Shown one piece after another: positions 1-64,000 of a DNA stretch of 64,000 nucleotides. The position numbers and the translations under genes are program-made. The stretch is from Aliiglaciecola sp. M165 (lineage in GTDB: Bacteria > Pseudomonadota > Gammaproteobacteria > Enterobacterales > Alteromonadaceae). Numbering within the stretch: position 1 is the stretch's first letter; every line of letters starts with the position of its first letter. The stretch spans positions 434,001 through 498,000 of the forward strand of contig NZ_VKKH01000002.1 of assembly GCF_007197995.1 (NCBI RefSeq), read 5' to 3'. The notes below the pieces were generated by a model. That model saw nothing but the letters and a program-made list of their open reading frames with translations. It searched no databases and was not told the DNA's origin.

Positions 1-743
1 GTCAATTCGTATGCGCCATTGCCTTTGTTTAACAAAGCGCAAGTTCCCACAATGCCAAGGGAAGGATGTTCCGCAAACCAGATTTTTCCGCCTTTTTCGA
101 TAATATTTTTTTGGGGGTATCTCAACACGCGTTTGTCTACCTCTTCCAAAACAAACATTTCTTCAATCCATTGGCTGTTGATCACATCAAAATAGCTCGC
201 CAGCGTTGGCTTGAACTCAATAATGTTAATCTGCTCTTCACTGAGTTGAGTGTTGGCAAGTTGTTTAAAATGATGTTGCGAGCGCTGTAGCAGCGACTTT
301 TCAGCCAGTGACGCTTCGAATAACAGTAAGGCCTGATAAAATTGATTATTACTCTGTTCAGACAATTCAATTGCAGCGAGATTAACCGCCGACCAAATAG
401 GTTTCATGACTTGCACCTGCACTCTACCTTTGGCTGACAACTGAATCACTTTTTTGCGAGAATCTGATTTATCCGCTGCCACATTGATGAGTTCTTTGGC
501 TGACAACTGGCGGCAGAATTGACTCAGTGCAGGTTGTGACAACCCCAGATATTCAGAGGCCTCGACCACGCTAACAGTATGTTTTTTGTCTAACAAAGCG
601 AGCAATGTAAACCACTTTGGTTGAATCGCCATTCCAAAATGTTCATAGACTTTTGCAGCGTCTGCCAACATTTTTTCACTCACCCTTTTTAAGCGGCTTC
701 CCAACGCAAGCTCACCCAACTCATCTAAAAAATCTTCGTGCAT
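1..743 (-). CDS. MarR-family regulator fused to GNAT acetyltransferase (5' part; cut by window edge)
   Basis: I translated this frame from the ATG at 743 down to base 1 without a stop (about 247 codons), so the C-terminus lies outside the window. The first ~145 residues form a MarR winged helix: a helix-turn-helix around SVVEASEYLGLSQPALSQF, followed by a wing with DKSDSRKK and QLSAKG. After a linker, the sequence from about residue 195 (INSQWIEEMFV, then GGKIWFAEH and GIVGTCALL) matches the start of a GNAT fold. This architecture is known as bifunctional HTH regulator/GNAT N-acetyltransferase. Known MarR proteins bind palindromes in their own promoters, and a strong one lies directly upstream (753-784). 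The GNAT substrate cannot be predicted. AGGAGGC-like bases (revcomp of gcctcct) precede the ATG. Confidence 0.85.
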   Translation of the reverse strand, partial: MHEDFLDELGELALGSRLKRVSEKMLADAAKVYEHFGMAIQPKWFTLLALLDKKHTVSVVEASEYLGLSQPALSQFCRQLSAKELINVAADKSDSRKKVIQLSAKGRVQVQVMKPIWSAVNLAAIELSEQSNNQFYQALLLFEASLAEKSLLQRSQHHFKQLANTQLSEEQINIIEFKPTLASYFDVINSQWIEEMFVLEEVDKRVLRYPQKNIIEKGGKIWFAEHPSLGIVGTCALLNKGNGAYEL

Positions 744-752
744 AAAGCCTCC

Positions 753-784
753 TTACATAAATATTTATATAAGCGCTTATGTAA
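753..784. promoter_or_regulatory. Nested palindromes, probable MarR operator
   Basis: TTACATAA at 753-760 is the exact reverse complement of TTATGTAA at 777-784. A second perfect 12-bp palindrome, ATAAGCGCTTAT, sits at 769-780. Both lie 10-40 bp before the start codon of the MarR-GNAT gene, the usual place for autorepression. Binding is inferred from position and symmetry only. Confidence 0.5.
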
Positions 785-871
785 AATTTCAAGAAAAATT
801 TTTGTTTTTTTAAATGGTGGCGTGTTTATCTGTGCTTTAAGAAGGAGGGACGATTACTGCGCCATTTAGTC

Positions 872-1252
872 TTAGGGCAAAGCATATTCAAAGTGATAAA
901 AGTGTTGGCCTTCTTTTATCTCAATACTCATATTGCCCGAGATCCCGACTAATTCGCCCGAACCCGAGTCAGGAATGATGGAAATATCAAGAGACTGTGC
1001 CCGTTTGTCCATTTGTCCAGAATGTTGCAAGACAAAACTGCCTTTTTTGCCGTTCACTTCTCCATCGAAAATTTCGATTGCAACATAGCCCGCCGAGCCG
1101 TTTACTTGGGTCACATGGCTCAACATCTGACCCTTGGCATGCCCCTTTAAATCACCGAAGTAAGTTTTATCTAGCGTCATTCTTCTCACATCAAAGGATT
1201 CATCCTTTTGTGGTTGCATGCTCACTTCGAATTTTCCGGTCAATGTAGTCAT
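872..1252 (-). CDS. DUF3224 domain protein
   Basis: A 126-residue cytoplasmic protein. The pattern LDKTYFGDLKGHAKG, then GSAGYVAIE, then NGKKGSFVLQHSG matches the DUF3224 family, a small beta-barrel fold of unknown biochemical role (about 120-140 residues, so full length). I chose the ATG at 1252 because AGGAG lies 8 nt upstream; an in-frame start at 1324 would add 24 residues unlike the family. It is flanked by a methyltransferase in the same orientation (135 bp away) and by the MarR gene. DUF3224 proteins are often annotated only by family; no activity can be assigned. Confidence 0.8.
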   Translation of the reverse strand: MTTLTGKFEVSMQPQKDESFDVRRMTLDKTYFGDLKGHAKGQMLSHVTQVNGSAGYVAIEIFDGEVNGKKGSFVLQHSGQMDKRAQSLDISIIPDSGSGELVGISGNMSIEIKEGQHFYHFEYALP

Positions 1253-1387
1253 CTTAGGCACTCCTTCAGGTAGATCCGCTGACGCTCTATATAAAGAGTA
1301 GAACATAAGTGAGTAAGCCGACACCTTGCCAACTGAACAATGAATTTCTTAGCAACTCAGAATGCTCAGTTTAACGATTGGCTACAT

Positions 1388-2140
1388 TTATTGTTTAGCT
1401 ATTACAAAGCGCAAAACAGATTTGTCGGTTTTCCCGCGAACCGAATCATCCCACATGGGTAATGAACGGTTATCTTCTGAATTGCTATGGAAATCTGCTT
1501 CTGCTTCGAGTTCAAATCCCCATTTTTGCATTTTTTGTTTGATAAGGTCTGGGTCAATTCGATGTAAAGATTGCGCGACGTTTATGTTAGCACCGGTTTC
1601 AGCGTTGTGGTCAATGATCCCTAATTTGCCACCGGGCTTGAGTGAGCGTTTTATTTTTTGCATAAACATAGGCGCGCCAATTTTATTCCAACCATTGGCA
1701 ACGTCTACATAATAAAGATCATGAAATGTCAGAACCATAAGGATCCTGTCGTAACAACCCTCGCACAAACTCAGATCGTTAGCTTCTTGGTTGATCAAAT
1801 TGACATTTTTTAATCGATTGTCTTTATATCGTGCTAACAATTTGTCCTTACCGATATAGTCGACGTAAGCCTGATTATTGTGTGCGTCAATTGAGCCTGT
1901 AGGCCCTACGATAAATGACGTGACTTCAGTGAAATAACCCGCACCAGAAAACACATCCAACACTTTCATTCCTGGTTTAACTTGAAAAAACGACATTACC
2001 TGGGCGGGCTTACGTCTGTCATCGTCTTTGAGATCTTGCTGCCATCTATCCGAGTTCTGTAATATCTCCTGGTACGAATTTGCCGATGCAATACCGGTAA
2101 AGAAGAGGGTAACAACCACCAAGTAATTTAACTTTCTCAT
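1388..2140 (-). CDS. Exported class I SAM-dependent methyltransferase-like protein
   Basis: A 250-residue protein that begins with a signal peptide (MRKLNYLVVVTLFFTGIASA, cleavage near residue 20). A Rossmann methyltransferase follows: motif I VLDVFSGAGYFTE at about residues 60-72, an acidic end of strand 2 (IDAHN), DRILMVLTFHDLYY at about 132-145, and LKPGGKLGIIDHN at about 167-179. It resembles the group of 'predicted methyltransferases' with N-terminal signal sequences (COG4798-like). Why a SAM-dependent enzyme would be exported is unknown for the family; it may not be a methyltransferase in vivo. It is a single gene with no clear operon partner. Confidence 0.82.
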   Translation of the reverse strand: MRKLNYLVVVTLFFTGIASANSYQEILQNSDRWQQDLKDDDRRKPAQVMSFFQVKPGMKVLDVFSGAGYFTEVTSFIVGPTGSIDAHNNQAYVDYIGKDKLLARYKDNRLKNVNLINQEANDLSLCEGCYDRILMVLTFHDLYYVDVANGWNKIGAPMFMQKIKRSLKPGGKLGIIDHNAETGANINVAQSLHRIDPDLIKQKMQKWGFELEAEADFHSNSEDNRSLPMWDDSVRGKTDKSVLRFVIAKQ

Positions 2141-2233
2141 AGCGACTCCTAAATCAATGTATGAGAAGTTTGTGATTCTAAGCTCGTTTTCACAAGGCCG
2201 ATGGGATGAATGACAACATTGACGACATGAAAT

Positions 2234-3283
2234 TCATTGAATAAGCAATCGATATGCTTGATTGGAAGAAACTAACGCCCCTTCGAGATAACCACCATGA
2301 TGTGTCGCACATTCCGACGAACACAACAAAACCCGTCCATCCCAAACTGAAGTACTATGTGACCCATACTGTGGATGAAGGCTAGCGGAGGAGTGATCCA
2401 GCGCTGTGCTGGTGAATTCTTCCTTCGCCCAGTCGTGAATTCTAATCTGTGTTGGCCTATGACCAAACAATGAGACAATTTGTTTGCTAATCAGATTATC
2501 AAGCTCATCTTTTGATAGTTGTCTACGCTGGTCAGCGGATAAACCAAAAAAACCAAACAGCGCAGCGCAATTCTCAGTACAGGCATCGTGGATTTCAGCC
2601 AAAGGCCCGGTTTGACTAAAAGCAAAACCACTAAAACCCGAAGTACGCCAATGGGCTTTATCAAAATATAATACTGCTTTAGCATGGCCGGCCATCCACG
2701 TTGGTACAGAGCGCCATTGTTCGACGATATTAGTGGACAATGCAGGACTAAACTTGATGTGTTTCGCAACAATCCTGGGGGGAATGGCCAAAACTAACTT
2801 GTTACATAATAGACAAAAATTCCCCTGTTTTTCTGAATAGAATGTCGCTTTAACCTGATCATCTTGGTGTTCAACGTGTGTTAGCGCCGCACCAATTTGC
2901 AGTGATTTGACAGGAATCGTCTGACATATCCTGTCCACAAGTTTTCCCATACCTCCAACAACTCTATAGGATGGCTCCGTAAGACTTTGAGGTATTCGTT
3001 GTAATCCGGAGGCGGTTTGAAAAATTCCATCTCCTTGAGTAAATTGTGCGAAAACCTGCAAAGATAAATGTTGAACCAGTTTCGACATATTAGTATGCGC
3101 TGGCCAAAACCACGCTGGTCCTAGGTCAACTTCTGACTGCTCATCGGTGAGTATTCGCCCACCTGCTCTTTGCCGTGATTCGACCAATTGAAAAGAATGG
3201 CCTGAGCTATGTAATTGCATCGCTAAATGCAAACCACTGAGTCCGGCTCCGACTATCAGTGTTTCTACGTGTGGGATCATCAA
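2234..3283 (-). CDS. FAD-dependent amine oxidase family protein
   Basis: A 349-residue flavoprotein. The N-terminal dinucleotide-binding loop reads LIVGAGLSGLHLAMQL (about residues 9-24), followed by VESRQRAGGRI, the E...GGR signature that contacts FAD ribose, and DLGPAWFWP in the usual substrate-side position. The C-terminal FAD motif is RVLLCSSECATHHGGYLEGAL, near residues 315-336. It belongs to the monoamine oxidase / flavin amine oxidase superfamily but is shorter than the usual 430-500 residues, so the substrate domain is reduced. Its ATG overlaps the stop of the upstream cupin gene by 4 bp (ATGA), so the two are translationally coupled in the GST-cupin-oxidase operon. The substrate is unknown. 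Confidence 0.82.
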   Translation of the reverse strand: MMIPHVETLIVGAGLSGLHLAMQLHSSGHSFQLVESRQRAGGRILTDEQSEVDLGPAWFWPAHTNMSKLVQHLSLQVFAQFTQGDGIFQTASGLQRIPQSLTEPSYRVVGGMGKLVDRICQTIPVKSLQIGAALTHVEHQDDQVKATFYSEKQGNFCLLCNKLVLAIPPRIVAKHIKFSPALSTNIVEQWRSVPTWMAGHAKAVLYFDKAHWRTSGFSGFAFSQTGPLAEIHDACTENCAALFGFFGLSADQRRQLSKDELDNLISKQIVSLFGHRPTQIRIHDWAKEEFTSTALDHSSASLHPQYGSHSTSVWDGRVLLCSSECATHHGGYLEGALVSSNQAYRLLIQ

Positions 3284-3972
3284 GCGTTTTTCACACGTTC
3301 TATCTGTTGCTCAATACGCGGCAGGTTGCCAGTTTTTAGCCAAAAAATCGCGCCTTGAGAACTTGCGACAATATTGAGTTTTTTGCCTGTAGGAATTCTT
3401 AACCAACTGAATTGCCGCAACGCATCCCCCGATTCGAATAATTCTCCGGACAAAACGAGTATCTCTGCGCCGTTTTCTGCATCGACTGAGAAAGAACTAT
3501 CAGGTGGCATTTTTTTGAGCGACACCTGTTCGATGTCGTCCTCATGCATAACCAACGACTCGATATCAGAACAGTTTTTGTCTTGGCTGAATGATGCGCT
3601 CAACGTATCCACACTAAATTGCTTAGTATCGTTAGGTTCAAATTGCCACAGTTTCACAAATATCGTACAGCCCTCATCTGAGCGCGGAATGTGTTTTGAT
3701 TGGGGAGGGTTTCGAACATAAGTTCCAGCAGGATAGTCTCCATGCTCATCTTGGAAAACACCATCCAGAACCAGAAACTCTTCTCCTCCGCTATGCACGT
3801 GGCTTGCAAAATGGCTCCCAGGCGCATATCGGACAATGCTTGTCGCACGAGCGACTTCTCCACCTATCCGATCGAGGGGCCGTCTATCGACCCCTTGCAT
3901 CGGAGACGCTATCCAGGGTTCTTCATCACTGTGTACCAGCACACGTTGAGAAAAATCAGCATGTATTTTCAT
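3280..3972 (-). CDS. ChrR-like double cupin protein
   Basis: A cupin-fold protein of about 230 residues. The first cupin carries the metal motif ...PGSHFASHVHSGGEEFLVLDGVF (H, H, E ligands) and then H in PPQSKHIPRSDEGC. The C-terminal half (GAEILVLSGELFESGD) is a second, degenerate cupin without histidines. It resembles the ChrR-type cupins (the C-terminal domain of the zinc anti-sigma factor) but lacks the N-terminal anti-sigma domain and no ECF sigma gene is adjacent. The start could be the ATG at 3972 (MKIHADF, family-like) or the ATG at 3987, which overlaps the GST stop as TAATG. It is the middle gene of the GST-cupin-amine oxidase operon. Confidence 0.8.
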   Translation of the reverse strand: MKIHADFSQRVLVHSDEEPWIASPMQGVDRRPLDRIGGEVARATSIVRYAPGSHFASHVHSGGEEFLVLDGVFQDEHGDYPAGTYVRNPPQSKHIPRSDEGCTIFVKLWQFEPNDTKQFSVDTLSASFSQDKNCSDIESLVMHEDDIEQVSLKKMPPDSSFSVDAENGAEILVLSGELFESGDALRQFSWLRIPTGKKLNIVASSQGAIFWLKTGNLPRIEQQIERVKNA

Positions 3973-3986
3973 TTTGAGTGATTCCA

Positions 3987-4619
3987 TTATGCAACTTGGG
4001 CAAGACTTGGTCTTGCGGCCACTAAACTGCGCCACTTGGCCAGTGCCTTGAGTGAAGAGTCAATATCAACTTTAGCAAAATCCGCAAATACCAGCCCTGC
4101 ATAAAGTGTGATGTCAGCTACGCTAAATTCGTCTCCAGCGATAAACTTGTTTTCTTCTAACAACTCATTGGCATATTTCATTCCAGCCTGCGCTCGTTGT
4201 TTTTGAAATTCCCCCCAATCGGCAAATTGTGTTGTTTCCAAATCTGGACCCAAGCCTTCAGTAGCGTGATGAAAGTAATTGGCTACGGCATCAAGTACAT
4301 TAGATTCCATACGACGTTGCAACATATGGACTAAGGCTTTTTGTTTTGCGGATGTTCCCAGCAGATCAGGACCTGAATGCATCATATCAATGTACTCTAT
4401 AATTGCTGAACATTCAGCGATGTAAGTTCCGTCATCCAATTCAAGCACAGGAACGGTGCCATTTGGATTTTTATCTAAAAACGCTTTTTGTCTATGTTCG
4501 CCATTTAGCACATCAACCGGAACAAACTGTACTGCCGATAACGCGTTTTTTTCTGCTAATGCAATTCTTACTCTCAAAGGATTTGGAAAGTTAGCCACAT
4601 CGTAGATCTTCATATTCAT
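3987..4619 (-). CDS. Glutathione S-transferase
   Basis: A 210-residue cytosolic GST. The N-terminal thioredoxin-like domain has NFPNPLRVRIALAEK, the cis-Pro loop NGTVPVLELDD and the glutathione gamma-glutamyl contact ECSAIIEYID. The helical C-terminal domain includes FSVADITLYAGLVF, the N-capping/hydrophobic staple motif. Members conjugate glutathione to electrophiles or isomerise/peroxidise small molecules. It is the first gene of a three-gene operon and is divergent from the TetR gene at 4867, with a clean palindrome between them. This fits a repressor-controlled detoxification unit; the inducer is unknown. Confidence 0.9.
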   Translation of the reverse strand: MNMKIYDVANFPNPLRVRIALAEKNALSAVQFVPVDVLNGEHRQKAFLDKNPNGTVPVLELDDGTYIAECSAIIEYIDMMHSGPDLLGTSAKQKALVHMLQRRMESNVLDAVANYFHHATEGLGPDLETTQFADWGEFQKQRAQAGMKYANELLEENKFIAGDEFSVADITLYAGLVFADFAKVDIDSSLKALAKWRSLVAARPSLAQVA

Positions 4620-4652
4620 TCTCGCTTTCTGTAATCATCAATCTGAATTGAG

Positions 4653-4680
4653 TTGATTAACCCTTGCAGGAGTTAATCAA
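4653..4680. promoter_or_regulatory. Inverted repeat in the GST leader
   Basis: TTGATTAAC (4653-4661) and GTTAATCAA (4672-4680) form a perfect 9-bp inverted repeat with a 10-nt loop, 34 nt before the GST start codon. It could be a second operator or a hairpin in the 5' leader. No U-tract follows on either strand, so a terminator is unlikely. Confidence 0.35.
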
Positions 4681-4703
4681 ATTCAACCTCGTTATTTATT
4701 TAC

Positions 4704-4721
4704 CTACCTACTGATAGGTAG
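4704..4721. promoter_or_regulatory. Probable TetR operator
   Basis: CTACCTA (4704-4710), CTGA, TAGGTAG (4715-4721) form a perfect 7-4-7 inverted repeat between the divergent GST operon and the TetR gene. Symmetry, length and position match operators of local TetR repressors, so it probably represses both directions. Binding itself is inferred. Confidence 0.6.
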
Positions 4722-4866
4722 CCTAAAAAATAAACTAACTAGTCATAGTTGTCAATATGATTTTGCAATAGACAAATTCTAGCTATGCGCGCCCAATGAG
4801 ACATTCCATCCAAGGTTTTTATGTGGCAATATTTAACGCGTCAATGCGCTCACAAAAAGGTGATAG

Positions 4867-5439
4867 ATGCCCAAGGTTACGGCTGAACAAATAATTGATA
4901 TTGCAGAGGATATGATCCGAAGACACGGCTATCATGCTTTTAGTTTTCGTGAGATCGCAGCTAAAGTCGGCATTAAAAGCTCAAGCGTGCACTATCATTT
5001 TCCAACAAAAGTGGATTTGGCGATCGCCGTCGCGAAGCGTTATTCAGACAGATTCTTCAATACCTTGGATGCCATTGATCAAACAACACAATCCCCAGAT
5101 CAGATTATTGCTGCCTATACAGATGTTTTCAGAAGCGCACTGGTTAATGACCGAAAACTTTGTTTGTGCGGCATGCTAGGGGCAGAAAAAGCGGTACTTC
5201 CGGAAAGTGTATTACCTCAGATCCAAGCTTTTTTTATCCGTAATTTGGTTTGGCTTTCCCATGTGGCGGTCACCCATGGGTGTTCGTATTCTGAAGATGA
5301 AATTCATAAGCGTGCAAGCTGTCTTTTGGCGACACTAGAAGGTGCACTGATTGTTTCGCAAACCCTGGAAGACGATGAGTCGTTTGAGCATATAACAACC
5401 CTTGCGCAAGCTGACTTTTTGTCCTTGTTTGTAGAATAG
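4867..5439 (+). CDS. TetR/AcrR-family transcriptional regulator
   Basis: A 190-residue regulator. The N-terminal helix-turn-helix is textbook TetR: IIDIAEDMIRRHGYHAFSFREIAAKVGIKSSSVHYHFPTK occupies about residues 9-48, with the recognition helix ending in YHFPTK. The C-terminal ligand-binding domain (CGMLGAEKAVLPESV, about residues 100-115) resembles the TetR_C domain that follows YHFPTK-type HTHs. It is divergent from the GST-cupin-amine oxidase operon, so its likely targets are that operon and itself through the palindrome at 4704-4721. The ligand is unknown, probably an electrophile or a substrate of the operon. Confidence 0.9.
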   Translation: MPKVTAEQIIDIAEDMIRRHGYHAFSFREIAAKVGIKSSSVHYHFPTKVDLAIAVAKRYSDRFFNTLDAIDQTTQSPDQIIAAYTDVFRSALVNDRKLCLCGMLGAEKAVLPESVLPQIQAFFIRNLVWLSHVAVTHGCSYSEDEIHKRASCLLATLEGALIVSQTLEDDESFEHITTLAQADFLSLFVE

Positions 5440-5579
5440 ATAAGGCAATATCAGGCGATCCAACTTTGGAGAATTGAGTCGAAATGAGTCAATCATAAAG
5501 GTTTTCGGTAATATTTCAGATTCCATAAAATCTGTGTACTGATAAGGTCTAATTACTTTTTTCAGTCGTGATACCCTCC

Positions 5580-7277
5580 ATGAACAAATTGTTTTTCTAT
5601 TTTACTGTTATCGTATTTTTATCCCTATCTGGTTGTTCCAACAATTCAGACCCCACCGCCCAAGCATCAACTGCGCAAAGTTTAGAAACTGAGCCAACTG
5701 GCATAGACCCTTTTTGGCATGATGCAACCGTTTATTTCATGCTGTTAGATAGGTTCAATAATGGCAACCCAAGCAACGACAAAGCTTACGGACGGTATAA
5801 GGAATCAGCTTATCTTCGAGGTTTGCACGGTGGTGATTTACAGGGTGTTATCAACAAAATCGATGAAGGGTATTTTAGCAAGCTGGGGGTAGATGCAATT
5901 TGGTTCACACCGGTAGTAGAACAAATCCATGACCAAGATGAAGGCTGGGGTGCAACCTACGCCTATCACGGATATTGGCCGAAGGATTGGACGGCAGTAG
6001 ATAAGGCATTTGGGACAGAGGAAGAGTTGAATCTGCTCATCCAAAGAGCCAGAGAGAAAGGCATTAAAGTTTTGTTGGATGTGATCATTAACCACACTGG
6101 GCCTGTCACCAAAACCGACACAAAATGGCCTGATGGTTGGGTACGCATGACGCCAGAATGCACCTGGGACAGCTTTGCAGGTAATGTTAGTTGCGGGCTC
6201 AATAGTAATTTACCAGACATTAAAACCGAATCGGATGAAGACACACCCTTACCAAAATTTTTACTCGACAAGTGGCAAGAAGAGGGGCGATTGAGTCAAG
6301 AGTTGGCTGAATTGGATGCATTTTTCCAACGCACCCAACTACCCAGAGCCCCTAAAAACTATATTGTCAAATGGCTAACTGACTGGGTTAAAGAATATGG
6401 AGTAGACGGATTTCGTGTCGACACTGCCAAGCACGTCGAACCTGAAATTTGGTCGGTACTTAAACAGGAAGCACAATATTCATTAGAGCTGTGGCGAGCC
6501 AACAACCCAGAACAGGTCACTCACGACATGCCATTTTTTATGGTGGGCGAGGTTATGCACTTTGGCGTAAACGGCTTTAAAGATACCGCAAAAGGCACCC
6601 GCAACTATGATTTTGGCGATAAACAGGTAGATTTCTACAATTACGGCATGGATAGTCTGATTAATATGGGGTTTGTCGAGCACGCTCATATGAGTTACGA
6701 AGAATTATTTAGCTTGTATGACCGGGAATTACAAGCAGGACCACTCAAGGGTGCTGGAATTCTTAATTATGTGGTTTCTCATGATGATCCTGAGCCTTAT
6801 GATCCAGATAGAGCGCAACCTTTTAAAACGGCAAATAAATTGATGTTGAGCCCAGGCGCTGCACAAATTTATTACGGGGATGAAGTATCTCGGCCCATCG
6901 ACAAAATCGATACGAGTGACGCCAAGCTCAGGCTCCCCATGGATTGGGCAAGCCTTGAATCAACCGAAACACAACAAATTTTGTCTCATTGGCAAAAACT
7001 CGGACAATTCCGTCAACAACATCAGGCGTTGGGTTCAGGTAGACATCAAATGCTCTTGGCTCAACCTTACACCTTTGCTCGCGTGTTAGATGACCAAAGG
7101 AAAGTTGTTGTTGCTCTAGAAGCGGATCCCGGAAAGAAAACGATTAGATTGTCTGAAGTGTGGCCAGACGGCACTAAATTGCTTGATCACTACTCGAATC
7201 AACAAACAACAGTGCAAAATGGGCAAGTGTCTATCACATCCGAATATGGCACTGTGCTGTTAGCGCCTCAGCGATAG
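5580..7277 (+). CDS. Lipoprotein alpha-amylase (GH13)
   Basis: A secreted amylase of about 565 residues. The N-terminus is a lipoprotein signal (hydrophobic core, then LSLSGC, with the lipid-modified Cys about 19 residues from this ATG). The (beta/alpha)8 GH13 regions are present: I VLLDVIINHTGP; II DGFRVDTAKH with nucleophile Asp ~281; III MVGEVM with acid/base Glu ~324; IV NYVVSHDD with Asp ~402. It hydrolyses alpha-1,4-glucans in the periplasm or at the outer membrane. A GTG at 5568 would add four residues before the signal; I prefer the ATG. It ends 11 bp before the convergent AraC gene, which may or may not regulate it. No TonB receptor or other maltodextrin genes are nearby. Confidence 0.92.
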   Translation: MNKLFFYFTVIVFLSLSGCSNNSDPTAQASTAQSLETEPTGIDPFWHDATVYFMLLDRFNNGNPSNDKAYGRYKESAYLRGLHGGDLQGVINKIDEGYFSKLGVDAIWFTPVVEQIHDQDEGWGATYAYHGYWPKDWTAVDKAFGTEEELNLLIQRAREKGIKVLLDVIINHTGPVTKTDTKWPDGWVRMTPECTWDSFAGNVSCGLNSNLPDIKTESDEDTPLPKFLLDKWQEEGRLSQELAELDAFFQRTQLPRAPKNYIVKWLTDWVKEYGVDGFRVDTAKHVEPEIWSVLKQEAQYSLELWRANNPEQVTHDMPFFMVGEVMHFGVNGFKDTAKGTRNYDFGDKQVDFYNYGMDSLINMGFVEHAHMSYEELFSLYDRELQAGPLKGAGILNYVVSHDDPEPYDPDRAQPFKTANKLMLSPGAAQIYYGDEVSRPIDKIDTSDAKLRLPMDWASLESTETQQILSHWQKLGQFRQQHQALGSGRHQMLLAQPYTFARVLDDQRKVVVALEADPGKKTIRLSEVWPDGTKLLDHYSNQQTTVQNGQVSITSEYGTVLLAPQR

Positions 7278-7288
7278 CTAAATATAAA

Positions 7289-8179
7289 TCAAGCAAGGTG
7301 GCGTGACGGTGCCCTGTCAGCGTTTTTAAGGCGATAGACACTAGGAGCGAGCGCCATCGATTGTTTAAATCGGCTGGAAAAATTATAGGCATTGTCAATG
7401 CCCACCATATGCGCAATTTGTTTGATCGGTAGCGAAGTCGTCCGAAGCATTAGGGCTGCATAGTGCATTTTAATATGGATGACTTTTCGACTCGGAGACT
7501 GAGCAAAATGCTGATTAAATAGTCGCGTTAGCTGAGCTCTTGAATAGTGGGAATAGCGGCACATGTCATCGAGAGACCAAGGCTTAGATGGGCTCATTTC
7601 TATCTCATTAACCAACTGTTTTAAGCGCTGAGTCGCTACCTTTTTGTTACCAGGCTGACTATGAATTTGGCGACCCACCAACAAATACAATTGTTCACAA
7701 AGTAGCTTCACCATTTCATCTTTATCACAGGTAGACTCTACGCTTTCAATATTTAGCTCCTGCAATACACGTGCAAAGGATTGATTCCACTTAGTATCTT
7801 TGTTTAGAGTGGCGGTAGAAGGAAAATGTTGCCAGGTTTTAGTCGGTTCAAGCATCAACCACGCTGTCTGCCAATACTTCTTCTCATTTAACTCATATCG
7901 AAATTCACAATCGGCTGGTAGCAATAACATGTCGCCCTGCTGCATGACCTGTTTGGGTTTTCCAGGCAAAGACAGTATCCCACTGCCCTCCAGCGTAGCC
8001 AATACCACATGATAACCCATCTTTTGTTTACTAATGATGTATTGATGGTGAAGCTCGGACAAACCAGCCAAAAAAATACACCAATGAGAAAATATCGGTA
8101 ACTGGTGTTGATCAAGAAAACGTTCTCGGCACTGAGTCGAAATTACGATGGAGTCATGCTTTGTCATACTTGTGTTCAC
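7289..8179 (-). CDS. AraC-family transcriptional regulator
   Basis: A 296-residue regulator. Residues ~30-150 form an AraC-type sensor with a cupin-like stretch (HVVLATLEGSGILSLPGKPKQVMQQGDMLLLPADC). Residues ~195-285 carry the double HTH: WSLDDMCRYSHYSRAQLTRLFNQHFAQSP and then IKQIAHMVGIDNAYNFSSRFKQSMALAPSVYR. Known relatives are activators of sugar-utilisation genes that sense a small molecule in the cupin pocket. It converges on the GH13 amylase, which hints at a carbohydrate ligand. The ATG at 8179 gives the only full N-terminus, with ATG again at codon 5. Confidence 0.88.
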   Translation of the reverse strand: MNTSMTKHDSIVISTQCRERFLDQHQLPIFSHWCIFLAGLSELHHQYIISKQKMGYHVVLATLEGSGILSLPGKPKQVMQQGDMLLLPADCEFRYELNEKKYWQTAWLMLEPTKTWQHFPSTATLNKDTKWNQSFARVLQELNIESVESTCDKDEMVKLLCEQLYLLVGRQIHSQPGNKKVATQRLKQLVNEIEMSPSKPWSLDDMCRYSHYSRAQLTRLFNQHFAQSPSRKVIHIKMHYAALMLRTTSLPIKQIAHMVGIDNAYNFSSRFKQSMALAPSVYRLKNADRAPSRHLA

Positions 8180-8271
8180 TTACTCTTGGTTGTAACCACG
8201 GCCAAACGTTCGGATCAGGTTCAATCAGAATGATTCAATATTAAATCTATCCGAATCTTACAAGCATTGCT

Positions 8272-8291
8272 TAGTGAATACGTATTCACTA
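8272..8291. promoter_or_regulatory. Perfect 20-bp palindrome, probable operator
   Basis: TAGTGAATACGTATTCACTA reads identically on both strands. It lies between the divergent AraC gene (start 8179) and acetyltransferase gene (start 8325), 33 nt before the latter's start. Its position over the likely promoter suggests a dimeric repressor site. AraC-family proteins usually bind direct repeats, so an unlinked regulator is possible. Confidence 0.45.
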
Positions 8292-8324
8292 GGCTAGGGG
8301 TGATAACCTTGATGGAAGTTGAGC

Positions 8325-8888
8325 ATGTTCACACAACAATCATTAGGCGGTGGATTAGCATCCTATTCCATTCGGCGACTAACCAATGTGGATGGTCTTG
8401 CACTGGCTGACTATTTTTTACAAATGTCTAATCAGACCAAGCAGTATTTTGGGCCCCATCCACTCGATGCTGACTACGCTCAAAAACTCTGCCTACCAGA
8501 TCAAATGGCTAATGATACTGATGTAAGATTGGTAATAGTCAACCAGGAAGAACCCTCTAAAATCTTTGGTTACTTCATTGTTCAAGTCGATGTATCTGAA
8601 AACGAACTGTGTCGTTATGAAGAATATGGCTTACCCTTGGCAGAAGGCAAGGTCGTAAGTTATGCGCCATCAATGGCTGAATCCATGATTGGAAAAGGGC
8701 TTGGCAGCCAAGTTTTCGAAATCATCTGCAAGGAATTAATACGCTTGCATTACAATACGGTTGTTTTAATGGGCGGCGTGCAAAAGCGCAATACTTTAGC
8801 CGTTCATTATTATCAAAAGTTTGGTTTTAAGCATGTTGGCAGCTATTACACTGAAGTGGAAAATCTCGATATGATATTACAGCTTTGA
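8325..8888 (+). CDS. GNAT-family N-acetyltransferase
   Basis: A protein of about 187 residues with a GNAT fold. The acetyl-CoA pyrophosphate loop is ESMIGKGLGSQVFE (Q/RxxGxG-like, here IGKGLG), then VVLMGGVQKRNTLAVHYYQKFGFKHVG, which is the typical N...A...YYxKxGF motif at the C-terminal end. The acceptor substrate is unknown. I chose the ATG at 8325 because GGAAG at 8314-8318 sits 6 nt upstream; a TTG at 8319 is in frame. The stop TGA overlaps the TTG start of the following nucleotidyltransferase, so the two genes form a translationally coupled pair. Confidence 0.85.
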   Translation: MFTQQSLGGGLASYSIRRLTNVDGLALADYFLQMSNQTKQYFGPHPLDADYAQKLCLPDQMANDTDVRLVIVNQEEPSKIFGYFIVQVDVSENELCRYEEYGLPLAEGKVVSYAPSMAESMIGKGLGSQVFEIICKELIRLHYNTVVLMGGVQKRNTLAVHYYQKFGFKHVGSYYTEVENLDMILQL

Positions 8889-9685
8889 GTCACACATTGA
8901 ATACGATGAATAGCCGAGAAAAAATCGCCCTGTTAAAAACCAGACTGGCCCAAATTGGGCATTCTGTTGCTACTACTCCCCATACTCTGGCACTAATTGG
9001 TTTGGGCTCGGCTGGCCAAGAAGATTCCAGGATGGATGCCTATTCCGATTTAGATTTTTTCCTGGTTGTCGAAAATGGCTACAAACTAGATTTTCTGCAA
9101 AATCTAAGTTGGTTAACCGACGTTGCTCAAGTGGCATATAGTTTCAAGAATACTGCTGACGGTTATAAACTGCTTTATGCAGATGATGTTTTTTGTGAAT
9201 TCGCTGTGTTTGAGTTAAACGAGTTACACCATGCAGATTACGCACCTGGAAAACTCATATGGTGCAATGCAAACGTACCGAGTAATTTAGCAACACCGGC
9301 CAAAAGCCCACCAAAGCCCAACACTGAAGTCGCCTTTTTATTGGGGGAATTGCTCACCAACATCTATGTTGGGTTGGGGCGTTATTTACGAGGTGAGCGA
9401 GTATCAGCGTCTTACTTTATTCAGCATTACGCTGTGAACAGGCTTATCGAGTTAATCAGAGCAACGGAAGATCCTAGCGGCAATAGCATCGCAGATCCTT
9501 GGTCAGCTGAGAGACGCTTCGAAGCGCACTACCCACACCACGCAAACCTTTTGCAACAATGCACACAAAGTAACTCGATTGACTGTGCCATAGCTTTACT
9601 GAACCACATCTCATCCCACTATCAGCCTAACTCTGTTATGGTAAGTAAAATAGAAAAGTATCTGGTGACAATTCAATCCATTTGA
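8885..9685 (+). CDS. Nucleotidyltransferase-domain protein (aminoglycoside adenylyltransferase-like)
   Basis: A 266-residue protein of the polymerase-beta nucleotidyltransferase fold. The motif GLGSAGQEDSRMDAYSDLDFFLVV (about residues 39-62) gives the GS...DxD signature, with Asp residues in SDLD as metal ligands. A third acidic residue probably lies in CEFAVFEL. A helical C-terminal domain follows, as in ANT(6)- or LnuB-like enzymes. Known relatives transfer AMP to antibiotics or other small molecules. Coupling to an acetyltransferase looks like a small modification cassette, but no resistance phenotype can be claimed. The TTG at 8885 overlaps the previous stop; an ATG at 8906 is an alternative start. 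Confidence 0.8.
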   Translation: MSHTLNTMNSREKIALLKTRLAQIGHSVATTPHTLALIGLGSAGQEDSRMDAYSDLDFFLVVENGYKLDFLQNLSWLTDVAQVAYSFKNTADGYKLLYADDVFCEFAVFELNELHHADYAPGKLIWCNANVPSNLATPAKSPPKPNTEVAFLLGELLTNIYVGLGRYLRGERVSASYFIQHYAVNRLIELIRATEDPSGNSIADPWSAERRFEAHYPHHANLLQQCTQSNSIDCAIALLNHISSHYQPNSVMVSKIEKYLVTIQSI

Positions 9686-9775
9686 TTCAAATGATTGTAG
9701 TAATACCTTGCATCTTGATATAACAATAATTTAGTTAACACCAATTAATACTAATAAACCGAACAGGGAACCACT

Positions 9776-12634
9776 ATGCGTCTTCTTATGACCTTGGCAC
9801 TTGCCGCTGCACTGTCGTGCTCAGTGCAGGCCAGCTTGTTGATGAAACCCACTTATGATCCTGATTTAGTCTACACAGATTCAATGTTGTCTGGAGAGTA
9901 CAATGCAAACGTGACTCACCCAGACTCGATTTTGGGATTTGCTATCGGCAAACAGATGGCAACACCCGCGCAAATTTCCGAATCGATTAATACTTGGAAA
10001 TCACAAAGCGACAGAATAAAAGTGGTTGAGTACGCTCGCAGCCATGAAAATCGTCCACTGTTCGCAGTGTATATTTCTAGTCCAGAGAATTTGGCGAAGT
10101 TAGATGAGATAGAAGATAAAATTTCTCAGCTAGCGGACCCCCGAAAAACCAATAGCGCAGCTGCCAAACGAATTATCGATGAATTGCCAGCTACAGCTTG
10201 GATGGCTTATTCCATCCACGGCAATGAAACCTCAGGCGCCGATGCGGCACTTACCGCCATTTATCATTTAGCGGCTTCACAAGACCCTGCGGTGCTCGAG
10301 ATGCTGAACAATATGGTGGTAGTAATCGATCCACTAATGAACCCTGATGGACGGGACCGCTTTGCCAAATCCTTGGAGCAATATCGAGGAACGGCTCCCA
10401 ATGTCGATGATCAATCGTTATTGCATCGAGGTGATTGGCCTTCAGGTCGCACCAACCATTACTTTTTTGATTTAAACCGTGATTTTTTCTATCTCACACA
10501 ACCTGAAACAGTTGGCCGCGTTGCGCTGATCAACAAGTGGCGTCCACAATTGATGATTGATGGTCACGAAATGGGTGCTCAGGATACCTATTTGATGGGG
10601 CCTCCCAGACAACCGCTTAATTTTAATATTGCCCCCAGCCTGCAAAAATGGGCGGTGGCCTTCTCAGAGGATCAAGGTGCGGCTTTTGATCAAAAACAAT
10701 GGCGCTATTATACCGGAGAGTGGTTTGAGAACTGGTATCCCGGTTACTCTAACTATGCTGAATATCGCGGGTCTATGCACATTCTCTATGAACAATCACG
10801 GATGGCGGAAGATGGCGTGCGACGACCGGAGGGAACGGTACAAACCTATAAGGAATCTGTGCATCACCAGTTCGTAAGTACCATGGCGAATTTGCAAAGC
10901 TTGAGCAAATATAGCAAACAGATGTATCAAGATTATTGGCAGGATAGAAAAAATGTTATCAGTAAAGATAGTGAATACGCCGATCGCAGCTTCGTAATTT
11001 TAGCAAATCAAAACCTTGGCAGAACGCAGGCATTAGTTGACCGTTTATTGGCACAGGATATTGAGGTCTTTGTCGCGGAAAAAGACCTCAATGTCAAAAA
11101 CGCTATCGATCATCTTGGACAAACTCTAAAAACGGCGACCATTCCCAAAGGTAGCCTGGTGATCCCCAACCGACAGCCAGAAGCTCGCCTATTGGCTGCA
11201 ATTATGGAGTTTGACGCACAAATAAAACCACAGACCCTGCAGGAAGAACGCCAACGCATATTGCGCGAAGGCCGTTCAATAATGTACGACACTACTGCCT
11301 GGAATCTAACAATGATGTACGGTCTAGACGCCTTGACCGTTCCGCAAAACCTGTCAAGGTCATTAACGCCTTACAACAAACCAGAACAAGCTTTTGTTGC
11401 CGGACTAGCCGATGGCATAGCATGGGGTGTAAATGGTGAAGATGATCGTTCAGTGAGTTTTGCGGCGCGCATCATGGAACAAGGCGTCATCACACGTGTA
11501 ATTGATAAAGAGGCGCAGTTTGGTGATCAGGTATTACCTAGAGGTTCAGTGGTTGTTACAACGACAGACAATATGAAAAACAGTCAAGCGCTAGAAGTAC
11601 TTAATCGCTCAGCAAAAGAACTCGATTTAGCCATAGTGACCTTGCGCACTGGGCTTGGCGCTGGTGACTTGCCCGACTGGGGTGGACGTCATTTTAAATT
11701 GTTGAGCAAACCTCAAATTGCTGTTGTAAGCCATGATGATACCCGCAGTTACGATGTCGGTGCGACTTGGTGGAGCTTAGATCATCATTTGGGTATTCGT
11801 CACAGTCAGATTAACAAGTCATCTTTAACTCGGGCTGATTTACGCCGCTATAACGTACTCATCATGCCAACTAGTACAAGTTTAAGTGAAGGTCAGAAAA
11901 AGGCACTCAAAACCTGGGTTGAACAAGGTGGAACGTTGATCGCACATCAATCCTCTTCTGCATCGATTGCAGGCAAGGATGGGTTTGGTCAAGTGAAAAC
12001 CATAGATCAAACCTATGACAAAGCAGAAGACTTTGATATTGCGTTACAAAGAGAATGGTTAGCAACGCAAGAGGTTGACTCCACGGTGTTACAACTCCAA
12101 AACCAACTGCCCATGGATTTGGCCTACCCGTGGAAAGATGCGCCCAAGCGTCTTAAAAAAGATGAACTGAAAAAACGGGATAAGTGGCAAACGCTGTTTA
12201 TGCCCTCAGGGGCAATGGTGGCTGGTCGAGTCGATCAGAAACATTGGCTGAGTTTTGGCGTTAATCAAACCTTGCCTATTTTGTATAGCAAGCTGCCGGT
12301 GTTGATGTCCGATGAAAAATCAGAAGCCGTCGTTCGTATCGGTGTATACAAGGACGCTCCGTCAGAATCTGAAACAGAATCAGCTTTGGGATGGTACTCG
12401 TTGCCTGAGAAGCAGACGCTTTCAATCAGAATGAGTGGTTTGTTATGGCCAGAAGCAGCGCAACGAATAGCCAACTCAGCGTACCTTACTCGCGAACGTA
12501 TGAAGAGCGGCCAAGTCATTTTATTCGCTGGGCAACCGAACTTTCGAGGTTCAACACGTGGTACCAATCGATTATTGCTGAATGCGGTTGTTTACGGACC
12601 AGGAATGGGAACAAGATTACCCATCGATTTGTAA
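9776..12634 (+). CDS. Secreted M14-family zinc carboxypeptidase
   Basis: A 952-residue exported peptidase. A signal peptide (MRLLMTLALAAALSCSVQAS) precedes an M14 domain: SIHGNETSGAD (zinc ligands His and Glu, about residue 150-154), VVIDPLMNPDGRDRF, FDLNRDFFYLTQPE, and the third zinc ligand His in LMIDGHEMG. The remaining ~550 residues include a region like a glutamine-amidotransferase/ThuA fold (YNVLIMPTSTSLSEGQKKALKTWVEQGGTLIAH) that is common in these large bacterial M14 proteins. The likely role is periplasmic or extracellular peptide degradation. It is a monocistronic gene with a hairpin 8 nt after the stop. SD-like GGGAA precedes the ATG. Confidence 0.9.
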   Translation: MRLLMTLALAAALSCSVQASLLMKPTYDPDLVYTDSMLSGEYNANVTHPDSILGFAIGKQMATPAQISESINTWKSQSDRIKVVEYARSHENRPLFAVYISSPENLAKLDEIEDKISQLADPRKTNSAAAKRIIDELPATAWMAYSIHGNETSGADAALTAIYHLAASQDPAVLEMLNNMVVVIDPLMNPDGRDRFAKSLEQYRGTAPNVDDQSLLHRGDWPSGRTNHYFFDLNRDFFYLTQPETVGRVALINKWRPQLMIDGHEMGAQDTYLMGPPRQPLNFNIAPSLQKWAVAFSEDQGAAFDQKQWRYYTGEWFENWYPGYSNYAEYRGSMHILYEQSRMAEDGVRRPEGTVQTYKESVHHQFVSTMANLQSLSKYSKQMYQDYWQDRKNVISKDSEYADRSFVILANQNLGRTQALVDRLLAQDIEVFVAEKDLNVKNAIDHLGQTLKTATIPKGSLVIPNRQPEARLLAAIMEFDAQIKPQTLQEERQRILREGRSIMYDTTAWNLTMMYGLDALTVPQNLSRSLTPYNKPEQAFVAGLADGIAWGVNGEDDRSVSFAARIMEQGVITRVIDKEAQFGDQVLPRGSVVVTTTDNMKNSQALEVLNRSAKELDLAIVTLRTGLGAGDLPDWGGRHFKLLSKPQIAVVSHDDTRSYDVGATWWSLDHHLGIRHSQINKSSLTRADLRRYNVLIMPTSTSLSEGQKKALKTWVEQGGTLIAHQSSSASIAGKDGFGQVKTIDQTYDKAEDFDIALQREWLATQEVDSTVLQLQNQLPMDLAYPWKDAPKRLKKDELKKRDKWQTLFMPSGAMVAGRVDQKHWLSFGVNQTLPILYSKLPVLMSDEKSEAVVRIGVYKDAPSESETESALGWYSLPEKQTLSIRMSGLLWPEAAQRIANSAYLTRERMKSGQVILFAGQPNFRGSTRGTNRLLLNAVVYGPGMGTRLPIDL

Positions 12635-12641
12635 GGTCAAT

Positions 12642-12678
12642 GCAGAAAATGTGATTTTTTTAAAAGCACATTTTCTGC
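12642..12678. terminator. Strong hairpin after the M14 peptidase gene
   Basis: GCAGAAAATGTG (12642-12653) pairs perfectly with CACATTTTCTGC (12667-12678) across a 13-nt A/T-rich loop. It begins 8 nt after the stop codon. It lacks a clear U-tract after the stem (CCTCTTTATCG), so it may act as a weak or Rho-assisted terminator or protect the mRNA 3' end. Confidence 0.5.
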
Positions 12679-12932
12679 CCTCTTTATCGTTTAAGAGCCA
12701 TTAACAAACGATTTACAAAGAAATTTTGCATATAAATCAATGGATTGAGTGGAATCTTCCTATCTTATGCAGATCACGACCGATATTTGAAGCTTTTTTG
12801 TTCAGTTTTTTGGTATCAATAGCCATACCTTTGTATTGACTAAATAATACACAGCACTCAATTTTTCACGTTTAATGCGCCGCATCGACACCGAGTCGCA
12901 CATTTAAACACTTTAAAATTGAGGAAATAACC

Positions 12933-13328
12933 ATGTTGAAAATCGTTAAAACTTCTATCCTAGTTGCTGCTTCTACTCTTGTTTTTGCTGGCCAAGCGCA
13001 AGCTGACGTTAATGAAGCTTTGCAAAATATCTGCACAATCGTAAAAGCAGATGACAAAGGTGAACTTCGTAAGAAAATGAAGAATGTTCAAACTAACTAC
13101 GGTTTGAAACTTCAAGACTACTACAATGGCGTTAGCTGTGGTGGCGAGAGTTTAATCCGTACAGCATTTAAAGCGAATGCGGTAGAGTCAGGAACTTTAC
13201 TTGTGAAGAAATTGCCTAAAAGTGCACTAAACGCACCAGAGTCAGATGGCAAAACCCTTCGCGCTTGGGTTTCAGAAAATGGTCTTATGGATACTGATCT
13301 AGCGGCAGCGCTTAACAACCGTATCTAG
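12933..13328 (+). CDS. DUF3718 secreted protein
   Basis: A 131-residue protein with a signal peptide (cleavage after AGQAQA, residue ~24) and two cysteines (ICTIV and VSCGGESL) that could form a disulfide. The mature part matches DUF3718, a family I know from Shewanella and Alteromonas and whose function is not established. GAGGAAAT lies just before the ATG and a strong terminator follows, so it is a single-gene unit. Codon use is dominated by common codons, which suggests high expression. Confidence 0.82.
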   Translation: MLKIVKTSILVAASTLVFAGQAQADVNEALQNICTIVKADDKGELRKKMKNVQTNYGLKLQDYYNGVSCGGESLIRTAFKANAVESGTLLVKKLPKSALNAPESDGKTLRAWVSENGLMDTDLAAALNNRI

Positions 13329-13370
13329 TCCATACAAAAGTTAAATTTGCAGTGTCACTAGCTGCTTCCT

Positions 13371-13396
13371 AAAAAGCTCCTTCGGGAGCTTTTTTT
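13371..13396 (+). terminator. Rho-independent terminator of the DUF3718 gene
   Basis: AAAAAGCTCC, the stable tetraloop TTCG and GGAGCTTTTTTT form a classical stem-loop with a T7 tail, 43 nt after the DUF3718 stop codon. Confidence 0.92.
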
Positions 13397-13561
13397 GTTG
13401 GTAATGTATTTTCCGCTGGCGCTTTATCATCTGTGCAGGTCTCTATCATCGTGGCAATTAGTTCTCAATGGTCAGAAATTGTTAAAATTCATTTTAGTGC
13501 ACAGACTTAGTCGTGCTGATATATTGTGACGTTACAACTAGAGTCCTATTAAGAACATTGC

Positions 13562-13978
13562 ATGATTGACAAAGAGTTAGTGTTACAAAAAGAATGGGAA
13601 ATCTTGCAACAAGAATATGCAGGTTTCGAAAAGTGGTCGCTGTTAATTAAAGTGTTCAGTGTTGTGATCTGTTCAACCTTAGTGTTTCACCAAAAATTGG
13701 ATTTTGTGATTTTTTGTTTGTGTATAGTTCTGTGGATGCTCGATGCAATATGGAAAACCTTTCAGGCGCGCACAGAACAAAGAATACTGGTGATTGAACA
13801 AGGGCTGGCGAAGCAAAGTGACGTGGTAGCGATGCAATTTCATACTCATTGGCAGCAAAGCAGGCCTTCGGCTGCTGGCTTAATAATCGAATATGTTAAG
13901 AGCGGCTTGTCACCTACTGTTTGTTTGCCGCACATCTGTGTGCTTAGTGTGTGTGTGCTTCTGATGTGGTGGCTGTAA
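13562..13978 (+). CDS. Small membrane protein, unknown function
   Basis: A 138-residue protein I do not recognise. It shows three hydrophobic segments (about residues 25-42, 47-64 and 122-138) and a polar stretch between the second and third. The last segment ends at the C-terminus in LLMWWL. It converges on the BPSS1780-like gene at 13993, with 14 bp between the stops. The ATG at 13562 has no strong Shine-Dalgarno (AAGAACATTGC precedes it). Coding status is supported by length, the membrane topology and the lack of a competing frame. Confidence 0.62.
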   Translation: MIDKELVLQKEWEILQQEYAGFEKWSLLIKVFSVVICSTLVFHQKLDFVIFCLCIVLWMLDAIWKTFQARTEQRILVIEQGLAKQSDVVAMQFHTHWQQSRPSAAGLIIEYVKSGLSPTVCLPHICVLSVCVLLMWWL

Positions 13979-13992
13979 ACCAGCCACTCAAA

Positions 13993-14763
13993 TTATTCGA
14001 CCTTTGTGAGAAAAATATCTTGGTAGGCGGCAAAATTCGCACCAAATAAAATGGGCATGACCACAAACAATCCAACAATAGCCAGAACGCCACCAATCAT
14101 CATCAATATGATACTGATCACCATTAACACAATTAGGCTAATCAAATTTCTAGCACAGCCATAGAAACTTTCTTTCATCGCCGTTGTAAGCGGTAGCTCA
14201 TGCAGTACGATGAGGACAGGAGAGAACCATACTGCCATCATAAACGGAATAGTGACCAGCATCATTATTACTCCAAGAATGATTCCGAACACGGCAGCAC
14301 CAGAACCTCCGCCCTGATCAACAAACCCTTGGTAAGCAGGAAGGAAAACTGCGGCTAAAACACCTACGAACATGGCCATAAGTAAAGGCATCAACCCGAG
14401 CAGAATGAGACGACCAGGATAACGAGAAAAACCTGCGAACAAATAGCTGACTTCAAACTTCTCACCCTCATACACTTTTTGTGCACCGATAAAAATGCCA
14501 CCTAAAAAGACATACATAAACAAGCCATAGACTAAATTTACCAAAGGTATGAAGTTGGCGAGGATAGACATTAAAAAACCGACAAGCATGGTTAATAGCC
14601 AGCCGCCAGGTGAACGCTTAAATAACTCAAATCCTTTGCTAATCCATTGTAGGGAAAGCGAAAAAGGTACGTGTTTGGGCCCGCTATAATTGCCCTTAGT
14701 ATCAATGCTCGCGTCTAACCTTGCTTCCGGTGTTTGATACAAATTTGAAGTGTCATTGTCCAT
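13993..14763 (-). CDS. BPSS1780-like polytopic membrane protein (paralogue 2)
   Basis: A 256-residue inner-membrane protein with a polar N-terminus (NLYQTPEA, compare NSPYQAPES in its neighbour) and about five or six hydrophobic segments. The stretch LQWISKGFELFKRSPGGWLLTMLVGF matches the start of the family named after BPSS1780 (W-I-x-x-G-x-x-L/I-F). Function is not established for the family. It is a clear paralogue of the protein encoded just upstream: shared YQ(T/A)PE, WIS(K/S)GF, FVG/VGF, LIVLHELPLTTAMKESFYGC versus LIVLQNMPFYLAMKESFLGC, and YQDIFL versus YRDIFL. The two genes are 37 bp apart and form one operon. Confidence 0.78.
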   Translation of the reverse strand: MDNDTSNLYQTPEARLDASIDTKGNYSGPKHVPFSLSLQWISKGFELFKRSPGGWLLTMLVGFLMSILANFIPLVNLVYGLFMYVFLGGIFIGAQKVYEGEKFEVSYLFAGFSRYPGRLILLGLMPLLMAMFVGVLAAVFLPAYQGFVDQGGGSGAAVFGIILGVIMMLVTIPFMMAVWFSPVLIVLHELPLTTAMKESFYGCARNLISLIVLMVISIILMMIGGVLAIVGLFVVMPILFGANFAAYQDIFLTKVE

Positions 14764-14800
14764 AGTTTACAACCTGTTTCCTTTACTGTGTTAAACGATT

Positions 14801-15610
14801 TTAATCCTGAAAGACTGCTTGATCGGCAGGTTTTTCAACTTCGGCCAGGAATATATCTCGATAACCTGTATACATGGAAGTAAAAATCAGCGGAACAACT
14901 ATCAGTAACCCTAAGAATAAAGGTATTGCCCCCAAAATATACAGCACTAATGTCACCACTCCGTAAATCAAGAAAGGTAAAACGTTCTTAAAACAGCCCA
15001 GAAAACTTTCTTTCATCGCCAAATAGAAAGGCATGTTTTGCAAGACAATGAGTGCAGGAGCAAACCATACAGCCATAAACAGTGGTAACATCAATGCTAA
15101 TGCCACCAACACTGACAGCATGAGTTCAATCGATTCTTCTGGTGCCATAGACATCTCAGAGCCAGACAATATTTCCAAGTAGGTTGAGCCTACAACCGTG
15201 AACATTAAAACCATACCAATTAAGCTGGTAACGAAGGACAACAGGATCAGTTGCAAGACATTATGGGTAAATCCTGCGAACAAATGCTTGAGTTCAAACC
15301 CTCTTTTTTCATACGCGGCCTGACAACCCAACATTAGACCACCAGCCCAAACAAAATTAATAAGAGAACTGACAAGAGTTCCTAAAACAGGAACAAAGTT
15401 TATCGCCAGGGCAACAAATAGTCCGACAAACATGGTGATAACCCACATGCCTGCATCTTGTTTAAAAATGGCAAACCCTGAACTAATCCAATGCATTCCA
15501 GCACTAGTAGGCCGATTTTGCGGTCCAACATAGTGAAAACCATCTGCAGCAGGTGCTTGCTCTGAAAGTTCGGACTCTGGGGCCTGATAAGGGCTGTTTT
15601 GATTTTCCAT
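14801..15610 (-). CDS. BPSS1780-like polytopic membrane protein (paralogue 1)
   Basis: A 269-residue membrane protein, tandem paralogue of the gene that follows it. The N-terminus (ENQNSPYQAPESEL) is cytoplasmic and proline-rich, then MHWISSGFAIFKQDAGMWVITMFVGLFVAL begins the first membrane region. The conserved block ALIVLQNMPFYLAMKESFLGCFKN lies at about residues 190-213, and the end reads GYRDIFLAEVEKP. GGAGATC lies just before the ATG. The duplication with marked divergence suggests a heteromeric pair. No transport or enzymatic motif is visible. Confidence 0.78.
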   Translation of the reverse strand: MENQNSPYQAPESELSEQAPAADGFHYVGPQNRPTSAGMHWISSGFAIFKQDAGMWVITMFVGLFVALAINFVPVLGTLVSSLINFVWAGGLMLGCQAAYEKRGFELKHLFAGFTHNVLQLILLSFVTSLIGMVLMFTVVGSTYLEILSGSEMSMAPEESIELMLSVLVALALMLPLFMAVWFAPALIVLQNMPFYLAMKESFLGCFKNVLPFLIYGVVTLVLYILGAIPLFLGLLIVVPLIFTSMYTGYRDIFLAEVEKPADQAVFQD

Positions 15611-15944
15611 GACGGATCTCCTTTTTATTCACGGTATCATTTGAATTGCATCGATCACAACTGTGATGTTGTCGAAAAACAACAATTTACAATAACTCAG
15701 TTTCCGTGATGGTATTTTGAATGAAACGAATGAGCAATTTCTTTCAGGTGCCAATTATAGAAAACCGAATCTATGTCTAACCAAGAGTTAAACTAGCTTG
15801 AAGGAAAAATTTGAAACGCCGGCTGCGGAGTAGCTTATTGTTCCTTATCAACGACTTTGTATGACTTTTTAATAGATAACTGGTTGTTTTTTGGTACATT
15901 GAGCATTCAATGCAGCATTAAATAAGAAGCCGAAGGAAAGCTCA
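15611..15944. other. 334-bp intergenic region between divergent units
   Basis: It separates the BPSS1780-like operon (minus) from the phosphoesterase-headed operon (plus), so it must hold both promoters. I see an inverted pair ATCACA-AC-TGTGAT at 15654-15667 and a small palindrome GCATT-C-AATGC at 15903-15913, 32 nt before the plus-strand start. Neither matches a known operator. No coding frame or RNA gene is evident. Confidence 0.5.
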
Positions 15945-18122
15945 ATGCCAATTTCCGACTCCGTCACTCCAAGCAACAACTATGTAATTCATCGCTCTTC
16001 AAACACTAATAACTATTCCTTGTATCAGTTTTCTCCAGATAAAGCGGAATTATTTACGCCCGTTGCCACTGACCAACCCGGTACATTCGACGAATCATGG
16101 CAGTTTATCCAAAGTGGGCAATACGTTTTGCAATGGGGACCACTTACTCAACAAGCCGGCAAAAATGGATATCCTTTTAAAGTCGTTAAGTTTGATCCCG
16201 CTTCATCTGACCCTTTGAATGAGACCTCGATACAAAGTGGTTTCTGGGATAAAAACAAATTCTTTGATTACCGTGCGTATTACAGTACCGACCCAAATCA
16301 AGGCAACAATATCGAACTCACGTCTGTGGGCAGTTTTGTATTGAACACGCTTTTTTCCGAGGGGCGAGGGACCTTTCGATTGTTCAATTTTGATGCTTGC
16401 CCGACGCCCACCGGTCCGCAAGATCCTTTGCCAAGTTATTTTGGATTGGGTCAAGGGAACTTCCCCCTTATTAAAAAGGGTCATACGTTAATACCAATCG
16501 GAAACTACGTGCTTGACCGCCACCCCGATGGGCACAGTTTCACGATATGGAGCTTTGATCCCCAACAGCCGGTCCCACTTTCTCTGCCGGCAATTACTCA
16601 AGGCCGTTGGTCCGATATCAACCACGAACACCAATTGATCGCGATTGGTGATGTCATTTTGGATTGGCGCAAACGTGATAATTACTACAGATTGTGGTCA
16701 TTCAACCCCGATTCCGACAGCGGCTTGGTCGGCCCATTAAGAGAGGGAACCTTACCTGACTACATTGACAATGATTCACTGCTCACGCCATTCCAGTCTA
16801 TTGCACCGGTACAAACTGCCCCAGCTCCATCTGCCGGAAGTATGGAATTTATGCGCAGTAAAATTAAACATGTTGTGTATTACATGGTGGAAAGTCGTTC
16901 CTTCGACAATGTGTTGGGTTGGCTCTACGAAAAAGATGAGGAAAAGTGCCATTTTATTGGTTCAGATCAGCCCTTCGAAGGCGCCAGCACGGAAGATTAC
17001 AATGAATTTCAGGGCGACAAAATTAAGGTCAGCAAATTCAAAGACGGTCAATTAAGTGATCAGTGGAATTTGATGGCTTTACAACAAGATCCTTTTCATA
17101 ACACGATGGACGGATTACAACAGATGTTCACTGACGTTGAAGGTTATTGGCAGAATGGCCAACCTGATATGGGAGGATTTGTTCTGAATAACGCCAACCC
17201 TCAAGTCATGGAAACCTTCTCTGCTGAGCAACTTCCGGTGTTAAACGGGCTTGCCAAAGCTTTTGCTGTGTCTGATCAGTGGTTCTGCTCTATGCCGGGC
17301 GGTACAGACGTGAATCGCGGGTTCTCTGTGACCGGGTCAGCTTACAATAAGTTAGGTACTTGGGAGGGGGGCGATGCCTACGAATATTTTCCAGACTCGC
17401 CACATCGCCAATCTATTTGGAAGGTCCTTTGGAATTACGGAATTAGTGACTGGAAGATTTATTATTCAATGGAATGGAAAGGGGGTATTTTCACCAATCA
17501 ATTGTACCTCAAAGGCCAAATCCCCACGGTGGACGCCAACCCTGATGATTATTTTGCACAGTTCGATCAGTTTATTACCGATGCCAAATCAGGCTCATTA
17601 CCGGCGTTTAGCTATTTGGAGCCTTACTGGTACAAGAAAAAGGGTACAACGTCTTATCACCCAGGCTGCGATTTAGTTCCTGCGGAGGTTGCCCTAAATT
17701 CAATTTATAATGCCATCAAACAAGGACCTGCATGGGAAGAGACATTGTTAGTTGTCACCTTCGACAAAAATAATGGAATTTATGATCACGTTAAGCCTCC
17801 TTATGCGCGGAAACCCTGGCCAAATGACTTAAATAACGGATTTTCTTATAACTTAATGGGGCCAAGAGTGCCCGCCGTTTTTGTTTCTCCGTGGATAAAA
17901 CCTCACACCGTTTTACGTTCAGAACAAGACGCGCCATTTGATTCCACTTCTTTTGCTGCCACGTTGTTACATTGGTTTGGGATCCCTAAAGACAAATGGG
18001 CACTCGGAGATAGGATGGAAGTTGCCCCAACATTCGAATCCGTATTTCAACAATCTCAAGCACGCACTGATGCGCCAAACCTAGTTCCACCCTATGACAA
18101 AACCTACCCAAAAAAGGAATAA
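15945..18122 (+). CDS. Phosphoesterase-family protein (phospholipase C/AcpA type) with N-terminal repeat domain and altered metal site
   Basis: A 725-residue protein. Residues ~310-700 match the phosphoesterase family of bacterial phospholipase C and acid phosphatase AcpA: KHVVYYMVESRSFDNVLGW, then FCSMPGGTDVNRGFSVTGS, then TLLVVTFDKNNGIYDHV and GPRVPAVFVSPW. Two usual metal-ligand positions differ: ENRS is ESRS (Ser317) and DE-x-DG is DKNNG (Lys608). Residues 1-300 are several repeats of about 50-60 residues with G-x-Y-V-L-x(n)-W-S-F-x-P. There is no signal peptide, unlike secreted phospholipases. It heads a co-directional block with four genes. Whether it is catalytic is uncertain. Confidence 0.8.
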   Translation: MPISDSVTPSNNYVIHRSSNTNNYSLYQFSPDKAELFTPVATDQPGTFDESWQFIQSGQYVLQWGPLTQQAGKNGYPFKVVKFDPASSDPLNETSIQSGFWDKNKFFDYRAYYSTDPNQGNNIELTSVGSFVLNTLFSEGRGTFRLFNFDACPTPTGPQDPLPSYFGLGQGNFPLIKKGHTLIPIGNYVLDRHPDGHSFTIWSFDPQQPVPLSLPAITQGRWSDINHEHQLIAIGDVILDWRKRDNYYRLWSFNPDSDSGLVGPLREGTLPDYIDNDSLLTPFQSIAPVQTAPAPSAGSMEFMRSKIKHVVYYMVESRSFDNVLGWLYEKDEEKCHFIGSDQPFEGASTEDYNEFQGDKIKVSKFKDGQLSDQWNLMALQQDPFHNTMDGLQQMFTDVEGYWQNGQPDMGGFVLNNANPQVMETFSAEQLPVLNGLAKAFAVSDQWFCSMPGGTDVNRGFSVTGSAYNKLGTWEGGDAYEYFPDSPHRQSIWKVLWNYGISDWKIYYSMEWKGGIFTNQLYLKGQIPTVDANPDDYFAQFDQFITDAKSGSLPAFSYLEPYWYKKKGTTSYHPGCDLVPAEVALNSIYNAIKQGPAWEETLLVVTFDKNNGIYDHVKPPYARKPWPNDLNNGFSYNLMGPRVPAVFVSPWIKPHTVLRSEQDAPFDSTSFAATLLHWFGIPKDKWALGDRMEVAPTFESVFQQSQARTDAPNLVPPYDKTYPKKE

Positions 18123-18209
18123 ATCTTTTATGTTGAAACCCCAGTCTGGTATGTTGTGTTCTGCGTGTTTTGCAACTCTTCAATGTAAGGATAGTCAGTA
18201 GTCGTCAAC

Positions 18210-19013
18210 ATGATTCATTACTTTGGATTTGGCTCTAATATGAACATAGCGTCGCTGCGCGCCAAAGGCGTTGTGCCGCTGTCGTCAAGGCGTGCGAAGC
18301 TAACAGGTTGGCGTTTGAAATTTAACGTTGAGCATTTTTTTCGCCATGAGGGCGGCGTGGGCAATATCGAATATACCGGATGTGAAAACGATCAGGTTCT
18401 GGGCATGTTGCACATATGTGATTCCACCGCATTACCTTACCTTGATGACGCAGAGGCTTATGGATACGGCTATGATAGGATTGAGGTTAATGTTAGCGTA
18501 CTTGATGACCCACAAAAGCCGTCGCAGGCCACAACTTATATAGGTATGCCAGCATTCATCAATAACCAATGCCTGCCGAGCCAACGCTACCTAAATATTG
18601 TTGTAAAAGGTGCAACGGAAGCAGGTTTAGATGCAACTTACATACGTCAACTAATGACGCACCCTGTTCACCAACCGCAGTATTACCCAAAATTTACGCT
18701 GCCTGCTGGAGAGCATCCTGAATTCAATGCAAGCATGTTAACATCGCAACCGCTTTATACGGCACTGCATGGCTGTGTCTTTGATATGTCCGATGCTCAA
18801 CCTCGACACGAATTTTTAAAGGGATTCTTTGGTGGTAGAGACATGACCCTTTTTCACTTACAACGCATGGATACCAGTACGCAGGACGAGTCGCTGGACA
18901 TGATACGCCACGGACGACTTAATGAAGCTCAGCAACATTACCTCGACGCTTATTTGCATGAATATGCCAGAGAATACCGCTTTGTTGGGCATTACAATTA
19001 TGAACTCGACTAA
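18210..19013 (+). CDS. Gamma-glutamylcyclotransferase-like protein
   Basis: A 267-residue protein with the start YFGFGSNMNIASL, the substrate-binding YGSN-type loop of the gamma-glutamylcyclotransferase/AIG2 fold. The catalytic Glu probably lies in LDDAEAYGYGYDRIEV (about residues 78-93). Known enzymes release pyroglutamate from gamma-glutamyl peptides or amines. The C-terminal ~100 residues (ALHGCVFDMSDAQPRHEFLKGFFGGRDMTLF) are additional to the fold. It lies 87 bp after the phosphoesterase gene and 10 bp before the DUF4336-like gene. Substrate unknown. Confidence 0.82.
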   Translation: MIHYFGFGSNMNIASLRAKGVVPLSSRRAKLTGWRLKFNVEHFFRHEGGVGNIEYTGCENDQVLGMLHICDSTALPYLDDAEAYGYGYDRIEVNVSVLDDPQKPSQATTYIGMPAFINNQCLPSQRYLNIVVKGATEAGLDATYIRQLMTHPVHQPQYYPKFTLPAGEHPEFNASMLTSQPLYTALHGCVFDMSDAQPRHEFLKGFFGGRDMTLFHLQRMDTSTQDESLDMIRHGRLNEAQQHYLDAYLHEYAREYRFVGHYNYELD

Positions 19014-19023
19014 GGTAGTAAAT

Positions 19024-19740
19024 ATGTCTCATTTCCCTGACGCACTGTCGCATGGCACATTTGACGAAGTTTTTCCTAACATTTTTTGTGTGACTGGCAG
19101 CATGGAAACCGTTCTGATGGACAAAGACTGGCAGTTTAGCAGAAACATGGTTGTCGTTAGGGAAGGAAAGCGCCTAATCATTTTGAACAGTATTCGGCTT
19201 GATGAAGAAGGATTGAATCACTTAGACTCGTTGGGAAGTGTAACAGATGTTATCCGCGTAGGTGCTCTACATGGGCGCGATGATGCATTTTACCTAGACC
19301 GATATCAAGCCACATACTGGACCTTGCCTGGGATTGATCCTGAGCATAACTGCCATGACGTGCAGGTACTAAACACAGATTCGGTGTTACCTATCGCTGA
19401 TGCTTCTGTGTTTATGTTTGAAAAGACCCAAGTGCCGGAAAGTATCATTCTATTGTCTCGAGAAGGAGGCATATTAATCGGATGCGATGCGATTCAAAAC
19501 TGGGAAAAAGCAGACCGCTATTTTTCTGCACAATCCACTGAAATGATGCAGGAGATGGGCTTTTTTACCCCAGCGAATGTTGGTCCAGTTTGGCAGCAGG
19601 TCGCATGCCCAGTTGCCGATGATTTTATCCGTTTAAAATCTCTGACCTTCAAGCATGCACTATGTGGCCATGGCAAACCCTTGCTGAACACCGCAAAAGA
19701 AGACTTCGTTAATACGTTTTCGCGATTGTTCAACATCTGA
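19024..19740 (+). CDS. DUF4336-like (metallo-beta-lactamase-related) protein
   Basis: A 238-residue protein. The layout FSRNMVVVREGKRLIILNSIRLDEEGLNHLDSLGSVTDVIRVGALHGRDDAFYLDRY resembles DUF4336, a metallo-beta-lactamase-like fold. The canonical HxHxDH zinc motif is absent; only isolated His residues remain (ALHGRDD, FKHALCGHGKP), so it is probably not a normal hydrolase. I chose the ATG at 19024 after AAGGTAG; in-frame starts at 19000 and 18922 would overlap the upstream gene. It is 18 bp before the pseudokinase gene. Function unknown. Confidence 0.68.
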   Translation: MSHFPDALSHGTFDEVFPNIFCVTGSMETVLMDKDWQFSRNMVVVREGKRLIILNSIRLDEEGLNHLDSLGSVTDVIRVGALHGRDDAFYLDRYQATYWTLPGIDPEHNCHDVQVLNTDSVLPIADASVFMFEKTQVPESIILLSREGGILIGCDAIQNWEKADRYFSAQSTEMMQEMGFFTPANVGPVWQQVACPVADDFIRLKSLTFKHALCGHGKPLLNTAKEDFVNTFSRLFNI

Positions 19741-19758
19741 TCATTTTGAGACATTGCT

Positions 19759-22700
19759 GTGACAAAAACTAGCCGAACGCTTGCACTTCCGGGATATAAA
19801 ATAGGCCGTGTTCATTCACAACATGGTGACCGAGTTGCGTTTTTTGCCTGTCGTGAACACGACAATATTAACGTTGTCATTGAAACACTGAATACCGACT
19901 ACCCGAGCCGCAGGCAAATTGCAGAAATTCGTCGAGAAGGTGCTATTTGCCAGCGTTTAATAGACGTTGAAGGTATATGCAGTGTTCACGCGATGTTGCC
20001 TCATGGGAGTGGTAATTTAGCCTTGGTCTTTGACCCGTATGAGATGTCACTTAGAGGCTGCCTTCTCAAAGCAAAAGGCAACGCGTTACCCGTTAAAGAT
20101 GTTATAGATATTGCTTTGCCTTTAGCTGCGACACTTGGTCGTTTGCACAAAAAAGGCATTGTGCACAAAGCCATCACCCCAGAAAATATTCTGATAAACC
20201 CCATCAGCAAAAAACTGGCATTATCGGGGTTTGGAATTTCTTCTGAACTTGGACAAGAACCACAGGCTGCGCAGATATCGAGGCAACCGCAAGGTGAACT
20301 GCCTTATGTTTCACCTGAGCAAACGGGCCGTATGAATAGGGATTTAGATTACCGTTCTGACTATTACTCTTTGGGTGTCGTATTGTACGAGTTACTCACC
20401 GGCCGGCGTCCTTTCAGGGCCAACAGTTTATTAGAATGGGTACACTGTCATATTAGCCAGCAACCAACACCGCCTCACGAATTATTGGCGTCTATTCCAC
20501 TAACGCTATCCGACATTGTCATGAAGCTAATGTCAAAAAACCCAGATAGTCGATACCAAAGTGCTAGGGGCCTTATCCACGATTTGGAACAAATAAACGT
20601 CGCAATTAGCCAAGGAGAACAGTGCTATATTTCAGAGTTGGGAGAGATGGATAATGCCCACACTTTCCTAGTTCCACAAGGGTTGTATGGACGAGAAGAG
20701 GAACTAAATCAGCTACTCGCCTTGTACGAAGAAGCAATATCAGGTCATACCCGTTTCTGTCTGGTTCACGGCTTTTCGGGAGTGGGTAAGACAGCATTGG
20801 TTAACGAACTCGACAAATATCAAACCAGAGAACGTGGCTTTGTCGTGCAAGGAAAGTTCGACCAATACCATCAAGGTGATACTTATTCGACATTCGGCAA
20901 CACGTTAAAAGGACTTGTTCACCAAATACTGCTCGAACCGGAAGAGCGGCTCAGTGACTGGCGAGTAAAAATACAAGACGCGCTGACAACTAACGCAGCG
21001 CTAGTCGTCAACATTGTGCCAGAACTGGCCATCATCATTGGTGAGCAGCCCGATGTGGTAGAGCTGCCTCCAGCAGAGGCGAAAAATCGTTTACACCTTG
21101 TGCTGACCGACTTTCTTAGCGTTTTTGCCGACAAAGGTCATCCTGTGGTGCTATTTTTGGACGATCTGCAATGGTGCGACTTACCGACGTTGCATTTGCT
21201 CAAGCATATAGTGAGTAACAAAGAGCAATGTCATCTTCTACTAATCGGCGCTTATCGGAGTAACGAAGTGTCTGTAGGCCATCCACTACAACGCATGTTA
21301 GACGACCTAAGCCATCAAACTAATATTGCCCAATTACCTGTGCAGCCCTTGAAAAAAGAGTCTGTGGCAGAGTTGGTGGCCGATGCCCTATCCCGTCCAA
21401 TAGACGACGTTCGACCATTGAGCGACGAACTTTTTCAAAAGGCACTCGGCAATCCATTTTTCACCAACGAATTACTCCGTCATCTGCATAAAATTGGTGC
21501 CATTTCACCCGATCCAAACTCTGACAGTTGGCATTTTGACCTAAGCAGCGCAGATTGGCGAAGCGTGAGCGATAATGTCGTTGAGTTCATGATTGCTAGC
21601 TTGAGAGAGTTAGACCAAAGTACACAAAACCTTTTGCAATTGGCAGCATGTATAGGTGGCCGGTTTGACCTGAAAACCTTAGCGCAAATCTATCAAAAAC
21701 CGATTGATGAAACAGCCAGCGCGCTTTTGCCTGCATTGCAACAGTACACAATCCGACCACTACACAATGACTATCGATTGATCGCAGAAAGTCGCGAAAT
21801 GTTAGATTTTGAAGCGCTTTACAGTTTTCAGCATGACCGGGTCCAACAGGCCGCATACAGCTTAATTGAGAAATCTAAACTCAGTGAAGTTCACTGGTCA
21901 ATTGGACAGATTTTGTTGCAGCAGCATCATAAGCATATCCCAGCGGATGATTTAATAGACATTGTTGAGCATCTCAATGCTGGGCGTGAGTTAATCGTTT
22001 CCAGTAGCGAAAAAGTCCAACTTGCAAAGCACAATTTACGTGCGGGACAACGGGCAAGGAGCGCATCTGCCTACGAGGTCGCTCTGGACTATGTCACCAT
22101 TGCAAAGGAATTAATGGACTCAAGTGTTTCGAAAAACGAATCCGAATTTATGCGACTGCTTGCTACAGAATTGCAGTTATGCAACTACCTCACCGGGCGA
22201 ACCGAAGCTGCGGATAAATGGTTGCAGGTCATGCTTGAGCAAGCCTGTAGTAATCTGGAAAAAAGTGAAGTCCTCGCTATTCGCACCAGGCAATTTGCGA
22301 CCCTTGGTCGTATGCAAGAGTCTGTGCAATCGGCGATTGAGGGCCTTGCGCTACTGGGTATTGAGTTTCCTAGCCATCCCGATGAAACAGATATTGCCTA
22401 TGAACGAAAATTGGTTATTGAGAATTTGGGGGGGCGAAGCATTGAAAGTCTGGTCAACGCACCAGAAGAAACTAACCAAGAAACCTTGGTTGCAATGCGT
22501 TTGTTCATGGAAGTGTTTGCGGCAGCATTTCTGTCTGGCACCGGGAAAACTTTTCCTTATCTCGTGCTCAAGTCAGTGAATTTGTCTTTGCGCAGTGGTT
22601 TGTGCCCTGAATCTGCATTTGCCTATGCGTCTTACGGGATGATTTTATGTGGAGAGTTGGACGAACCCGCTCTGGGCTATGAATTTGGAAAAGTTGGATT

Positions 22701-24822
22701 GGCCATCAACGAAAAACTGGGCGATTTGAAGTTAAAAGCACGAGTGATTTATCTGTATGCTATGTTTGTTCACCATTGGAGTGAGCATTGGTCCACACTC
22801 ACTCCTTGGTTTAAAAAAGGCATTGAAGCTGGATATCAGACCGGAGACTTGCTCTATTTAGCTTACAGCGCTCAAGATTGCGTAATATGGGATCCTCAAC
22901 TCGACCTGGAAACTGCGCACCGTAAACACCTTGATAATCTAGCTATCGTGCGGGAATGCGCCTATCAAGACTCTTTGGATTCAGGAACCTTGTTTTTGCA
23001 GTTGCAGCGAAACCTGTTAGGACTCACGACCAGCCCAACAAGCTTTAACGACAAAGACTTTGACGAGCAAACCTGTTTGCTTGGCATGCAAAAAAGAGGC
23101 TTTAAAACAGGACTTGCGAATTATCACATATACAAGGCGGAAGCGTGTTTTTTACACGGAGCATACGACAAGGCGATGACGCATCTACAAGAGCAAGATA
23201 AGCTTATTCAATCTGCAATGTCGCTCCCGCAATTAGTCAGATATTACCTTGTGGCGAATCTGACTCTCGCAGAACAATATCACAATATGTCCGAGTCTCA
23301 GCAAGCCGATACGCTAGACAGAATGCAAAAAGATCTTATGCGCATGAGTCGTTGGGCGGACAATTGTGAAGCAAATTTCCGACACCTTTTCTATCTTATG
23401 TCAGCAGAAATCGAGCAGGTATCTGGTAAATTGCATCGCGCTTTAGATCTGTTCGATAAGTCGATTGAATTGGCACAAAAACACGGCTTTCTTCGAGATG
23501 AAGCCATCGCCAGTGAGCGTGCGGCAAGATTACTAATAGGTTCAGGTAAGTGGCGCAGTGCAGAAGGTTATCTACGTGGAGCGTATCGAATTTTTGACCG
23601 ATGGGGCGCACACCGCAAAGTCAAGCAATTGGAACTTGAGTTTCCGGTTCTTCGAGACATGTTATCGCCAATAAAAAATTCTGAACAAGGGAATATTCAC
23701 GCAGATATTGACTTGGCGTCGGTGCTCAAAGCATCGCGGGCAATTTCTGGTGAAATAAGGTTGGATCAACTTCTCCAAAACGCCATTCATATTTTGCTCG
23801 AAAATGCTGGCGCTCAATGGGGATGTTTAATCGCCTGCGAACAGCGGTTGTTAAAAGTAGAAAGTGCGATATTACCAGAACCAGCCCTTGATACAGATGA
23901 AGTCCCCAAACACACTCTGATATCTTTAAACGACGGTTCCTTAATTCCGGCACCCGTTAGTTTGATCATGCGAGTCCTCCATGACAATAAAGCGATTGTT
24001 CTGCATCAGGCGCACAGTGACGGTGAGTTTACTCAAGATCCTTACATTCATCGTTTTCAACCAAAATCAGTATTATGTGTTCCGATTAAACGCGCTAGAT
24101 TCGAAGGTGTTGTGTACTTAGAAAACAATCTAGCAACCGGTGTCTTTTCTCAAGAAAGGGTCGAAACCATACGTCTTCTGGCGGCGCAAGCCTCAGTTGC
24201 TATTGAAAATGCCCGTTTGTATGAGCAGGTTCAAGAGCACTCCCGCACATTGGAACAAAAGGTTGTCGAACGCACTGAACAACTTGAAAATCTCAACAAA
24301 GAGCTACAAAGGCTGGCTAATCACGATAGTTTGACTGGTGTAGCAAATCGTCGCCGAGGCGACATGTACCTTGAACAGGTATGGACCACTTTGCAGCGTG
24401 AGCAGCAACCCTTATCGATATTAATGATCGATGTTGATCATTTTAAGCATTTCAATGACAACTATGGTCATCAGAATGGCGATGCATGCTTGATCGACGT
24501 AACCAAGGCCATTCAAGCAGAGTTGCGTCGTCCAGCAGATCTTATCGCTCGTTATGGGGGCGAAGAATTCATCCTTATATTGCCTAATACTGATGCCAAA
24601 GGCGCCGAAATATTAGGGGAAAAAGCCCGTCGTGCAGTAGAAGCATTGAATATTCCACACGCCTACTCGCCAACAGGTAAAACGGTCACGGTAAGTGTCG
24701 GGGCTGCTACGGCAGTCCCTGTCATGCACACCACCGCGGAAAATCTTGTCAAACAGGCAGATAACAACCTTTACGAAGCCAAACATAGTGGACGTAATAA
24801 AGTGCTTGTGTCAGCTCAATAA
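19759..24822 (+). CDS. Pseudokinase-ATPase-TPR-GAF-diguanylate cyclase fusion
   Basis: A 1,687-residue cytoplasmic protein. Residues ~12-280 have a Ser/Thr-kinase fold, but the VAIK Lys is Glu42 (VVIETL), HRD is HKA (Ala138) and DFG is GFG (Gly157); the activation-segment block SPEQTGRMNRDLDYRSDYYSLGV is kept. Residues ~310-650 form a STAND/AAA-type ATPase with Walker A GFSGVGKT (338-345) and Walker B VVLFLDDLQWCD. Helical TPR-like repeats extend to ~1300, a GAF domain to ~1480, a coiled coil, and then GGDEF with RPAD I-site and GGEEF (1600-1604). The output is probably c-di-GMP synthesis. The start is GTG. Intact kinase versions of this architecture are known ('multi-sensor' kinases); here phosphotransfer looks lost. 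Confidence 0.9.
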   Translation: MTKTSRTLALPGYKIGRVHSQHGDRVAFFACREHDNINVVIETLNTDYPSRRQIAEIRREGAICQRLIDVEGICSVHAMLPHGSGNLALVFDPYEMSLRGCLLKAKGNALPVKDVIDIALPLAATLGRLHKKGIVHKAITPENILINPISKKLALSGFGISSELGQEPQAAQISRQPQGELPYVSPEQTGRMNRDLDYRSDYYSLGVVLYELLTGRRPFRANSLLEWVHCHISQQPTPPHELLASIPLTLSDIVMKLMSKNPDSRYQSARGLIHDLEQINVAISQGEQCYISELGEMDNAHTFLVPQGLYGREEELNQLLALYEEAISGHTRFCLVHGFSGVGKTALVNELDKYQTRERGFVVQGKFDQYHQGDTYSTFGNTLKGLVHQILLEPEERLSDWRVKIQDALTTNAALVVNIVPELAIIIGEQPDVVELPPAEAKNRLHLVLTDFLSVFADKGHPVVLFLDDLQWCDLPTLHLLKHIVSNKEQCHLLLIGAYRSNEVSVGHPLQRMLDDLSHQTNIAQLPVQPLKKESVAELVADALSRPIDDVRPLSDELFQKALGNPFFTNELLRHLHKIGAISPDPNSDSWHFDLSSADWRSVSDNVVEFMIASLRELDQSTQNLLQLAACIGGRFDLKTLAQIYQKPIDETASALLPALQQYTIRPLHNDYRLIAESREMLDFEALYSFQHDRVQQAAYSLIEKSKLSEVHWSIGQILLQQHHKHIPADDLIDIVEHLNAGRELIVSSSEKVQLAKHNLRAGQRARSASAYEVALDYVTIAKELMDSSVSKNESEFMRLLATELQLCNYLTGRTEAADKWLQVMLEQACSNLEKSEVLAIRTRQFATLGRMQESVQSAIEGLALLGIEFPSHPDETDIAYERKLVIENLGGRSIESLVNAPEETNQETLVAMRLFMEVFAAAFLSGTGKTFPYLVLKSVNLSLRSGLCPESAFAYASYGMILCGELDEPALGYEFGKVGLAINEKLGDLKLKARVIYLYAMFVHHWSEHWSTLTPWFKKGIEAGYQTGDLLYLAYSAQDCVIWDPQLDLETAHRKHLDNLAIVRECAYQDSLDSGTLFLQLQRNLLGLTTSPTSFNDKDFDEQTCLLGMQKRGFKTGLANYHIYKAEACFLHGAYDKAMTHLQEQDKLIQSAMSLPQLVRYYLVANLTLAEQYHNMSESQQADTLDRMQKDLMRMSRWADNCEANFRHLFYLMSAEIEQVSGKLHRALDLFDKSIELAQKHGFLRDEAIASERAARLLIGSGKWRSAEGYLRGAYRIFDRWGAHRKVKQLELEFPVLRDMLSPIKNSEQGNIHADIDLASVLKASRAISGEIRLDQLLQNAIHILLENAGAQWGCLIACEQRLLKVESAILPEPALDTDEVPKHTLISLNDGSLIPAPVSLIMRVLHDNKAIVLHQAHSDGEFTQDPYIHRFQPKSVLCVPIKRARFEGVVYLENNLATGVFSQERVETIRLLAAQASVAIENARLYEQVQEHSRTLEQKVVERTEQLENLNKELQRLANHDSLTGVANRRRGDMYLEQVWTTLQREQQPLSILMIDVDHFKHFNDNYGHQNGDACLIDVTKAIQAELRRPADLIARYGGEEFILILPNTDAKGAEILGEKARRAVEALNIPHAYSPTGKTVTVSVGAATAVPVMHTTAENLVKQADNNLYEAKHSGRNKVLVSAQ

Positions 24823-24837
24823 CCTACGGAATACAAC

Positions 24838-26589
24838 ATGAAATCTGATTGGAACCCAAGTGTAAGTGCTTCTTCAACCAAACCTTATGCAGACTGGGAT
24901 AATGCAGACAATTGGTCTCCTGAGGGACTGCCAACTGATATTGCGGTTTTTGCACAAGCCTTACAAACGCACATTAGTTTTAGTGATTCAGCAAATTCAA
25001 CTGTTGATTCCATAGAATTTAGTGAAGACGCAGACAGTTACACTCTATTGTTTGGCAGTGCTAAACAGCCCGCGTTGACCCTCGGTGGAGCTGGTATATT
25101 TAATCATTCCAGCTCACAGCAGCGATTCATTATCGCCGCGCGCAGCAGCGGTTTTCATGATCCGCAGATGGTCTTTACACAAAGCGCGACCGCAGGCAAC
25201 AAAGACATGTATTATCGTGTGGGTCCTGTGTCTAAAGCCGACTACGGCGGAGGGGTGTTAAGTTTTCAACAACACAGCAATGCAGGCTCAGCACTGTTTT
25301 CTGTTTGGACAGGCGCAGGCGTGCCACCTAAAAAAGGTAGCACGGTTGGCGGAGAAGTTGCTTTTAGTGACACGTCATCGGCGGCCAACGCTAAATTCGT
25401 GATTTATGGCACCCTAGGGTCTGATGGTGATACTTTTGGTAATGTTGTCTTTCATGATAATGCGACTGCAGCCAATGCGACTTTCGAAAACGTCGGGGGC
25501 ACCGTTAGCAAAGGTGATGGCGGCAATACACAATTCTACGGATTATCAACCGCCGCCTTAGCCGTTTTTCACAATAAAGGTGGCACCCATGCCAGCGCTA
25601 ACGGGGGAGACGTTGCATTCGATGCTCAGGCCAATGCTGGTAACGGGATCTTTTATAATTATGCGGCTTCAGCAGCTGGAGCCTACGGTGGTGTAACCAG
25701 CTTCAATAACAATAAGCCATACGTAGATGCGCCACAAGCAGCGAGCGCTGCCTCGGGTAAATTCATAAATTACGGTGCCAGAGATGGTGAATTAGGAGGA
25801 GGTGGACATACGTCGTTTAGCGCCAGATACGGCTCCCCCACTGCTGCTCAGGCCAATATCGATAATTATGGCAGCACACTTGCGGATAAATCCAGTGCCG
25901 GACATACACAGTTCAGCGTTACGCTACCGAGCAACTATTTTCCAACAGCAGGCCAGTCAATTATCCATAACCATCCAGGTGTCAAAGAAGGATGCGCAGC
26001 AGGGTATACCTCTTTTGCCATGTACACATCAGATAGTTCAACTACGGATCCCAACGCTCAGGTTCCTACTGCGGGAAAGGCAACGATTGTTAATCGAGGG
26101 GGTTATGCAAAAAATGCCACGGGCGGCTATACGGTGTTTTCCAATTCAACAACGGCTGGTGAAGCGACCTTGATTGCACAAGGCGGTGTTCATGGCGGCT
26201 ATGGTGGAAAAATTGCCTTCTATGATAACGCTTGCGGTGGCAATGCCCATATTGTTTTGGAAGGCAATGGCGAATTGGAATTGGGTTATCACACGGGACC
26301 AGTCACTGTTGGCACATTATCCCTTACGGGCGGTATCATTTCCGTTCAGTTGGGTGAAAACACGACCGGGTTAGTAGTCAGTGGAGTGTTGAACCTAAAT
26401 AAAAAGACTGATTTTTCCTTTTGGGTCAAGGGATCACAAAGCATCGCAGCAGATACGCCTTACACTCTGCTAGTAGCACCAAATCTATTACCACAACACG
26501 TAGATTTATTCTCGGGTAACTCAGTGAATAATCTTAAACCGACATTCTCGATCGCTGACAACACGCTGCAGGTGAGGTTTTCAGAATAA
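24838..26589 (+). CDS. Beta-solenoid repeat protein, unknown function
   Basis: A 583-residue protein with no recognisable enzyme domain. Residues ~80-470 contain at least nine imperfect repeats of 30-45 residues with the core GG-x-(T/V)-x-F-x(5)-A-x-A-x-(F/I)-x-N-x-G, rich in Gly, Ala, Asn and Ser, as in right-handed beta-helices or autotransporter passengers. The C-terminus (GTLSLTGGIISVQLGENTTGLVVSGVLNL) resembles the stem region of autotransporter-associated repeats, but no beta-barrel and no signal peptide are visible. It starts 15 bp after the GGDEF gene, which makes it the last member of the five-gene block. It may be an adhesin or surface protein whose export route is not obvious. Confidence 0.72.
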   Translation: MKSDWNPSVSASSTKPYADWDNADNWSPEGLPTDIAVFAQALQTHISFSDSANSTVDSIEFSEDADSYTLLFGSAKQPALTLGGAGIFNHSSSQQRFIIAARSSGFHDPQMVFTQSATAGNKDMYYRVGPVSKADYGGGVLSFQQHSNAGSALFSVWTGAGVPPKKGSTVGGEVAFSDTSSAANAKFVIYGTLGSDGDTFGNVVFHDNATAANATFENVGGTVSKGDGGNTQFYGLSTAALAVFHNKGGTHASANGGDVAFDAQANAGNGIFYNYAASAAGAYGGVTSFNNNKPYVDAPQAASAASGKFINYGARDGELGGGGHTSFSARYGSPTAAQANIDNYGSTLADKSSAGHTQFSVTLPSNYFPTAGQSIIHNHPGVKEGCAAGYTSFAMYTSDSSTTDPNAQVPTAGKATIVNRGGYAKNATGGYTVFSNSTTAGEATLIAQGGVHGGYGGKIAFYDNACGGNAHIVLEGNGELELGYHTGPVTVGTLSLTGGIISVQLGENTTGLVVSGVLNLNKKTDFSFWVKGSQSIAADTPYTLLVAPNLLPQHVDLFSGNSVNNLKPTFSIADNTLQVRFSE

Positions 26590-26694
26590 ACCAGTGCGTT
26601 TGCTTGCAAGCATCAGTGAGCTAAAAAGCGGGGAGATAACGCTAGGTAAATCTGTGTTCATTCAGACACCTAGTTTGACATTTTCTATGAAGAC

Positions 26695-26725
26695 GCATGT
26701 CAGTCACAAAATCTGACTGACATGC
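26695..26725. terminator. Perfect 12-bp hairpin between convergent genes
   Basis: GCATGTCAGTCA (26695-26706) pairs with TGACTGACATGC (26714-26725) across a 7-nt loop. It lies between the stops of the repeat-protein gene and the pectate-lyase-like gene, so it could end transcription from both sides. The U-tract is poor on both strands. Confidence 0.5.
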
Positions 26726-26740
26726 ACTTTAAAAGGCGGG

Positions 26741-27958
26741 CTAGACTTTAGGAGGCGTCCAGGACGTCGATTGCCAATTCCCTTGGTTGTCTACAGTCAT
26801 TCGCTGCATATTCCAACTCCACCCCGTTGATTTCAGAACCATCTCACTGTAGTGAGTGCCCACTTGCCTGTGAATCGTTACTGGGAAAGAAGACAAGGTG
26901 CTGTCGTTACGTTTAATTACGTCGAGGAAGTCGAGATTTCCGGTAACACGTGGTGTGTAAAATTGGATATCCGCCAATGACCCACCACCAATTATCAGCG
27001 GATAGCTATCAAAGTCGCAATCAAAGAATGATACGGAACTTACGTTCTCAATTAGTATGTCTGACACACCAGAACGGCCGCCATTTATACGTGACGTAAA
27101 GAAAGAAGTATTCGCAGCAACCGCTTTTCCAACTTCACCGATTTGAATCAAGCGCGCATTGTTTTCAGTGTACATATTGTGCACGGTAACGTTGTTATAA
27201 TTCGAATAGAACCCAACGATATTCGCTCCCTGAACAGTTGGCATATTAAATCGAACATTGCCCAGGCCAACTGCCGACCCGACGCTGTATTGGAATTCGT
27301 CACGATCCAGTCTGATACCGTAATCACACAAATTACTGGTATAAAACATGTCACACAAACAATCCAGTACCACTTTATTAAACTGGAAACCAGACCGCGT
27401 AAGTACAGCGCCATTACTTTTTAAATCAACATAACGATTACTCCAACTGTACTCAAATACAAAACCATCCTGCCCTGTAAAGCCGTCGATACTGATGTTT
27501 TCAACAACGGATGTTGATTGATGTACAAACGCCACAGCACAACTTCCTACGCCACTGACATTAAAATCACGAACAATTTGATTCGAATTAGTTGAAGAAC
27601 TGACGCCATCGAACGTCATAATTACAGGTGAATTTTGCTGACTTCCAATGAGATTTGTCGAACCACCTGCCCCTTCAAGCTTTATATTGCTGGGGATGAC
27701 GAGTGTATCTGACAGCAAGTAATTGCCAGCAGGAATATAAACATCATCATTATTATTTAATACCGCTTGAATGGCCTGCAGATCATCGGTGACACCGTCT
27801 CCAACTGCACCATGATCCCTGACATTCACCTTTCCAATAGACGCTGTTGATTGACTATTTGCTTGAGCGTTTGCACTGATTGCAATTGCCCCAACGCCCA
27901 CTGCTGCACTTTTTAAAAGGCTGCGCTTTGAAATGTTTATATTTTTATTACTACTCAC
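26741..27958 (-). CDS. Secreted pectate-lyase-superfamily (right-handed beta-helix) protein
   Basis: A 405-residue exported protein. The N-terminus has a Tat-like motif SKRSLLKSAAVGVGAIAISANAQA, with KR in place of RR, so Tat or Sec export is possible. The motif VNVRDHGAVGDGVTDDLQAIQAVLN (about residues 45-69) is the hallmark of the pectate lyase 3 / GH28-related family, and PAGNYLLSDTLVIPSNIKLEGAG follows. The C-terminal ~120 residues are less typical. Members are polysaccharide hydrolases or lyases, epimerases or tailspike-like folds, but catalytic residues cannot be assigned here. It is a single gene, convergent with the repeat-protein gene. Confidence 0.8.
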   Translation of the reverse strand: MSSNKNINISKRSLLKSAAVGVGAIAISANAQANSQSTASIGKVNVRDHGAVGDGVTDDLQAIQAVLNNNDDVYIPAGNYLLSDTLVIPSNIKLEGAGGSTNLIGSQQNSPVIMTFDGVSSSTNSNQIVRDFNVSGVGSCAVAFVHQSTSVVENISIDGFTGQDGFVFEYSWSNRYVDLKSNGAVLTRSGFQFNKVVLDCLCDMFYTSNLCDYGIRLDRDEFQYSVGSAVGLGNVRFNMPTVQGANIVGFYSNYNNVTVHNMYTENNARLIQIGEVGKAVAANTSFFTSRINGGRSGVSDILIENVSSVSFFDCDFDSYPLIIGGGSLADIQFYTPRVTGNLDFLDVIKRNDSTLSSFPVTIHRQVGTHYSEMVLKSTGWSWNMQRMTVDNQGNWQSTSWTPPKV

Positions 27959-28054
27959 GTAAAAACATCCTGATTGGTGTATTGATTATCAAAACGCTCC
28001 ACTCTAACGAGATTACACAAATACTCAACAGAAATGGGTGAATATTGTTCAAAC

Positions 28055-28086
28055 AAAAAAGCCCGAATATCGCCATTCGGGCCTTT
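28055..28086 (-). terminator. Rho-independent terminator of the aldo/keto reductase gene
   Basis: GCCCGAAT (28061-28068) and ATTCGGGC (28075-28082) form an 8-bp GC-rich stem. On the minus strand it is followed by TTTTTT (complement of 28055-28060). It lies 110 nt after the stop of the aldo/keto reductase gene. Confidence 0.85.
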
Positions 28087-28193
28087 TAAAAACAGTGGTT
28101 AGCTTCGATTATGCCCCTCGTTTGGGATGACTTACCTTTCTGATTAATAAAGCCGACTCTCAAATACGCTTACAAGAACTACAAGTATCTTGG

Positions 28194-29309
28194 CTAATCT
28201 GCATCCGCTGTTACGCCTGCACCTTCACCTTGAATTAAAGTTTGTTGATAGTAGCTTGACGGCTTATCTCCCACGCTTGCCCCACCGTGAATCATACCTT
28301 GTATGGCGGGTGTGAAAAACGAATAAGGGTTTTTCACTTCTGGAGCACTGGCCTTGTTTAGACCTTCCATTAAGTCTTTCGGGATCTCAAAATCAAGTGA
28401 GGAAAGATTGTCTTGTAATTGTGTGACTTTTGTTGCGCCAATTAGCACCGATGAAACGCCAGGTTGATTAGCCACCCAATTGAGCGCAACTTGGGCCATT
28501 GATCGCCCTAGGTGATCCGCCACGCGTTCCAATTCGGCTACTATTTTAAAGTTACGGTCTGAAAATTTCTCAAATGCTGGATTACCCGATCCAGCAACTG
28601 TTGCTAAACGACCTTCACCTTTAACTTCATTATTTGACGGTTTGTATTTACCCGACAACAGCCCACTAGCCAATGGAGACCATGCCATCAGGCTAGTTCC
28701 CAAGCGCTGAGCCATAGGCACAAATTCGTGTTCTATGTTTCTTTCAACTAAAGAATACTCCAATTGCGCTGTGGCTAAGGGTTCTAATCCTCGTTCTGTC
28801 GCTAAAGTCTGCAATTGAGCGATGTACCAAGCGGGTGCATCAGAAATACCGACATGGCGAACTTTACCTGAACGAACCAGATCATCGAATGTTCGAATAA
28901 CCTCTTCCGCTGGCGTGACCTTGTCCCAAGTGTGCAACATATAAAGGTCAATATAGTCGGTATCAAGTCTCTTCAATGAACCTTCAAGTGCGCGGATAAT
29001 GTTTTTGCGGCCATTTCCTCCAGCATTAACATTTCCAGGCTCTGTGTTATAGCTAAACTTCGTCGTTAGCACAACATTATCCCGTGTACCGGTTTCCTTT
29101 ATGAATTTTCCTAGCAATTTTTCACTGTTTCCTCCGGTATACAAATCGGCTGTGTCGATAAAATTCCCGCCGGCTTGCATAAACATATCAAAAAGTGCTC
29201 TGGAGTTTTTTTCATCCGCACCCCAGCCCCAGTCATCACCGAATGTCATGGTGCCCAAAGCTAAGCGTGATACTTTTAAACCTGTTTTTCCGAGTGTGAA
29301 ATAATCCAT
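28194..29309 (-). CDS. Aldo/keto reductase
   Basis: A 371-residue NADPH-dependent oxidoreductase with a TIM-barrel. The catalytic tetrad is visible: Asp52 and Tyr57 in FIDTADLYTGG, Lys84 in LTTKFSY and His126 in LYMLHTWD. The start LGKTGLKVSRLALGTMTFG is typical, and the NADP-binding end is GVSSVLIGATKVTQLQDNL. About 40 C-terminal residues (GMIHGGASVGDKPSSYYQQ...) exceed the common length. It reduces an aldehyde or ketone that cannot be named. Upstream at 29393-29416 lies the first copy of the shared 24-bp regulon site. It is a single-gene unit with its own terminator. Confidence 0.92.
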   Translation of the reverse strand: MDYFTLGKTGLKVSRLALGTMTFGDDWGWGADEKNSRALFDMFMQAGGNFIDTADLYTGGNSEKLLGKFIKETGTRDNVVLTTKFSYNTEPGNVNAGGNGRKNIIRALEGSLKRLDTDYIDLYMLHTWDKVTPAEEVIRTFDDLVRSGKVRHVGISDAPAWYIAQLQTLATERGLEPLATAQLEYSLVERNIEHEFVPMAQRLGTSLMAWSPLASGLLSGKYKPSNNEVKGEGRLATVAGSGNPAFEKFSDRNFKIVAELERVADHLGRSMAQVALNWVANQPGVSSVLIGATKVTQLQDNLSSLDFEIPKDLMEGLNKASAPEVKNPYSFFTPAIQGMIHGGASVGDKPSSYYQQTLIQGEGAGVTADAD

Positions 29310-29392
29310 CGTTGATTCCTCTTTTTCATCAGTTAAGTAATTTGAAAGCCTGATCAGTTTATTGAAACAGCATCGACAAAAATTGAAGTAGA

Positions 29393-29416
29393 CTGCTTAT
29401 TTATTGAAGAATTCTG
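29393..29416. promoter_or_regulatory. Conserved 24-bp regulon site, copy 1
   Basis: The sequence CTGCTTATTTATTGAAGAATTCTG minus its last four bases is 20 nt identical to copy 3; the whole 24-bp core is identical. It is 84 nt upstream of the aldo/keto reductase start codon. It is probably the binding site of the AraC regulator encoded at 32511. Direct half-sites lie 21 bp apart, as expected for AraC proteins (the distal half here is degenerate, TCAG). Confidence 0.7.
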
Positions 29417-29453
29417 ATATTTGTTATTAACTGCAACAATGGGTGTAGAGTAT

Positions 29454-29494
29454 GAAATAAAAGAGCCTTGTTAATAACAAGGCTCTTTTATTTC
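29454..29494. terminator. Bidirectional terminator
   Basis: A perfect 19-bp stem (29454-29472 with 29476-29494) with a 3-nt loop AAT and A- and T-rich ends (AAAAGAGCC...GGCTCTTTT). It lies 34 nt after the stop of the NTF2-like gene at 29529, which it terminates on the minus strand. It also insulates the aldo/keto reductase promoter. Confidence 0.92.
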
Positions 29495-29528
29495 AAAGTG
29501 TTGATAATTGAGTTATCAATGAGTTTGA

Positions 29529-30410
29529 CTAACTATATTCGCGGATCATTTTGACCTTGTCGTTTTCCAAATGGATAAGAGCGACAAAACAATTTGCAGC
29601 CTTTTTTTCTAAGTGACTTTCCTCTAATTTAGATCTGGTCTCAATCAAAATTAAGTTTGGGTCTTTCATGGTATAAATCATTCGATTCTTACCCACATTG
29701 CGAGCATTCCTCATATAATCAATGGTGATTTTAGTCTTACCTATCTTCTTGTTAATCGTTGCCAAATGAGTCGACTCAAAAATTGCGCCATCATCGGATA
29801 GCAAACCTGCAATGGAAGCTGGATGTTGGTCTTCAATTGCTTCAACAAATTTTGAAACGGTTTTTTGGCTATTGTGTCGAATTAAATAATTGGGTGGGTT
29901 TTGCTTTGCATTTTCAACCGCAACTGCAAAAACGTCTCGAGTACCGCTTTCTTCCAACAATTCAAACTTGTGTGCTGTGATCAGCCAGATTGCTGCATCT
30001 TTGACAAAACGATAGGTATATTTGCCACGAACTTGCCAGAATAAAGAACCAACATAGTGATCGGCTACGACAGACGCGGTTGCTGTTGCGGTAACACCAT
30101 TTGCACTCACTTTTATGTCACTGATCTCGTGGCGTGTTACGTCAAAACCAGGCAAAACACTTGCCCATTGGGTCATTAGCGCGCGGGGGCTTTTTAATTC
30201 AATGTCGCCACCTGATAAAGACCTGTAGTCCACCTGTATTTCTGGGGCATATAACTTCTCTAGTGACTCGTAGTTGTTAGTGTCTGCAAGGGTGCCGACA
30301 CTCTCAACAATCGTTTTAATTTGTGCTTCATCTTTGACATTTGCAAAGGCAAAATGTGGATTTAAAACAAGCATAACCATTACAAGTACTCCTTTAATAA
30401 TAAGATTCAT
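29529..30410 (-). CDS. Exported protein with two NTF2/SnoaL-like domains
   Basis: A 293-residue protein with a signal peptide (MNLIIKGVLVMVMLVLNPHFAFA). Residues ~27-160 form a SnoaL-like NTF2 fold: IKTIVESVGTLADTNNYESLEKLYAPEIQVDYRSL, then ADHYVGSLFWQVRGKYTYRFVKDAAIWLITAHKFELL. A second, divergent NTF2-like domain spans ~175-293 (VSKFVEAIEDQHPASIAGLLSDDGAIFEST). These folds host small-molecule enzymes or binding proteins; no catalytic residues can be assigned. It lies 9 bp after the alpha/beta hydrolase gene, so both share one promoter and one regulon site (copy 2). The first domain resembles the separate protein encoded at 31682. Confidence 0.8.
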   Translation of the reverse strand: MNLIIKGVLVMVMLVLNPHFAFANVKDEAQIKTIVESVGTLADTNNYESLEKLYAPEIQVDYRSLSGGDIELKSPRALMTQWASVLPGFDVTRHEISDIKVSANGVTATATASVVADHYVGSLFWQVRGKYTYRFVKDAAIWLITAHKFELLEESGTRDVFAVAVENAKQNPPNYLIRHNSQKTVSKFVEAIEDQHPASIAGLLSDDGAIFESTHLATINKKIGKTKITIDYMRNARNVGKNRMIYTMKDPNLILIETRSKLEESHLEKKAANCFVALIHLENDKVKMIREYS

Positions 30411-30419
30411 CGTCTTGGC

Positions 30420-31379
30420 CTATTTGAATGAAGATTGAAAATGTACATGCAACTTATCAATAGCAGTTTGCATTGCTTCGGGTTCATCGTAGAAATCAAA
30501 TTGAGTGACATTTTCTAACATCACAAGGGATACATTGTCTCCCGCGTTTTGTGCAAATTTCTTTGCGCCCTGAGGAATGGCTGCTGCTTCTGAATGAACC
30601 ATTAAAAGGGGGTCATTAAGACTGGACGCAGTCTGTATTGCGTCATAGGTTAACCAAGGCTCCCAAGACAATGTGCTAAATTTATTGTCGTACTCATTGA
30701 TGGCACCCCTTGAAGGGTCGGTATAGTAACTCGCTTGATACATAACAGCATTTTGGTTTGTGTCGCTGGCTGCCTCTAAAATAACGGGAGCGTCTTGAGC
30801 TTTCGCGTTGGCCGTTGCGCTCAGCAGCAAAGGTACATTGTCACCATAGACTTGATCAACGATATCGCTATCGTGTAACCATGGAGCTACCACGGCAACG
30901 CTACTAATTTCCGGACTCAAGTGAGCCGCGTCAATGGCATACCCAGCTGAAGCACAAATTCCTAATGTGGCTAGCTGATGCTCATTGACTTCAGGACGAG
31001 ATTGGAGAAATTCTGCAGCAGCGAGGATATCCTGGGTTTTTTCATAAGGGTCCTCAACGAAGGTTAACGATTGTGGCGTTCCCTGGGCTGATTCGCCCCA
31101 TCCGCGGAAGTCAAAGGCGAGTGCAGCATATCCCTTGTCGGCAATTTTTTCAGCGTAAGCCCCGGCCATTTGCTCTTTTACCGATGTCCAAGAACCAGAG
31201 ACTATGATGCTGGGTAACTTCTGGCCCGATGCATAGTCGTCCGGTAAATATAAATCTCCCACGAGTGTTTGACCGTTACTTTGAAAGGTTACTGTTTGCT
31301 TGGACGCAGCCTGCAACTGGCCTGCAATAGACAGTGAAATTAAGCTAGCGATTGCAGTAGTTCTAATGAGTTGTTTCAT
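30420..31379 (-). CDS. Exported alpha/beta hydrolase (dienelactone-hydrolase/YcjY type)
   Basis: A 319-residue protein with a signal peptide (cleavage near AGQLQA, residues 20-24). The alpha/beta core has LPSIIVSGSWTSVKEQ, AALAFDFRGWGES and the nucleophile elbow LGICASAGYAID, where Cys142 is the dienelactone-hydrolase-type nucleophile (Ser144 follows). The usual catalytic His in the C-terminal TH-x-D-x-Y-D motif is Gln293 here (VTQFDFYDEPE), so normal hydrolysis may be impaired. It is the first gene of a two-gene operon with the NTF2-like protein and carries regulon site copy 2 at 31464-31487. It ends in a phenylalanine-lysine tail (FQSSFK) without a domain beyond. Confidence 0.85.
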   Translation of the reverse strand: MKQLIRTTAIASLISLSIAGQLQAASKQTVTFQSNGQTLVGDLYLPDDYASGQKLPSIIVSGSWTSVKEQMAGAYAEKIADKGYAALAFDFRGWGESAQGTPQSLTFVEDPYEKTQDILAAAEFLQSRPEVNEHQLATLGICASAGYAIDAAHLSPEISSVAVVAPWLHDSDIVDQVYGDNVPLLLSATANAKAQDAPVILEAASDTNQNAVMYQASYYTDPSRGAINEYDNKFSTLSWEPWLTYDAIQTASSLNDPLLMVHSEAAAIPQGAKKFAQNAGDNVSLVMLENVTQFDFYDEPEAMQTAIDKLHVHFQSSFK

Positions 31380-31463
31380 TTGATATATCCTCAGATTTTC
31401 GTAGTTGAACGTTGTTGACGAGAATAAGGTTACTCAGATCACGACTCAGGCGATTGTTGCTAC

Positions 31464-31487
31464 CTGCTTATTTTTTGAAGAATTCTG
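31464..31487. promoter_or_regulatory. Conserved 24-bp regulon site, copy 2
   Basis: One mismatch to copies 1 and 3 (TTATTTTTTG for TTATTTATTG). It is 85 nt upstream of the alpha/beta hydrolase start codon. On the minus strand the half-site AGCAG occurs twice, 21 bp apart. Flanking bases (GCTAC before and CT after the core) match copy 3. Confidence 0.75.
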
Positions 31488-31611
31488 CTTTGCGATTTTT
31501 GTGTGCAAATAGAAAATGCTGCGGACGAAAATTAGCGGAAATTAATAGTAGTATTGGCAAGCTTTGAAAGTGTGAATTTGGAATGGTCACGAAATATACA
31601 ACGCAGATATT

Positions 31612-31651
31612 AAAAAACCTGCTGATAAACGGTGTTACCAGCAGGTTTTTT
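31612..31651. terminator. Bidirectional terminator of the NTF2-like gene
   Basis: AAAAAACCTGCTG (31612-31624) pairs perfectly with CAGCAGGTTTTTT (31639-31651) across 14 nt. It is 31 nt after the stop of the NTF2-like gene at 31682 on the minus strand and has T runs on both strands. Confidence 0.9.
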
Positions 31652-31681
31652 GGGGTTCAAATGTGTTGGGATGATTACCGA

Positions 31682-32257
31682 TCAAGACTCTGGTACTGTA
31701 TTGCGGACAAAAGCATTACCGCGCTCAGCGACCATATTGAAAGTCATCGCTGAAATTTTCCATCCATCTGCTGTTTTCACAAACTTGTGCTCATAGTTAC
31801 CCCAAACTTCCCATAGCGCATCACCTCCATTCTCAGGCAAAGCACCTTCTTCCATTCTATTCCAAGCATATCCACTGCTAGTCATCGTAGCGTTATGTGA
31901 ATCCCTAAACAGCACGGAATGATTGCTGCGCATATGAAACGATAATTTTGACGCTTTCAAGTTATTTGACCATCCTTGAATGAGGCCATCTGCAGGAATA
32001 CTTGAAGGTTTTCCACCCACAAGCGAACTAAAATCCACCTCTATTTGCTCAGTAAATAGTTCTCTAGCAGCCTTCCAATCTTTTCTGTCAACCGCAGTAT
32101 CCAGTGAATCTGCAATGCGAATCAGCTCCTGCACTGTTACACTGTTTTCAATTGTAATTTGGGTACCTTGAATGACCTTTTGTTGCGCATGGCTTAATGG
32201 TAAAGCCCCAATGGTAACGACCAATAGTAAAGCCAAAGTTGCCGTAAAAACTTTCAT
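31682..32257 (-). CDS. Exported NTF2/SnoaL-like protein
   Basis: A 191-residue protein with a signal peptide (MKVFTATLALLLVVTIGALPLSHA). One NTF2-like domain follows: VQELIRIADSLDTAVDRKDWKAARELFTEQIEVDFSSLVGG, then ALWEVWGNYEHKFVKTADGWKISAMTFNMVAERG. Its layout (ADSLDTAVDRKDW...EVDFSSL...) parallels the first domain of the protein at 29529, so the two are probably paralogues within the same regulon. Function unknown. It is divergent from the AraC gene at 32511, and site copy 3 lies between them. Confidence 0.82.
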   Translation of the reverse strand: MKVFTATLALLLVVTIGALPLSHAQQKVIQGTQITIENSVTVQELIRIADSLDTAVDRKDWKAARELFTEQIEVDFSSLVGGKPSSIPADGLIQGWSNNLKASKLSFHMRSNHSVLFRDSHNATMTSSGYAWNRMEEGALPENGGDALWEVWGNYEHKFVKTADGWKISAMTFNMVAERGNAFVRNTVPES

Positions 32258-32347
32258 GTTAGTTCTCCTCTAAATATAGTTTAGCGGTTAGCGTTTTGAT
32301 AACGGTTTTCAGTTTAGATAACTGCTAGCTACTTTGTTTGTCGCTAC

Positions 32348-32371
32348 CTGCTTATTTATTGAAGAATTCTG
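32348..32371. promoter_or_regulatory. Conserved 24-bp regulon site, copy 3
   Basis: Core identical to copy 1. It is 91 nt upstream of the NTF2-like start codon and 140 nt upstream of the divergent AraC gene. On the minus strand AGCAG recurs with 21-bp spacing (AGCAGAATTCTTC ... AAGCAGGTAGC), the classical spacing of AraC-family direct half-sites. Confidence 0.75.
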
Positions 32372-32510
32372 CTAAACGTATTTTTTAGCTGAAACCGCAC
32401 GAATATGTGCCCCAAAAAAGTATATTACGTGATTAGAAACCAGTAACATTGAGCATGTTTTTCAGCCTCTGATTAGTTAATGTGAATGACGAGCATAGGA
32501 AACCTTTGAC

Positions 32511-33398
32511 GTGACAAAAAAGTATCAAGAGGTATATCCAGAGCCACCTTTGGTCAATAGCCAAGAACTTCTAAATGCGACAGCGACTGAACTTTTACAT
32601 CTAGAGTTTTTTGAAGCTGAGCCCGGAGAAATGCCAAGCGAAGTATTTTCCCAGCATCATATTCTTGTGAACCTAAAAGAGGAAAACACACGCGTAGAAA
32701 ACTGGCGCGATGGGGAACACCGAGATTTTATTTTTCATAAAAATGAAATCGTAGTTACTCCGGCAGGGATACGTTCTGGATGGAAATGGCACGAGAAATC
32801 CAAAGTCATTGTAATCACTCTGGAACCCGCAAAACTGGAAAAATTTGCGACATCGGAAGTAGGTATATTGTTAAACAAGGTGCAACTGAAAAGTATTCCC
32901 CAATTTATTGACGATGATATTACTCAAGCAGCGATACTATTAATGGAAGCGCTACACAGTAAAATTGGTTCTGCAGTAATGTTCGAAAGTTTCACCCGTA
33001 TTTTCCTTGTAAAGCTTATTCAAAAATATGGATTGGAGAGCGATGACGATATTAGTTTTAATAGCAGTTTTACGTCAAAACACTATAAGCGAGTGTTGGA
33101 TTATATCGCGCAGAACTTTGGATCAGATGTCAATGTCGAAGATTTGGCAACTCAAGCCGGTTTAAGCACCGCCCATTTTGCACGTTTGTTCAAACAGACC
33201 ATTGGCCATACACCACATCAATTTGTCATGGCATATCGCATTGAACAATCTAAAAAAATGTTATCCGACATAGAGCGTCCAAAAATTGATATAGCACTAT
33301 CCTGCGGCTTTTCTGATCAAGCGCATTTTTCCCGTGTGTTTAAGCAAATAATCGGGATCACGCCTAAAGAGTACCGAATGTCTATATTGAAGAATTAG
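32511..33398 (+). CDS. AraC-family regulator, likely controls the 28-32 kb regulon
   Basis: A 295-residue regulator. The N-terminal ~150 residues contain a cupin-like sensor (FIFHKNEIVVTPAGIRSGWKWHEKSKVIVITLEP). The C-terminal double HTH spans ~190-290: VNVEDLATQAGLSTAHFARLFKQTIGHTPHQFVMAYRIEQSKKML and IDIALSCGFSDQAHFSRVFKQIIGITPKEYR. The start is a GTG with AGGA about 12 nt upstream. It is divergent from the NTF2-like gene. The three conserved sites upstream of the neighbouring units make it the best candidate for their activator. The inducer is unknown. Confidence 0.9.
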   Translation: MTKKYQEVYPEPPLVNSQELLNATATELLHLEFFEAEPGEMPSEVFSQHHILVNLKEENTRVENWRDGEHRDFIFHKNEIVVTPAGIRSGWKWHEKSKVIVITLEPAKLEKFATSEVGILLNKVQLKSIPQFIDDDITQAAILLMEALHSKIGSAVMFESFTRIFLVKLIQKYGLESDDDISFNSSFTSKHYKRVLDYIAQNFGSDVNVEDLATQAGLSTAHFARLFKQTIGHTPHQFVMAYRIEQSKKMLSDIERPKIDIALSCGFSDQAHFSRVFKQIIGITPKEYRMSILKN

Positions 33399-33442
33399 TT
33401 TGCACATCTATTTATGTCATCGTACATTTGAGCTGCAAATAC

Positions 33443-33480
33443 AAAAAAGCCCACAAATCCGTCGAAGTGTGGACTCTTTT
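33443..33480 (-). terminator. Terminator of the VPS10/BNR-propeller gene
   Basis: On the minus strand AGTCCACA and TGTGGGCT form an 8-bp stem (one G.T pair) with a 12-nt loop, followed by TTTTTT (complement of 33443-33448). It is 65 nt after the stop of the propeller gene. Confidence 0.75.
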
Positions 33481-33544
33481 ATCGGCATTTGGGAGGCTCA
33501 CATTATATCGCTCGTCACCCCCTAATATTCATACAAAATAAAGA

Positions 33545-36500
33545 CTAATCGATTTCAACTGGCTCTTCAGACTTTTCTTTCATCAATCCTGCAGGCATCC
33601 AAGGGGCTCCAGCTTCAAGTAACGATTGTTTAAAAGCAGGAAATTCAGTTTGCTGCAAATTGTTCAACTGTGGCAACAGAACGTTAAGGGCATCTTGTAC
33701 AAACACCATTTGCTCTTTCTGCGTTGACGTTAGTCCCCATGTATTGGCACGGGCAAATTCGATCATAAACAAACGGCTAGAAACCGTAGCAGGTGAGGTC
33801 CCCATGCCGTCTCTTGAGCGCTGTCCGTCCAGTGTCTCCTGTGCGGCAAAAACGGCAGTGCGCAGTTGATGATAGGTCTGTTCTAAATTACCAGCTACCG
33901 CTGATGAACGATCAAGTGCCATTCTAAAGGATTTGAGTTGGGCTTTAAGATCGCCTATCTGGCCGCTCGCCATTGATACTTGACGTCTAAGATTTTCAAC
34001 TTCAAGTAATAATGCTGAGCGCTGCTGCGGTGACACGCCACCGGGAACAGTTTCTGTATGAAGTGGTTTAACCTTGAAGCTTACGGAGTCAGTGAGTTCA
34101 GATGTTTTTCCATTTACGGTAGCATACAACGAAGCACTGTACTCACCCGGTGCGACTAAAGGCCCAGTATCACCAAAGAAGCTAGAGGAAGTTCCCAGCG
34201 CGTTTGCAGACGGCATGCGCAAATCCCAGGTGACACGATGAAGTCCTTTTTCAACTTTTGAGTCAACTTTACGAATCACCCGCCCTTGAGCATTTTTGAT
34301 GAGTACATAAACTTCGGGTTCAGCTTCTCTTAACTCTTCTTCAACTCTATCCCACGAAGGATAAAGGGGGTATTTGTCCTTTTCTATATCCTTCTTTTCT
34401 TGCTCTTCTCGTTGTTTAGACAATGATTTAACGCCATCACGCAGATAATAGGTAAAGGTAGCGCCAAAATCTGGATTTTCAGCGCGATACTCAAAATCAC
34501 CGTGTGAATCTGTATGCAAACTTTCGGGGATATACCAAAGTGCATCGCGAGGCGTAAAGAGCAACGCTTCTTTTTGCAAGTTGTCTTTGTTTATTGAACG
34601 CAGTGGTGTGTAGTCATCCAATATATAAATACCGCGACCAAAACTACCTGCTACAAGGTCATTTTCTCTACGCTGAATTTGCACGTCACGAAATGAAATT
34701 GTGGGTACTCCGCCATTGAGCTCAGTCCATTGTTGACCGCCATCAACGGTGAAAAACAAACCAAACTCGGTGCCTACAAAGAGTAAGTTTTTATTCACAT
34801 GGTCTTGAACAATGCGCCACACTAGGTGCTTGTCTGGCAAGTTGGACGCAATAGATTTCCATGATTTGCCACGGTTAGTACTCTTAATTAGATAAGGTTT
34901 ATAGTCACCATACTTGTGATTGTCTAACGCTGCGTAGACCGTGTCTTTATCAAACAGATCGGCACGAATATCGTTTACGTAGGCGGTTTCAGGGATACCT
35001 CGAATTTTGCCAATGCTATAGCGTTTCCAATCTTGCCCGCCATTGGAAGTGACTTGAATGAGCCCGTCATCGGTTCCCGCATACAGAATATTCTCGTCCA
35101 GTGGTGATTCTGCAATATTGGCGATGGTATTAAAATTAGACATCGCGAGTAGGTCAAAACCGGAATTCACAGACCATGTGCGGTCCATCACGGGCATATG
35201 CATTCTGTTTTCATTTTTAGTTAAATCACCGGAGATTGCCTGCCAACTATTTCCTCGATCATCAGAGCGCCATACTCTTTGTGATGCATGATAAATACGC
35301 TTAGGGTCATGACTAGAAACTAAAATGGGTGCATCCCAATTGTATCGCTCACCAGGTTCGCCTGGCTTCGCTTGAGGTTGAATCGATACGTATTCGCCTG
35401 TCTTGCGGTGGTAACGAGCTAAATTACCCTGTTGGCGTTGACCATAAACTACATCTGGGTTACCGGGCTCGGTGGCAGGTTGGTGACCATCCCAGTCAAG
35501 GATCAAAAACCAATCATTATTTTTTATACCATGAGCTTTAGTGGTTCGAGATGGTCCACCTTGTGAGGAATTGTCTTGCGTGCCGCCATAAACGTAATAA
35601 AAAGGTTTGCTATCATCAACGGCTATTTTGTAGAACTGAGTAATGGGCATGTTAGAGATAAAACGCCATTTTTCCATGCCATCTTGCGTCTCGTAAACCC
35701 CACCATCGCTGCCTATTAACAGAAAATCCTTATCCGTAGGGTGAAAAGCCATTGCATGGTCATCGACATGTTTGTATTTAACGTTAACCGGGGTCCAGGT
35801 TTTGCCGCCATCATCACTGTATTTACTATAGTTGCTCGCCATATAAATTCGGTCGAAGCGGTGAGGGTCGGCAAAAATTTCTTGGTAGTAATGTGGGCCA
35901 GTGCCACCGCCCACTTCGTCAGACATCTTTGTCCAACTGGCTCCTTGGTTCGCGGAGCGATAAAGGCCACCTTTACGTTGGTTTAGCTCGATTCCAGCAT
36001 AAACAACATCAGGGTTGATGTGGGAAATCGCCAAACCAATTTTACCCATATCTGTTTTGGGTAAGCCTTCAGTTAGTTTCAGCCATGTATTACCACCATC
36101 ATCACTTGTGTGAATGGCTGAGCCTGGGCCCGTGCCAACATAGGCAGGTAGTGTTCTTTGCCGTTGCCAAGTAGCAGCATAAAGTTTATCTGGGTTACGA
36201 GGGTCAATAACGAGAGAAGTCACCCCAGTCCACTGATCAGTTTCTAACACGTTCTCCCAGGTGTTACCGCCATCCGTTGTTTTAAATAATCCCCGCTGTC
36301 CTCCTTTAGACCACAACGGACCTTGAGAAGAAACCCAAACGGTATTTGAATCTGTAGGGTGAACAATAATATCTGATATATGCTCTGACTGCTTCAATCC
36401 CATGTTTTTCCATGTTTCGCCACCATCAAGTGAGCGATAAACCCCGTCGCCAAAACTCAGGTGTCGACCACCGTTGTTTTCCCCGGTGCCGACCCAAATA

Positions 36501-36820
36501 ATATTGGAGTTGCTAGGATCAATGGTTACATCACCCGTAGAAAAAACGGCTTGTTTATCAAAAATCGGCTTCCATGTAATACCACCATTTTCGGTTTTCC
36601 ATACACCACCAGAACCTACTGCTACGTACCAGATAGAAGGATCTTTCCGATCAATCTCAATGTCCGCAATGCGCCCCGACATGTAGGCTGGACCAATATT
36701 ACGAAGTGTCATCCCAGATAAGAGTTCGTCGGTCATTAAACCAGTTTGGTCTTTTTTGGCAGCTTGTAGTGGCAGGGAAGCTAGCGTTACTAGTAAAACA
36801 ACGGTAGTAAGCAGTTTCAT
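33545..36820 (-). CDS. Secreted VPS10/sortilin-type BNR beta-propeller protein
   Basis: A 1,091-residue exported protein with a signal peptide (MKLLTTVVLLVTLASLPLQAA). Residues ~40-750 hold about ten BNR/VPS10-type blades with the recurring core S-x-D-x-G-x-T-W (for example YRSLDGGETW, FKTTDGGNTW, HTSDDGGNTW, YRSANQGASW, WRSDDRGNSW, IKSTNRGKSW, FFTVDGGQQW). The C-terminal ~300 residues include an Ig-like segment (LIKNAQGRVIRKVDSKVEKGLHRVTWDLRMPSANA) and a coiled coil (VENLRRQVSMASGQIGDLKAQLKSFR). Often annotated as 'glycosyl hydrolase' on BNR repeats alone; no catalytic residues support that. Single gene with its own terminator. Substrate unknown. Confidence 0.85.
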   Translation of the reverse strand: MKLLTTVVLLVTLASLPLQAAKKDQTGLMTDELLSGMTLRNIGPAYMSGRIADIEIDRKDPSIWYVAVGSGGVWKTENGGITWKPIFDKQAVFSTGDVTIDPSNSNIIWVGTGENNGGRHLSFGDGVYRSLDGGETWKNMGLKQSEHISDIIVHPTDSNTVWVSSQGPLWSKGGQRGLFKTTDGGNTWENVLETDQWTGVTSLVIDPRNPDKLYAATWQRQRTLPAYVGTGPGSAIHTSDDGGNTWLKLTEGLPKTDMGKIGLAISHINPDVVYAGIELNQRKGGLYRSANQGASWTKMSDEVGGGTGPHYYQEIFADPHRFDRIYMASNYSKYSDDGGKTWTPVNVKYKHVDDHAMAFHPTDKDFLLIGSDGGVYETQDGMEKWRFISNMPITQFYKIAVDDSKPFYYVYGGTQDNSSQGGPSRTTKAHGIKNNDWFLILDWDGHQPATEPGNPDVVYGQRQQGNLARYHRKTGEYVSIQPQAKPGEPGERYNWDAPILVSSHDPKRIYHASQRVWRSDDRGNSWQAISGDLTKNENRMHMPVMDRTWSVNSGFDLLAMSNFNTIANIAESPLDENILYAGTDDGLIQVTSNGGQDWKRYSIGKIRGIPETAYVNDIRADLFDKDTVYAALDNHKYGDYKPYLIKSTNRGKSWKSIASNLPDKHLVWRIVQDHVNKNLLFVGTEFGLFFTVDGGQQWTELNGGVPTISFRDVQIQRRENDLVAGSFGRGIYILDDYTPLRSINKDNLQKEALLFTPRDALWYIPESLHTDSHGDFEYRAENPDFGATFTYYLRDGVKSLSKQREEQEKKDIEKDKYPLYPSWDRVEEELREAEPEVYVLIKNAQGRVIRKVDSKVEKGLHRVTWDLRMPSANALGTSSSFFGDTGPLVAPGEYSASLYATVNGKTSELTDSVSFKVKPLHTETVPGGVSPQQRSALLLEVENLRRQVSMASGQIGDLKAQLKSFRMALDRSSAVAGNLEQTYHQLRTAVFAAQETLDGQRSRDGMGTSPATVSSRLFMIEFARANTWGLTSTQKEQMVFVQDALNVLLPQLNNLQQTEFPAFKQSLLEAGAPWMPAGLMKEKSEEPVEID

Positions 36821-37127
36821 GCAAGTCTCCTGTAAATCAAATTTAAGGTCATTACTTTATTGTTGGACATCATGATAGGGCGCATGAAATGGCTACTACT
36901 CACGTTTTCCTTTGCGTATTTTTGCGAACACCAATCCGCATAAAGCACTGGTCATGCAACGAATAAAATTAAGCTCGCAGTATGCATGTATTGTTAAGCT
37001 AAACCATAAGTATGATCTATTCAATCGCAGTAGATTCTTTGAGATGAAAAGTGAATATCATAAATGCTGACAAAGCTGTGCCCTGCTAATAGTCTTAATA
37101 TTCACTAGCTGCAGAGTAAAATTTATT
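36821..37127. other. Intergenic region between the propeller gene and groEL
   Basis: About 307 bp with no coding frame of note. It should contain the propeller-gene promoter (minus strand), and ends at the groEL terminator. I see no repeat, RNA gene or operator. The stretch AGCTCGCAGTATGCATG around 36971-36987 is unremarkable. Confidence 0.5.
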
Positions 37128-37164
37128 AAAAAAGCCCGCAAACCAAAAGGATTGCGGGCTTTTT
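37128..37164 (-). terminator. groEL terminator
   Basis: AAAAAGCCCGCAA pairs with TTGCGGGCTTTTT across 10 nt. On the minus strand it is downstream of groEL by about 42 nt, with a T run at its end. The stem is symmetric, so it also works on the plus strand. Confidence 0.92.
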
Positions 37165-37205
37165 AAATTGTTAAAGCGTTATTGAACGGTTTGTAAGCTC
37201 GACGC

Positions 37206-38861
<1,656 letters not shown>

Positions 38862-38890
38862 CTAAATTCTGTCTAAATGATTAGTTGGTT

Positions 38891-39181
38891 TTATTCTACA
38901 ACCGCTAGGATGTCGCCTTCGCTCATAATGAGCACTTCTTCGCCATCCAATTTTTCGGTTTTCACGCCATAACCATCATTAAAAATAACTACGTCGCCAA
39001 TTTTAACGTCTAACGCTTTGACTTCGCCGTTGTCTAGAACACGACCGTTGCCGACAGCAACGATTTCGCCACGGGTTGATTTTTCAGCCGCTGAGCCTGT
39101 AAGCACAATGCCACCAGCAGACTTACTTTCTTGTTCTTGGCGTTTAACGATAACGCGATCGTGTAAAGGACGGATTGCCAT
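38891..39181 (-). CDS. groS: Co-chaperonin GroES
   Basis: A 96-residue Gro[56 protein letters not shown] has the mobile loop ([11 protein letters not shown]) and roof region. The ATG at 39181 has AGGAG 9 nt upstream; a longer frame from 39205 would add eight residues and is rejected. It caps the GroEL ring. It is the first gene of the heat-shock operon. Confidence 0.98.
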
Positions 39182-39283
39182 TTTCAAATCTCCTGAAAAT
39201 TCCAATTTTAAAGTTAAAATTCCCGATAATTCGGGGGTTGAGCAGATTCAGCGAATCCAGCTCAAAATAAGGTCTGCGTGGAA

Positions 39284-39313
39284 AGATGGGGATAGCCTTA
39301 CTGACTTCAAGGG
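39284..39313 (-). promoter_or_regulatory. Sigma32 (RpoH) heat-shock promoter of groES-groEL
   Basis: On the minus strand CCCTTGAAG (-35; 39305-39313) is followed after a 14-bp spacer by CCCCATCT (-10; 39284-39291). This matches the RpoH consensus CTTGAA-N11-16-CCCATNT. It lies about 103 nt before the groES ATG. No CIRCE element is visible, as is normal for gammaproteobacteria. Confidence 0.85.
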
Positions 39314-39404
39314 CTTTAATAAAAAAAAGCGTAAAAAATGTGAAAAAAGTGACTAAATTCATCGAATTCAGAAGAATTGACGCTGATTTGCCACAGGCAG
39401 AAGG

Positions 39405-39680
39405 TTAACTTCGATATAGGGTTTTGATTAGATGAAATCCGAATTGGGTTTTGATCGGTCCATGAATGGTCAATAAGGCTTTTTTAAATACCACGTTGTC
39501 GAAAGCTTTTACCATTTGCCCCGGCTGGATTTCACCGAGGTCACCGCCTCGTTTTCCCGAAGGGCAGATTGAATGTTTTTTGGCAAGTTGCTGGAAATTC
39601 CCGCCATTGGCTAACTTCTGTTTGATCTCTTCCGCTTGCTGCTTAGTTTTGACTAGTATGTGACATGCACCTGCTCGCAT
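39405..39680 (-). CDS. ppiC: Peptidyl-prolyl cis-trans isomerase C (parvulin)
   Basis: A 91-residue single-domain parvulin. CHILVKTKQQAEEIKQKLANGGNFQQLAKKHSICPSGKRGGDLGEIQPGQMVKAFDNVVF and TQFGFHLIKTLYRS are nearly the E. coli PpiC pattern. It catalyses cis-trans isomerisation of Xaa-Pro bonds in the cytoplasm. I chose the ATG at 39680 because GAGG lies 7 nt upstream; starting at 39704 adds nine residues not seen in the family. It is divergent from the DUF502 gene. Confidence 0.96.
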   Translation of the reverse strand: MRAGACHILVKTKQQAEEIKQKLANGGNFQQLAKKHSICPSGKRGGDLGEIQPGQMVKAFDNVVFKKALLTIHGPIKTQFGFHLIKTLYRS

Positions 39681-39765
39681 TATTACCTCAATTTCATTTC
39701 TCAAAAGCCGACTTGGCTGTCATTATAGAATAATTCCTTCGTTTGTCGGGTTAGCATCAATCAAT

Positions 39766-40341
39766 ATGCGAAAATTAACTTCACTTTCATTTCAAGGGTT
39801 GGCAGCTGTGTTGCCGCTTTCACTCACAATTTACTTTATATACTGGTTCATGTCTGGAGCTGAATCGCTTTTACAGCCTTATGTGCCCGAACAATACTAT
39901 TACCCGGGAATGGGAATTGTTATGGCCTGTGCAATAATTTTGCTCAGTGGATTGTTGGTCAATGTCTTTTTTGTCAAATGGATTGTCGCCACAGCTAATC
40001 GACAAATCGAGAAGATACCGCTGGTCAAGTCCGTTTTTGGGGCCATCCGAGACACCTTAACCGTATTTAAAATTGGTGAAAAAGAACAAAGCAAAACAGT
40101 CGTGTCTGTGGAAATTAAACCCGATATGCACTTGATTGGTTTTGTCACCGCCGATCAGGTAGCAACAACGCTGTTCAAAGATGAAGATAAAATCGGCGTA
40201 TATATTCCTTTGAGTTATCAAATAGGTGGGTACACCTTGTATGTGAAACGCGCTCAGGTTACTAAATTGGACGTTGGTGCAGAGGAAGCGATGCGTATTG
40301 CTTTAACCGGTGGTGCAAAAGCTGATGATGTGACACGTTAG
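39766..40341 (+). CDS. DUF502 inner-membrane protein
   Basis: A 191-residue protein with two hydrophobic segments (about residues 10-30 and 48-70) and a cytoplasmic domain beginning PLVKSVFGAIRDTLTVFKIGE. It matches DUF502, widely conserved near chaperone and envelope genes but of unknown biochemical role. Plants have related LCV/COV1-type proteins. The last codons overlap a perfect inverted repeat with the stop codon inside it. It converges on the PAS-GGDEF gene. Confidence 0.88.
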   Translation: MRKLTSLSFQGLAAVLPLSLTIYFIYWFMSGAESLLQPYVPEQYYYPGMGIVMACAIILLSGLLVNVFFVKWIVATANRQIEKIPLVKSVFGAIRDTLTVFKIGEKEQSKTVVSVEIKPDMHLIGFVTADQVATTLFKDEDKIGVYIPLSYQIGGYTLYVKRAQVTKLDVGAEEAMRIALTGGAKADDVTR

Positions 40342-40362
40342 ATACGAGTTACCTAACGTGTC
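40332..40362. terminator. Hairpin overlapping the DUF502 stop codon
   Basis: GACACGTTAG (40332-40341) contains the TAG stop and pairs perfectly with CTAACGTGTC (40353-40362). CAATTTTGT follows on the plus strand. It lies between convergent genes and probably limits read-through in both directions. Confidence 0.6.
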
Positions 40363-40382
40363 CAATTTTGTCGGTGATAGAT

Positions 40383-41267
40383 TTATGTCCCTTCGTTAAT
40401 GACGACACATTCAGTGCGATTTCTACCATTATTTTTTGCTAGATATAACATATCATCTGCCTGTCGATAAATTGAGTTTAGTGCAATGCTCTTACCTTGA
40501 TACGTGCACAAACCTATGCTCACGGTTATCGGATTTTTTCCTACAAATATTTGCCCAACAAGACTATGAATGCGTTGGGTTAATATTGCGGCTCCTTCTT
40601 TGTCTGTGTCAGGGAGAATGATTAAAAACTCTTCCCCACCATAGCGAGCGATTAAATCAGAGATTCGCCCAAATTTTTGAAGTAACAAGCCTAACTCACG
40701 AAGAACACGATCGCCTTCAAAATGCCCATAGCTGTCATTGATTTTTTTAAAGTAGTCGATGTCGATTAATACTGCACTAACAGGTTGATTGGATCTTGAC
40801 GCAACCTCAAGCGCTATTGTAGCTCTTTCGTCAAACGCTCTTCTGTTTAGTAACCCAGTTAAATCATCGGTTGAAGACAGCTGCTCCAAACGCTCTCGTG
40901 CTTCAAGCAATTCTTGATATAGAACGTCCCTTTTTGATGCGTTAAAAAAACTCCAAAATACCAACCCTTCATCATTTACTTTCGCATTGATGATGACAGG
41001 TACCCTGTTCCCGTTGCCATCGAGCAGCGCTAATTGCATTTCCTCACATTTTTTTTCGGTGAAAAGTATCGGTACGAGATAGCTTTCGCAGAAGATTTTA
41101 GAAGAGTAAGTAAATAAAACATCGGTACTTTTGCCCAGCAACGAGTCGTGTTGCCAGTTTAACTCTTGTTCAAAATACGAATTGACATAGATTATCTCCC
41201 GATTAGGGGTAGTTACCATAGCACCTGATTGAAAACTATCTAACGATACGTTTTTAGAATTAAACAT
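40383..41267 (-). CDS. PAS-GGDEF diguanylate cyclase (RsbQ partner)
   Basis: A 294-residue cytoplasmic enzyme. Residues ~10-112 are a PAS domain (GAMVTTPNREIIYVNSYFEQELNWQHDSLLGKSTDVLF), then a short coiled coil (LLEARERLEQLS). The GGDEF domain begins TDDLTGLLNRRAF and has GGEEF at 210-214 and the I-site RISD at 201-204, so it should make c-di-GMP and be product-inhibited. It lies 6 bp after the RsbQ-like hydrolase gene. In Bacillus the RsbQ partner RsbP is PAS-PP2C; here the phosphatase is replaced by a cyclase. The sensed ligand is probably made available by the hydrolase. Confidence 0.93.
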   Translation of the reverse strand: MFNSKNVSLDSFQSGAMVTTPNREIIYVNSYFEQELNWQHDSLLGKSTDVLFTYSSKIFCESYLVPILFTEKKCEEMQLALLDGNGNRVPVIINAKVNDEGLVFWSFFNASKRDVLYQELLEARERLEQLSSTDDLTGLLNRRAFDERATIALEVASRSNQPVSAVLIDIDYFKKINDSYGHFEGDRVLRELGLLLQKFGRISDLIARYGGEEFLIILPDTDKEGAAILTQRIHSLVGQIFVGKNPITVSIGLCTYQGKSIALNSIYRQADDMLYLAKNNGRNRTECVVINEGT

Positions 41268-41273
41268 TCATGC

Positions 41274-42089
41274 CTACTTGGTAAATGCCTTTATGGAATT
41301 TGCTACCTGTTCAGGGTGCGTCATATGCAAACAATGCCCTTCAGCTTCAATAATTTCGAATTTTGAGTCGGCGATATTTTCATGAACATATTTACCGACC
41401 TTCACTGACGCTAATGCATCATTTTCACTTTGAAAGATCAAGGTCGGGTGGCAGGCAGATGACAATTTATGGCGATAATCAGAGAAAAATGTTGCTCTTG
41501 CAAAGGTCTTCGCAACGACAGGGTCAGTTGAGCAGAAACTTTCATTGAGTGCAGATAAAATCGGCGCCGGGTTACTGACACCCACAACTAAGGGGGCGAG
41601 ATAATTGGCCCATCCTATGTAATTTTTATCCATCAAATTCAGCAACTCTTCCAGATCTTCTTTCTCAAAACCGCCATGGTACGTTGGGGGATCATTGAGA
41701 AAACAAGGAGATGGGCAAACCATAACCATTTTCGAAAAGAGTTGTGGGGCTTTGATAGAGGCTAATAACCCTATGGTGGCACTAACCGAGTGTCCGACAA
41801 AAACGATATTTTCGAGCTCAACCGCCTCGCAAACATCGATTACATCTTGCGCATAACCTTCGAGGGAGCTGTAGCGAGCTTGAGAATATTGTGTCAGATC
41901 AGATTTACCTGAACCAACATAGTCAAAAAGTATAATCCGATAATGTCCAGATAACTCCGGAATAAGGTGATTCCACATGTTTTGATCACAACCAAACCCG
42001 TGGGCCAACATCAACGTCGTTTCACCAGAACCGGCAATAACAACGTTATTTCTTCTAAATATTGCAGCTTTGTTCAACAAAATAAGCAC
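41274..42089 (-). CDS. rsbQ: RsbQ-like alpha/beta hydrolase
   Basis: A 271-residue alpha/beta hydrolase close to Bacillus RsbQ: HGFGCDQNMW, FDYVGSGKSDL, VFVGHSVSATIGLLAS, VMVCPSPCFLNDPPTYHGGF and NYIGWA. The triad Ser101, Asp224 and His252 is intact. RsbQ and its plant relatives (D14/KAI2) bind and hydrolyse small molecules. It is the first gene of a pair with the PAS-GGDEF enzyme, so hydrolase and PAS sensor probably act together. The GTG at 42089 is adjacent to GAGG, so a TTG three or four codons later may be the true start. Confidence 0.9.
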   Translation of the reverse strand: MLILLNKAAIFRRNNVVIAGSGETTLMLAHGFGCDQNMWNHLIPELSGHYRIILFDYVGSGKSDLTQYSQARYSSLEGYAQDVIDVCEAVELENIVFVGHSVSATIGLLASIKAPQLFSKMVMVCPSPCFLNDPPTYHGGFEKEDLEELLNLMDKNYIGWANYLAPLVVGVSNPAPILSALNESFCSTDPVVAKTFARATFFSDYRHKLSSACHPTLIFQSENDALASVKVGKYVHENIADSKFEIIEAEGHCLHMTHPEQVANSIKAFTK

Positions 42090-42250
42090 CTCAGTCAGAT
42101 TTTATAATTGAAACTAGTAGAACTAGGATTAACCAAGCTGATAAACCAGGTGCTAGATTACGTGTATATCATGTCGTTGTAAAAAGCATTGTCTAATCTG
42201 CGAATCTGTTGGTATTGCACGATGAAGCAATTAATTTGTGGAAGACAATC

Positions 42251-42766
42251 TCAATCAGGATCATCTTTTTTGTTTAATTTGTGCCTGCTATGCAAATCTT
42301 CTTTGTTAACATATTCACCTTCAATGACATCCTCGTCTGATTTTTCAGAACTGTTGTGTTGCGTATGCCAATGGCTTTGTTGTTTAAATCCACCTTGCTG
42401 GCTAACCACATTTAGGGTCACTTGCTTCATCAAGCTTTTGGCTATCAACGGGCGTGTAAGTGGGAAACTCAATAACAAACCAAAAGCATCAGTAATGAAT
42501 CCTGGGGTCACTAACAAAACACCTGCGACCAACAACAATAACCCTTCTGCCATTTCCTGGCCTGGCATCACACCCGATTGCATTTTTTGTTGTGCTAGAG
42601 TCAAGGTTGCAATGCCTTCTTTGCGCACCAAAAAAGCACCGACAAAAGCAGTCAATATAACGATAGCAACTGTATTCCAACCGCCGATCTGTTCCCCTAC
42701 GTTAACCAATACCGCGATTTCAATAATAGGCAATATGGCAAACAGGATAAAAAGTTTTCCGAACAC
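42251..42766 (-). CDS. fxsA: FxsA family membrane protein
   Basis: A 171-residue protein with an N-terminal membrane region (MFGKLFILFAILPIIEIAVLVNVGEQIGGW) and LVAGVLLVTPGFITDAFGLLLSFP, both diagnostic of FxsA. In E. coli its overproduction relieves F-plasmid exclusion of phage T7; its normal role is unknown. Polar, acidic C-terminus (DEDVIEGEYV). Together with groES-groEL, cutA and dsbD it keeps the usual gammaproteobacterial neighbourhood. Confidence 0.95.
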   Translation of the reverse strand: MFGKLFILFAILPIIEIAVLVNVGEQIGGWNTVAIVILTAFVGAFLVRKEGIATLTLAQQKMQSGVMPGQEMAEGLLLLVAGVLLVTPGFITDAFGLLLSFPLTRPLIAKSLMKQVTLNVVSQQGGFKQQSHWHTQHNSSEKSDEDVIEGEYVNKEDLHSRHKLNKKDDPD

Positions 42767-42949
42767 AACTAGGCTCCAAGTTAAAAAGATAATCTGGGGA
42801 CAAAACCCGCTTTCTCAATAGGACAAAAAGGTAACTGGATGTAAACAAGTATCAATTCCCATACCGGGTTCAAAGATAAAAACACTCTTTTTTGAAAGAC
42901 ATCTCTTATTATACAGGTCAAGTATGGCCAGAGCATTTAAGGTGCACTA

Positions 42950-43270
42950 ATGAATTCTAAATTTTGTATGGTACTAACCACCTGCCCAACCAAAAAGCAG
43001 GCAGAGCATTTAGCCACACAATTAGTAAACCTTAAACTTGCTGCGTGCGTACAGATTTCGCAACCTGTTACCTCGGTTTATCATTGGAATGAGGACATTG
43101 TGACGGATTCTGAAATGCAGATCATGATCAAGACAATGTCGTGTAGACTAGAACAAGCGTTTAAGCTGACGCTAAGTTTGCACCCATATGATGTACCCCA
43201 GTGGATAGTTGTGGATAATGTATCGGGCAGTGAGCCATATTTGAATTGGATTGAAAGTAACCTGAAATGA
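42950..43270 (+). CDS. cutA: Divalent-cation tolerance protein CutA
   Basis: A 106-residue CutA1: VLTTCPTKKQAEHLATQLVNLKLAACVQI, then SVYHWNEDIVTDSEMQIMIKT and HPYDVPQWIVVDNVSGSEPYLNWI. It is a PII-like trimer linked to copper tolerance and possibly to signalling. Its stop overlaps the dsbD start by 4 bp (ATGA), as in E. coli where the two genes are neighbours. Promoter region shared with divergent fxsA. Confidence 0.96.
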   Translation: MNSKFCMVLTTCPTKKQAEHLATQLVNLKLAACVQISQPVTSVYHWNEDIVTDSEMQIMIKTMSCRLEQAFKLTLSLHPYDVPQWIVVDNVSGSEPYLNWIESNLK

Positions 43271-45072
43271 AGTTTAAAAATTTTGTACTGTTTCTGTTTG
43301 TTGTTTGTATTGCATTTCCATGGGCGTGTTTTGCGCAAAGCGATGATGCATTTAAAGATTTATTTGCCAGCGACAACGAGTTTCTTCCTGTTGAACAAGC
43401 GTTTCAATTCGATTTTGACCAAAAAGGTGATCAACTAGTCATCAGCTTCACCATTGCTGATGATTATTACCTGTATAAAAACCAATTTAGAACCGTGACA
43501 AAAAATGCTGAGATTGGCGAACCGGTCTACCCTGAGGCAAAGATCAAAGAAGATGAATTCTTCGATGAACCACAACCGGTGTTTTATCACCAATTAGACA
43601 TTAACTACCCGATTGAGTGGTCCAAACAAGACGGGGTGGTCAAGCTACAATTTCAAGGTTGTGCCGAGGCTGGCCTATGTTATCCGCCAACAACTCATGT
43701 TGTGTACCTTGATGAAGTATTGGGTCAGAGCGATTCAACTCTAACTGACAACGCTGCTCAGACGGGCGATGCTGGAGCCGTTGTCTCGGAACAATTTGAA
43801 CTCGCTAGTTTGCTGTCTGGCGACGATGCGCTCGGTTGGAAATTGGCGGCTTTTTTACTGTTGGGTGTAGGCCTTGCATTTACGCCATGCGTTTTCCCAA
43901 TGTATCCAATTTTATCCAGCATTGTCATTGGACAAGGCAAAACGATTAGTACATCTCGTGCTTTCAGTCTGTCATTCATCTATGTGCAAGGCATGGCAAT
44001 TACCTACTCGCTATTGGGGTTGGTCATCGCTTCCGCGGGTGCTAAGTTCACCGCATATCTGCAAGACCCAATTATCTTAAGTGTCTTTGTGGTGATTTTT
44101 GTCCTGCTAGCTTTTGTAATGTTTGGTGCTTACGAATTGCAATTGCCAGCTAAATGGCAAGAGAAACTTAACGGCTTGAGTAATCAACAAAAAAGTGGAA
44201 GTTATGTTGGTGTATTCATGATGGGTGTGATTTCAGGCTTGGTCGCATCGCCATGCACCACTGCACCACTGACTGGCATCTTGTTATATATCGCGGAACA
44301 AGGCGACTTGGTACTGGGATTTTTTGCACTTTATGCGTTAAGTTTGGGCATGGGGATCCCTCTTATCGCATTTGGCGTGACCGGCGGTAAATTGCTGCCA
44401 AAAGCCGGAAACTGGATGAATGTTGTGAAAGTCACCTTTGGCTTTATGATGCTTATCGTTGCTTTATTCTTCTTTGAGCGCATGGTGGTTAGTGCCTGGA
44501 CAGAATTCCTATGGGCAGCTATTGGGTTAGTCATGTTCACTTACTTCTATGTGATGAACCAGAACACCACTGTTTCATTGTGGAAAGGCGTTCGCTCAGC
44601 GATCATCTTCTTTGGTTTGTTTGGCTCAATGTTATACGGCTATCATCAGTACAATATCAACTATGGTGTGCAATACAGCGCTGCAAATTCTCAACATCAA
44701 ATTGGACACCCTGAGTTTATGGTGGTCAAGGACTTAGAAGACTTTGAGGCCAAATTAGCTGCGGCGAACGCTGATGGCAAAACGGTAATGGTCGATTTAT
44801 ACGCCGACTGGTGTGTGGCCTGCAAGGAGTTTGAAAAGTACACATTTCCAGATGCCGCTGTAGTTGATGCATTATCTGAAACCGTGTGGATGCAAATCGA
44901 TTTAACCGACAACACACCGGTCAATTTAGCGTTCCAAGATGCATTCGGAGTGCTTGGCTTACCTACCATTATGTTTTTTGACAAACAAGGTCAGGAACTA
45001 TCCAATGCAAGGGTGACTGGTTTTATGAAAGCAGAGCCATTTGCTCAACATGTAAATCGCATTTTCAACTAG
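43267..45072 (+). CDS. dsbD: Thiol:disulfide interchange protein DsbD
   Basis: A 601-residue membrane reductase with a signal peptide (to about CFA, residue ~18). The periplasmic N-terminal domain has QGCAEAGLCYPP with the reactive cysteine pair. The membrane domain has FTPCVFPMYPIL and ASPCTTAPLTG, whose cysteines carry electrons across eight helices. The C-terminal thioredoxin domain has WCVACKEFE. It passes reducing power from thioredoxin to periplasmic DsbC/DsbG and CcmG. It is translationally coupled to cutA. A hairpin covers the stop codon. Confidence 0.97.
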   Translation: MKFKNFVLFLFVVCIAFPWACFAQSDDAFKDLFASDNEFLPVEQAFQFDFDQKGDQLVISFTIADDYYLYKNQFRTVTKNAEIGEPVYPEAKIKEDEFFDEPQPVFYHQLDINYPIEWSKQDGVVKLQFQGCAEAGLCYPPTTHVVYLDEVLGQSDSTLTDNAAQTGDAGAVVSEQFELASLLSGDDALGWKLAAFLLLGVGLAFTPCVFPMYPILSSIVIGQGKTISTSRAFSLSFIYVQGMAITYSLLGLVIASAGAKFTAYLQDPIILSVFVVIFVLLAFVMFGAYELQLPAKWQEKLNGLSNQQKSGSYVGVFMMGVISGLVASPCTTAPLTGILLYIAEQGDLVLGFFALYALSLGMGIPLIAFGVTGGKLLPKAGNWMNVVKVTFGFMMLIVALFFFERMVVSAWTEFLWAAIGLVMFTYFYVMNQNTTVSLWKGVRSAIIFFGLFGSMLYGYHQYNINYGVQYSAANSQHQIGHPEFMVVKDLEDFEAKLAAANADGKTVMVDLYADWCVACKEFEKYTFPDAAVVDALSETVWMQIDLTDNTPVNLAFQDAFGVLGLPTIMFFDKQGQELSNARVTGFMKAEPFAQHVNRIFN

Positions 45073-45107
45073 AGCGTGTTTCATACAGCAAAGGTAAACA
45101 CGCTCTA
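45070..45107. terminator. Hairpin overlapping the dsbD stop codon
   Basis: TAGAGCGTGTTT (45070-45081) begins with the dsbD stop codon and pairs perfectly with AAACACGCTCTA (45096-45107) across 14 nt. The following TAATACC is not a strong U-tract. It probably isolates dsbD from the chemotaxis operon. Confidence 0.6.
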
Positions 45108-45293
45108 ATACCAATTAGTTTAAAATCAAAGAATTACAGTCGAATTTCGTTATTTGTTTAACGATTTTGGCTGTTTTTTGCACACTACTAGACTTAAGCG
45201 CGTTTTTTCATCTTTTTAGCCTTAAGTTGACTTGCCGCTTTGCGATTAAACAGCTAGCTTTATGTTTCGGACTTTTAAAGTTGGAACCGAAAC

Positions 45294-46433
45294 TTGAATA
45301 AGCAATGGCAAATATTTTTAGCTGTGTCAGTCGTCACTGTTGTTTTGGCGTTTTTGACTCCTGGCTTTGTGGCTGTTATCCCCCCCTTACTCTTCGCTGC
45401 TTGGATAATAAAAACGTCAGCTGAGGCATCTGTCTTTTCGCCAAGTGCAAATTTGGTAAAAAATGAAACCGCCGAACAACCTAAACAAAATCATATACCC
45501 GAGTTAATTAATGAGCTTGGTCCTACGGTAGAGGAATGTGAAAAAAGCATTGCTGATATTTTATCAACTCAAAGTGATGCGGTAACAATATTAAATCAGT
45601 CGTTTGGAGAGTTACAAACGATGATCCACACCCAAGGTGAAAACATTAACAACTTGATTCGCATGGACCAAGGAAGTGGTGAGCTGTATAGCGATCGCAT
45701 GCGCGAGTTTGCCGACAGCACGGAAAATACCCTCGACCGTTTTATCCAATCCACGGTTGAAATGTCTTCCGCCTCTATGGAGCTGCTTGAGCGAGTAAAT
45801 AAGATTCACGAAGCGGTACCTAAGGTGTTAAAAGCATTGCAAGATATCGATGGCATAGCGTCGCAAACAAACTTATTAGCACTCAACGCAGCAATTGAAG
45901 CGGCTAGAGCGGGTGAGCACGGCAGAGGATTTGCGGTGGTTGCCGACGAAGTGCGGTCTCTGTCCAATCGTTCGGCACAATTTAGTGAGGGAATCCAAAA
46001 GCAGTTGACCGACATTAGTGAGCAGATTGAAACCCTCACCTCTGAAGTTGGTTCCTTAGCCTCTTACGATGTAAGTTACGTCATCGATGCGAAAAAAGAG
46101 ATTCACCGGGCATTGGAAAGTATTATCGACAAAGCCGAATCCGATGCAGATGTCACCCAAAGCCTCGAACACCTATCACAACGTCTTGAAATATCCTTGG
46201 GCGAAGCCATCAGAGCGTTACAATTTGACGATATCAACGGACAAAATTTACGCTTCACCCAAGAGACGCTGACCTTTATTCGTGAGCATCTTTATATGGT
46301 CACAGAACAAGATATTAATCTCATTATTGATGATTTTCATGCCTATCTAGAGACTATCAAAGCACGACGCTACAACGAACACAATCCAGTATCTTCTTCC
46401 AATATGGATGCAGGTGATCTAGAACTTTTTTAA
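45294..46433 (+). CDS. Methyl-accepting chemotaxis protein lacking HAMP and periplasmic domain
   Basis: A 379-residue receptor-like protein. Two closely spaced hydrophobic segments (about residues 6-21 and 25-40) form a membrane hairpin, so there is no periplasmic sensor. A cytoplasmic signalling domain follows: [41 protein letters not shown] is the MCP hairpin tip that contacts CheA/CheW. The C-terminal part ([20 protein letters not shown]) is unlike normal MCP methylation helices, and there is no C-terminal docking pentapeptide (ends DLELF). The start is TTG at 45294. It is the first gene of the ten-gene operon. No clear SD precedes the TTG. Confidence 0.85.
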
Positions 46434-46451
46434 ATGCTAAAGGTGATATCA

Positions 46452-46736
46452 ATGGCAGAGGTCCAGATAATTAATATTCCACAACGGTTTGATTTTAGTC
46501 ATCACAAACCTTTCACTGAACAGTACCAAAAGTTTTTAGACGAGGCTGAATGCAAAAAGGTTGTTATGGACTTTTCCCGCACTGAATACCTTGATAGCTC
46601 GGCTCTGGGCATGATGGTGTTGCTGAACAAAAAGGCTAAGGGGGTTGGTAAGCAGGTCACGGTTCGTGGGGCTAAAGATAATACCAAAGAGATTTTAGTT
46701 ATCGCCAATTTTGACAAATTGTTTCCGTTCGAATGA
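46452..46736 (+). CDS. STAS-domain anti-sigma-factor antagonist (CrsA/SpoIIAA-like)
   Basis: A 94-residue single STAS domain. FSRTEYLDSSALGMMVLLNKKA holds the phosphorylatable Ser pair (Ser49/Ser50). Such proteins bind an anti-sigma factor or sigma factor when unphosphorylated. The partner is the receiver-PP2C-HATPase protein encoded 5 bp downstream. I chose the ATG at 46452 with AAGGTGAT upstream; a start at 46434 directly abuts the preceding stop. As I recall, the Shewanella CrsA gene is arranged the same way in a chemotaxis cluster. Confidence 0.88.
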   Translation: MAEVQIINIPQRFDFSHHKPFTEQYQKFLDEAECKKVVMDFSRTEYLDSSALGMMVLLNKKAKGVGKQVTVRGAKDNTKEILVIANFDKLFPFE

Positions 46737-46741
46737 GTTAA

Positions 46742-48430
46742 ATGGACAGTAATCCACTTCACAAACGACGGATTTTAGTCATTGATGATGACAGTCTGTT
46801 TGTTGAAATCGTTGAACACTTTTTGAATGAAAAAGAGGTGCAGACTGAAGCGGCTTACGATTTGGCTCAGGCTAAAGCGCTGCTCTGTGAAACACATTTT
46901 GATTTGATTTTATTGGACGGATTTTTACCTGATGGTAGGGGTATCGACCTGATTCCACATTTAAAGGCCAGTAAGATCGATTCGCCGGTATTGATGGTAA
47001 CCGCTGATGATGATCAAGCATCCATGCAAAAATATTTTATTGCTGGTGTTAGCAACTATGTAATTAAGCCCGTCAATATGGAATTGTTGTGGTTGAAAAT
47101 GAACCGCAGCTACAAAGAGTACTTATTAGAACAGCAAATGGTGTTACAAAACGAAATGCTGGAGCGCTATTTGGATGAAAAAAATCAAGAAGAAGAACTC
47201 GCTCGACACGTTTATCGACACCTTGCTCAGTCGACCACAAAAGTAGCAAAAGGTATTCGCTGCCATATGCAGGCATCCCAAGTATTCAACGGTGACTTTT
47301 TTATTGCAGGTAAGTCACCTAATGGCAATGATTTGATGATGTTAGTCGATGCCACAGGTCACGGCTTGGCTGCCGCAATCAGTGTATTACCCATGGTTTC
47401 TGCGGTCCGCGCTATGGTGCAAAAAGGCTTAGGACTGGCGCATATCGTTCACGAAATAAATCAGAAATTGCATTTGGAAATCCCTGATGATCGTTTTGTG
47501 GCAGGAATTGGGATCGAAGTAGATCATAATCGTTCTGAGGTTTATGTCTTTAACGCAGGTATGCCAGATATTTATGTTGTTGATGATAGCTGCAACGTTT
47601 TAAACCGAATTCGTTCTGAATCACTTCCCCTTGGCATTTTAGGTGAAGAGGACTTCTCACCGGCAATCAAATCTTTACCTCTTCACAAAGGGCAACATTT
47701 AATTGCATACAGCGATGGGCTGACAGAGCAAACGTCGATGCTTTATGAGTCGTTTGGCCACAGCGAATTTAATGCCACTCTTGAGCGTTGTCACAATGCC
47801 CAAACGATCTTGGATGATATCGTGAAAGCGTTTAACGACCACAGTGCGAGTACATCTGTTGAAGATGATGTATCCCTTTGCACCGTTGATCTATGGCGAT
47901 TGCATGAAGAACGGGAAATAGACATTCAGCACGAAACGGCTTGTGAAAACGGCGAACTGGACATGAACATTAAGATGAGCGGATCTATGCTAAAGGAGGC
48001 AAATACCGTCTCATTTTTAGACGAATTGATGCGAAACATCAGTGTACCCACGCCATTGCGTCAAAAAGCCTTTACGGTTTTTTCTGAGCTGGTCAATAAT
48101 GGGCTAGACCATGGTGTAATGAATCTGCAGTCTGAGTTAAAAAACGACTTCGAGGGTTTCGCCCAGTACCTTGAAGAAAGGGAAGCAAGACTGCAAAATT
48201 TAGAACCGACTGATGAAATCCGCGTTTCGTTGCAGTACAAACAAATCACTCAGTCGTTGCATTTTGACATAATCGATAGTGGCGCAGGGTATGTTCCTGA
48301 TCCACAAAATTTTGCCAACAAAGACAATTTATCGGGCAGGGGCGTGAGCCTTGTGCAAAAGTTGTCAGACAAGGTCACCGTGTATGAGCCTGGCAATCGA
48401 ACTTCAGTCGTACTTAAAAGAGACATATAA
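46742..48430 (+). CDS. Receiver-PP2C phosphatase-HATPase kinase regulator (CrsR-like)
   Basis: A 562-residue cytoplasmic protein with three parts. A receiver (residues 9-125, phospho-acceptor Asp59 in LILLDGFLP, Lys in IKPVN). A SpoIIE/RsbU-type PP2C domain (about 165-385) with NGDFF, VDATGHGLAAA and DGLTEQ metal-site motifs. A HATPase/anti-sigma-kinase-like domain (about 415-560) with N-box ELVNNGLDHG, DSGAGY and GRGVSLVQ. It can both phosphorylate and dephosphorylate the STAS partner, under control of a phosphorelay. The chemotaxis kinase CheA in the same operon may phosphorylate the receiver. Architecture matches CrsR of Shewanella as I recall it. Confidence 0.92.
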   Translation: MDSNPLHKRRILVIDDDSLFVEIVEHFLNEKEVQTEAAYDLAQAKALLCETHFDLILLDGFLPDGRGIDLIPHLKASKIDSPVLMVTADDDQASMQKYFIAGVSNYVIKPVNMELLWLKMNRSYKEYLLEQQMVLQNEMLERYLDEKNQEEELARHVYRHLAQSTTKVAKGIRCHMQASQVFNGDFFIAGKSPNGNDLMMLVDATGHGLAAAISVLPMVSAVRAMVQKGLGLAHIVHEINQKLHLEIPDDRFVAGIGIEVDHNRSEVYVFNAGMPDIYVVDDSCNVLNRIRSESLPLGILGEEDFSPAIKSLPLHKGQHLIAYSDGLTEQTSMLYESFGHSEFNATLERCHNAQTILDDIVKAFNDHSASTSVEDDVSLCTVDLWRLHEEREIDIQHETACENGELDMNIKMSGSMLKEANTVSFLDELMRNISVPTPLRQKAFTVFSELVNNGLDHGVMNLQSELKNDFEGFAQYLEEREARLQNLEPTDEIRVSLQYKQITQSLHFDIIDSGAGYVPDPQNFANKDNLSGRGVSLVQKLSDKVTVYEPGNRTSVVLKRDI

Positions 48431-48433
48431 CTT

Positions 48434-48799
48434 ATGAGTAAACACATATTAATTGTTGATGATTCTCCTTCAATTCGCCAAATGGTCGAAATGACGCTCA
48501 AATCAGCGTCGTATCAAGTTACCTCAGCGAATGACGGCCAAGCAGCATTAGAACTTTGTCAACGTAGTCAATATGATTTTGTATTAACTGACCAAAATAT
48601 GCCGAGAATGGATGGGCTCACGCTTATCAAATCTCTCAGAGGCATGTCTAGCTATCGGTCGACACCCATTATTGTGCTCACGACTGAAGCCAGTGACAGC
48701 ATGAAAGCGCAGGGTCGGGCCGCTGGGGCGACCGGCTGGATGGTCAAACCCTTTGATCCGCAAAAGCTTTTGGCTGTGGCCGCAAAGGTCTTGAGCTAA
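48434..48799 (+). CDS. cheY: CheY-type response regulator
   Basis: A 121-residue single-receiver protein. Acidic pocket DD at 9-10, phospho-acceptor Asp53 in VLTDQNMP, Thr in VLTTEAS and Lys in MVKPFDP. It lies directly upstream of cheA, so it is presumably phosphorylated by it. Whether it acts on flagellar motors or on another output cannot be told from sequence. Confidence 0.95.
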   Translation: MSKHILIVDDSPSIRQMVEMTLKSASYQVTSANDGQAALELCQRSQYDFVLTDQNMPRMDGLTLIKSLRGMSSYRSTPIIVLTTEASDSMKAQGRAAGATGWMVKPFDPQKLLAVAAKVLS

Positions 48800-48830
48800 T
48801 TGTTGTTAAGCGCAGTGCTGGGGGGGTTAC

Positions 48831-50912
48831 ATGTCGGTTGATATGAGTCAGTTCCATGGCGTTTTCTTTGAGGAAAGCCAGGAGCACCTAGACGAGATGG
48901 AGCATCTTCTGATGGATCTCGATCTGGATGAACCCGACCCAGAAGACCTGAATAGTATATTTAGGGCAGCCCATTCTATTAAAGGTGGAAGCGGCATTTT
49001 TGGCTTTGACGCGCTGACAGGTTTAACTCATGTGATGGAAAACTTGCTCGACAAGGCGCGCAAAGGACAAACAACATTAACAACCCCCATCGTAGATACC
49101 CTGTTAAGTACTGTTGATCTACTTAAATCCATTCTTGATTGTTATAGAGACGAAGAAGACATTGATTGGGACAGTATTGAACAAGGGTCAAAAGCCCTTG
49201 AAAGTATTCTCCCCGACGATCAGGCCAGCGAACATAGCCATGAAAAAGAAGATGGTTTTGGCTTTTTTGATGGTCCACCGAACGTGCCGGAAGCTGAGGA
49301 CGAATCTTTTGGTTTTTTCGACGATGAGCCTCAGTCCACTGAGACGAAACCGGTAGCCGAAGAAGATGACGGCTTTGGCTTTTTCGACGACGAGCCTAAA
49401 TCGACAGAGGCCAAACAAAACATCGAAGATGACGACGGTTTCGGTTTCTTTGAACCCTTAGACAATGCACCTAGCAATGACCAAAGCGCTGCCAAGAACG
49501 CAGAAAAAGGTGCGCTGCACAGTGAAGAAGATGATGGGTTTGGCTTTTTTGAGCCTTTGGATGAATCTTCTCAAGCCACAACAGAGCACCCCCAACCACC
49601 TAGTTCTCAGCCCAACTTGACCGAGAAACCCGAAAGCGAAAAAACTGTAAGCACCGCAAAACCGAACCGTGCAGATAAGCCTAAAAAAGCAGCGGTCAAA
49701 AGTAAATCTGCGGCCAATAAAGATAGCGGCAGCATTCGTGTAGACACAGTTAAAATTGATTCATTGGTCAATTTAGTTGGGGAACTTGTGATTACCCAAT
49801 CGATGATCAAAATGGTAGGCAGTGAAATTCACGGAACCATAGCAGAAAAGCTTGAGGGGGCAGTGGGTGAACTATCCAGAAATATTCGGGAAATCCAAGA
49901 AGCAGTAATGTCGATGCGCATGTTACCGATGTCGTTCGCATTTAATCGTTTCCCTCGTGTTGTCAGGGATCTCGCCAGCAAATTAGACAAACAAGTTGAA
50001 CTAGTCATTGAAGGCGGCACCACTGAAATCGACAAAGGATTGATTGAAAAACTGGTTGATCCGCTAACCCATCTGGTGCGCAATAGTATTGATCATGGAA
50101 TTGAGGTGCCCGCGAAACGCATCGAAGCAGGCAAGCCGGCTCAAGGCACAGTGATATTGCGCGCTGAGCAACGTGGTGGCAGCATCATTATCAGTATTAT
50201 CGACGACGGAGCGGGTCTTGACCGTGATCGGATCTTGGGCAAAGCCATTGAAAATGGACTAGATGTGCATGACGGATTAACCGATTCTCAGGTGTGGAAC
50301 CTAATTTTTGCCGCAGGGTTTTCAACTGCCGAACAGGTCACCGACGTATCTGGCCGGGGAGTTGGCATGGATGTCGTACGTCGCAACATTGAGTCAATTG
50401 GTGGCCACGTAGAAATTAAATCCCAAACAGGTCAAGGCTCAACAATCAACATCCGATTGCCATTGACCTTAGCGATTCTGGATGGAATGTGCGTTGCCAC
50501 TGGCGAACAAATCTTTGTCATCCCGCTGACCAATATTATCGAATCTATTCAACCTGACGCGTCCCAGGTGAAACATCTGGCAAATGACAAACTACTCTGG
50601 GTAAGGGAAACCTACTGGCCAGTCATATCTTTATATGAATACATGGGCATAGAAGAAGCGGAAGTCGACCCCACCAAAGCCATCGTGGTGCTAATTGAAA
50701 CCAGCTCCAAACGATTTGGTTTATTGGTTGATCGTCTCGTAGGGCAGCAACAGGTTGTCATTAAAAGTCTAGAACAACATTACAAACGTGTATCAGGTGT
50801 TGCTGGCGCGACCATCATGGGAGATGGCAGTGTTGCCATGATCCTCGATGTTGAATCTCTGGCAACAAATGTTCAACAACCGCAGATAGAATCAGAGGTG
50901 GACCTTGCCTGA
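48831..50912 (+). CDS. cheA: Chemotaxis histidine kinase CheA with a repeat linker in place of P2
   Basis: A 693-residue kinase. P1/Hpt domain at 1-120 with phospho-acceptor His48 in AAHSIKGGSG. Residues ~140-310 are a low-complexity acidic linker with five copies of D(D/E)GFGFF(D/E), followed by a Lys/Pro-rich stretch; I see no P2 CheY-binding domain. P3 dimerisation at ~310-375 (RVDTVKIDSLVNLVGELVITQS), P4 HATPase with HLVRNSIDHGIE, DDGAGLD and GRGVGMDVV, and P5 CheW-like domain (IFVIPLTNIIESI). It autophosphorylates in response to the MCPs of the operon and passes phosphate to CheY, CheB and perhaps the receiver at 46742. A second ATG at 48843 is also possible. Confidence 0.96.
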   Translation: MSVDMSQFHGVFFEESQEHLDEMEHLLMDLDLDEPDPEDLNSIFRAAHSIKGGSGIFGFDALTGLTHVMENLLDKARKGQTTLTTPIVDTLLSTVDLLKSILDCYRDEEDIDWDSIEQGSKALESILPDDQASEHSHEKEDGFGFFDGPPNVPEAEDESFGFFDDEPQSTETKPVAEEDDGFGFFDDEPKSTEAKQNIEDDDGFGFFEPLDNAPSNDQSAAKNAEKGALHSEEDDGFGFFEPLDESSQATTEHPQPPSSQPNLTEKPESEKTVSTAKPNRADKPKKAAVKSKSAANKDSGSIRVDTVKIDSLVNLVGELVITQSMIKMVGSEIHGTIAEKLEGAVGELSRNIREIQEAVMSMRMLPMSFAFNRFPRVVRDLASKLDKQVELVIEGGTTEIDKGLIEKLVDPLTHLVRNSIDHGIEVPAKRIEAGKPAQGTVILRAEQRGGSIIISIIDDGAGLDRDRILGKAIENGLDVHDGLTDSQVWNLIFAAGFSTAEQVTDVSGRGVGMDVVRRNIESIGGHVEIKSQTGQGSTINIRLPLTLAILDGMCVATGEQIFVIPLTNIIESIQPDASQVKHLANDKLLWVRETYWPVISLYEYMGIEEAEVDPTKAIVVLIETSSKRFGLLVDRLVGQQQVVIKSLEQHYKRVSGVAGATIMGDGSVAMILDVESLATNVQQPQIESEVDLA
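49248..49564 (+). repeat. Five GFGFF repeats in the CheA linker
   Basis: Within cheA, EDGFGFFDG, DESFGFFDD, EDDGFGFFDD, DDDGFGFFEP and EDDGFGFFEP recur at irregular 20-40 residue spacing. The coding repeats use varied codons (ggttttggctttttt, ggctttggctttttc, ggtttcggtttcttt), so the protein motif, not the DNA, is conserved. They are likely short linear docking motifs. Confidence 0.85.
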
Positions 50913-51411
50913 CAGTAAAACTTCCAACGAACATGCTCAATCTGAAGATATGCGCGAGTTTCTGACCTTTGTGCTAGGTGATGAAGACTATGCCTTGGAC
51001 ATCATGATCGTTAAAGAAATTCGCGGCTATGAGGCCGTTACTAAAATAGCCAATGCGCCAGCTTATATTAAAGGTGTCATCAATCTTAGGGGTGACATCG
51101 TCCCTATTGTTGATTTACGTCTTAAATTTGACGTAGGTGAAGCAACTTACAATGAATTCACCATCGTGATTATGCTTAATATTGGCGAGCGTATCGTTGG
51201 TATTGTTGTCGACGAAGTCAGTGACGTGGTCAAAGTAGCAGACGAAGACATCAAACCGCCACCAGAATTTGGCGTTGCCTTTGACAGTAGCTATTTGTAT
51301 GGACTCGCCCCCATCGACGACCGCATGGTGATTTTAATCAATATCGCAAGCTTGATTTCCAGTGATGAACTGGGTCTGTTTGACACGAATAACACTTCTG
51401 AGTTGGAGTAA
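50905..51411 (+). CDS. cheW: CheW coupling protein
   Basis: A 168-residue CheW. EFLTFVLGDEDYALDIMIVKEIRGYEAVTKIANAPAYIKGVINLRGDIVPIVDLRLKF is the typical CheW beta-barrel. It bridges CheA and receptors. The TTG start at 50905 overlaps the cheA stop by 8 bp, with GAGGTGG upstream inside cheA, so it is translationally coupled. Confidence 0.94.
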   Translation: MPDSKTSNEHAQSEDMREFLTFVLGDEDYALDIMIVKEIRGYEAVTKIANAPAYIKGVINLRGDIVPIVDLRLKFDVGEATYNEFTIVIMLNIGERIVGIVVDEVSDVVKVADEDIKPPPEFGVAFDSSYLYGLAPIDDRMVILINIASLISSDELGLFDTNNTSELE

Positions 51412-51414
51412 AAC

Positions 51415-54132
51415 ATGAAAATTGTAAGCTGGTTAAATAATCTAAAGCTCGCAACCAAGATGCTGATCATTGGTGTATTCGCCCTGCTGGGTTTAATACT
51501 GCCTACATACTTTTACGTGACCTTATCATTGGAATCTCAGGCTACTGCCGAGCAAGAATTGACAGGCATCCCGCCTATCATTCAAACGGTCAAATTGATG
51601 AAGATCACTGCCGAGCATCGAGGAATGTCGGCTCGACTATTCGGAGGTGATGACTCGGCGGCTTCGCCACTGGGTACCAAGGGTTTAGAGGTCGATCAAG
51701 CGTTTTCATCATTAAACAGATATCTCAAGGACAATGTCAACGACGCTGATGTCACGATGATTTTTAGTCAAGCGCAAAATCATTGGCAGACCTTAAAAAA
51801 CAGTGTGAGTAGTAGAAGTATTTCTGGCGTTGAGTCATTTCGCGAACATTCCGAGGTCATCATCGAATTAGGCTCGGTAATATCCAAATTAATGCAAATG
51901 TCTTCTTTAAGTTATGATCCAGCAGCGTCGAGTTACCACTTAATTATTGCCAACTTTGAAAACCTGCCACGATTAACAGATGCACTTGGACAGGTGCGAG
52001 GCTTTGGTGCGGGAGTTCTGAGCCGTGGTGTCATATCGCCTGCAGAGCGAGCGAGTTTAGAAGCTAAAATTACGGTGTTGAATGTTCCCTATCGTGACTT
52101 TATTGCTAATTTGCAAGCAGCTGCCGCCAGCGACGATTCATTTTCCAGCTTGGAATCCGACGCAAACAATTTTCAAAATAAAATCAATCAGTTAGAAGCG
52201 TTAGTGAAGGCAGAAATATTAGGGGCAGACGTGCTAACCTACAATTCAGGGCGCTTTTTCGACGAATCCAGCGCTATCATCAACGATGCATATGGCTTTT
52301 TTGATGAAGCCGTTGTTACCCTTGAAGGTGTAATCGTTGACCGAGCAGAGAATATATCCTCTAAACGAAACTTATCTTTGACGCTGATCTTCATCCTACT
52401 AATTATCGGTGGAGGAATTGGCTTTTTGGTCATTCGTTCGATAAATAATTCTGTTGGTCGTCTTTCAAAAGCGTTTACCCACATTTCCAGTGGTAAGTAT
52501 GATTTTAAGTTTGATACTAAGCGCAAGGATGAAATGGGACAACTCAACGTGGCGCTCTCTGATCTGAATAATGAGTTGGAAAAAGCAGATGTAGTTGCCA
52601 TAGAAGCGATGCGCGTCAAGCAGGCCCTGGAAAACAGTTCAACCTGTTTCATGATCGCAGACAATGACCGTGACATTATTTATTTGAATGCGTCAGTCAA
52701 GGCGATGCTAAATGATTGCGAAGCGGATCTCAAAGAGGTACTGCCGCAGTTCAATGCCAGCAAAGTATTGGGTCAAAAAATGGATATCTTCCATAAAAAC
52801 CCCGCACACCAACGTTCGTTGTTAGAAAATTTACGGCAAAAATATGAAACGCAAATACAAGTGGGCAAACGCCACTTCCGGCTAATGGCAAACCCAGTCT
52901 ACAATGACAGTGGCGATAGACTAGGCACGGTAATCGAATGGTTAGACAGAACCAAAGAAGTTCGGGCCGAAGCGGAAATTGGTAACATGGTGGAATCGGC
53001 ATTACAGGGTGATTTTAGTGTTCGTGTTGACGCCTCAGACAAAGACGGCTTCTTGCTGAGCATGACAGAAGGATTGAACCAGTTACAAGATATCACAGAG
53101 CAAGGTCTAAGCGATGTCAGTGAAGTACTCATGGCGATCTCTGAAGGAGATTTAACCAAACGGGTTGACGCTGATTACCAAGGTACATTTGAAGATCTTA
53201 AGAATTACTGCAACACCACCAGCACCAATCTCACCGATATTATCGGCGAGATCCGTGAGGCAAGTGAAACCATTTACAGCGCATCAACGGAAATTGCTCG
53301 AGGTAATTCAGACCTTTCCAATCGCACCGAGCAACAAGCCTCCAGTTTGGAGGAAACGGCATCGAGTATGGAGCAGATCACCGGAACTGTGCGTTTAAAT
53401 GCTGAAAATGCTAACCAAGCAAATGGGCTTGCCTCTCAAGCGTCTGACGTGGCCAAAAATGGCGGTGAATTAATCGGACAAGTTGTCAAAACAATGGCTT
53501 CGATCAACGAATCCTCGCAAAAAATCGCCGACATTATTGGGGTCATTGACGGCATTGCTTTCCAAACCAATATCCTGGCGCTAAACGCTGCAGTAGAAGC
53601 TGCCAGAGCAGGTGAACAAGGCCGTGGCTTTGCGGTTGTCGCATCAGAAGTTCGCACCTTGGCGCAACGCTCCGCCAATGCCGCGAAGGATATCAAAGAT
53701 TTAATCTCGGATTCAGTATCGAAAATTGAAAACGGCAATACCTTGGTGAATCAATCCGGTGAGACTATGCAAGAGATTGTTACCTCGATCCAACGTGTTA
53801 ACGACATTATGAGCGAGATAGCGGCTGCTAGTGCAGAACAAGCTTCCGGCATTGATGAAGTGGGCAAAGCCGTCACCCAAATGGATGAAATGACTCAACA
53901 AAATGCAGCCCTGGTTGAAGAAGCCGCAGCGGCCGCTGAAAAAATGAGCCAGCAAGCTGAACAACTTTCAGGCCGTGTTGGCGCATTTAAGTTAGATGAA
54001 AATGCTCAACCAACCAAGTCTACTTCAACACAAAACTATGTACCTAAACTAGATTCTCCGGCGCGATCAAAATCTGCGGAGAAAATACTGCCTCCAGTTT
54101 CCGATGATGATGACGAGTGGGAGAGCTTTTAA
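51415..54132 (+). CDS. Methyl-accepting chemotaxis protein with docking pentapeptide
   Basis: A 905-residue receptor. TM1 at ~15-35, a periplasmic helical sensor (~36-322, with EHRGMSARLFGG resembling helical-bundle nitrate sensors), TM2 at ~323-343, HAMP (~345-395), a PAS domain (~400-510: SSTCFMIADNDRDIIYLNASVKAMLN), a second HAMP-like segment, and an MCP signalling domain whose tip [33 protein letters not shown] is classical. The C-terminus is EWESF, close to the NWETF motif that tethers CheR and CheB. Methylation helices (TEQQASSLEETASSMEQ) are present. It lies between cheW and cheR in the operon. Confidence 0.94.
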   Translation: MKIVSWLNNLKLATKMLIIGVFALLGLILPTYFYVTLSLESQATAEQELTGIPPIIQTVKLMKITAEHRGMSARLFGGDDSAASPLGTKGLEVDQAFSSLNRYLKDNVNDADVTMIFSQAQNHWQTLKNSVSSRSISGVESFREHSEVIIELGSVISKLMQMSSLSYDPAASSYHLIIANFENLPRLTDALGQVRGFGAGVLSRGVISPAERASLEAKITVLNVPYRDFIANLQAAAASDDSFSSLESDANNFQNKINQLEALVKAEILGADVLTYNSGRFFDESSAIINDAYGFFDEAVVTLEGVIVDRAENISSKRNLSLTLIFILLIIGGGIGFLVIRSINNSVGRLSKAFTHISSGKYDFKFDTKRKDEMGQLNVALSDLNNELEKADVVAIEAMRVKQALENSSTCFMIADNDRDIIYLNASVKAMLNDCEADLKEVLPQFNASKVLGQKMDIFHKNPAHQRSLLENLRQKYETQIQVGKRHFRLMANPVYNDSGDRLGTVIEWLDRTKEVRAEAEIGNMVESALQGDFSVRVDASDKDGFLLSMTEGLNQLQDITEQGLSDVSEVLMAISEGDLTKRVDADYQGTFEDLKNYCNTTSTNLTDIIGEIREASETIYSASTEIARGNSDLSNRTEQQASSLEETASSMEQITGTVRLNAENANQANGLASQASDVAKNGGELIGQVVKTMASINESSQKIADIIGVIDGIAFQTNILALNAAVEAARAGEQGRGFAVVASEVRTLAQRSANAAKDIKDLISDSVSKIENGNTLVNQSGETMQEIVTSIQRVNDIMSEIAAASAEQASGIDEVGKAVTQMDEMTQQNAALVEEAAAAAEKMSQQAEQLSGRVGAFKLDENAQPTKSTSTQNYVPKLDSPARSKSAEKILPPVSDDDDEWESF

Positions 54133-54135
54133 CTA

Positions 54136-54954
54136 GTGGTCCAGCCAAAACAGAAAGAGTTCGCTTTTTCTCAAAAGGATTTTGAGCAAGTAAGGAAACG
54201 ATTGTTAGAGATAACAGGCATTAGTTTAGCGGACAGTAAAGATTCTATGGTCTATAGCCGCCTTGCCAGGCGGCTTCGATCCCTTAAATTAAGTACCTTT
54301 GTCGAGTATTTAAGGTATTTGGACACACATCCTGATGAAACAGAGCAGTTTATTAATGCACTGACCACCAACTTGACGTCGTTTTTTCGCGAATCGCACC
54401 ATTTTGATATATTGACAGAACATCTACAGCAACACCCACGTCATCATACAATTTGGTGTTCTGCTGCAAGTACGGGAGAAGAGCCCTATTCAATAGCCAT
54501 GGCAGCCGCAGAGGCCTTTGGTAGGATTGATCCACCCGTTAGTATTATTGCCACAGACATCGACAGTCAGGTTTTACGCACTGCACAGCAGGCAGTCTAT
54601 CCTCTTAAACATTTAGACAAAATGAGCATAGCACGTAAGCGGCGCTTCTTTTTTAAGGGCAAAGGACCAAATCAGGGAAAGGTAAAAGTTGTGCCCGAGC
54701 TGGTCAAGTTAATCGAATTTAAAAAGCTTAATCTGTTAGACAAAAAATGGGATATTCCGTCTCAACTAGACATTATTTTTTGTCGCAACGTAATGATTTA
54801 TTTTGATAAACCGACTCAAGTTGACGTTCTTGGCAGAATGGTAAAGCTAATGCGTCCTGATGGATTGTACTTTGCGGGTCATTCTGAGAATTTTAATCAT
54901 ATGTCGTCTTTGCTCAAACCGCTGGGACAGACCGTATACCGACCGGTGAGGTGA
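54136..54954 (+). CDS. cheR: Chemotaxis protein methyltransferase CheR
   Basis: A 272-residue SAM-dependent glutamate methyltransferase. N-terminal helical domain (RKRLLEITGISLADSKDSMVYSRLARRLRSL), then SAM-binding IWCSAASTGEEPYSIAM, VSIIATDIDS and DIIFCRNVMIYFD. It methylates the MCP signalling helices and probably docks to EWESF of the receptor just upstream. Start is GTG at 54136, 3 bp after the receptor stop. Confidence 0.96.
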   Translation: MVQPKQKEFAFSQKDFEQVRKRLLEITGISLADSKDSMVYSRLARRLRSLKLSTFVEYLRYLDTHPDETEQFINALTTNLTSFFRESHHFDILTEHLQQHPRHHTIWCSAASTGEEPYSIAMAAAEAFGRIDPPVSIIATDIDSQVLRTAQQAVYPLKHLDKMSIARKRRFFFKGKGPNQGKVKVVPELVKLIEFKKLNLLDKKWDIPSQLDIIFCRNVMIYFDKPTQVDVLGRMVKLMRPDGLYFAGHSENFNHMSSLLKPLGQTVYRPVR

Positions 54955-54957
54955 TGC

Positions 54958-55572
54958 TTGAGTCAATATTCTGAAACCACCCACTTAGCACCTAATCGAT
55001 ACCATGATCGGCACTTTGGCCGTGACGCGGTCAAAATACTGCCCGGCGAATACTTCGTGACGCGGGATGATACGATGATCGTAACAGTATTGGGCTCCTG
55101 CGTGTCGGTATGTTTACGTGACCCAACGTCGGGAATCGGAGGTATGAATCATTTTTTACTGCCCAATGATGTTGGAACCGATAAAAGCTTGGTTTCAGAG
55201 TCAGCGCGTTATGGCGTGCATGCCATGGAATTATTGATCAACCAGTTGTTAAAAATGGGCGCAATGAGGAATCGTTTTGAGGCAAAGGTGTTTGGAGGTG
55301 GCAACGTACTGCGCGGCTTAACTACGCAGAATATTGGTGAGCAAAACGCCGAGTTCGTCTTAGACTACCTAAAAAACGAGAGTATTCCTGTTATTGCCAA
55401 AGACCTGCTAGATCAGTACCCTCGCAAAGTGTATTTTTTCCCTGATTCTGGTGAAGTGAAAGTCAGAAAGATCAAATCATTGCACAACAGTACGATTATG
55501 GATCGCGAAAGCGAATATCGTCTTAAATTACGCCAGACAACGCAAAAAACCGGTGATGTGGATTTATTTTAA
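54958..55572 (+). CDS. cheD: Chemoreceptor glutamine deamidase CheD
   Basis: A 204-residue CheD. Catalytic Cys and His lie in [11 protein letters not shown] and GGMNHFLLP. It converts receptor glutamines to glutamates before methylation, and in some species also interacts with CheC. No cheC is visible. The start is a TTG just after the cheR stop; an ATG at 54954 is out of frame and stops at once. Confidence 0.95.
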
Positions 55573-55602
55573 TGGAAAAAACCAGCAACGAAGGATGCCA
55601 AC

Positions 55603-56652
55603 ATGTCTATTAGTGTTTTAATTGTTGACGACTCCGCGCTGATTCGCAGTTTGCTCACGGAGATAATTTCTGCTCAAGCGGATATGCATGTAGTGGGGGC
55701 CGCCGCTGACGCCTATGCTGCGAGAGAGTTGGTCAAACAATACAATCCTGATGTTATCACCTTAGATATTGAAATGCCGAAAGTGGATGGTTTGACGTTC
55801 CTCGACAAGCTAATGAAGGCCAAACCCACACCAGTTGTAATGATCTCTACCTTAACTGACCAAGGCGCTGATGCGACGATCCGCGCATTGCAATTAGGGG
55901 CTGTAGATTTTGTACCAAAACCAAAGTTGGGCGTCGCACAAGGTATCAAGGATTATGAAAAGATCATAACCAATAAAATTCGTCTAGCCTCTCAAGCCCA
56001 AGTCCGCGCTATAGGAAAGCAAAGGAGCGCTTTGCCTGAAAAGAGTTTACCAATAATGGGTACTGAAAAAATCATTGCAATAGGCGCTTCAACTGGTGGA
56101 ACTGAAGCAATCCGAGTTGTCCTGGAACAACTACCATCGAACAGCCCCGCAGTGGTGGTGACCCAACACATGCCGCCCGGTTTTACCTCTTCTTTTGCCA
56201 ACCGGTTGAACAGCATTTGCAAAATTCAGGTAAAAGAAGCCGCACATGACGAACGAATACTGCCGGGACACGCGTACATTGCACCTGGAGCAAAACACCT
56301 TTTGGTTAGAAAATTTGGTGCCGATTACCGAATAGTTATCGACGACTCTGAACGAGTGTCAGGGCACAAGCCTTCCGTCGATGTGATGTTTCAATCGCTA
56401 GCGGATTGTGCAGGTAAAAATGTAGTTGCGGCAATTCTAACCGGCATGGGTAGAGATGGCGCAGAAGGCCTGCTCGCACTTAAAGATTCGGGCGCGTATA
56501 CCCTTGCGCAAGACGAGGCAAGTTGTGTTGTTTACGGTATGCCAAAAGAAGCGATGAAAAACGGTGCTGCACTTGAACAAGTGCCATTGGATGAAATTAC
56601 TAACGCCTTATTATCACATTTAACTCAAAATACTGCAGGTAGCCGCCTTTAG
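55603..56652 (+). CDS. cheB: Chemotaxis methylesterase/glutaminase CheB
   Basis: A 349-residue CheB. N-terminal receiver with Asp55 in VITLDIEMP, then a methylesterase domain with IAIGASTGGTEAI (catalytic Ser), VTQHMPPGFT (His) and TGMGRDGAEG (Asp). Phosphorylation by CheA activates receptor demethylation. It is the last gene of the operon. The downstream 289 bp up to the convergent GGDEF gene have no further gene. Confidence 0.97.
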   Translation: MSISVLIVDDSALIRSLLTEIISAQADMHVVGAAADAYAARELVKQYNPDVITLDIEMPKVDGLTFLDKLMKAKPTPVVMISTLTDQGADATIRALQLGAVDFVPKPKLGVAQGIKDYEKIITNKIRLASQAQVRAIGKQRSALPEKSLPIMGTEKIIAIGASTGGTEAIRVVLEQLPSNSPAVVVTQHMPPGFTSSFANRLNSICKIQVKEAAHDERILPGHAYIAPGAKHLLVRKFGADYRIVIDDSERVSGHKPSVDVMFQSLADCAGKNVVAAILTGMGRDGAEGLLALKDSGAYTLAQDEASCVVYGMPKEAMKNGAALEQVPLDEITNALLSHLTQNTAGSRL

Positions 56653-56865
56653 TTAACTCCAATTCTGGATAAGAAATGTCGGAATTACTTAGTTTTTAAA
56701 GCTTTATCAATTACATAGAAGCTATTGTCATTTATATATTGGTTTTTAATATGGTAAGTGCCGTGATTTATTCCCTTATCAAGGCGAGAATTATGTTGTC
56801 TAGTCGCTCTAAACGCATAATGAATAACGAAGATAGGGGGATAAATAGCGGTGCTTACAGGCGTT

Positions 56866-56909
56866 GCTTATCCGGGATTGGGGTTAGTTTACCTGATGTT
56901 TGGATAAGC
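56866..56909. repeat. Imperfect structured element downstream of cheB
   Basis: GCTTATCC (56866-56873) and GGATAAGC (56902-56909) form an 8-bp inverted repeat around 28 nt, and GGCGT...ACGCC flank the wider region (56860-56941). It lies between convergent genes and might be a terminator, a remnant repetitive element or an RNA. No family is recognised. Confidence 0.3.
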
Positions 56910-56941
56910 CCTGAGCTGCGCTCTCTGAGCGGATTGACGCC

Positions 56942-58696
56942 CTAGATATCGCCATCAACGCACACTTTATTTCTACCTTTATCCTTTGCCAAATAAAGTG
57001 CTTTATCAGCTGCCGCTACAATTTCGTTGAGCTTTTCATAATGAACCGACGTTGCAATGCCAGCACTAAAGCTACATTGGAATGTTTGTTTGTTAACTTT
57101 GAACGTAATTTGATTGAATGCTTCACGGATATCATTGAGCTTTTTTTCTATTGTGTTTTCATCAGACCCATTTAAAACAACCATGAATTCTTCGCCACCA
57201 TAGCGGCCCACATAGTCCGTTTCTCTCACTGATTGCAATAACAATTGCCCAAGGGAAACTAGCACTTTGTCTCCACCAGAATGACCATGAACATCATTAA
57301 CCTTTTTAAAATAATCAATATCAATCATCGCTACCGTTACCTTGGTTTTATTCCGTTGCGATAATCTAAATGCTTGTCCTGCCGCTTCCATAATCTGACC
57401 GTGATTCAATACGCCTGTCAAACTATCACGGGAAGCAAGATAACGTATTTCCTGACCACGTTTTATTCGACTTTCTAACTGACTAATGATCATGCTAGCG
57501 GATGTGTCTTTTGGGATCACGTCGTCTGCACCACATTCTAAAGCCAATAATTTGGTTTTTAGCTCGGTATCAGCAGTGAGGAATACAATTGGCACATAAT
57601 CATATTTAGATTGCTGCCTGAGTAACTTTGCTACTTCAATCCCGCTCACATCTGGCATATGCATATCGAGTAGAAAAACATCAGGATAAAATGACTCAAG
57701 GGTTTCCATCAATTTATTTGGATCGGTAAGGGCGTGGACTTCTACCCCTTTGTCTTCCAAAAGAACTTTATAAAAGTGTCCAACAGCTGCTTGGTCATCC
57801 AACAGTAATATCTTGTGAGGTTTCGTCACATCAATTTTAAATGTTTTACGAATCTTAGAGACCAGGGTTGTTACGTTGATAGGTTTAAGTAAATAATCAC
57901 TCACGCCGGCTCGAATACCTGCCAGTCGAGATTCAAACGTATTCAGTGAAGACAACACAAATACGACAACATTTGCTTTTTGTTGAGCTTGGGCAAATTC
58001 AAACACTTGATCTTGTGTCGTCTTTGGCATTACCAGATCTAATAAGATCAAATCAAACTTTTCGACATCTTGCTGTTGTTCATATGACTGAATAGAGACA
58101 AAGTGCTTAACCACAAACCCAAAACCAGTTAGCAGCTTTAACATTAATGCAGAGACTGCCATGTCGTCATCGATCAAGGCAATCTTAATGTCTGAATAGT
58201 CTGACTTTGAAGGTAAGTCGACTAAATTGCGACTTTCGATAGTAGATTCTGTGTTTTCAGCATTGGAAATGGCAGAGGCCTCTGATTCTTTCTGAACCAC
58301 CGATAGCATTGGATCTGGCGATTGTTTTGAGCCGGCAATCAGTGCATTCATATGTTTGTCGATATAGCTAATTAGCTGAATCGTAAACAATGAGGTATCT
58401 TTTTTGCTGCCAAGTAATTCGTTTTCAATTATGTTTAAACGATCAGTCAAATTAAGGAAATTCAGCGCACCACTTGAACCTTTGAGCTTGTGCACAGCAA
58501 AGGTAAAATCTTCAATTGATGTTGTGGATTTTTCGGTGCGGGCAACCTTCCACAAATTGATCAAGGTGGCTAATTCAGCCTTGTATTCGTCGACAAACTT
58601 TTGCCTAAATTGATTTAGCTTCTGCTCTAGTTTACTGTCCATACTGCTCACATTTAGCTTTTTCCAAAGTTTAGTAGCAATTTTTCTACCTGCCAT
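56942..58696 (-). CDS. Hpt-REC-REC-GGDEF signalling protein
   Basis: A 584-residue cytoplasmic protein. An Hpt domain (residues ~30-120) with phospho-acceptor His69 in AVHKLKGSSG. Receiver 1 (~170-285) with Asp220 in LILLDLVMP and Lys271. Receiver 2 (~294-410) with Asp344 in VFLLDMHMP. GGDEF (~420-580) with RETD I-site at 491-494 and GGEEF at 500-504. It combines phosphate acceptance from a histidine kinase with c-di-GMP production. Two receivers plus an internal Hpt suggest a phosphate sink or relay. It converges on the chemotaxis operon, so CheA is one possible donor. An in-frame ATG at 58642 may be the real start. Confidence 0.94.
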   Translation of the reverse strand: MAGRKIATKLWKKLNVSSMDSKLEQKLNQFRQKFVDEYKAELATLINLWKVARTEKSTTSIEDFTFAVHKLKGSSGALNFLNLTDRLNIIENELLGSKKDTSLFTIQLISYIDKHMNALIAGSKQSPDPMLSVVQKESEASAISNAENTESTIESRNLVDLPSKSDYSDIKIALIDDDMAVSALMLKLLTGFGFVVKHFVSIQSYEQQQDVEKFDLILLDLVMPKTTQDQVFEFAQAQQKANVVVFVLSSLNTFESRLAGIRAGVSDYLLKPINVTTLVSKIRKTFKIDVTKPHKILLLDDQAAVGHFYKVLLEDKGVEVHALTDPNKLMETLESFYPDVFLLDMHMPDVSGIEVAKLLRQQSKYDYVPIVFLTADTELKTKLLALECGADDVIPKDTSASMIISQLESRIKRGQEIRYLASRDSLTGVLNHGQIMEAAGQAFRLSQRNKTKVTVAMIDIDYFKKVNDVHGHSGGDKVLVSLGQLLLQSVRETDYVGRYGGEEFMVVLNGSDENTIEKKLNDIREAFNQITFKVNKQTFQCSFSAGIATSVHYEKLNEIVAAADKALYLAKDKGRNKVCVDGDI

Positions 58697-58737
58697 CGAA
58701 TTGAAGATAAATTTTTATTTTCTGATAGCTAAGTGCC

Positions 58738-61700
58738 CTAGACTAGCCAACTTTTTGCGATAAGATCAGCTGTATCTTCCCCTGGTACAGGTTTTGAGTA
58801 AAAATAGCCTTGTAAATGGTGACATCCATGTTGTTTAAAGAATTCAATTTGTTCGGCGTGCTCAATTCCTTCTGCTACACAGTACATATCCATACTTTCG
58901 GCCATTCTTAAGGTGGTCAATACAAGCGCTTCATTACTCTTATTTGTGCCAATATCATCCACAAAGCTCTTGTCTACTTTGAGCACTTGAATAGGGAATT
59001 CTTTAAGATATTTGAGTGATGAATAGCCTGTACCAAAGTCATCTAACGCAATGACAAAACCGTGTTGGCGCATGGAATCCATGTATTCCAATGCTCTTTC
59101 ATAATCTCTCATCAGTGCACTTTCGGTTATTTCGAAACGTAAAGATGAAACTGGCAAACCATATTGCTCAAGCAGTAAGACAATGTGATCAATGGAAATT
59201 TGTCTTTCAAAATGTCGAGCTGAAAGGTTAACTGACAAATACACCTGCCTTTCTTTAGTCTGCCATTCACTTAGTACAGGCATTGCGCGTTCTAACGCAT
59301 CCCAAGTCATGTTTTCAATTAAACCGAGTTCCTCGGCCACTGGAATAAACTGGTCCGGAGGCACCATGCCAGTAGGATCAGGCCAGCGCATCAGCAATTC
59401 GAAACCTTCAACTAATCCAGAAGTAATATTTACGATAGGCTGGTAATAATTCACAAAGACCTTGCTTTGATGGGCCTTTTTCAGACGGTTTTCCATCAAT
59501 AGTCTTTGCTGAGCTTTTTCGTTCATATGTTCAGTAAAATACTGAAAGTTGCTGCGCCCTTGCTCTTTGGCATGATACATCGCCAAATCTGCATTTCGCA
59601 GTAACTCTTCGGGTGTTAACGCGTCACCAGGATAAATCGCAATTCCAACACTGGAAGACACACTAACTGTTTGATTGCCCAATTGAATTGGCGCCTCCAA
59701 AACATCAATCAGTTGTTGTGCCAAGATACTTAGCCTATCTGGATGTTTGACTTCTTCGACCATCACTACAAATTCGTCACCACCAAGCCTTGCAACCGTA
59801 TCATCCTGACGTAACAAATTAGTTAGACGCTGAGCAACAACTTTTAACAGCTCATCACCTGCCTTATGCCCTAAGCTATCGTTAACTTGTTTAAAGCGAT
59901 CCAAGTCGATAAAGAACACCCCCATTTTCGAGCGGTGTCTCGCAGCATGGTCGATACCGTGCTTAATTCTGTCGAGTAATAGGGTTCGATTAGGTAAATC
60001 AGTGAGACCATCAAAGTTAGCCAAACGCCGCAATTCGTTTTCTGCTTCTTTTTGCTCGCTGATGTCTGACATGATCATGAGGAAATAATCTATCTCGCCT
60101 TGTGCACGCATACTCGCAACTGATGTCATATTAATCAGAACATTAGACACCTTGCCCTGATCGATCACTAGCTGTTCTTCACCTTTCCAGTGACCTGTAG
60201 CATGCAATTCAGACAGTTTTTTCCAGAATCTAGGAGGGTATTCCGCATCGAGTTTAAACAGTCGTGTTAATTGAATTTGTAAATCGCCATGCTCATTGAT
60301 GCCAAAGGCTTCACAAAATGCTGCATTAACCGCCACGGGAACCATTTTGGTGTTGAAAATGACTACCCAATCACGAGTATGTTTGAAAGCCTCACCAAAG
60401 AGTCTCACTTTTTCTCGATCTGCAATGGTTTCCGTCACATTGCTATAAGTGCCTGCAACGACTCGTTGAGAACCAGAGCTTTTGTCTATGACCTCATTAC
60501 CAACATCTCTATACCAGAACCACTCTCCCAATTTGGACTTCAGGCGGTAGGTAACATCTAAACCATCACTGGCATCTTCTACAAAGTCTTTCCACCGAGA
60601 CTGGAACAAATTTAGATCCTCTTCGTGGATCATTTGTACATGTTGGTCAAATCCTATTAGGTCGTCACCATTCTCATAGCCAAGTTCCTCACTTAAACGC
60701 GGTGCGTAAAACTGATTGGTGTCTTCGTGCCACTCCCACACATTGCTGTTGCTCGCACTAAGTGCCAGAGACAATCTATTTTTAGATTCAAGTGCTTGCT
60801 CGTGGGCTGCCAAAACTTGTTTATTCTGAAGATCCCGTCGGTACCACCAAAACAACACCAGCGAAACAAAGAAGAAAATATAGATAGCATAGGCAAGTGG
60901 AGAAGCCCAGGGCGCATATTTAACGTTAATAAATACAACTGCCGGTGCACTCTCAGTGCCCGTTATTGGGTCAAACGCAATAGCTGAAAATTTATAATTG
61001 CCAGGTTCCAACTTAGGAAAGGTGACTTGTGAATCGGTCGTGGCTGGAGACAAATAACTGTCTCCTCCTTCCAGTCTATATTGATACTGTGTTGACGCCT
61101 GGTGTTCAAACGCCAGTGTGGAAAATTCAATGGTTAAACCCGTGTCATTATATCGAAGACCTATCGCACTATTGTGTAGGTCATTTAGTGGCATATTCAA
61201 CGTATTGGAAGTAAGCCGGATTGAAGTAATGGCAACGGTTGGCGGTTCACCGTCATGCAACTCGAACGCCAGAGGATCAAAGATGGTGAAGCCTTTTTGT
61301 GACCCATAAACCAGAGTTTTATCCAACAATGTTAAATGTGCCAATGCATTGAACTCTTTTCCGTCTAATCCTTGAGCGATCCCGTACTGTTGAATGTAGG
61401 GCCCGTTCGGATCAAATTTCAACAGCCCCGCATGAGAACTCATCCAAATGGCGTTGCTATTGTCTTGACGCAAACCGTAGATCACGTTGCTAGGCAATAA
61501 ATTCTGCTTATCATAACCATATTTCGGCGTGTAGATTGTGGCATCCAATCCAACTAAACCGGCTCCAGGATAGGCAATCCACAGAGTGCCATTTTTATCT
61601 TGCAATACACTTTCCGCATACACGGGTTGTCCCATTGAAGAGCGCTCTAGGCGATGCACATTTTGTATACTTCCTGTTTGCGCGTTGTAGGCCCATAATT

Positions 61701-63303
61701 GCTCACGTCCACTTATCCACAGAACGTTTTGGTGTATTTGGCTGGTACCAAGAAAACCGTAAGACTCTAATGTATTGACCTCCTTCGAGAGTTGTTCCAG
61801 CTTGGAAACTTTACCCGTTTCAATGTCATAGCGAAAAAAGCCTTCTCTTGTCGTAAACCAGTAACTGTTTAATGGGCCTATAGTAAAACTGTTGTTGCGA
61901 TGTGCCATTAATGTGGCTGACGCTTCATCAATAGTGGTTACTTTGCGAACTTCTTTTGTTGTTGTGTCAAAGATCACTGCATAACTATCTGTGTTGACTA
62001 TCAACTCGTGATCAGAATATTTTTCCAAATGTCTAATGACACTTAGCTTTTCTCCAACGTCTGCTTTTGTTAACCAATTGCCCGAAATCTGATGCTCTTC
62101 AAAGTCGTAATAATTCAATCCATTACGAGTTCCTACCCACAGCCCCTTATCGTCAATTTGTGCAAAGCTAGAAACACTATTGCTGCTAAGCTGCAATTCT
62201 TCGTCTCTATTTTGTCGAACGTTTTCAAATTTAACGCTCTGCGTGGACCAGTATAAAGCGCCGTCAAAAGGTGAGCCCAACCAAAGGTTGCCTCTTTCAT
62301 CCATTACAATCGACGTGACCTGGTTTGAGGAAAGATAATATCGACTATCTGTGGGTTGGAAAAAATGTTGAAGTTGACTGGATCTCGCGTCATAACTAAA
62401 CAAGCCGTCTTCTGTGCCTAAATAGAAAAGACCTTCTTTATATTCAAAGATGTGCGAAATAGCTCGTTTTAATGGATGCTCTTCGAGATTGCCTTCCAAA
62501 ATCCCTTGGATGTCACTACTATGCAAGCCAAAGCGAGACCCGATCCAAATCCTTTGATTGCTATCGACATGCAATGCGTTAATGGCAAATTGGCTACTCG
62601 ATTCAATGACATTGACCTCTTTTTGCTCTTGCGATTCAAAGTCGATCCAAAATAATCCATTCGCTCTGCCAATAAGCAGAAGGTTGTTAACAAAGGCTGC
62701 CGTGTTAATACTGAATTCTGAACTTTGTTGATCTTCAGGCAATTCATACAACTTTGATGCGGTACCAAGCTCAGCACTCACAATCGCCACAGATTTAACC
62801 GTAGATACGATCAGTTGGTTATTGGGCAATTGCTGAATGCTAGTCACGCGATCAGAGAATAAATCCCCATCGTCCTTAAAGGATTCAACTAGAATGGTGT
62901 TGCCTGTTGTAATGTCAATTTTAAACAAGCCGGAGCGTGATGATCCCACCCATATATTACCGTCTACATCTTCGAACAAGGTTTCGACAGCCATATCCGA
63001 AAGAAGTCTCTGATCACCATCAAATTGAATAACACGGTAGCCATCAAACCGGTTGAGACCACTCGCTGTCGCTATCCATAAAAAACCACTGGAATCGAGC
63101 AATAGATCGTTGATAGTGTCTTGGGATAAACCTTGGGCTGTCGAGAGCTGAATAAATTTCGGTTCGTTAATCAGTGGCGCACTATGAACAATAGTGTGGA
63201 TAAAAAGCAGAAAAAACGACGCTATTAGCACGCTTGTTGGACGGGCCATTTTGAGTTTCGATTGTGTGTTTCGGCGCTTCCTAAACAAGGTTAACAGGCT
63301 CAC
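58738..63303 (-). CDS. Propeller-sensor PAS-PAS-GGDEF-EAL membrane protein
   Basis: A 1,521-residue protein. After a signal anchor (RPTSVLIASFFLLFIHTIVHSA), a periplasmic two-component-regulator-type propeller covers ~45-690 (repeated (D/N)-G-(N/S)-(L/I)-W-(I/V)-G/A, for example VDGNIWVGSS and ERGNLWLGS). A Y_Y_Y domain follows (~700-790), TM2 near residue 800, and two PAS domains (EDTNQFYAPRLSEELGYENGDDLIG...). GGDEF has RQDD I-site and GGDEF near residue 1170. EAL has EGFELLMRW, NLSARHF, FEITES, DDFGTGYSSL and AEGIEHAEQ, all catalytic motifs intact. It may synthesise or degrade c-di-GMP in response to a periplasmic ligand. GTG start; the ATG at 63249 is an alternative. Confidence 0.93.
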   Translation of the reverse strand: MSLLTLFRKRRNTQSKLKMARPTSVLIASFFLLFIHTIVHSAPLINEPKFIQLSTAQGLSQDTINDLLLDSSGFLWIATASGLNRFDGYRVIQFDGDQRLLSDMAVETLFEDVDGNIWVGSSRSGLFKIDITTGNTILVESFKDDGDLFSDRVTSIQQLPNNQLIVSTVKSVAIVSAELGTASKLYELPEDQQSSEFSINTAAFVNNLLLIGRANGLFWIDFESQEQKEVNVIESSSQFAINALHVDSNQRIWIGSRFGLHSSDIQGILEGNLEEHPLKRAISHIFEYKEGLFYLGTEDGLFSYDARSSQLQHFFQPTDSRYYLSSNQVTSIVMDERGNLWLGSPFDGALYWSTQSVKFENVRQNRDEELQLSSNSVSSFAQIDDKGLWVGTRNGLNYYDFEEHQISGNWLTKADVGEKLSVIRHLEKYSDHELIVNTDSYAVIFDTTTKEVRKVTTIDEASATLMAHRNNSFTIGPLNSYWFTTREGFFRYDIETGKVSKLEQLSKEVNTLESYGFLGTSQIHQNVLWISGREQLWAYNAQTGSIQNVHRLERSSMGQPVYAESVLQDKNGTLWIAYPGAGLVGLDATIYTPKYGYDKQNLLPSNVIYGLRQDNSNAIWMSSHAGLLKFDPNGPYIQQYGIAQGLDGKEFNALAHLTLLDKTLVYGSQKGFTIFDPLAFELHDGEPPTVAITSIRLTSNTLNMPLNDLHNSAIGLRYNDTGLTIEFSTLAFEHQASTQYQYRLEGGDSYLSPATTDSQVTFPKLEPGNYKFSAIAFDPITGTESAPAVVFINVKYAPWASPLAYAIYIFFFVSLVLFWWYRRDLQNKQVLAAHEQALESKNRLSLALSASNSNVWEWHEDTNQFYAPRLSEELGYENGDDLIGFDQHVQMIHEEDLNLFQSRWKDFVEDASDGLDVTYRLKSKLGEWFWYRDVGNEVIDKSSGSQRVVAGTYSNVTETIADREKVRLFGEAFKHTRDWVVIFNTKMVPVAVNAAFCEAFGINEHGDLQIQLTRLFKLDAEYPPRFWKKLSELHATGHWKGEEQLVIDQGKVSNVLINMTSVASMRAQGEIDYFLMIMSDISEQKEAENELRRLANFDGLTDLPNRTLLLDRIKHGIDHAARHRSKMGVFFIDLDRFKQVNDSLGHKAGDELLKVVAQRLTNLLRQDDTVARLGGDEFVVMVEEVKHPDRLSILAQQLIDVLEAPIQLGNQTVSVSSSVGIAIYPGDALTPEELLRNADLAMYHAKEQGRSNFQYFTEHMNEKAQQRLLMENRLKKAHQSKVFVNYYQPIVNITSGLVEGFELLMRWPDPTGMVPPDQFIPVAEELGLIENMTWDALERAMPVLSEWQTKERQVYLSVNLSARHFERQISIDHIVLLLEQYGLPVSSLRFEITESALMRDYERALEYMDSMRQHGFVIALDDFGTGYSSLKYLKEFPIQVLKVDKSFVDDIGTNKSNEALVLTTLRMAESMDMYCVAEGIEHAEQIEFFKQHGCHHLQGYFYSKPVPGEDTADLIAKSWLV

Positions 63304-63486
63304 CTTTTTTCTTATTGAACTGACATAATAAAAATTTTTACGACAGCTTGTATCGAACGATTCTTAATTGATTCAGCTTACACGTTTTTCAATCAAATCC
63401 AAAGTGGTAAGTGTGCTGTTCGAGTGATTACCTAGTGTAATTTCTTTAAATAAATCAACAATTAGCCTTTAGTTTAAATATTTGAT

Positions 63487-64000
63487 TTAACGAGTACCAA
63501 AGATTTTATCTCCTGCATCACCTAAACCGGGTAAAATATATCCCTTTTCATTAAGTTGTTTATCAATAGCCGCAACGTAAATATCAACATCTGGATGGAC
63601 ATCTTGCACAGCTTCAATCCCCTCAGGCGCAGCAACCAAGAATAACCCTAATATACGTTTACACCCTTTTCGTTTAAGTAAATCTATTGTTGCGATTAAC
63701 GTCCCGCCAGTAGCCAACATAGGATCGACAATGAGAGCAGTTCGGTTTTCTACATCTTTAACAACTTTATCAAAATACGCAACGGGTTGAAGTGTCTCTT
63801 CATCTCGATATAAACCGACAACGCTTATTTTTGCGTTAGGGACCAAACGAAGCACTCCGTCTAACATACCCAATCCGGCTCTAAGAATTGGCACCACGGT
63901 AATTTTTTTACCTTTTATTTTTTCAACTTCGATATCTTCACCCGTCCATCCTTTGATAGATACCTTCTCAATAGGGATATCGCGTGTGGCCTCATAGGTT
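63487..64000 (-). CDS. upp: Uracil phosphoribosyltransferase (5' end outside window)
   Basis: The frame runs from the stop at 63487 to the window edge (170 codons). [28 protein letters not shown], the PRPP-binding loop [20 protein letters not shown], and [18 protein letters not shown] are all diagnostic of Upp. It converts uracil and PRPP to UMP. The first ~40 residues (start codon) lie beyond base 64000. An internal GTG at 63897 is not the start. Confidence 0.97.

Follow-up and report, generated by a model that had tools for sequence, protein, structure and literature searches.

Three matching operators at one locus of Aliiglaciecola sp. M165 are predicted targets of a neighbouring AraC-type regulator

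Analysis of a 64 kb window (the whole stretch of DNA under study) from Aliiglaciecola sp. M165 revealed three near-identical operators that, judging from the sequence, are very probably the landing sites of the AraC-type regulator encoded beside them. AraC-type regulators are a familiar class of bacterial gene switches, and we consider it highly likely that the gene at 32511 encodes a class II activator of three predicted units: SnoaL1; HYD with SnoaL2; and AKR. The genes and hairpins of the locus are as follows.

32511..33398, plus strand: AraC-type regulator gene, 295 aa, GTG start, C-terminal double helix-turn-helix (Pfam)
31682..32257, minus strand: SnoaL-like (NTF2-fold) gene SnoaL1, 191 aa, signal-like N-terminus (Pfam SnoaL_4)
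31612..31651, no strand assigned: terminator-like hairpin between SnoaL1 and site 2, inverted repeat, -22.0 kcal/mol, z -5.0
30420..31379, minus strand: alpha/beta hydrolase gene HYD, 319 aa, signal-like N-terminus (Pfam DLH, Peptidase_S15)
29529..30410, minus strand: second SnoaL-like gene SnoaL2, 293 aa, 9 nt behind HYD (Pfam SnoaL_4)
29453..29495, no strand assigned: terminator-like hairpin between SnoaL2 and site 1, perfect inverted repeat, -27.3 kcal/mol, z -9.5
28194..29309, minus strand: aldo/keto reductase gene AKR, 371 aa (Pfam Aldo_ket_red, 3.2e-74)

The original prediction described three copies of a 24-bp core in the same orientation, and these are present at 29393-29416, 31464-31487 and 32348-32371. 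Sequence comparison agrees that copies 1 and 3 are identical and that copy 2 is one base off, and the claimed distances of 84, 85 and 91 nt to the start codons are those from 29393 to 29309, 31464 to 31379 and 32348 to 32257. While the core is real, it is only part of a 36-bp operator (29383-29418, 31454-31489 and 32338-32373) made of two direct half-sites, AGCAG-N5-TTCAA followed by AGCAG-N5-NNCAA, 21 bp apart. AGCAG half-sites at this distance had been noted for copies 2 and 3, which holds for both; the outer half-site of copy 1 starts with ATCAG, not AGCAG. The sites had been assigned to three genes. There are indeed three units, but the unit behind copy 2 has two genes, the hydrolase gene and the second SnoaL-like gene. 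The half-sites (HS1, outer; HS2, promoter-proximal) and the -10-like hexamers are listed below.

32359..32373, minus strand: site 3 HS1 (AGCAGAATTCTTCAA)
32338..32352, minus strand: site 3 HS2 (AGCAGGTAGCGACAA), 21 bp from HS1
32311..32316, minus strand: site 3 promoter, -10-like TAAACT at HS2+36
31475..31489, minus strand: site 2 HS1 (AGCAGAATTCTTCAA)
31454..31468, minus strand: site 2 HS2 (AGCAGGTAGCAACAA)
31427..31432, minus strand: site 2 promoter, -10-like TAACCT at HS2+36
29404..29418, minus strand: site 1 HS1 (ATCAGAATTCTTCAA)
29383..29397, minus strand: site 1 HS2 (AGCAGTCTACTTCAA)
29356..29361, minus strand: site 1 promoter, -10-like TAAACT at HS2+36

Among same-strand 24-mer pairs with at most one mismatch in the 64 kb window, all 14 overlapping pairs lie in these three sites. 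No such pair arose in five sequences of 64 kb simulated with a Markov model; the three copies are therefore not due to chance. Genome-wide statements rest on pattern searches. The search that had been proposed as a check found only three matches to the core at up to 3 mismatches in the 4.61 Mb genome, and the reversed pattern found none at the same threshold. One extra match in this genome came from a looser 26-bp pattern; it has 3 mismatches, falls within an open frame of contig C28 and lacks a -10 where one would be expected. When 60 relatives were searched with the 24-mer, matches occurred only in G000 and, at 3 mismatches, in G015 and G032. With the looser pattern, six 3-mismatch matches in five genomes were rejected: none has TANNNT at +36, five are inside an open frame and one is between two frames. 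In L060, L061 and L062, matches to the 24-mer with 4-7 mismatches were set aside as chance; they lie in a coding frame beginning MGRAFQNRKESMAKTAG.

In all three window sites, the -10-like hexamer begins exactly 36 nt past the start of HS2. TANNNT was found at this offset in 7/7 training sites, while no other offset (scanned from 20 to 79) reached a count of 2, and when the downstream stretches were shuffled 20,000 times, the TANNNT count was never above 4/7. The 21-bp half-site period is shared by the three window sites and eight further type-A sites, and 11 of the 12 type-A sites have TA at HS2+36, with Blastomonas as the exception. At the -35 position, the match to TTGACA is 0-3/6 at spacers 16-18 in 11/11 sites. 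The features of a class II promoter are thus seen together: an inner half-site at or over -35, fixed -10 spacing and a weak -35. Counted against this explanation, the -10s of four out-of-sample sites read TATCTC or TATTTC, 3/6 to TATAAT. A consensus promoter-like TTATCA-18-TATATT between site 3 and SnoaL1 (32302-32273) is a possible alternative promoter.

The regulator has the C-terminal double helix-turn-helix of the AraC/XylS family, with HTH_AraC (83.3 bits, cut-off 26.6) and HTH_18 (80.3 bits, cut-off 33.6) at residues 212-289. These were its only Pfam matches; the N-terminal part has no Pfam domain and is conserved among orthologs. A single-sequence structure model was poor (mean pLDDT 44.9). 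Full-length queries of 60 relatives returned mostly helix-turn-helix matches, and the N-terminal part was used instead. Searching named genomes with the regulator as query yielded two relatives that match only in the helix-turn-helix.

A predicted site with TA at +36 lies upstream of the same hydrolase gene in 7/9 other regulator-ortholog loci examined (G299, G385, G520, Dinoroseobacter shibae, G1055, G1158 and G1114). The last four were outside matrix training; in each of them the site is the best matrix match of the whole 12.6-13 kb locus, scoring 15.6-33.0, whereas the highest scores after shuffling each locus 200 times were 8.8-15.4. TA is at +36 in 4/4. In G299 there is a second site as well, which lies on a different contig and precedes a SnoaL-like frame. 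The two exceptions are G384, whose regulator is truncated to 236 aa and where neither a hydrolase gene nearby nor a site was found, and a Blastomonas plasmid, where the hydrolase gene is apparently broken and the site is weak (13.4 vs a shuffle maximum of 13.8) and lacks TA at +36. There were also weak regulator matches in G756 and G1236, and regulator matches in two further D. shibae records. Confinement of the core to the locus, direct half-sites with a 21-bp period, a fixed -10 distance in 3/3 copies and sites beside orthologous regulators all uphold the predicted local AraC regulon.

Other hydrolase loci were also inspected. Rhizobium plasmid p4 has AraC, hydrolase, NTF2 and NTF2 genes in a row, but this AraC is of a different type (21%) and the search for a site was negative. 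On Vibrio and Aestuarium plasmids, the hydrolase gene is followed by a small gene, and the stretch inspected contains no annotated AraC. Around the hydrolase genes of G009, G334 and G394, the 19 kb examined contain no AraC match, and inspection by eye did not reveal a site of this kind.

In HYD, the CASAG motif with Ser144 is invariant in 9/9 aligned sequences. A SnoaL1 relative with 57% identity lies directly behind the hydrolase gene in G1158, and AKR has a PDB relative, 7utf (1.6e-67). Signal-like N-termini, judged by eye, suggest that products may be periplasmic. None of five proteins matched PADLOC defence models at 0.001. A consensus terminator scan did not list the hairpin at 29453..29495, and for that at 31612..31651 it listed only a partly overlapping stem.

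We propose that a regulator dimer, or two molecules, would bind the two half-sites, which are arranged head to tail with a 21-bp period. With the inner one in the place of the -35 element, the bound protein would recruit RNA polymerase to a promoter that has a -10 and hardly any -35, as at araBAD. The three separate transcription units would then be switched on together. The regulator presumably answers a small molecule linked to the substrate of the predicted hydrolase. For a prediction made from letters alone, this one is unusually well supported; the further suggestion, that the locus encodes an inducible pathway and acts on an undescribed small molecule, is no more than plausible.

Activation is not the only way to read these sites. 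If the regulator acted mainly as a repressor, it would cover the -35, and its removal or ligand binding would derepress the units; the position of the inner half-site over the -35 region is compatible with such occlusion. However, a repressor needs a promoter that works by itself, and the poor TTGACA matches in 11/11 sites argue against one. In addition, the spacing equals that of araBAD and fits the gap of 21-23 bp between site and -10 that is reported to work for AggR, an AraC/XylS-type activator (PMC6392122). We therefore regard repression as improbable.

Even less probable is that the sites serve a different DNA-binding protein of the genome, with the AraC gene only a neighbour. The genome does encode other AraC-type helix-turn-helix proteins (18 matches in G000), but the site accompanies orthologs of this same regulator in 7/9 loci of distant genomes, is missing in G384 where the regulator is cut, and is absent together with the ortholog in most of the 60 relatives. 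Sites 2 and 3 are identical at 34/36 positions and the locus has two SnoaL-like genes, so short-patch copying of the operator is possible. That the repeats are mere leftovers of local duplication or a small mobile repeat, with no regulatory role, has a negligible chance of being right, as flanks outside the 36 bp are unrelated (spacer identical at 5-6/21), the -10 spacing is kept, the site persists beside the regulator across genera and classes, and the genome has no further copies at up to 3 mismatches.

Activation by the neighbouring regulator, the reading we prefer, would make HYD, SnoaL1, SnoaL2 and AKR members of a single response. The regulator gains three predicted promoters, each with a defined operator and a predicted -10, and its inducer could therefore be screened by a simple reporter. 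A wider reading is tentative, and we lean slightly against it: an unnamed AraC subfamily may have spread horizontally through alpha- and gammaproteobacteria, with one operator (AGCAG-N5-TTCAA twice, 21 bp apart) governing a portable exported-hydrolase and SnoaL module for an undescribed compound. In the window's genome the regulon may have grown, with the same operator given to a second SnoaL-like gene and an aldo/keto reductase. The compound is perhaps a phycosphere metabolite, because two named carriers come from algae (D. shibae from dinoflagellates in 2/3 records, Blastomonas from an algal phycosphere).

Known systems resemble parts of the locus. HYD belongs to the same broad alpha/beta hydrolase fold family as the acyl-homoserine lactonase UilS (PMC11633161), whose equivalog NF047920 is its best NCBIfam match by E-value, at 62 bits vs a cut-off of 400; in that paper, uilS is controlled by LuxR and CpxR and AraC is unmentioned. 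The closest solved relatives of HYD by sequence are PA2218 (PDB 2hdw, 1.9e-23) and YcjY (PDB 5xb6, 1.3e-18), deposited as hypothetical or uncharacterised. AggR-dependent promoters share the fixed distance from site to -10, here 21 bp from the HS2 end, and the overlapped -35; AggR can reportedly act from one site, whereas the window sites keep two half-sites, and its physiology is unrelated to this locus (PMC6392122).

A further likeness is to E. coli araBAD (araI1-araI2), with direct half-sites 21 bp apart, a -10 starting 36 nt past the start of the inner half-site, a strong and conserved outer half-site, a looser inner one and a poor -35. The araBAD sequence used for the spacing was confirmed, with I1, I2 and -10 labelled on it. 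Five promoters of this hydrolase that stand under a very different AraC-type protein also show the araBAD spacing; taken with the sites here, they indicate that the layout is closely kept. Unlike the E. coli system, the regulator is not an AraC ortholog (70.5 bits against NF007860, below the cut-off of 208), the targets differ, and the window has three promoters side by side bearing the site.

The original prediction described three near-identical 24-bp cores, and these are indeed present in the window. Every same-strand pair of 24-mers that differ at no more than one base falls within the three sites, and no such pairs arose in simulated windows (n = 5). A search of the whole genome at up to 3 mismatches (29 contigs, 4,609,762 bases) returned 3 matches, all at this locus, in line with the local regulon that had been proposed. 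Among 60 relatives, the core was found at this threshold in 3 genomes including the genome itself; the other two (G015 and G032) carry a single match each, at 3 mismatches. The features concerned are as follows.

28194..29309 (-), AKR, aldo/keto reductase
29383-29418, site 1, operator of 36 bp
29529..30410 (-), SnoaL2, SnoaL_4 protein
30420..31379 (-), HYD, alpha/beta hydrolase with Ser144 in CASAG
31454-31489, site 2, operator of 36 bp
31682..32257 (-), SnoaL1, SnoaL_4 protein
32338-32373, site 3, operator of 36 bp
32511..33398 (+), regulator, AraC type, 295 aa
33545-36820 (strand opposite to the adjoining regulator), 1091-aa protein with sortilin/Vps10-type BNR repeats, no site ahead of it

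Every copy has the same layout when read along the minus strand, on which the target genes are encoded: an outer half-site (HS1, 15 nt), 6 nt, a promoter-proximal half-site (HS2, 15 nt), 21 nt and a hexamer. Copies 2 and 3 share the HS1 sequence AGCAGAATTCTTCAA, and copy 1 has ATCAGAATTCTTCAA; HS2 of the three copies is AGCAGTCTACTTCAA, AGCAGGTAGCAACAA and AGCAGGTAGCGACAA, and the hexamers are TAAACT, TAACCT and TAAACT. In each copy the hexamer begins 36 nt downstream of the HS2 start (+36). Outside the 36 bp the flanks are unrelated (identical positions: spacer 5-6/21, upstream 11-14/40, downstream 15-20/47).

The -35 positions of the sites match TTGACA at 0-3 of 6 bases, and a consensus promoter scan (9 matches, fewer than the mean of 12.4 in shuffles) listed none of the three site promoters, as expected where promoters need an activator. 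The scan did list a match at 32302-32273, in the interval separating site 3 from SnoaL1, and this match may act as a competing promoter. The gap separating SnoaL1 from site 2 holds a strong hairpin (-22.0 kcal/mol, z -5.0), and so does the gap separating SnoaL2 from site 1 (-27.3 kcal/mol, z -9.5); this suggests three separate transcripts. A consensus terminator scan listed neither hairpin whole.

Using the N-terminal part of the regulator as query, we found orthologs in 2/295 genomes of the order (its own and G299). Three-row profiles matched 4/395 genomes of the family (own, G385, G520, G384), 2/321 of the class (own; G756 weakly) and 1/40 of the family of G299 (G299 itself). A six-row profile matched 5/398 genomes of the phylum (own, G1055, G1158, G1114; G1236 weakly), and 4 of 72,556 plasmid records matched (three Dinoroseobacter shibae, one Blastomonas). 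The regulator gene is thus uncommon and patchily distributed, a pattern suggestive of horizontal transfer.

Nine loci with a regulator ortholog were opened. G299 and G385 show the order regulator, site, hydrolase, SnoaL-like gene in one direction, and G520 has regulator, site and hydrolase with TATTAT at +36. The G385 hydrolase that follows the conserved site lies in two frames with a TGA within the match (L056:8850-9842), either a pseudogene or a sequence error. Neither site nor hydrolase match was found at the G384 locus; its regulator frame (L071:8943-9653) ends at 236 aa, inside the HTH domain. Another G299 contig (C42) carries a further copy of the site, one mismatch away from the IUPAC motif and with TATATT at +36, followed by a SnoaL-like frame. 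Behind this operator (L085:7451-7922), a 15-codon ATG frame (MKSIQLDTQVGTLAA) resembling hydrolase N-termini of other clusters precedes a SnoaL_2 frame without its N-terminal part, and the stretch looks like a deleted hydrolase-SnoaL unit.

A matrix built from seven sites (three in the window, two in G299, one each in G385 and G520) was then run on loci outside this set. The best score fell between regulator and hydrolase in D. shibae pDSHI05 (19.9, next -1.9; TATCTC at +36), G1055 (15.6; TATTTC), G1158 (33.0; TATCTC) and G1114 (30.1; TATCTC), against maxima of 8.8, 9.4, 15.4 and 14.6, respectively, in 200 shuffles each. The exception was Blastomonas, where the best score was 13.4 (shuffle maximum 13.8) and no TA stands at +36; this site lies directly behind the regulator, before a frame with a hydrolase-like beginning (by eye). 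In total, 7 of the 9 opened loci combine a site ahead of the hydrolase gene and a TA at +36.

All 7 matrix sites have TANNNT at +36, and no other offset from 20 to 79 shows it in as many as two of them; 20,000 shuffles gave at most 4/7 at any single offset. Since the +36 rule was first noticed by eye in the window copies, a fair test has to use sites outside the window: among the remaining four matrix sites TANNNT is found in 4/4, and among the four out-of-sample sites TA is found in 4/4, with C, not T, as the final base. Chance motif matches at 3 mismatches had TANNNT at +36 in 0/6.

At five further hydrolase loci (L057, L058, L060, L061 and L062, in G034, G019, G410, G445 and G428), the adjoining AraC-type protein belongs to another subfamily (22-26% to the window regulator in the four aligned, G445 left out). 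Related half-sites, recognised by eye, lie 22 bp apart ahead of the hydrolase, with TANNNT at +36 in 5/5, the G410 and G445 sequences being nearly the same. Control by AraC-type proteins thus appears to be a repeated feature of this hydrolase.

Ser144, His313, Asp295 and Asp298 of HYD are invariant in 9/9 aligned relatives, and we infer catalytic roles for them. Among solved structures, PA2218 and YcjY are the closest to HYD; by the curated cut-off HYD does not count as a UilS lactonase. SnoaL1 is tied to the module by a 57% relative directly behind the G1158 hydrolase. In G019, a SnoaL_4 domain and an alpha/beta hydrolase are fused in one 474-aa frame (L058:8790-10214), supporting a joint function of the two proteins. 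HYD, SnoaL1, SnoaL2 and their relatives have N-termini like those of exported proteins (read by eye). AKR looks like a late recruit: of 12 genomes searched at E up to 1e-60, its own was the only one to contain it, with a 41% paralog on another contig. We call the gene set undescribed solely because a literature search on its terms found no paper in the collection covered.

To the extent that sequence allows a judgement, the regulon is real, and its mechanism would be the class II activation usual for AraC-type regulators. In E. coli araBAD, the half-sites (I1 and I2) start 21 bp apart, and the -10, TACTGT, starts 36 nt after the second; this promoter stretch is present in 5345 of 5426 E. coli genomes. 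For AggR, another AraC-type activator, the distance from site to -10 is reported to be 21-23 bp, and the protein is proposed to touch sigma domain 4 over the -35 (PMC6392122). The corresponding distance here, from the end of HS2 to the hexamer, is 21 bp.
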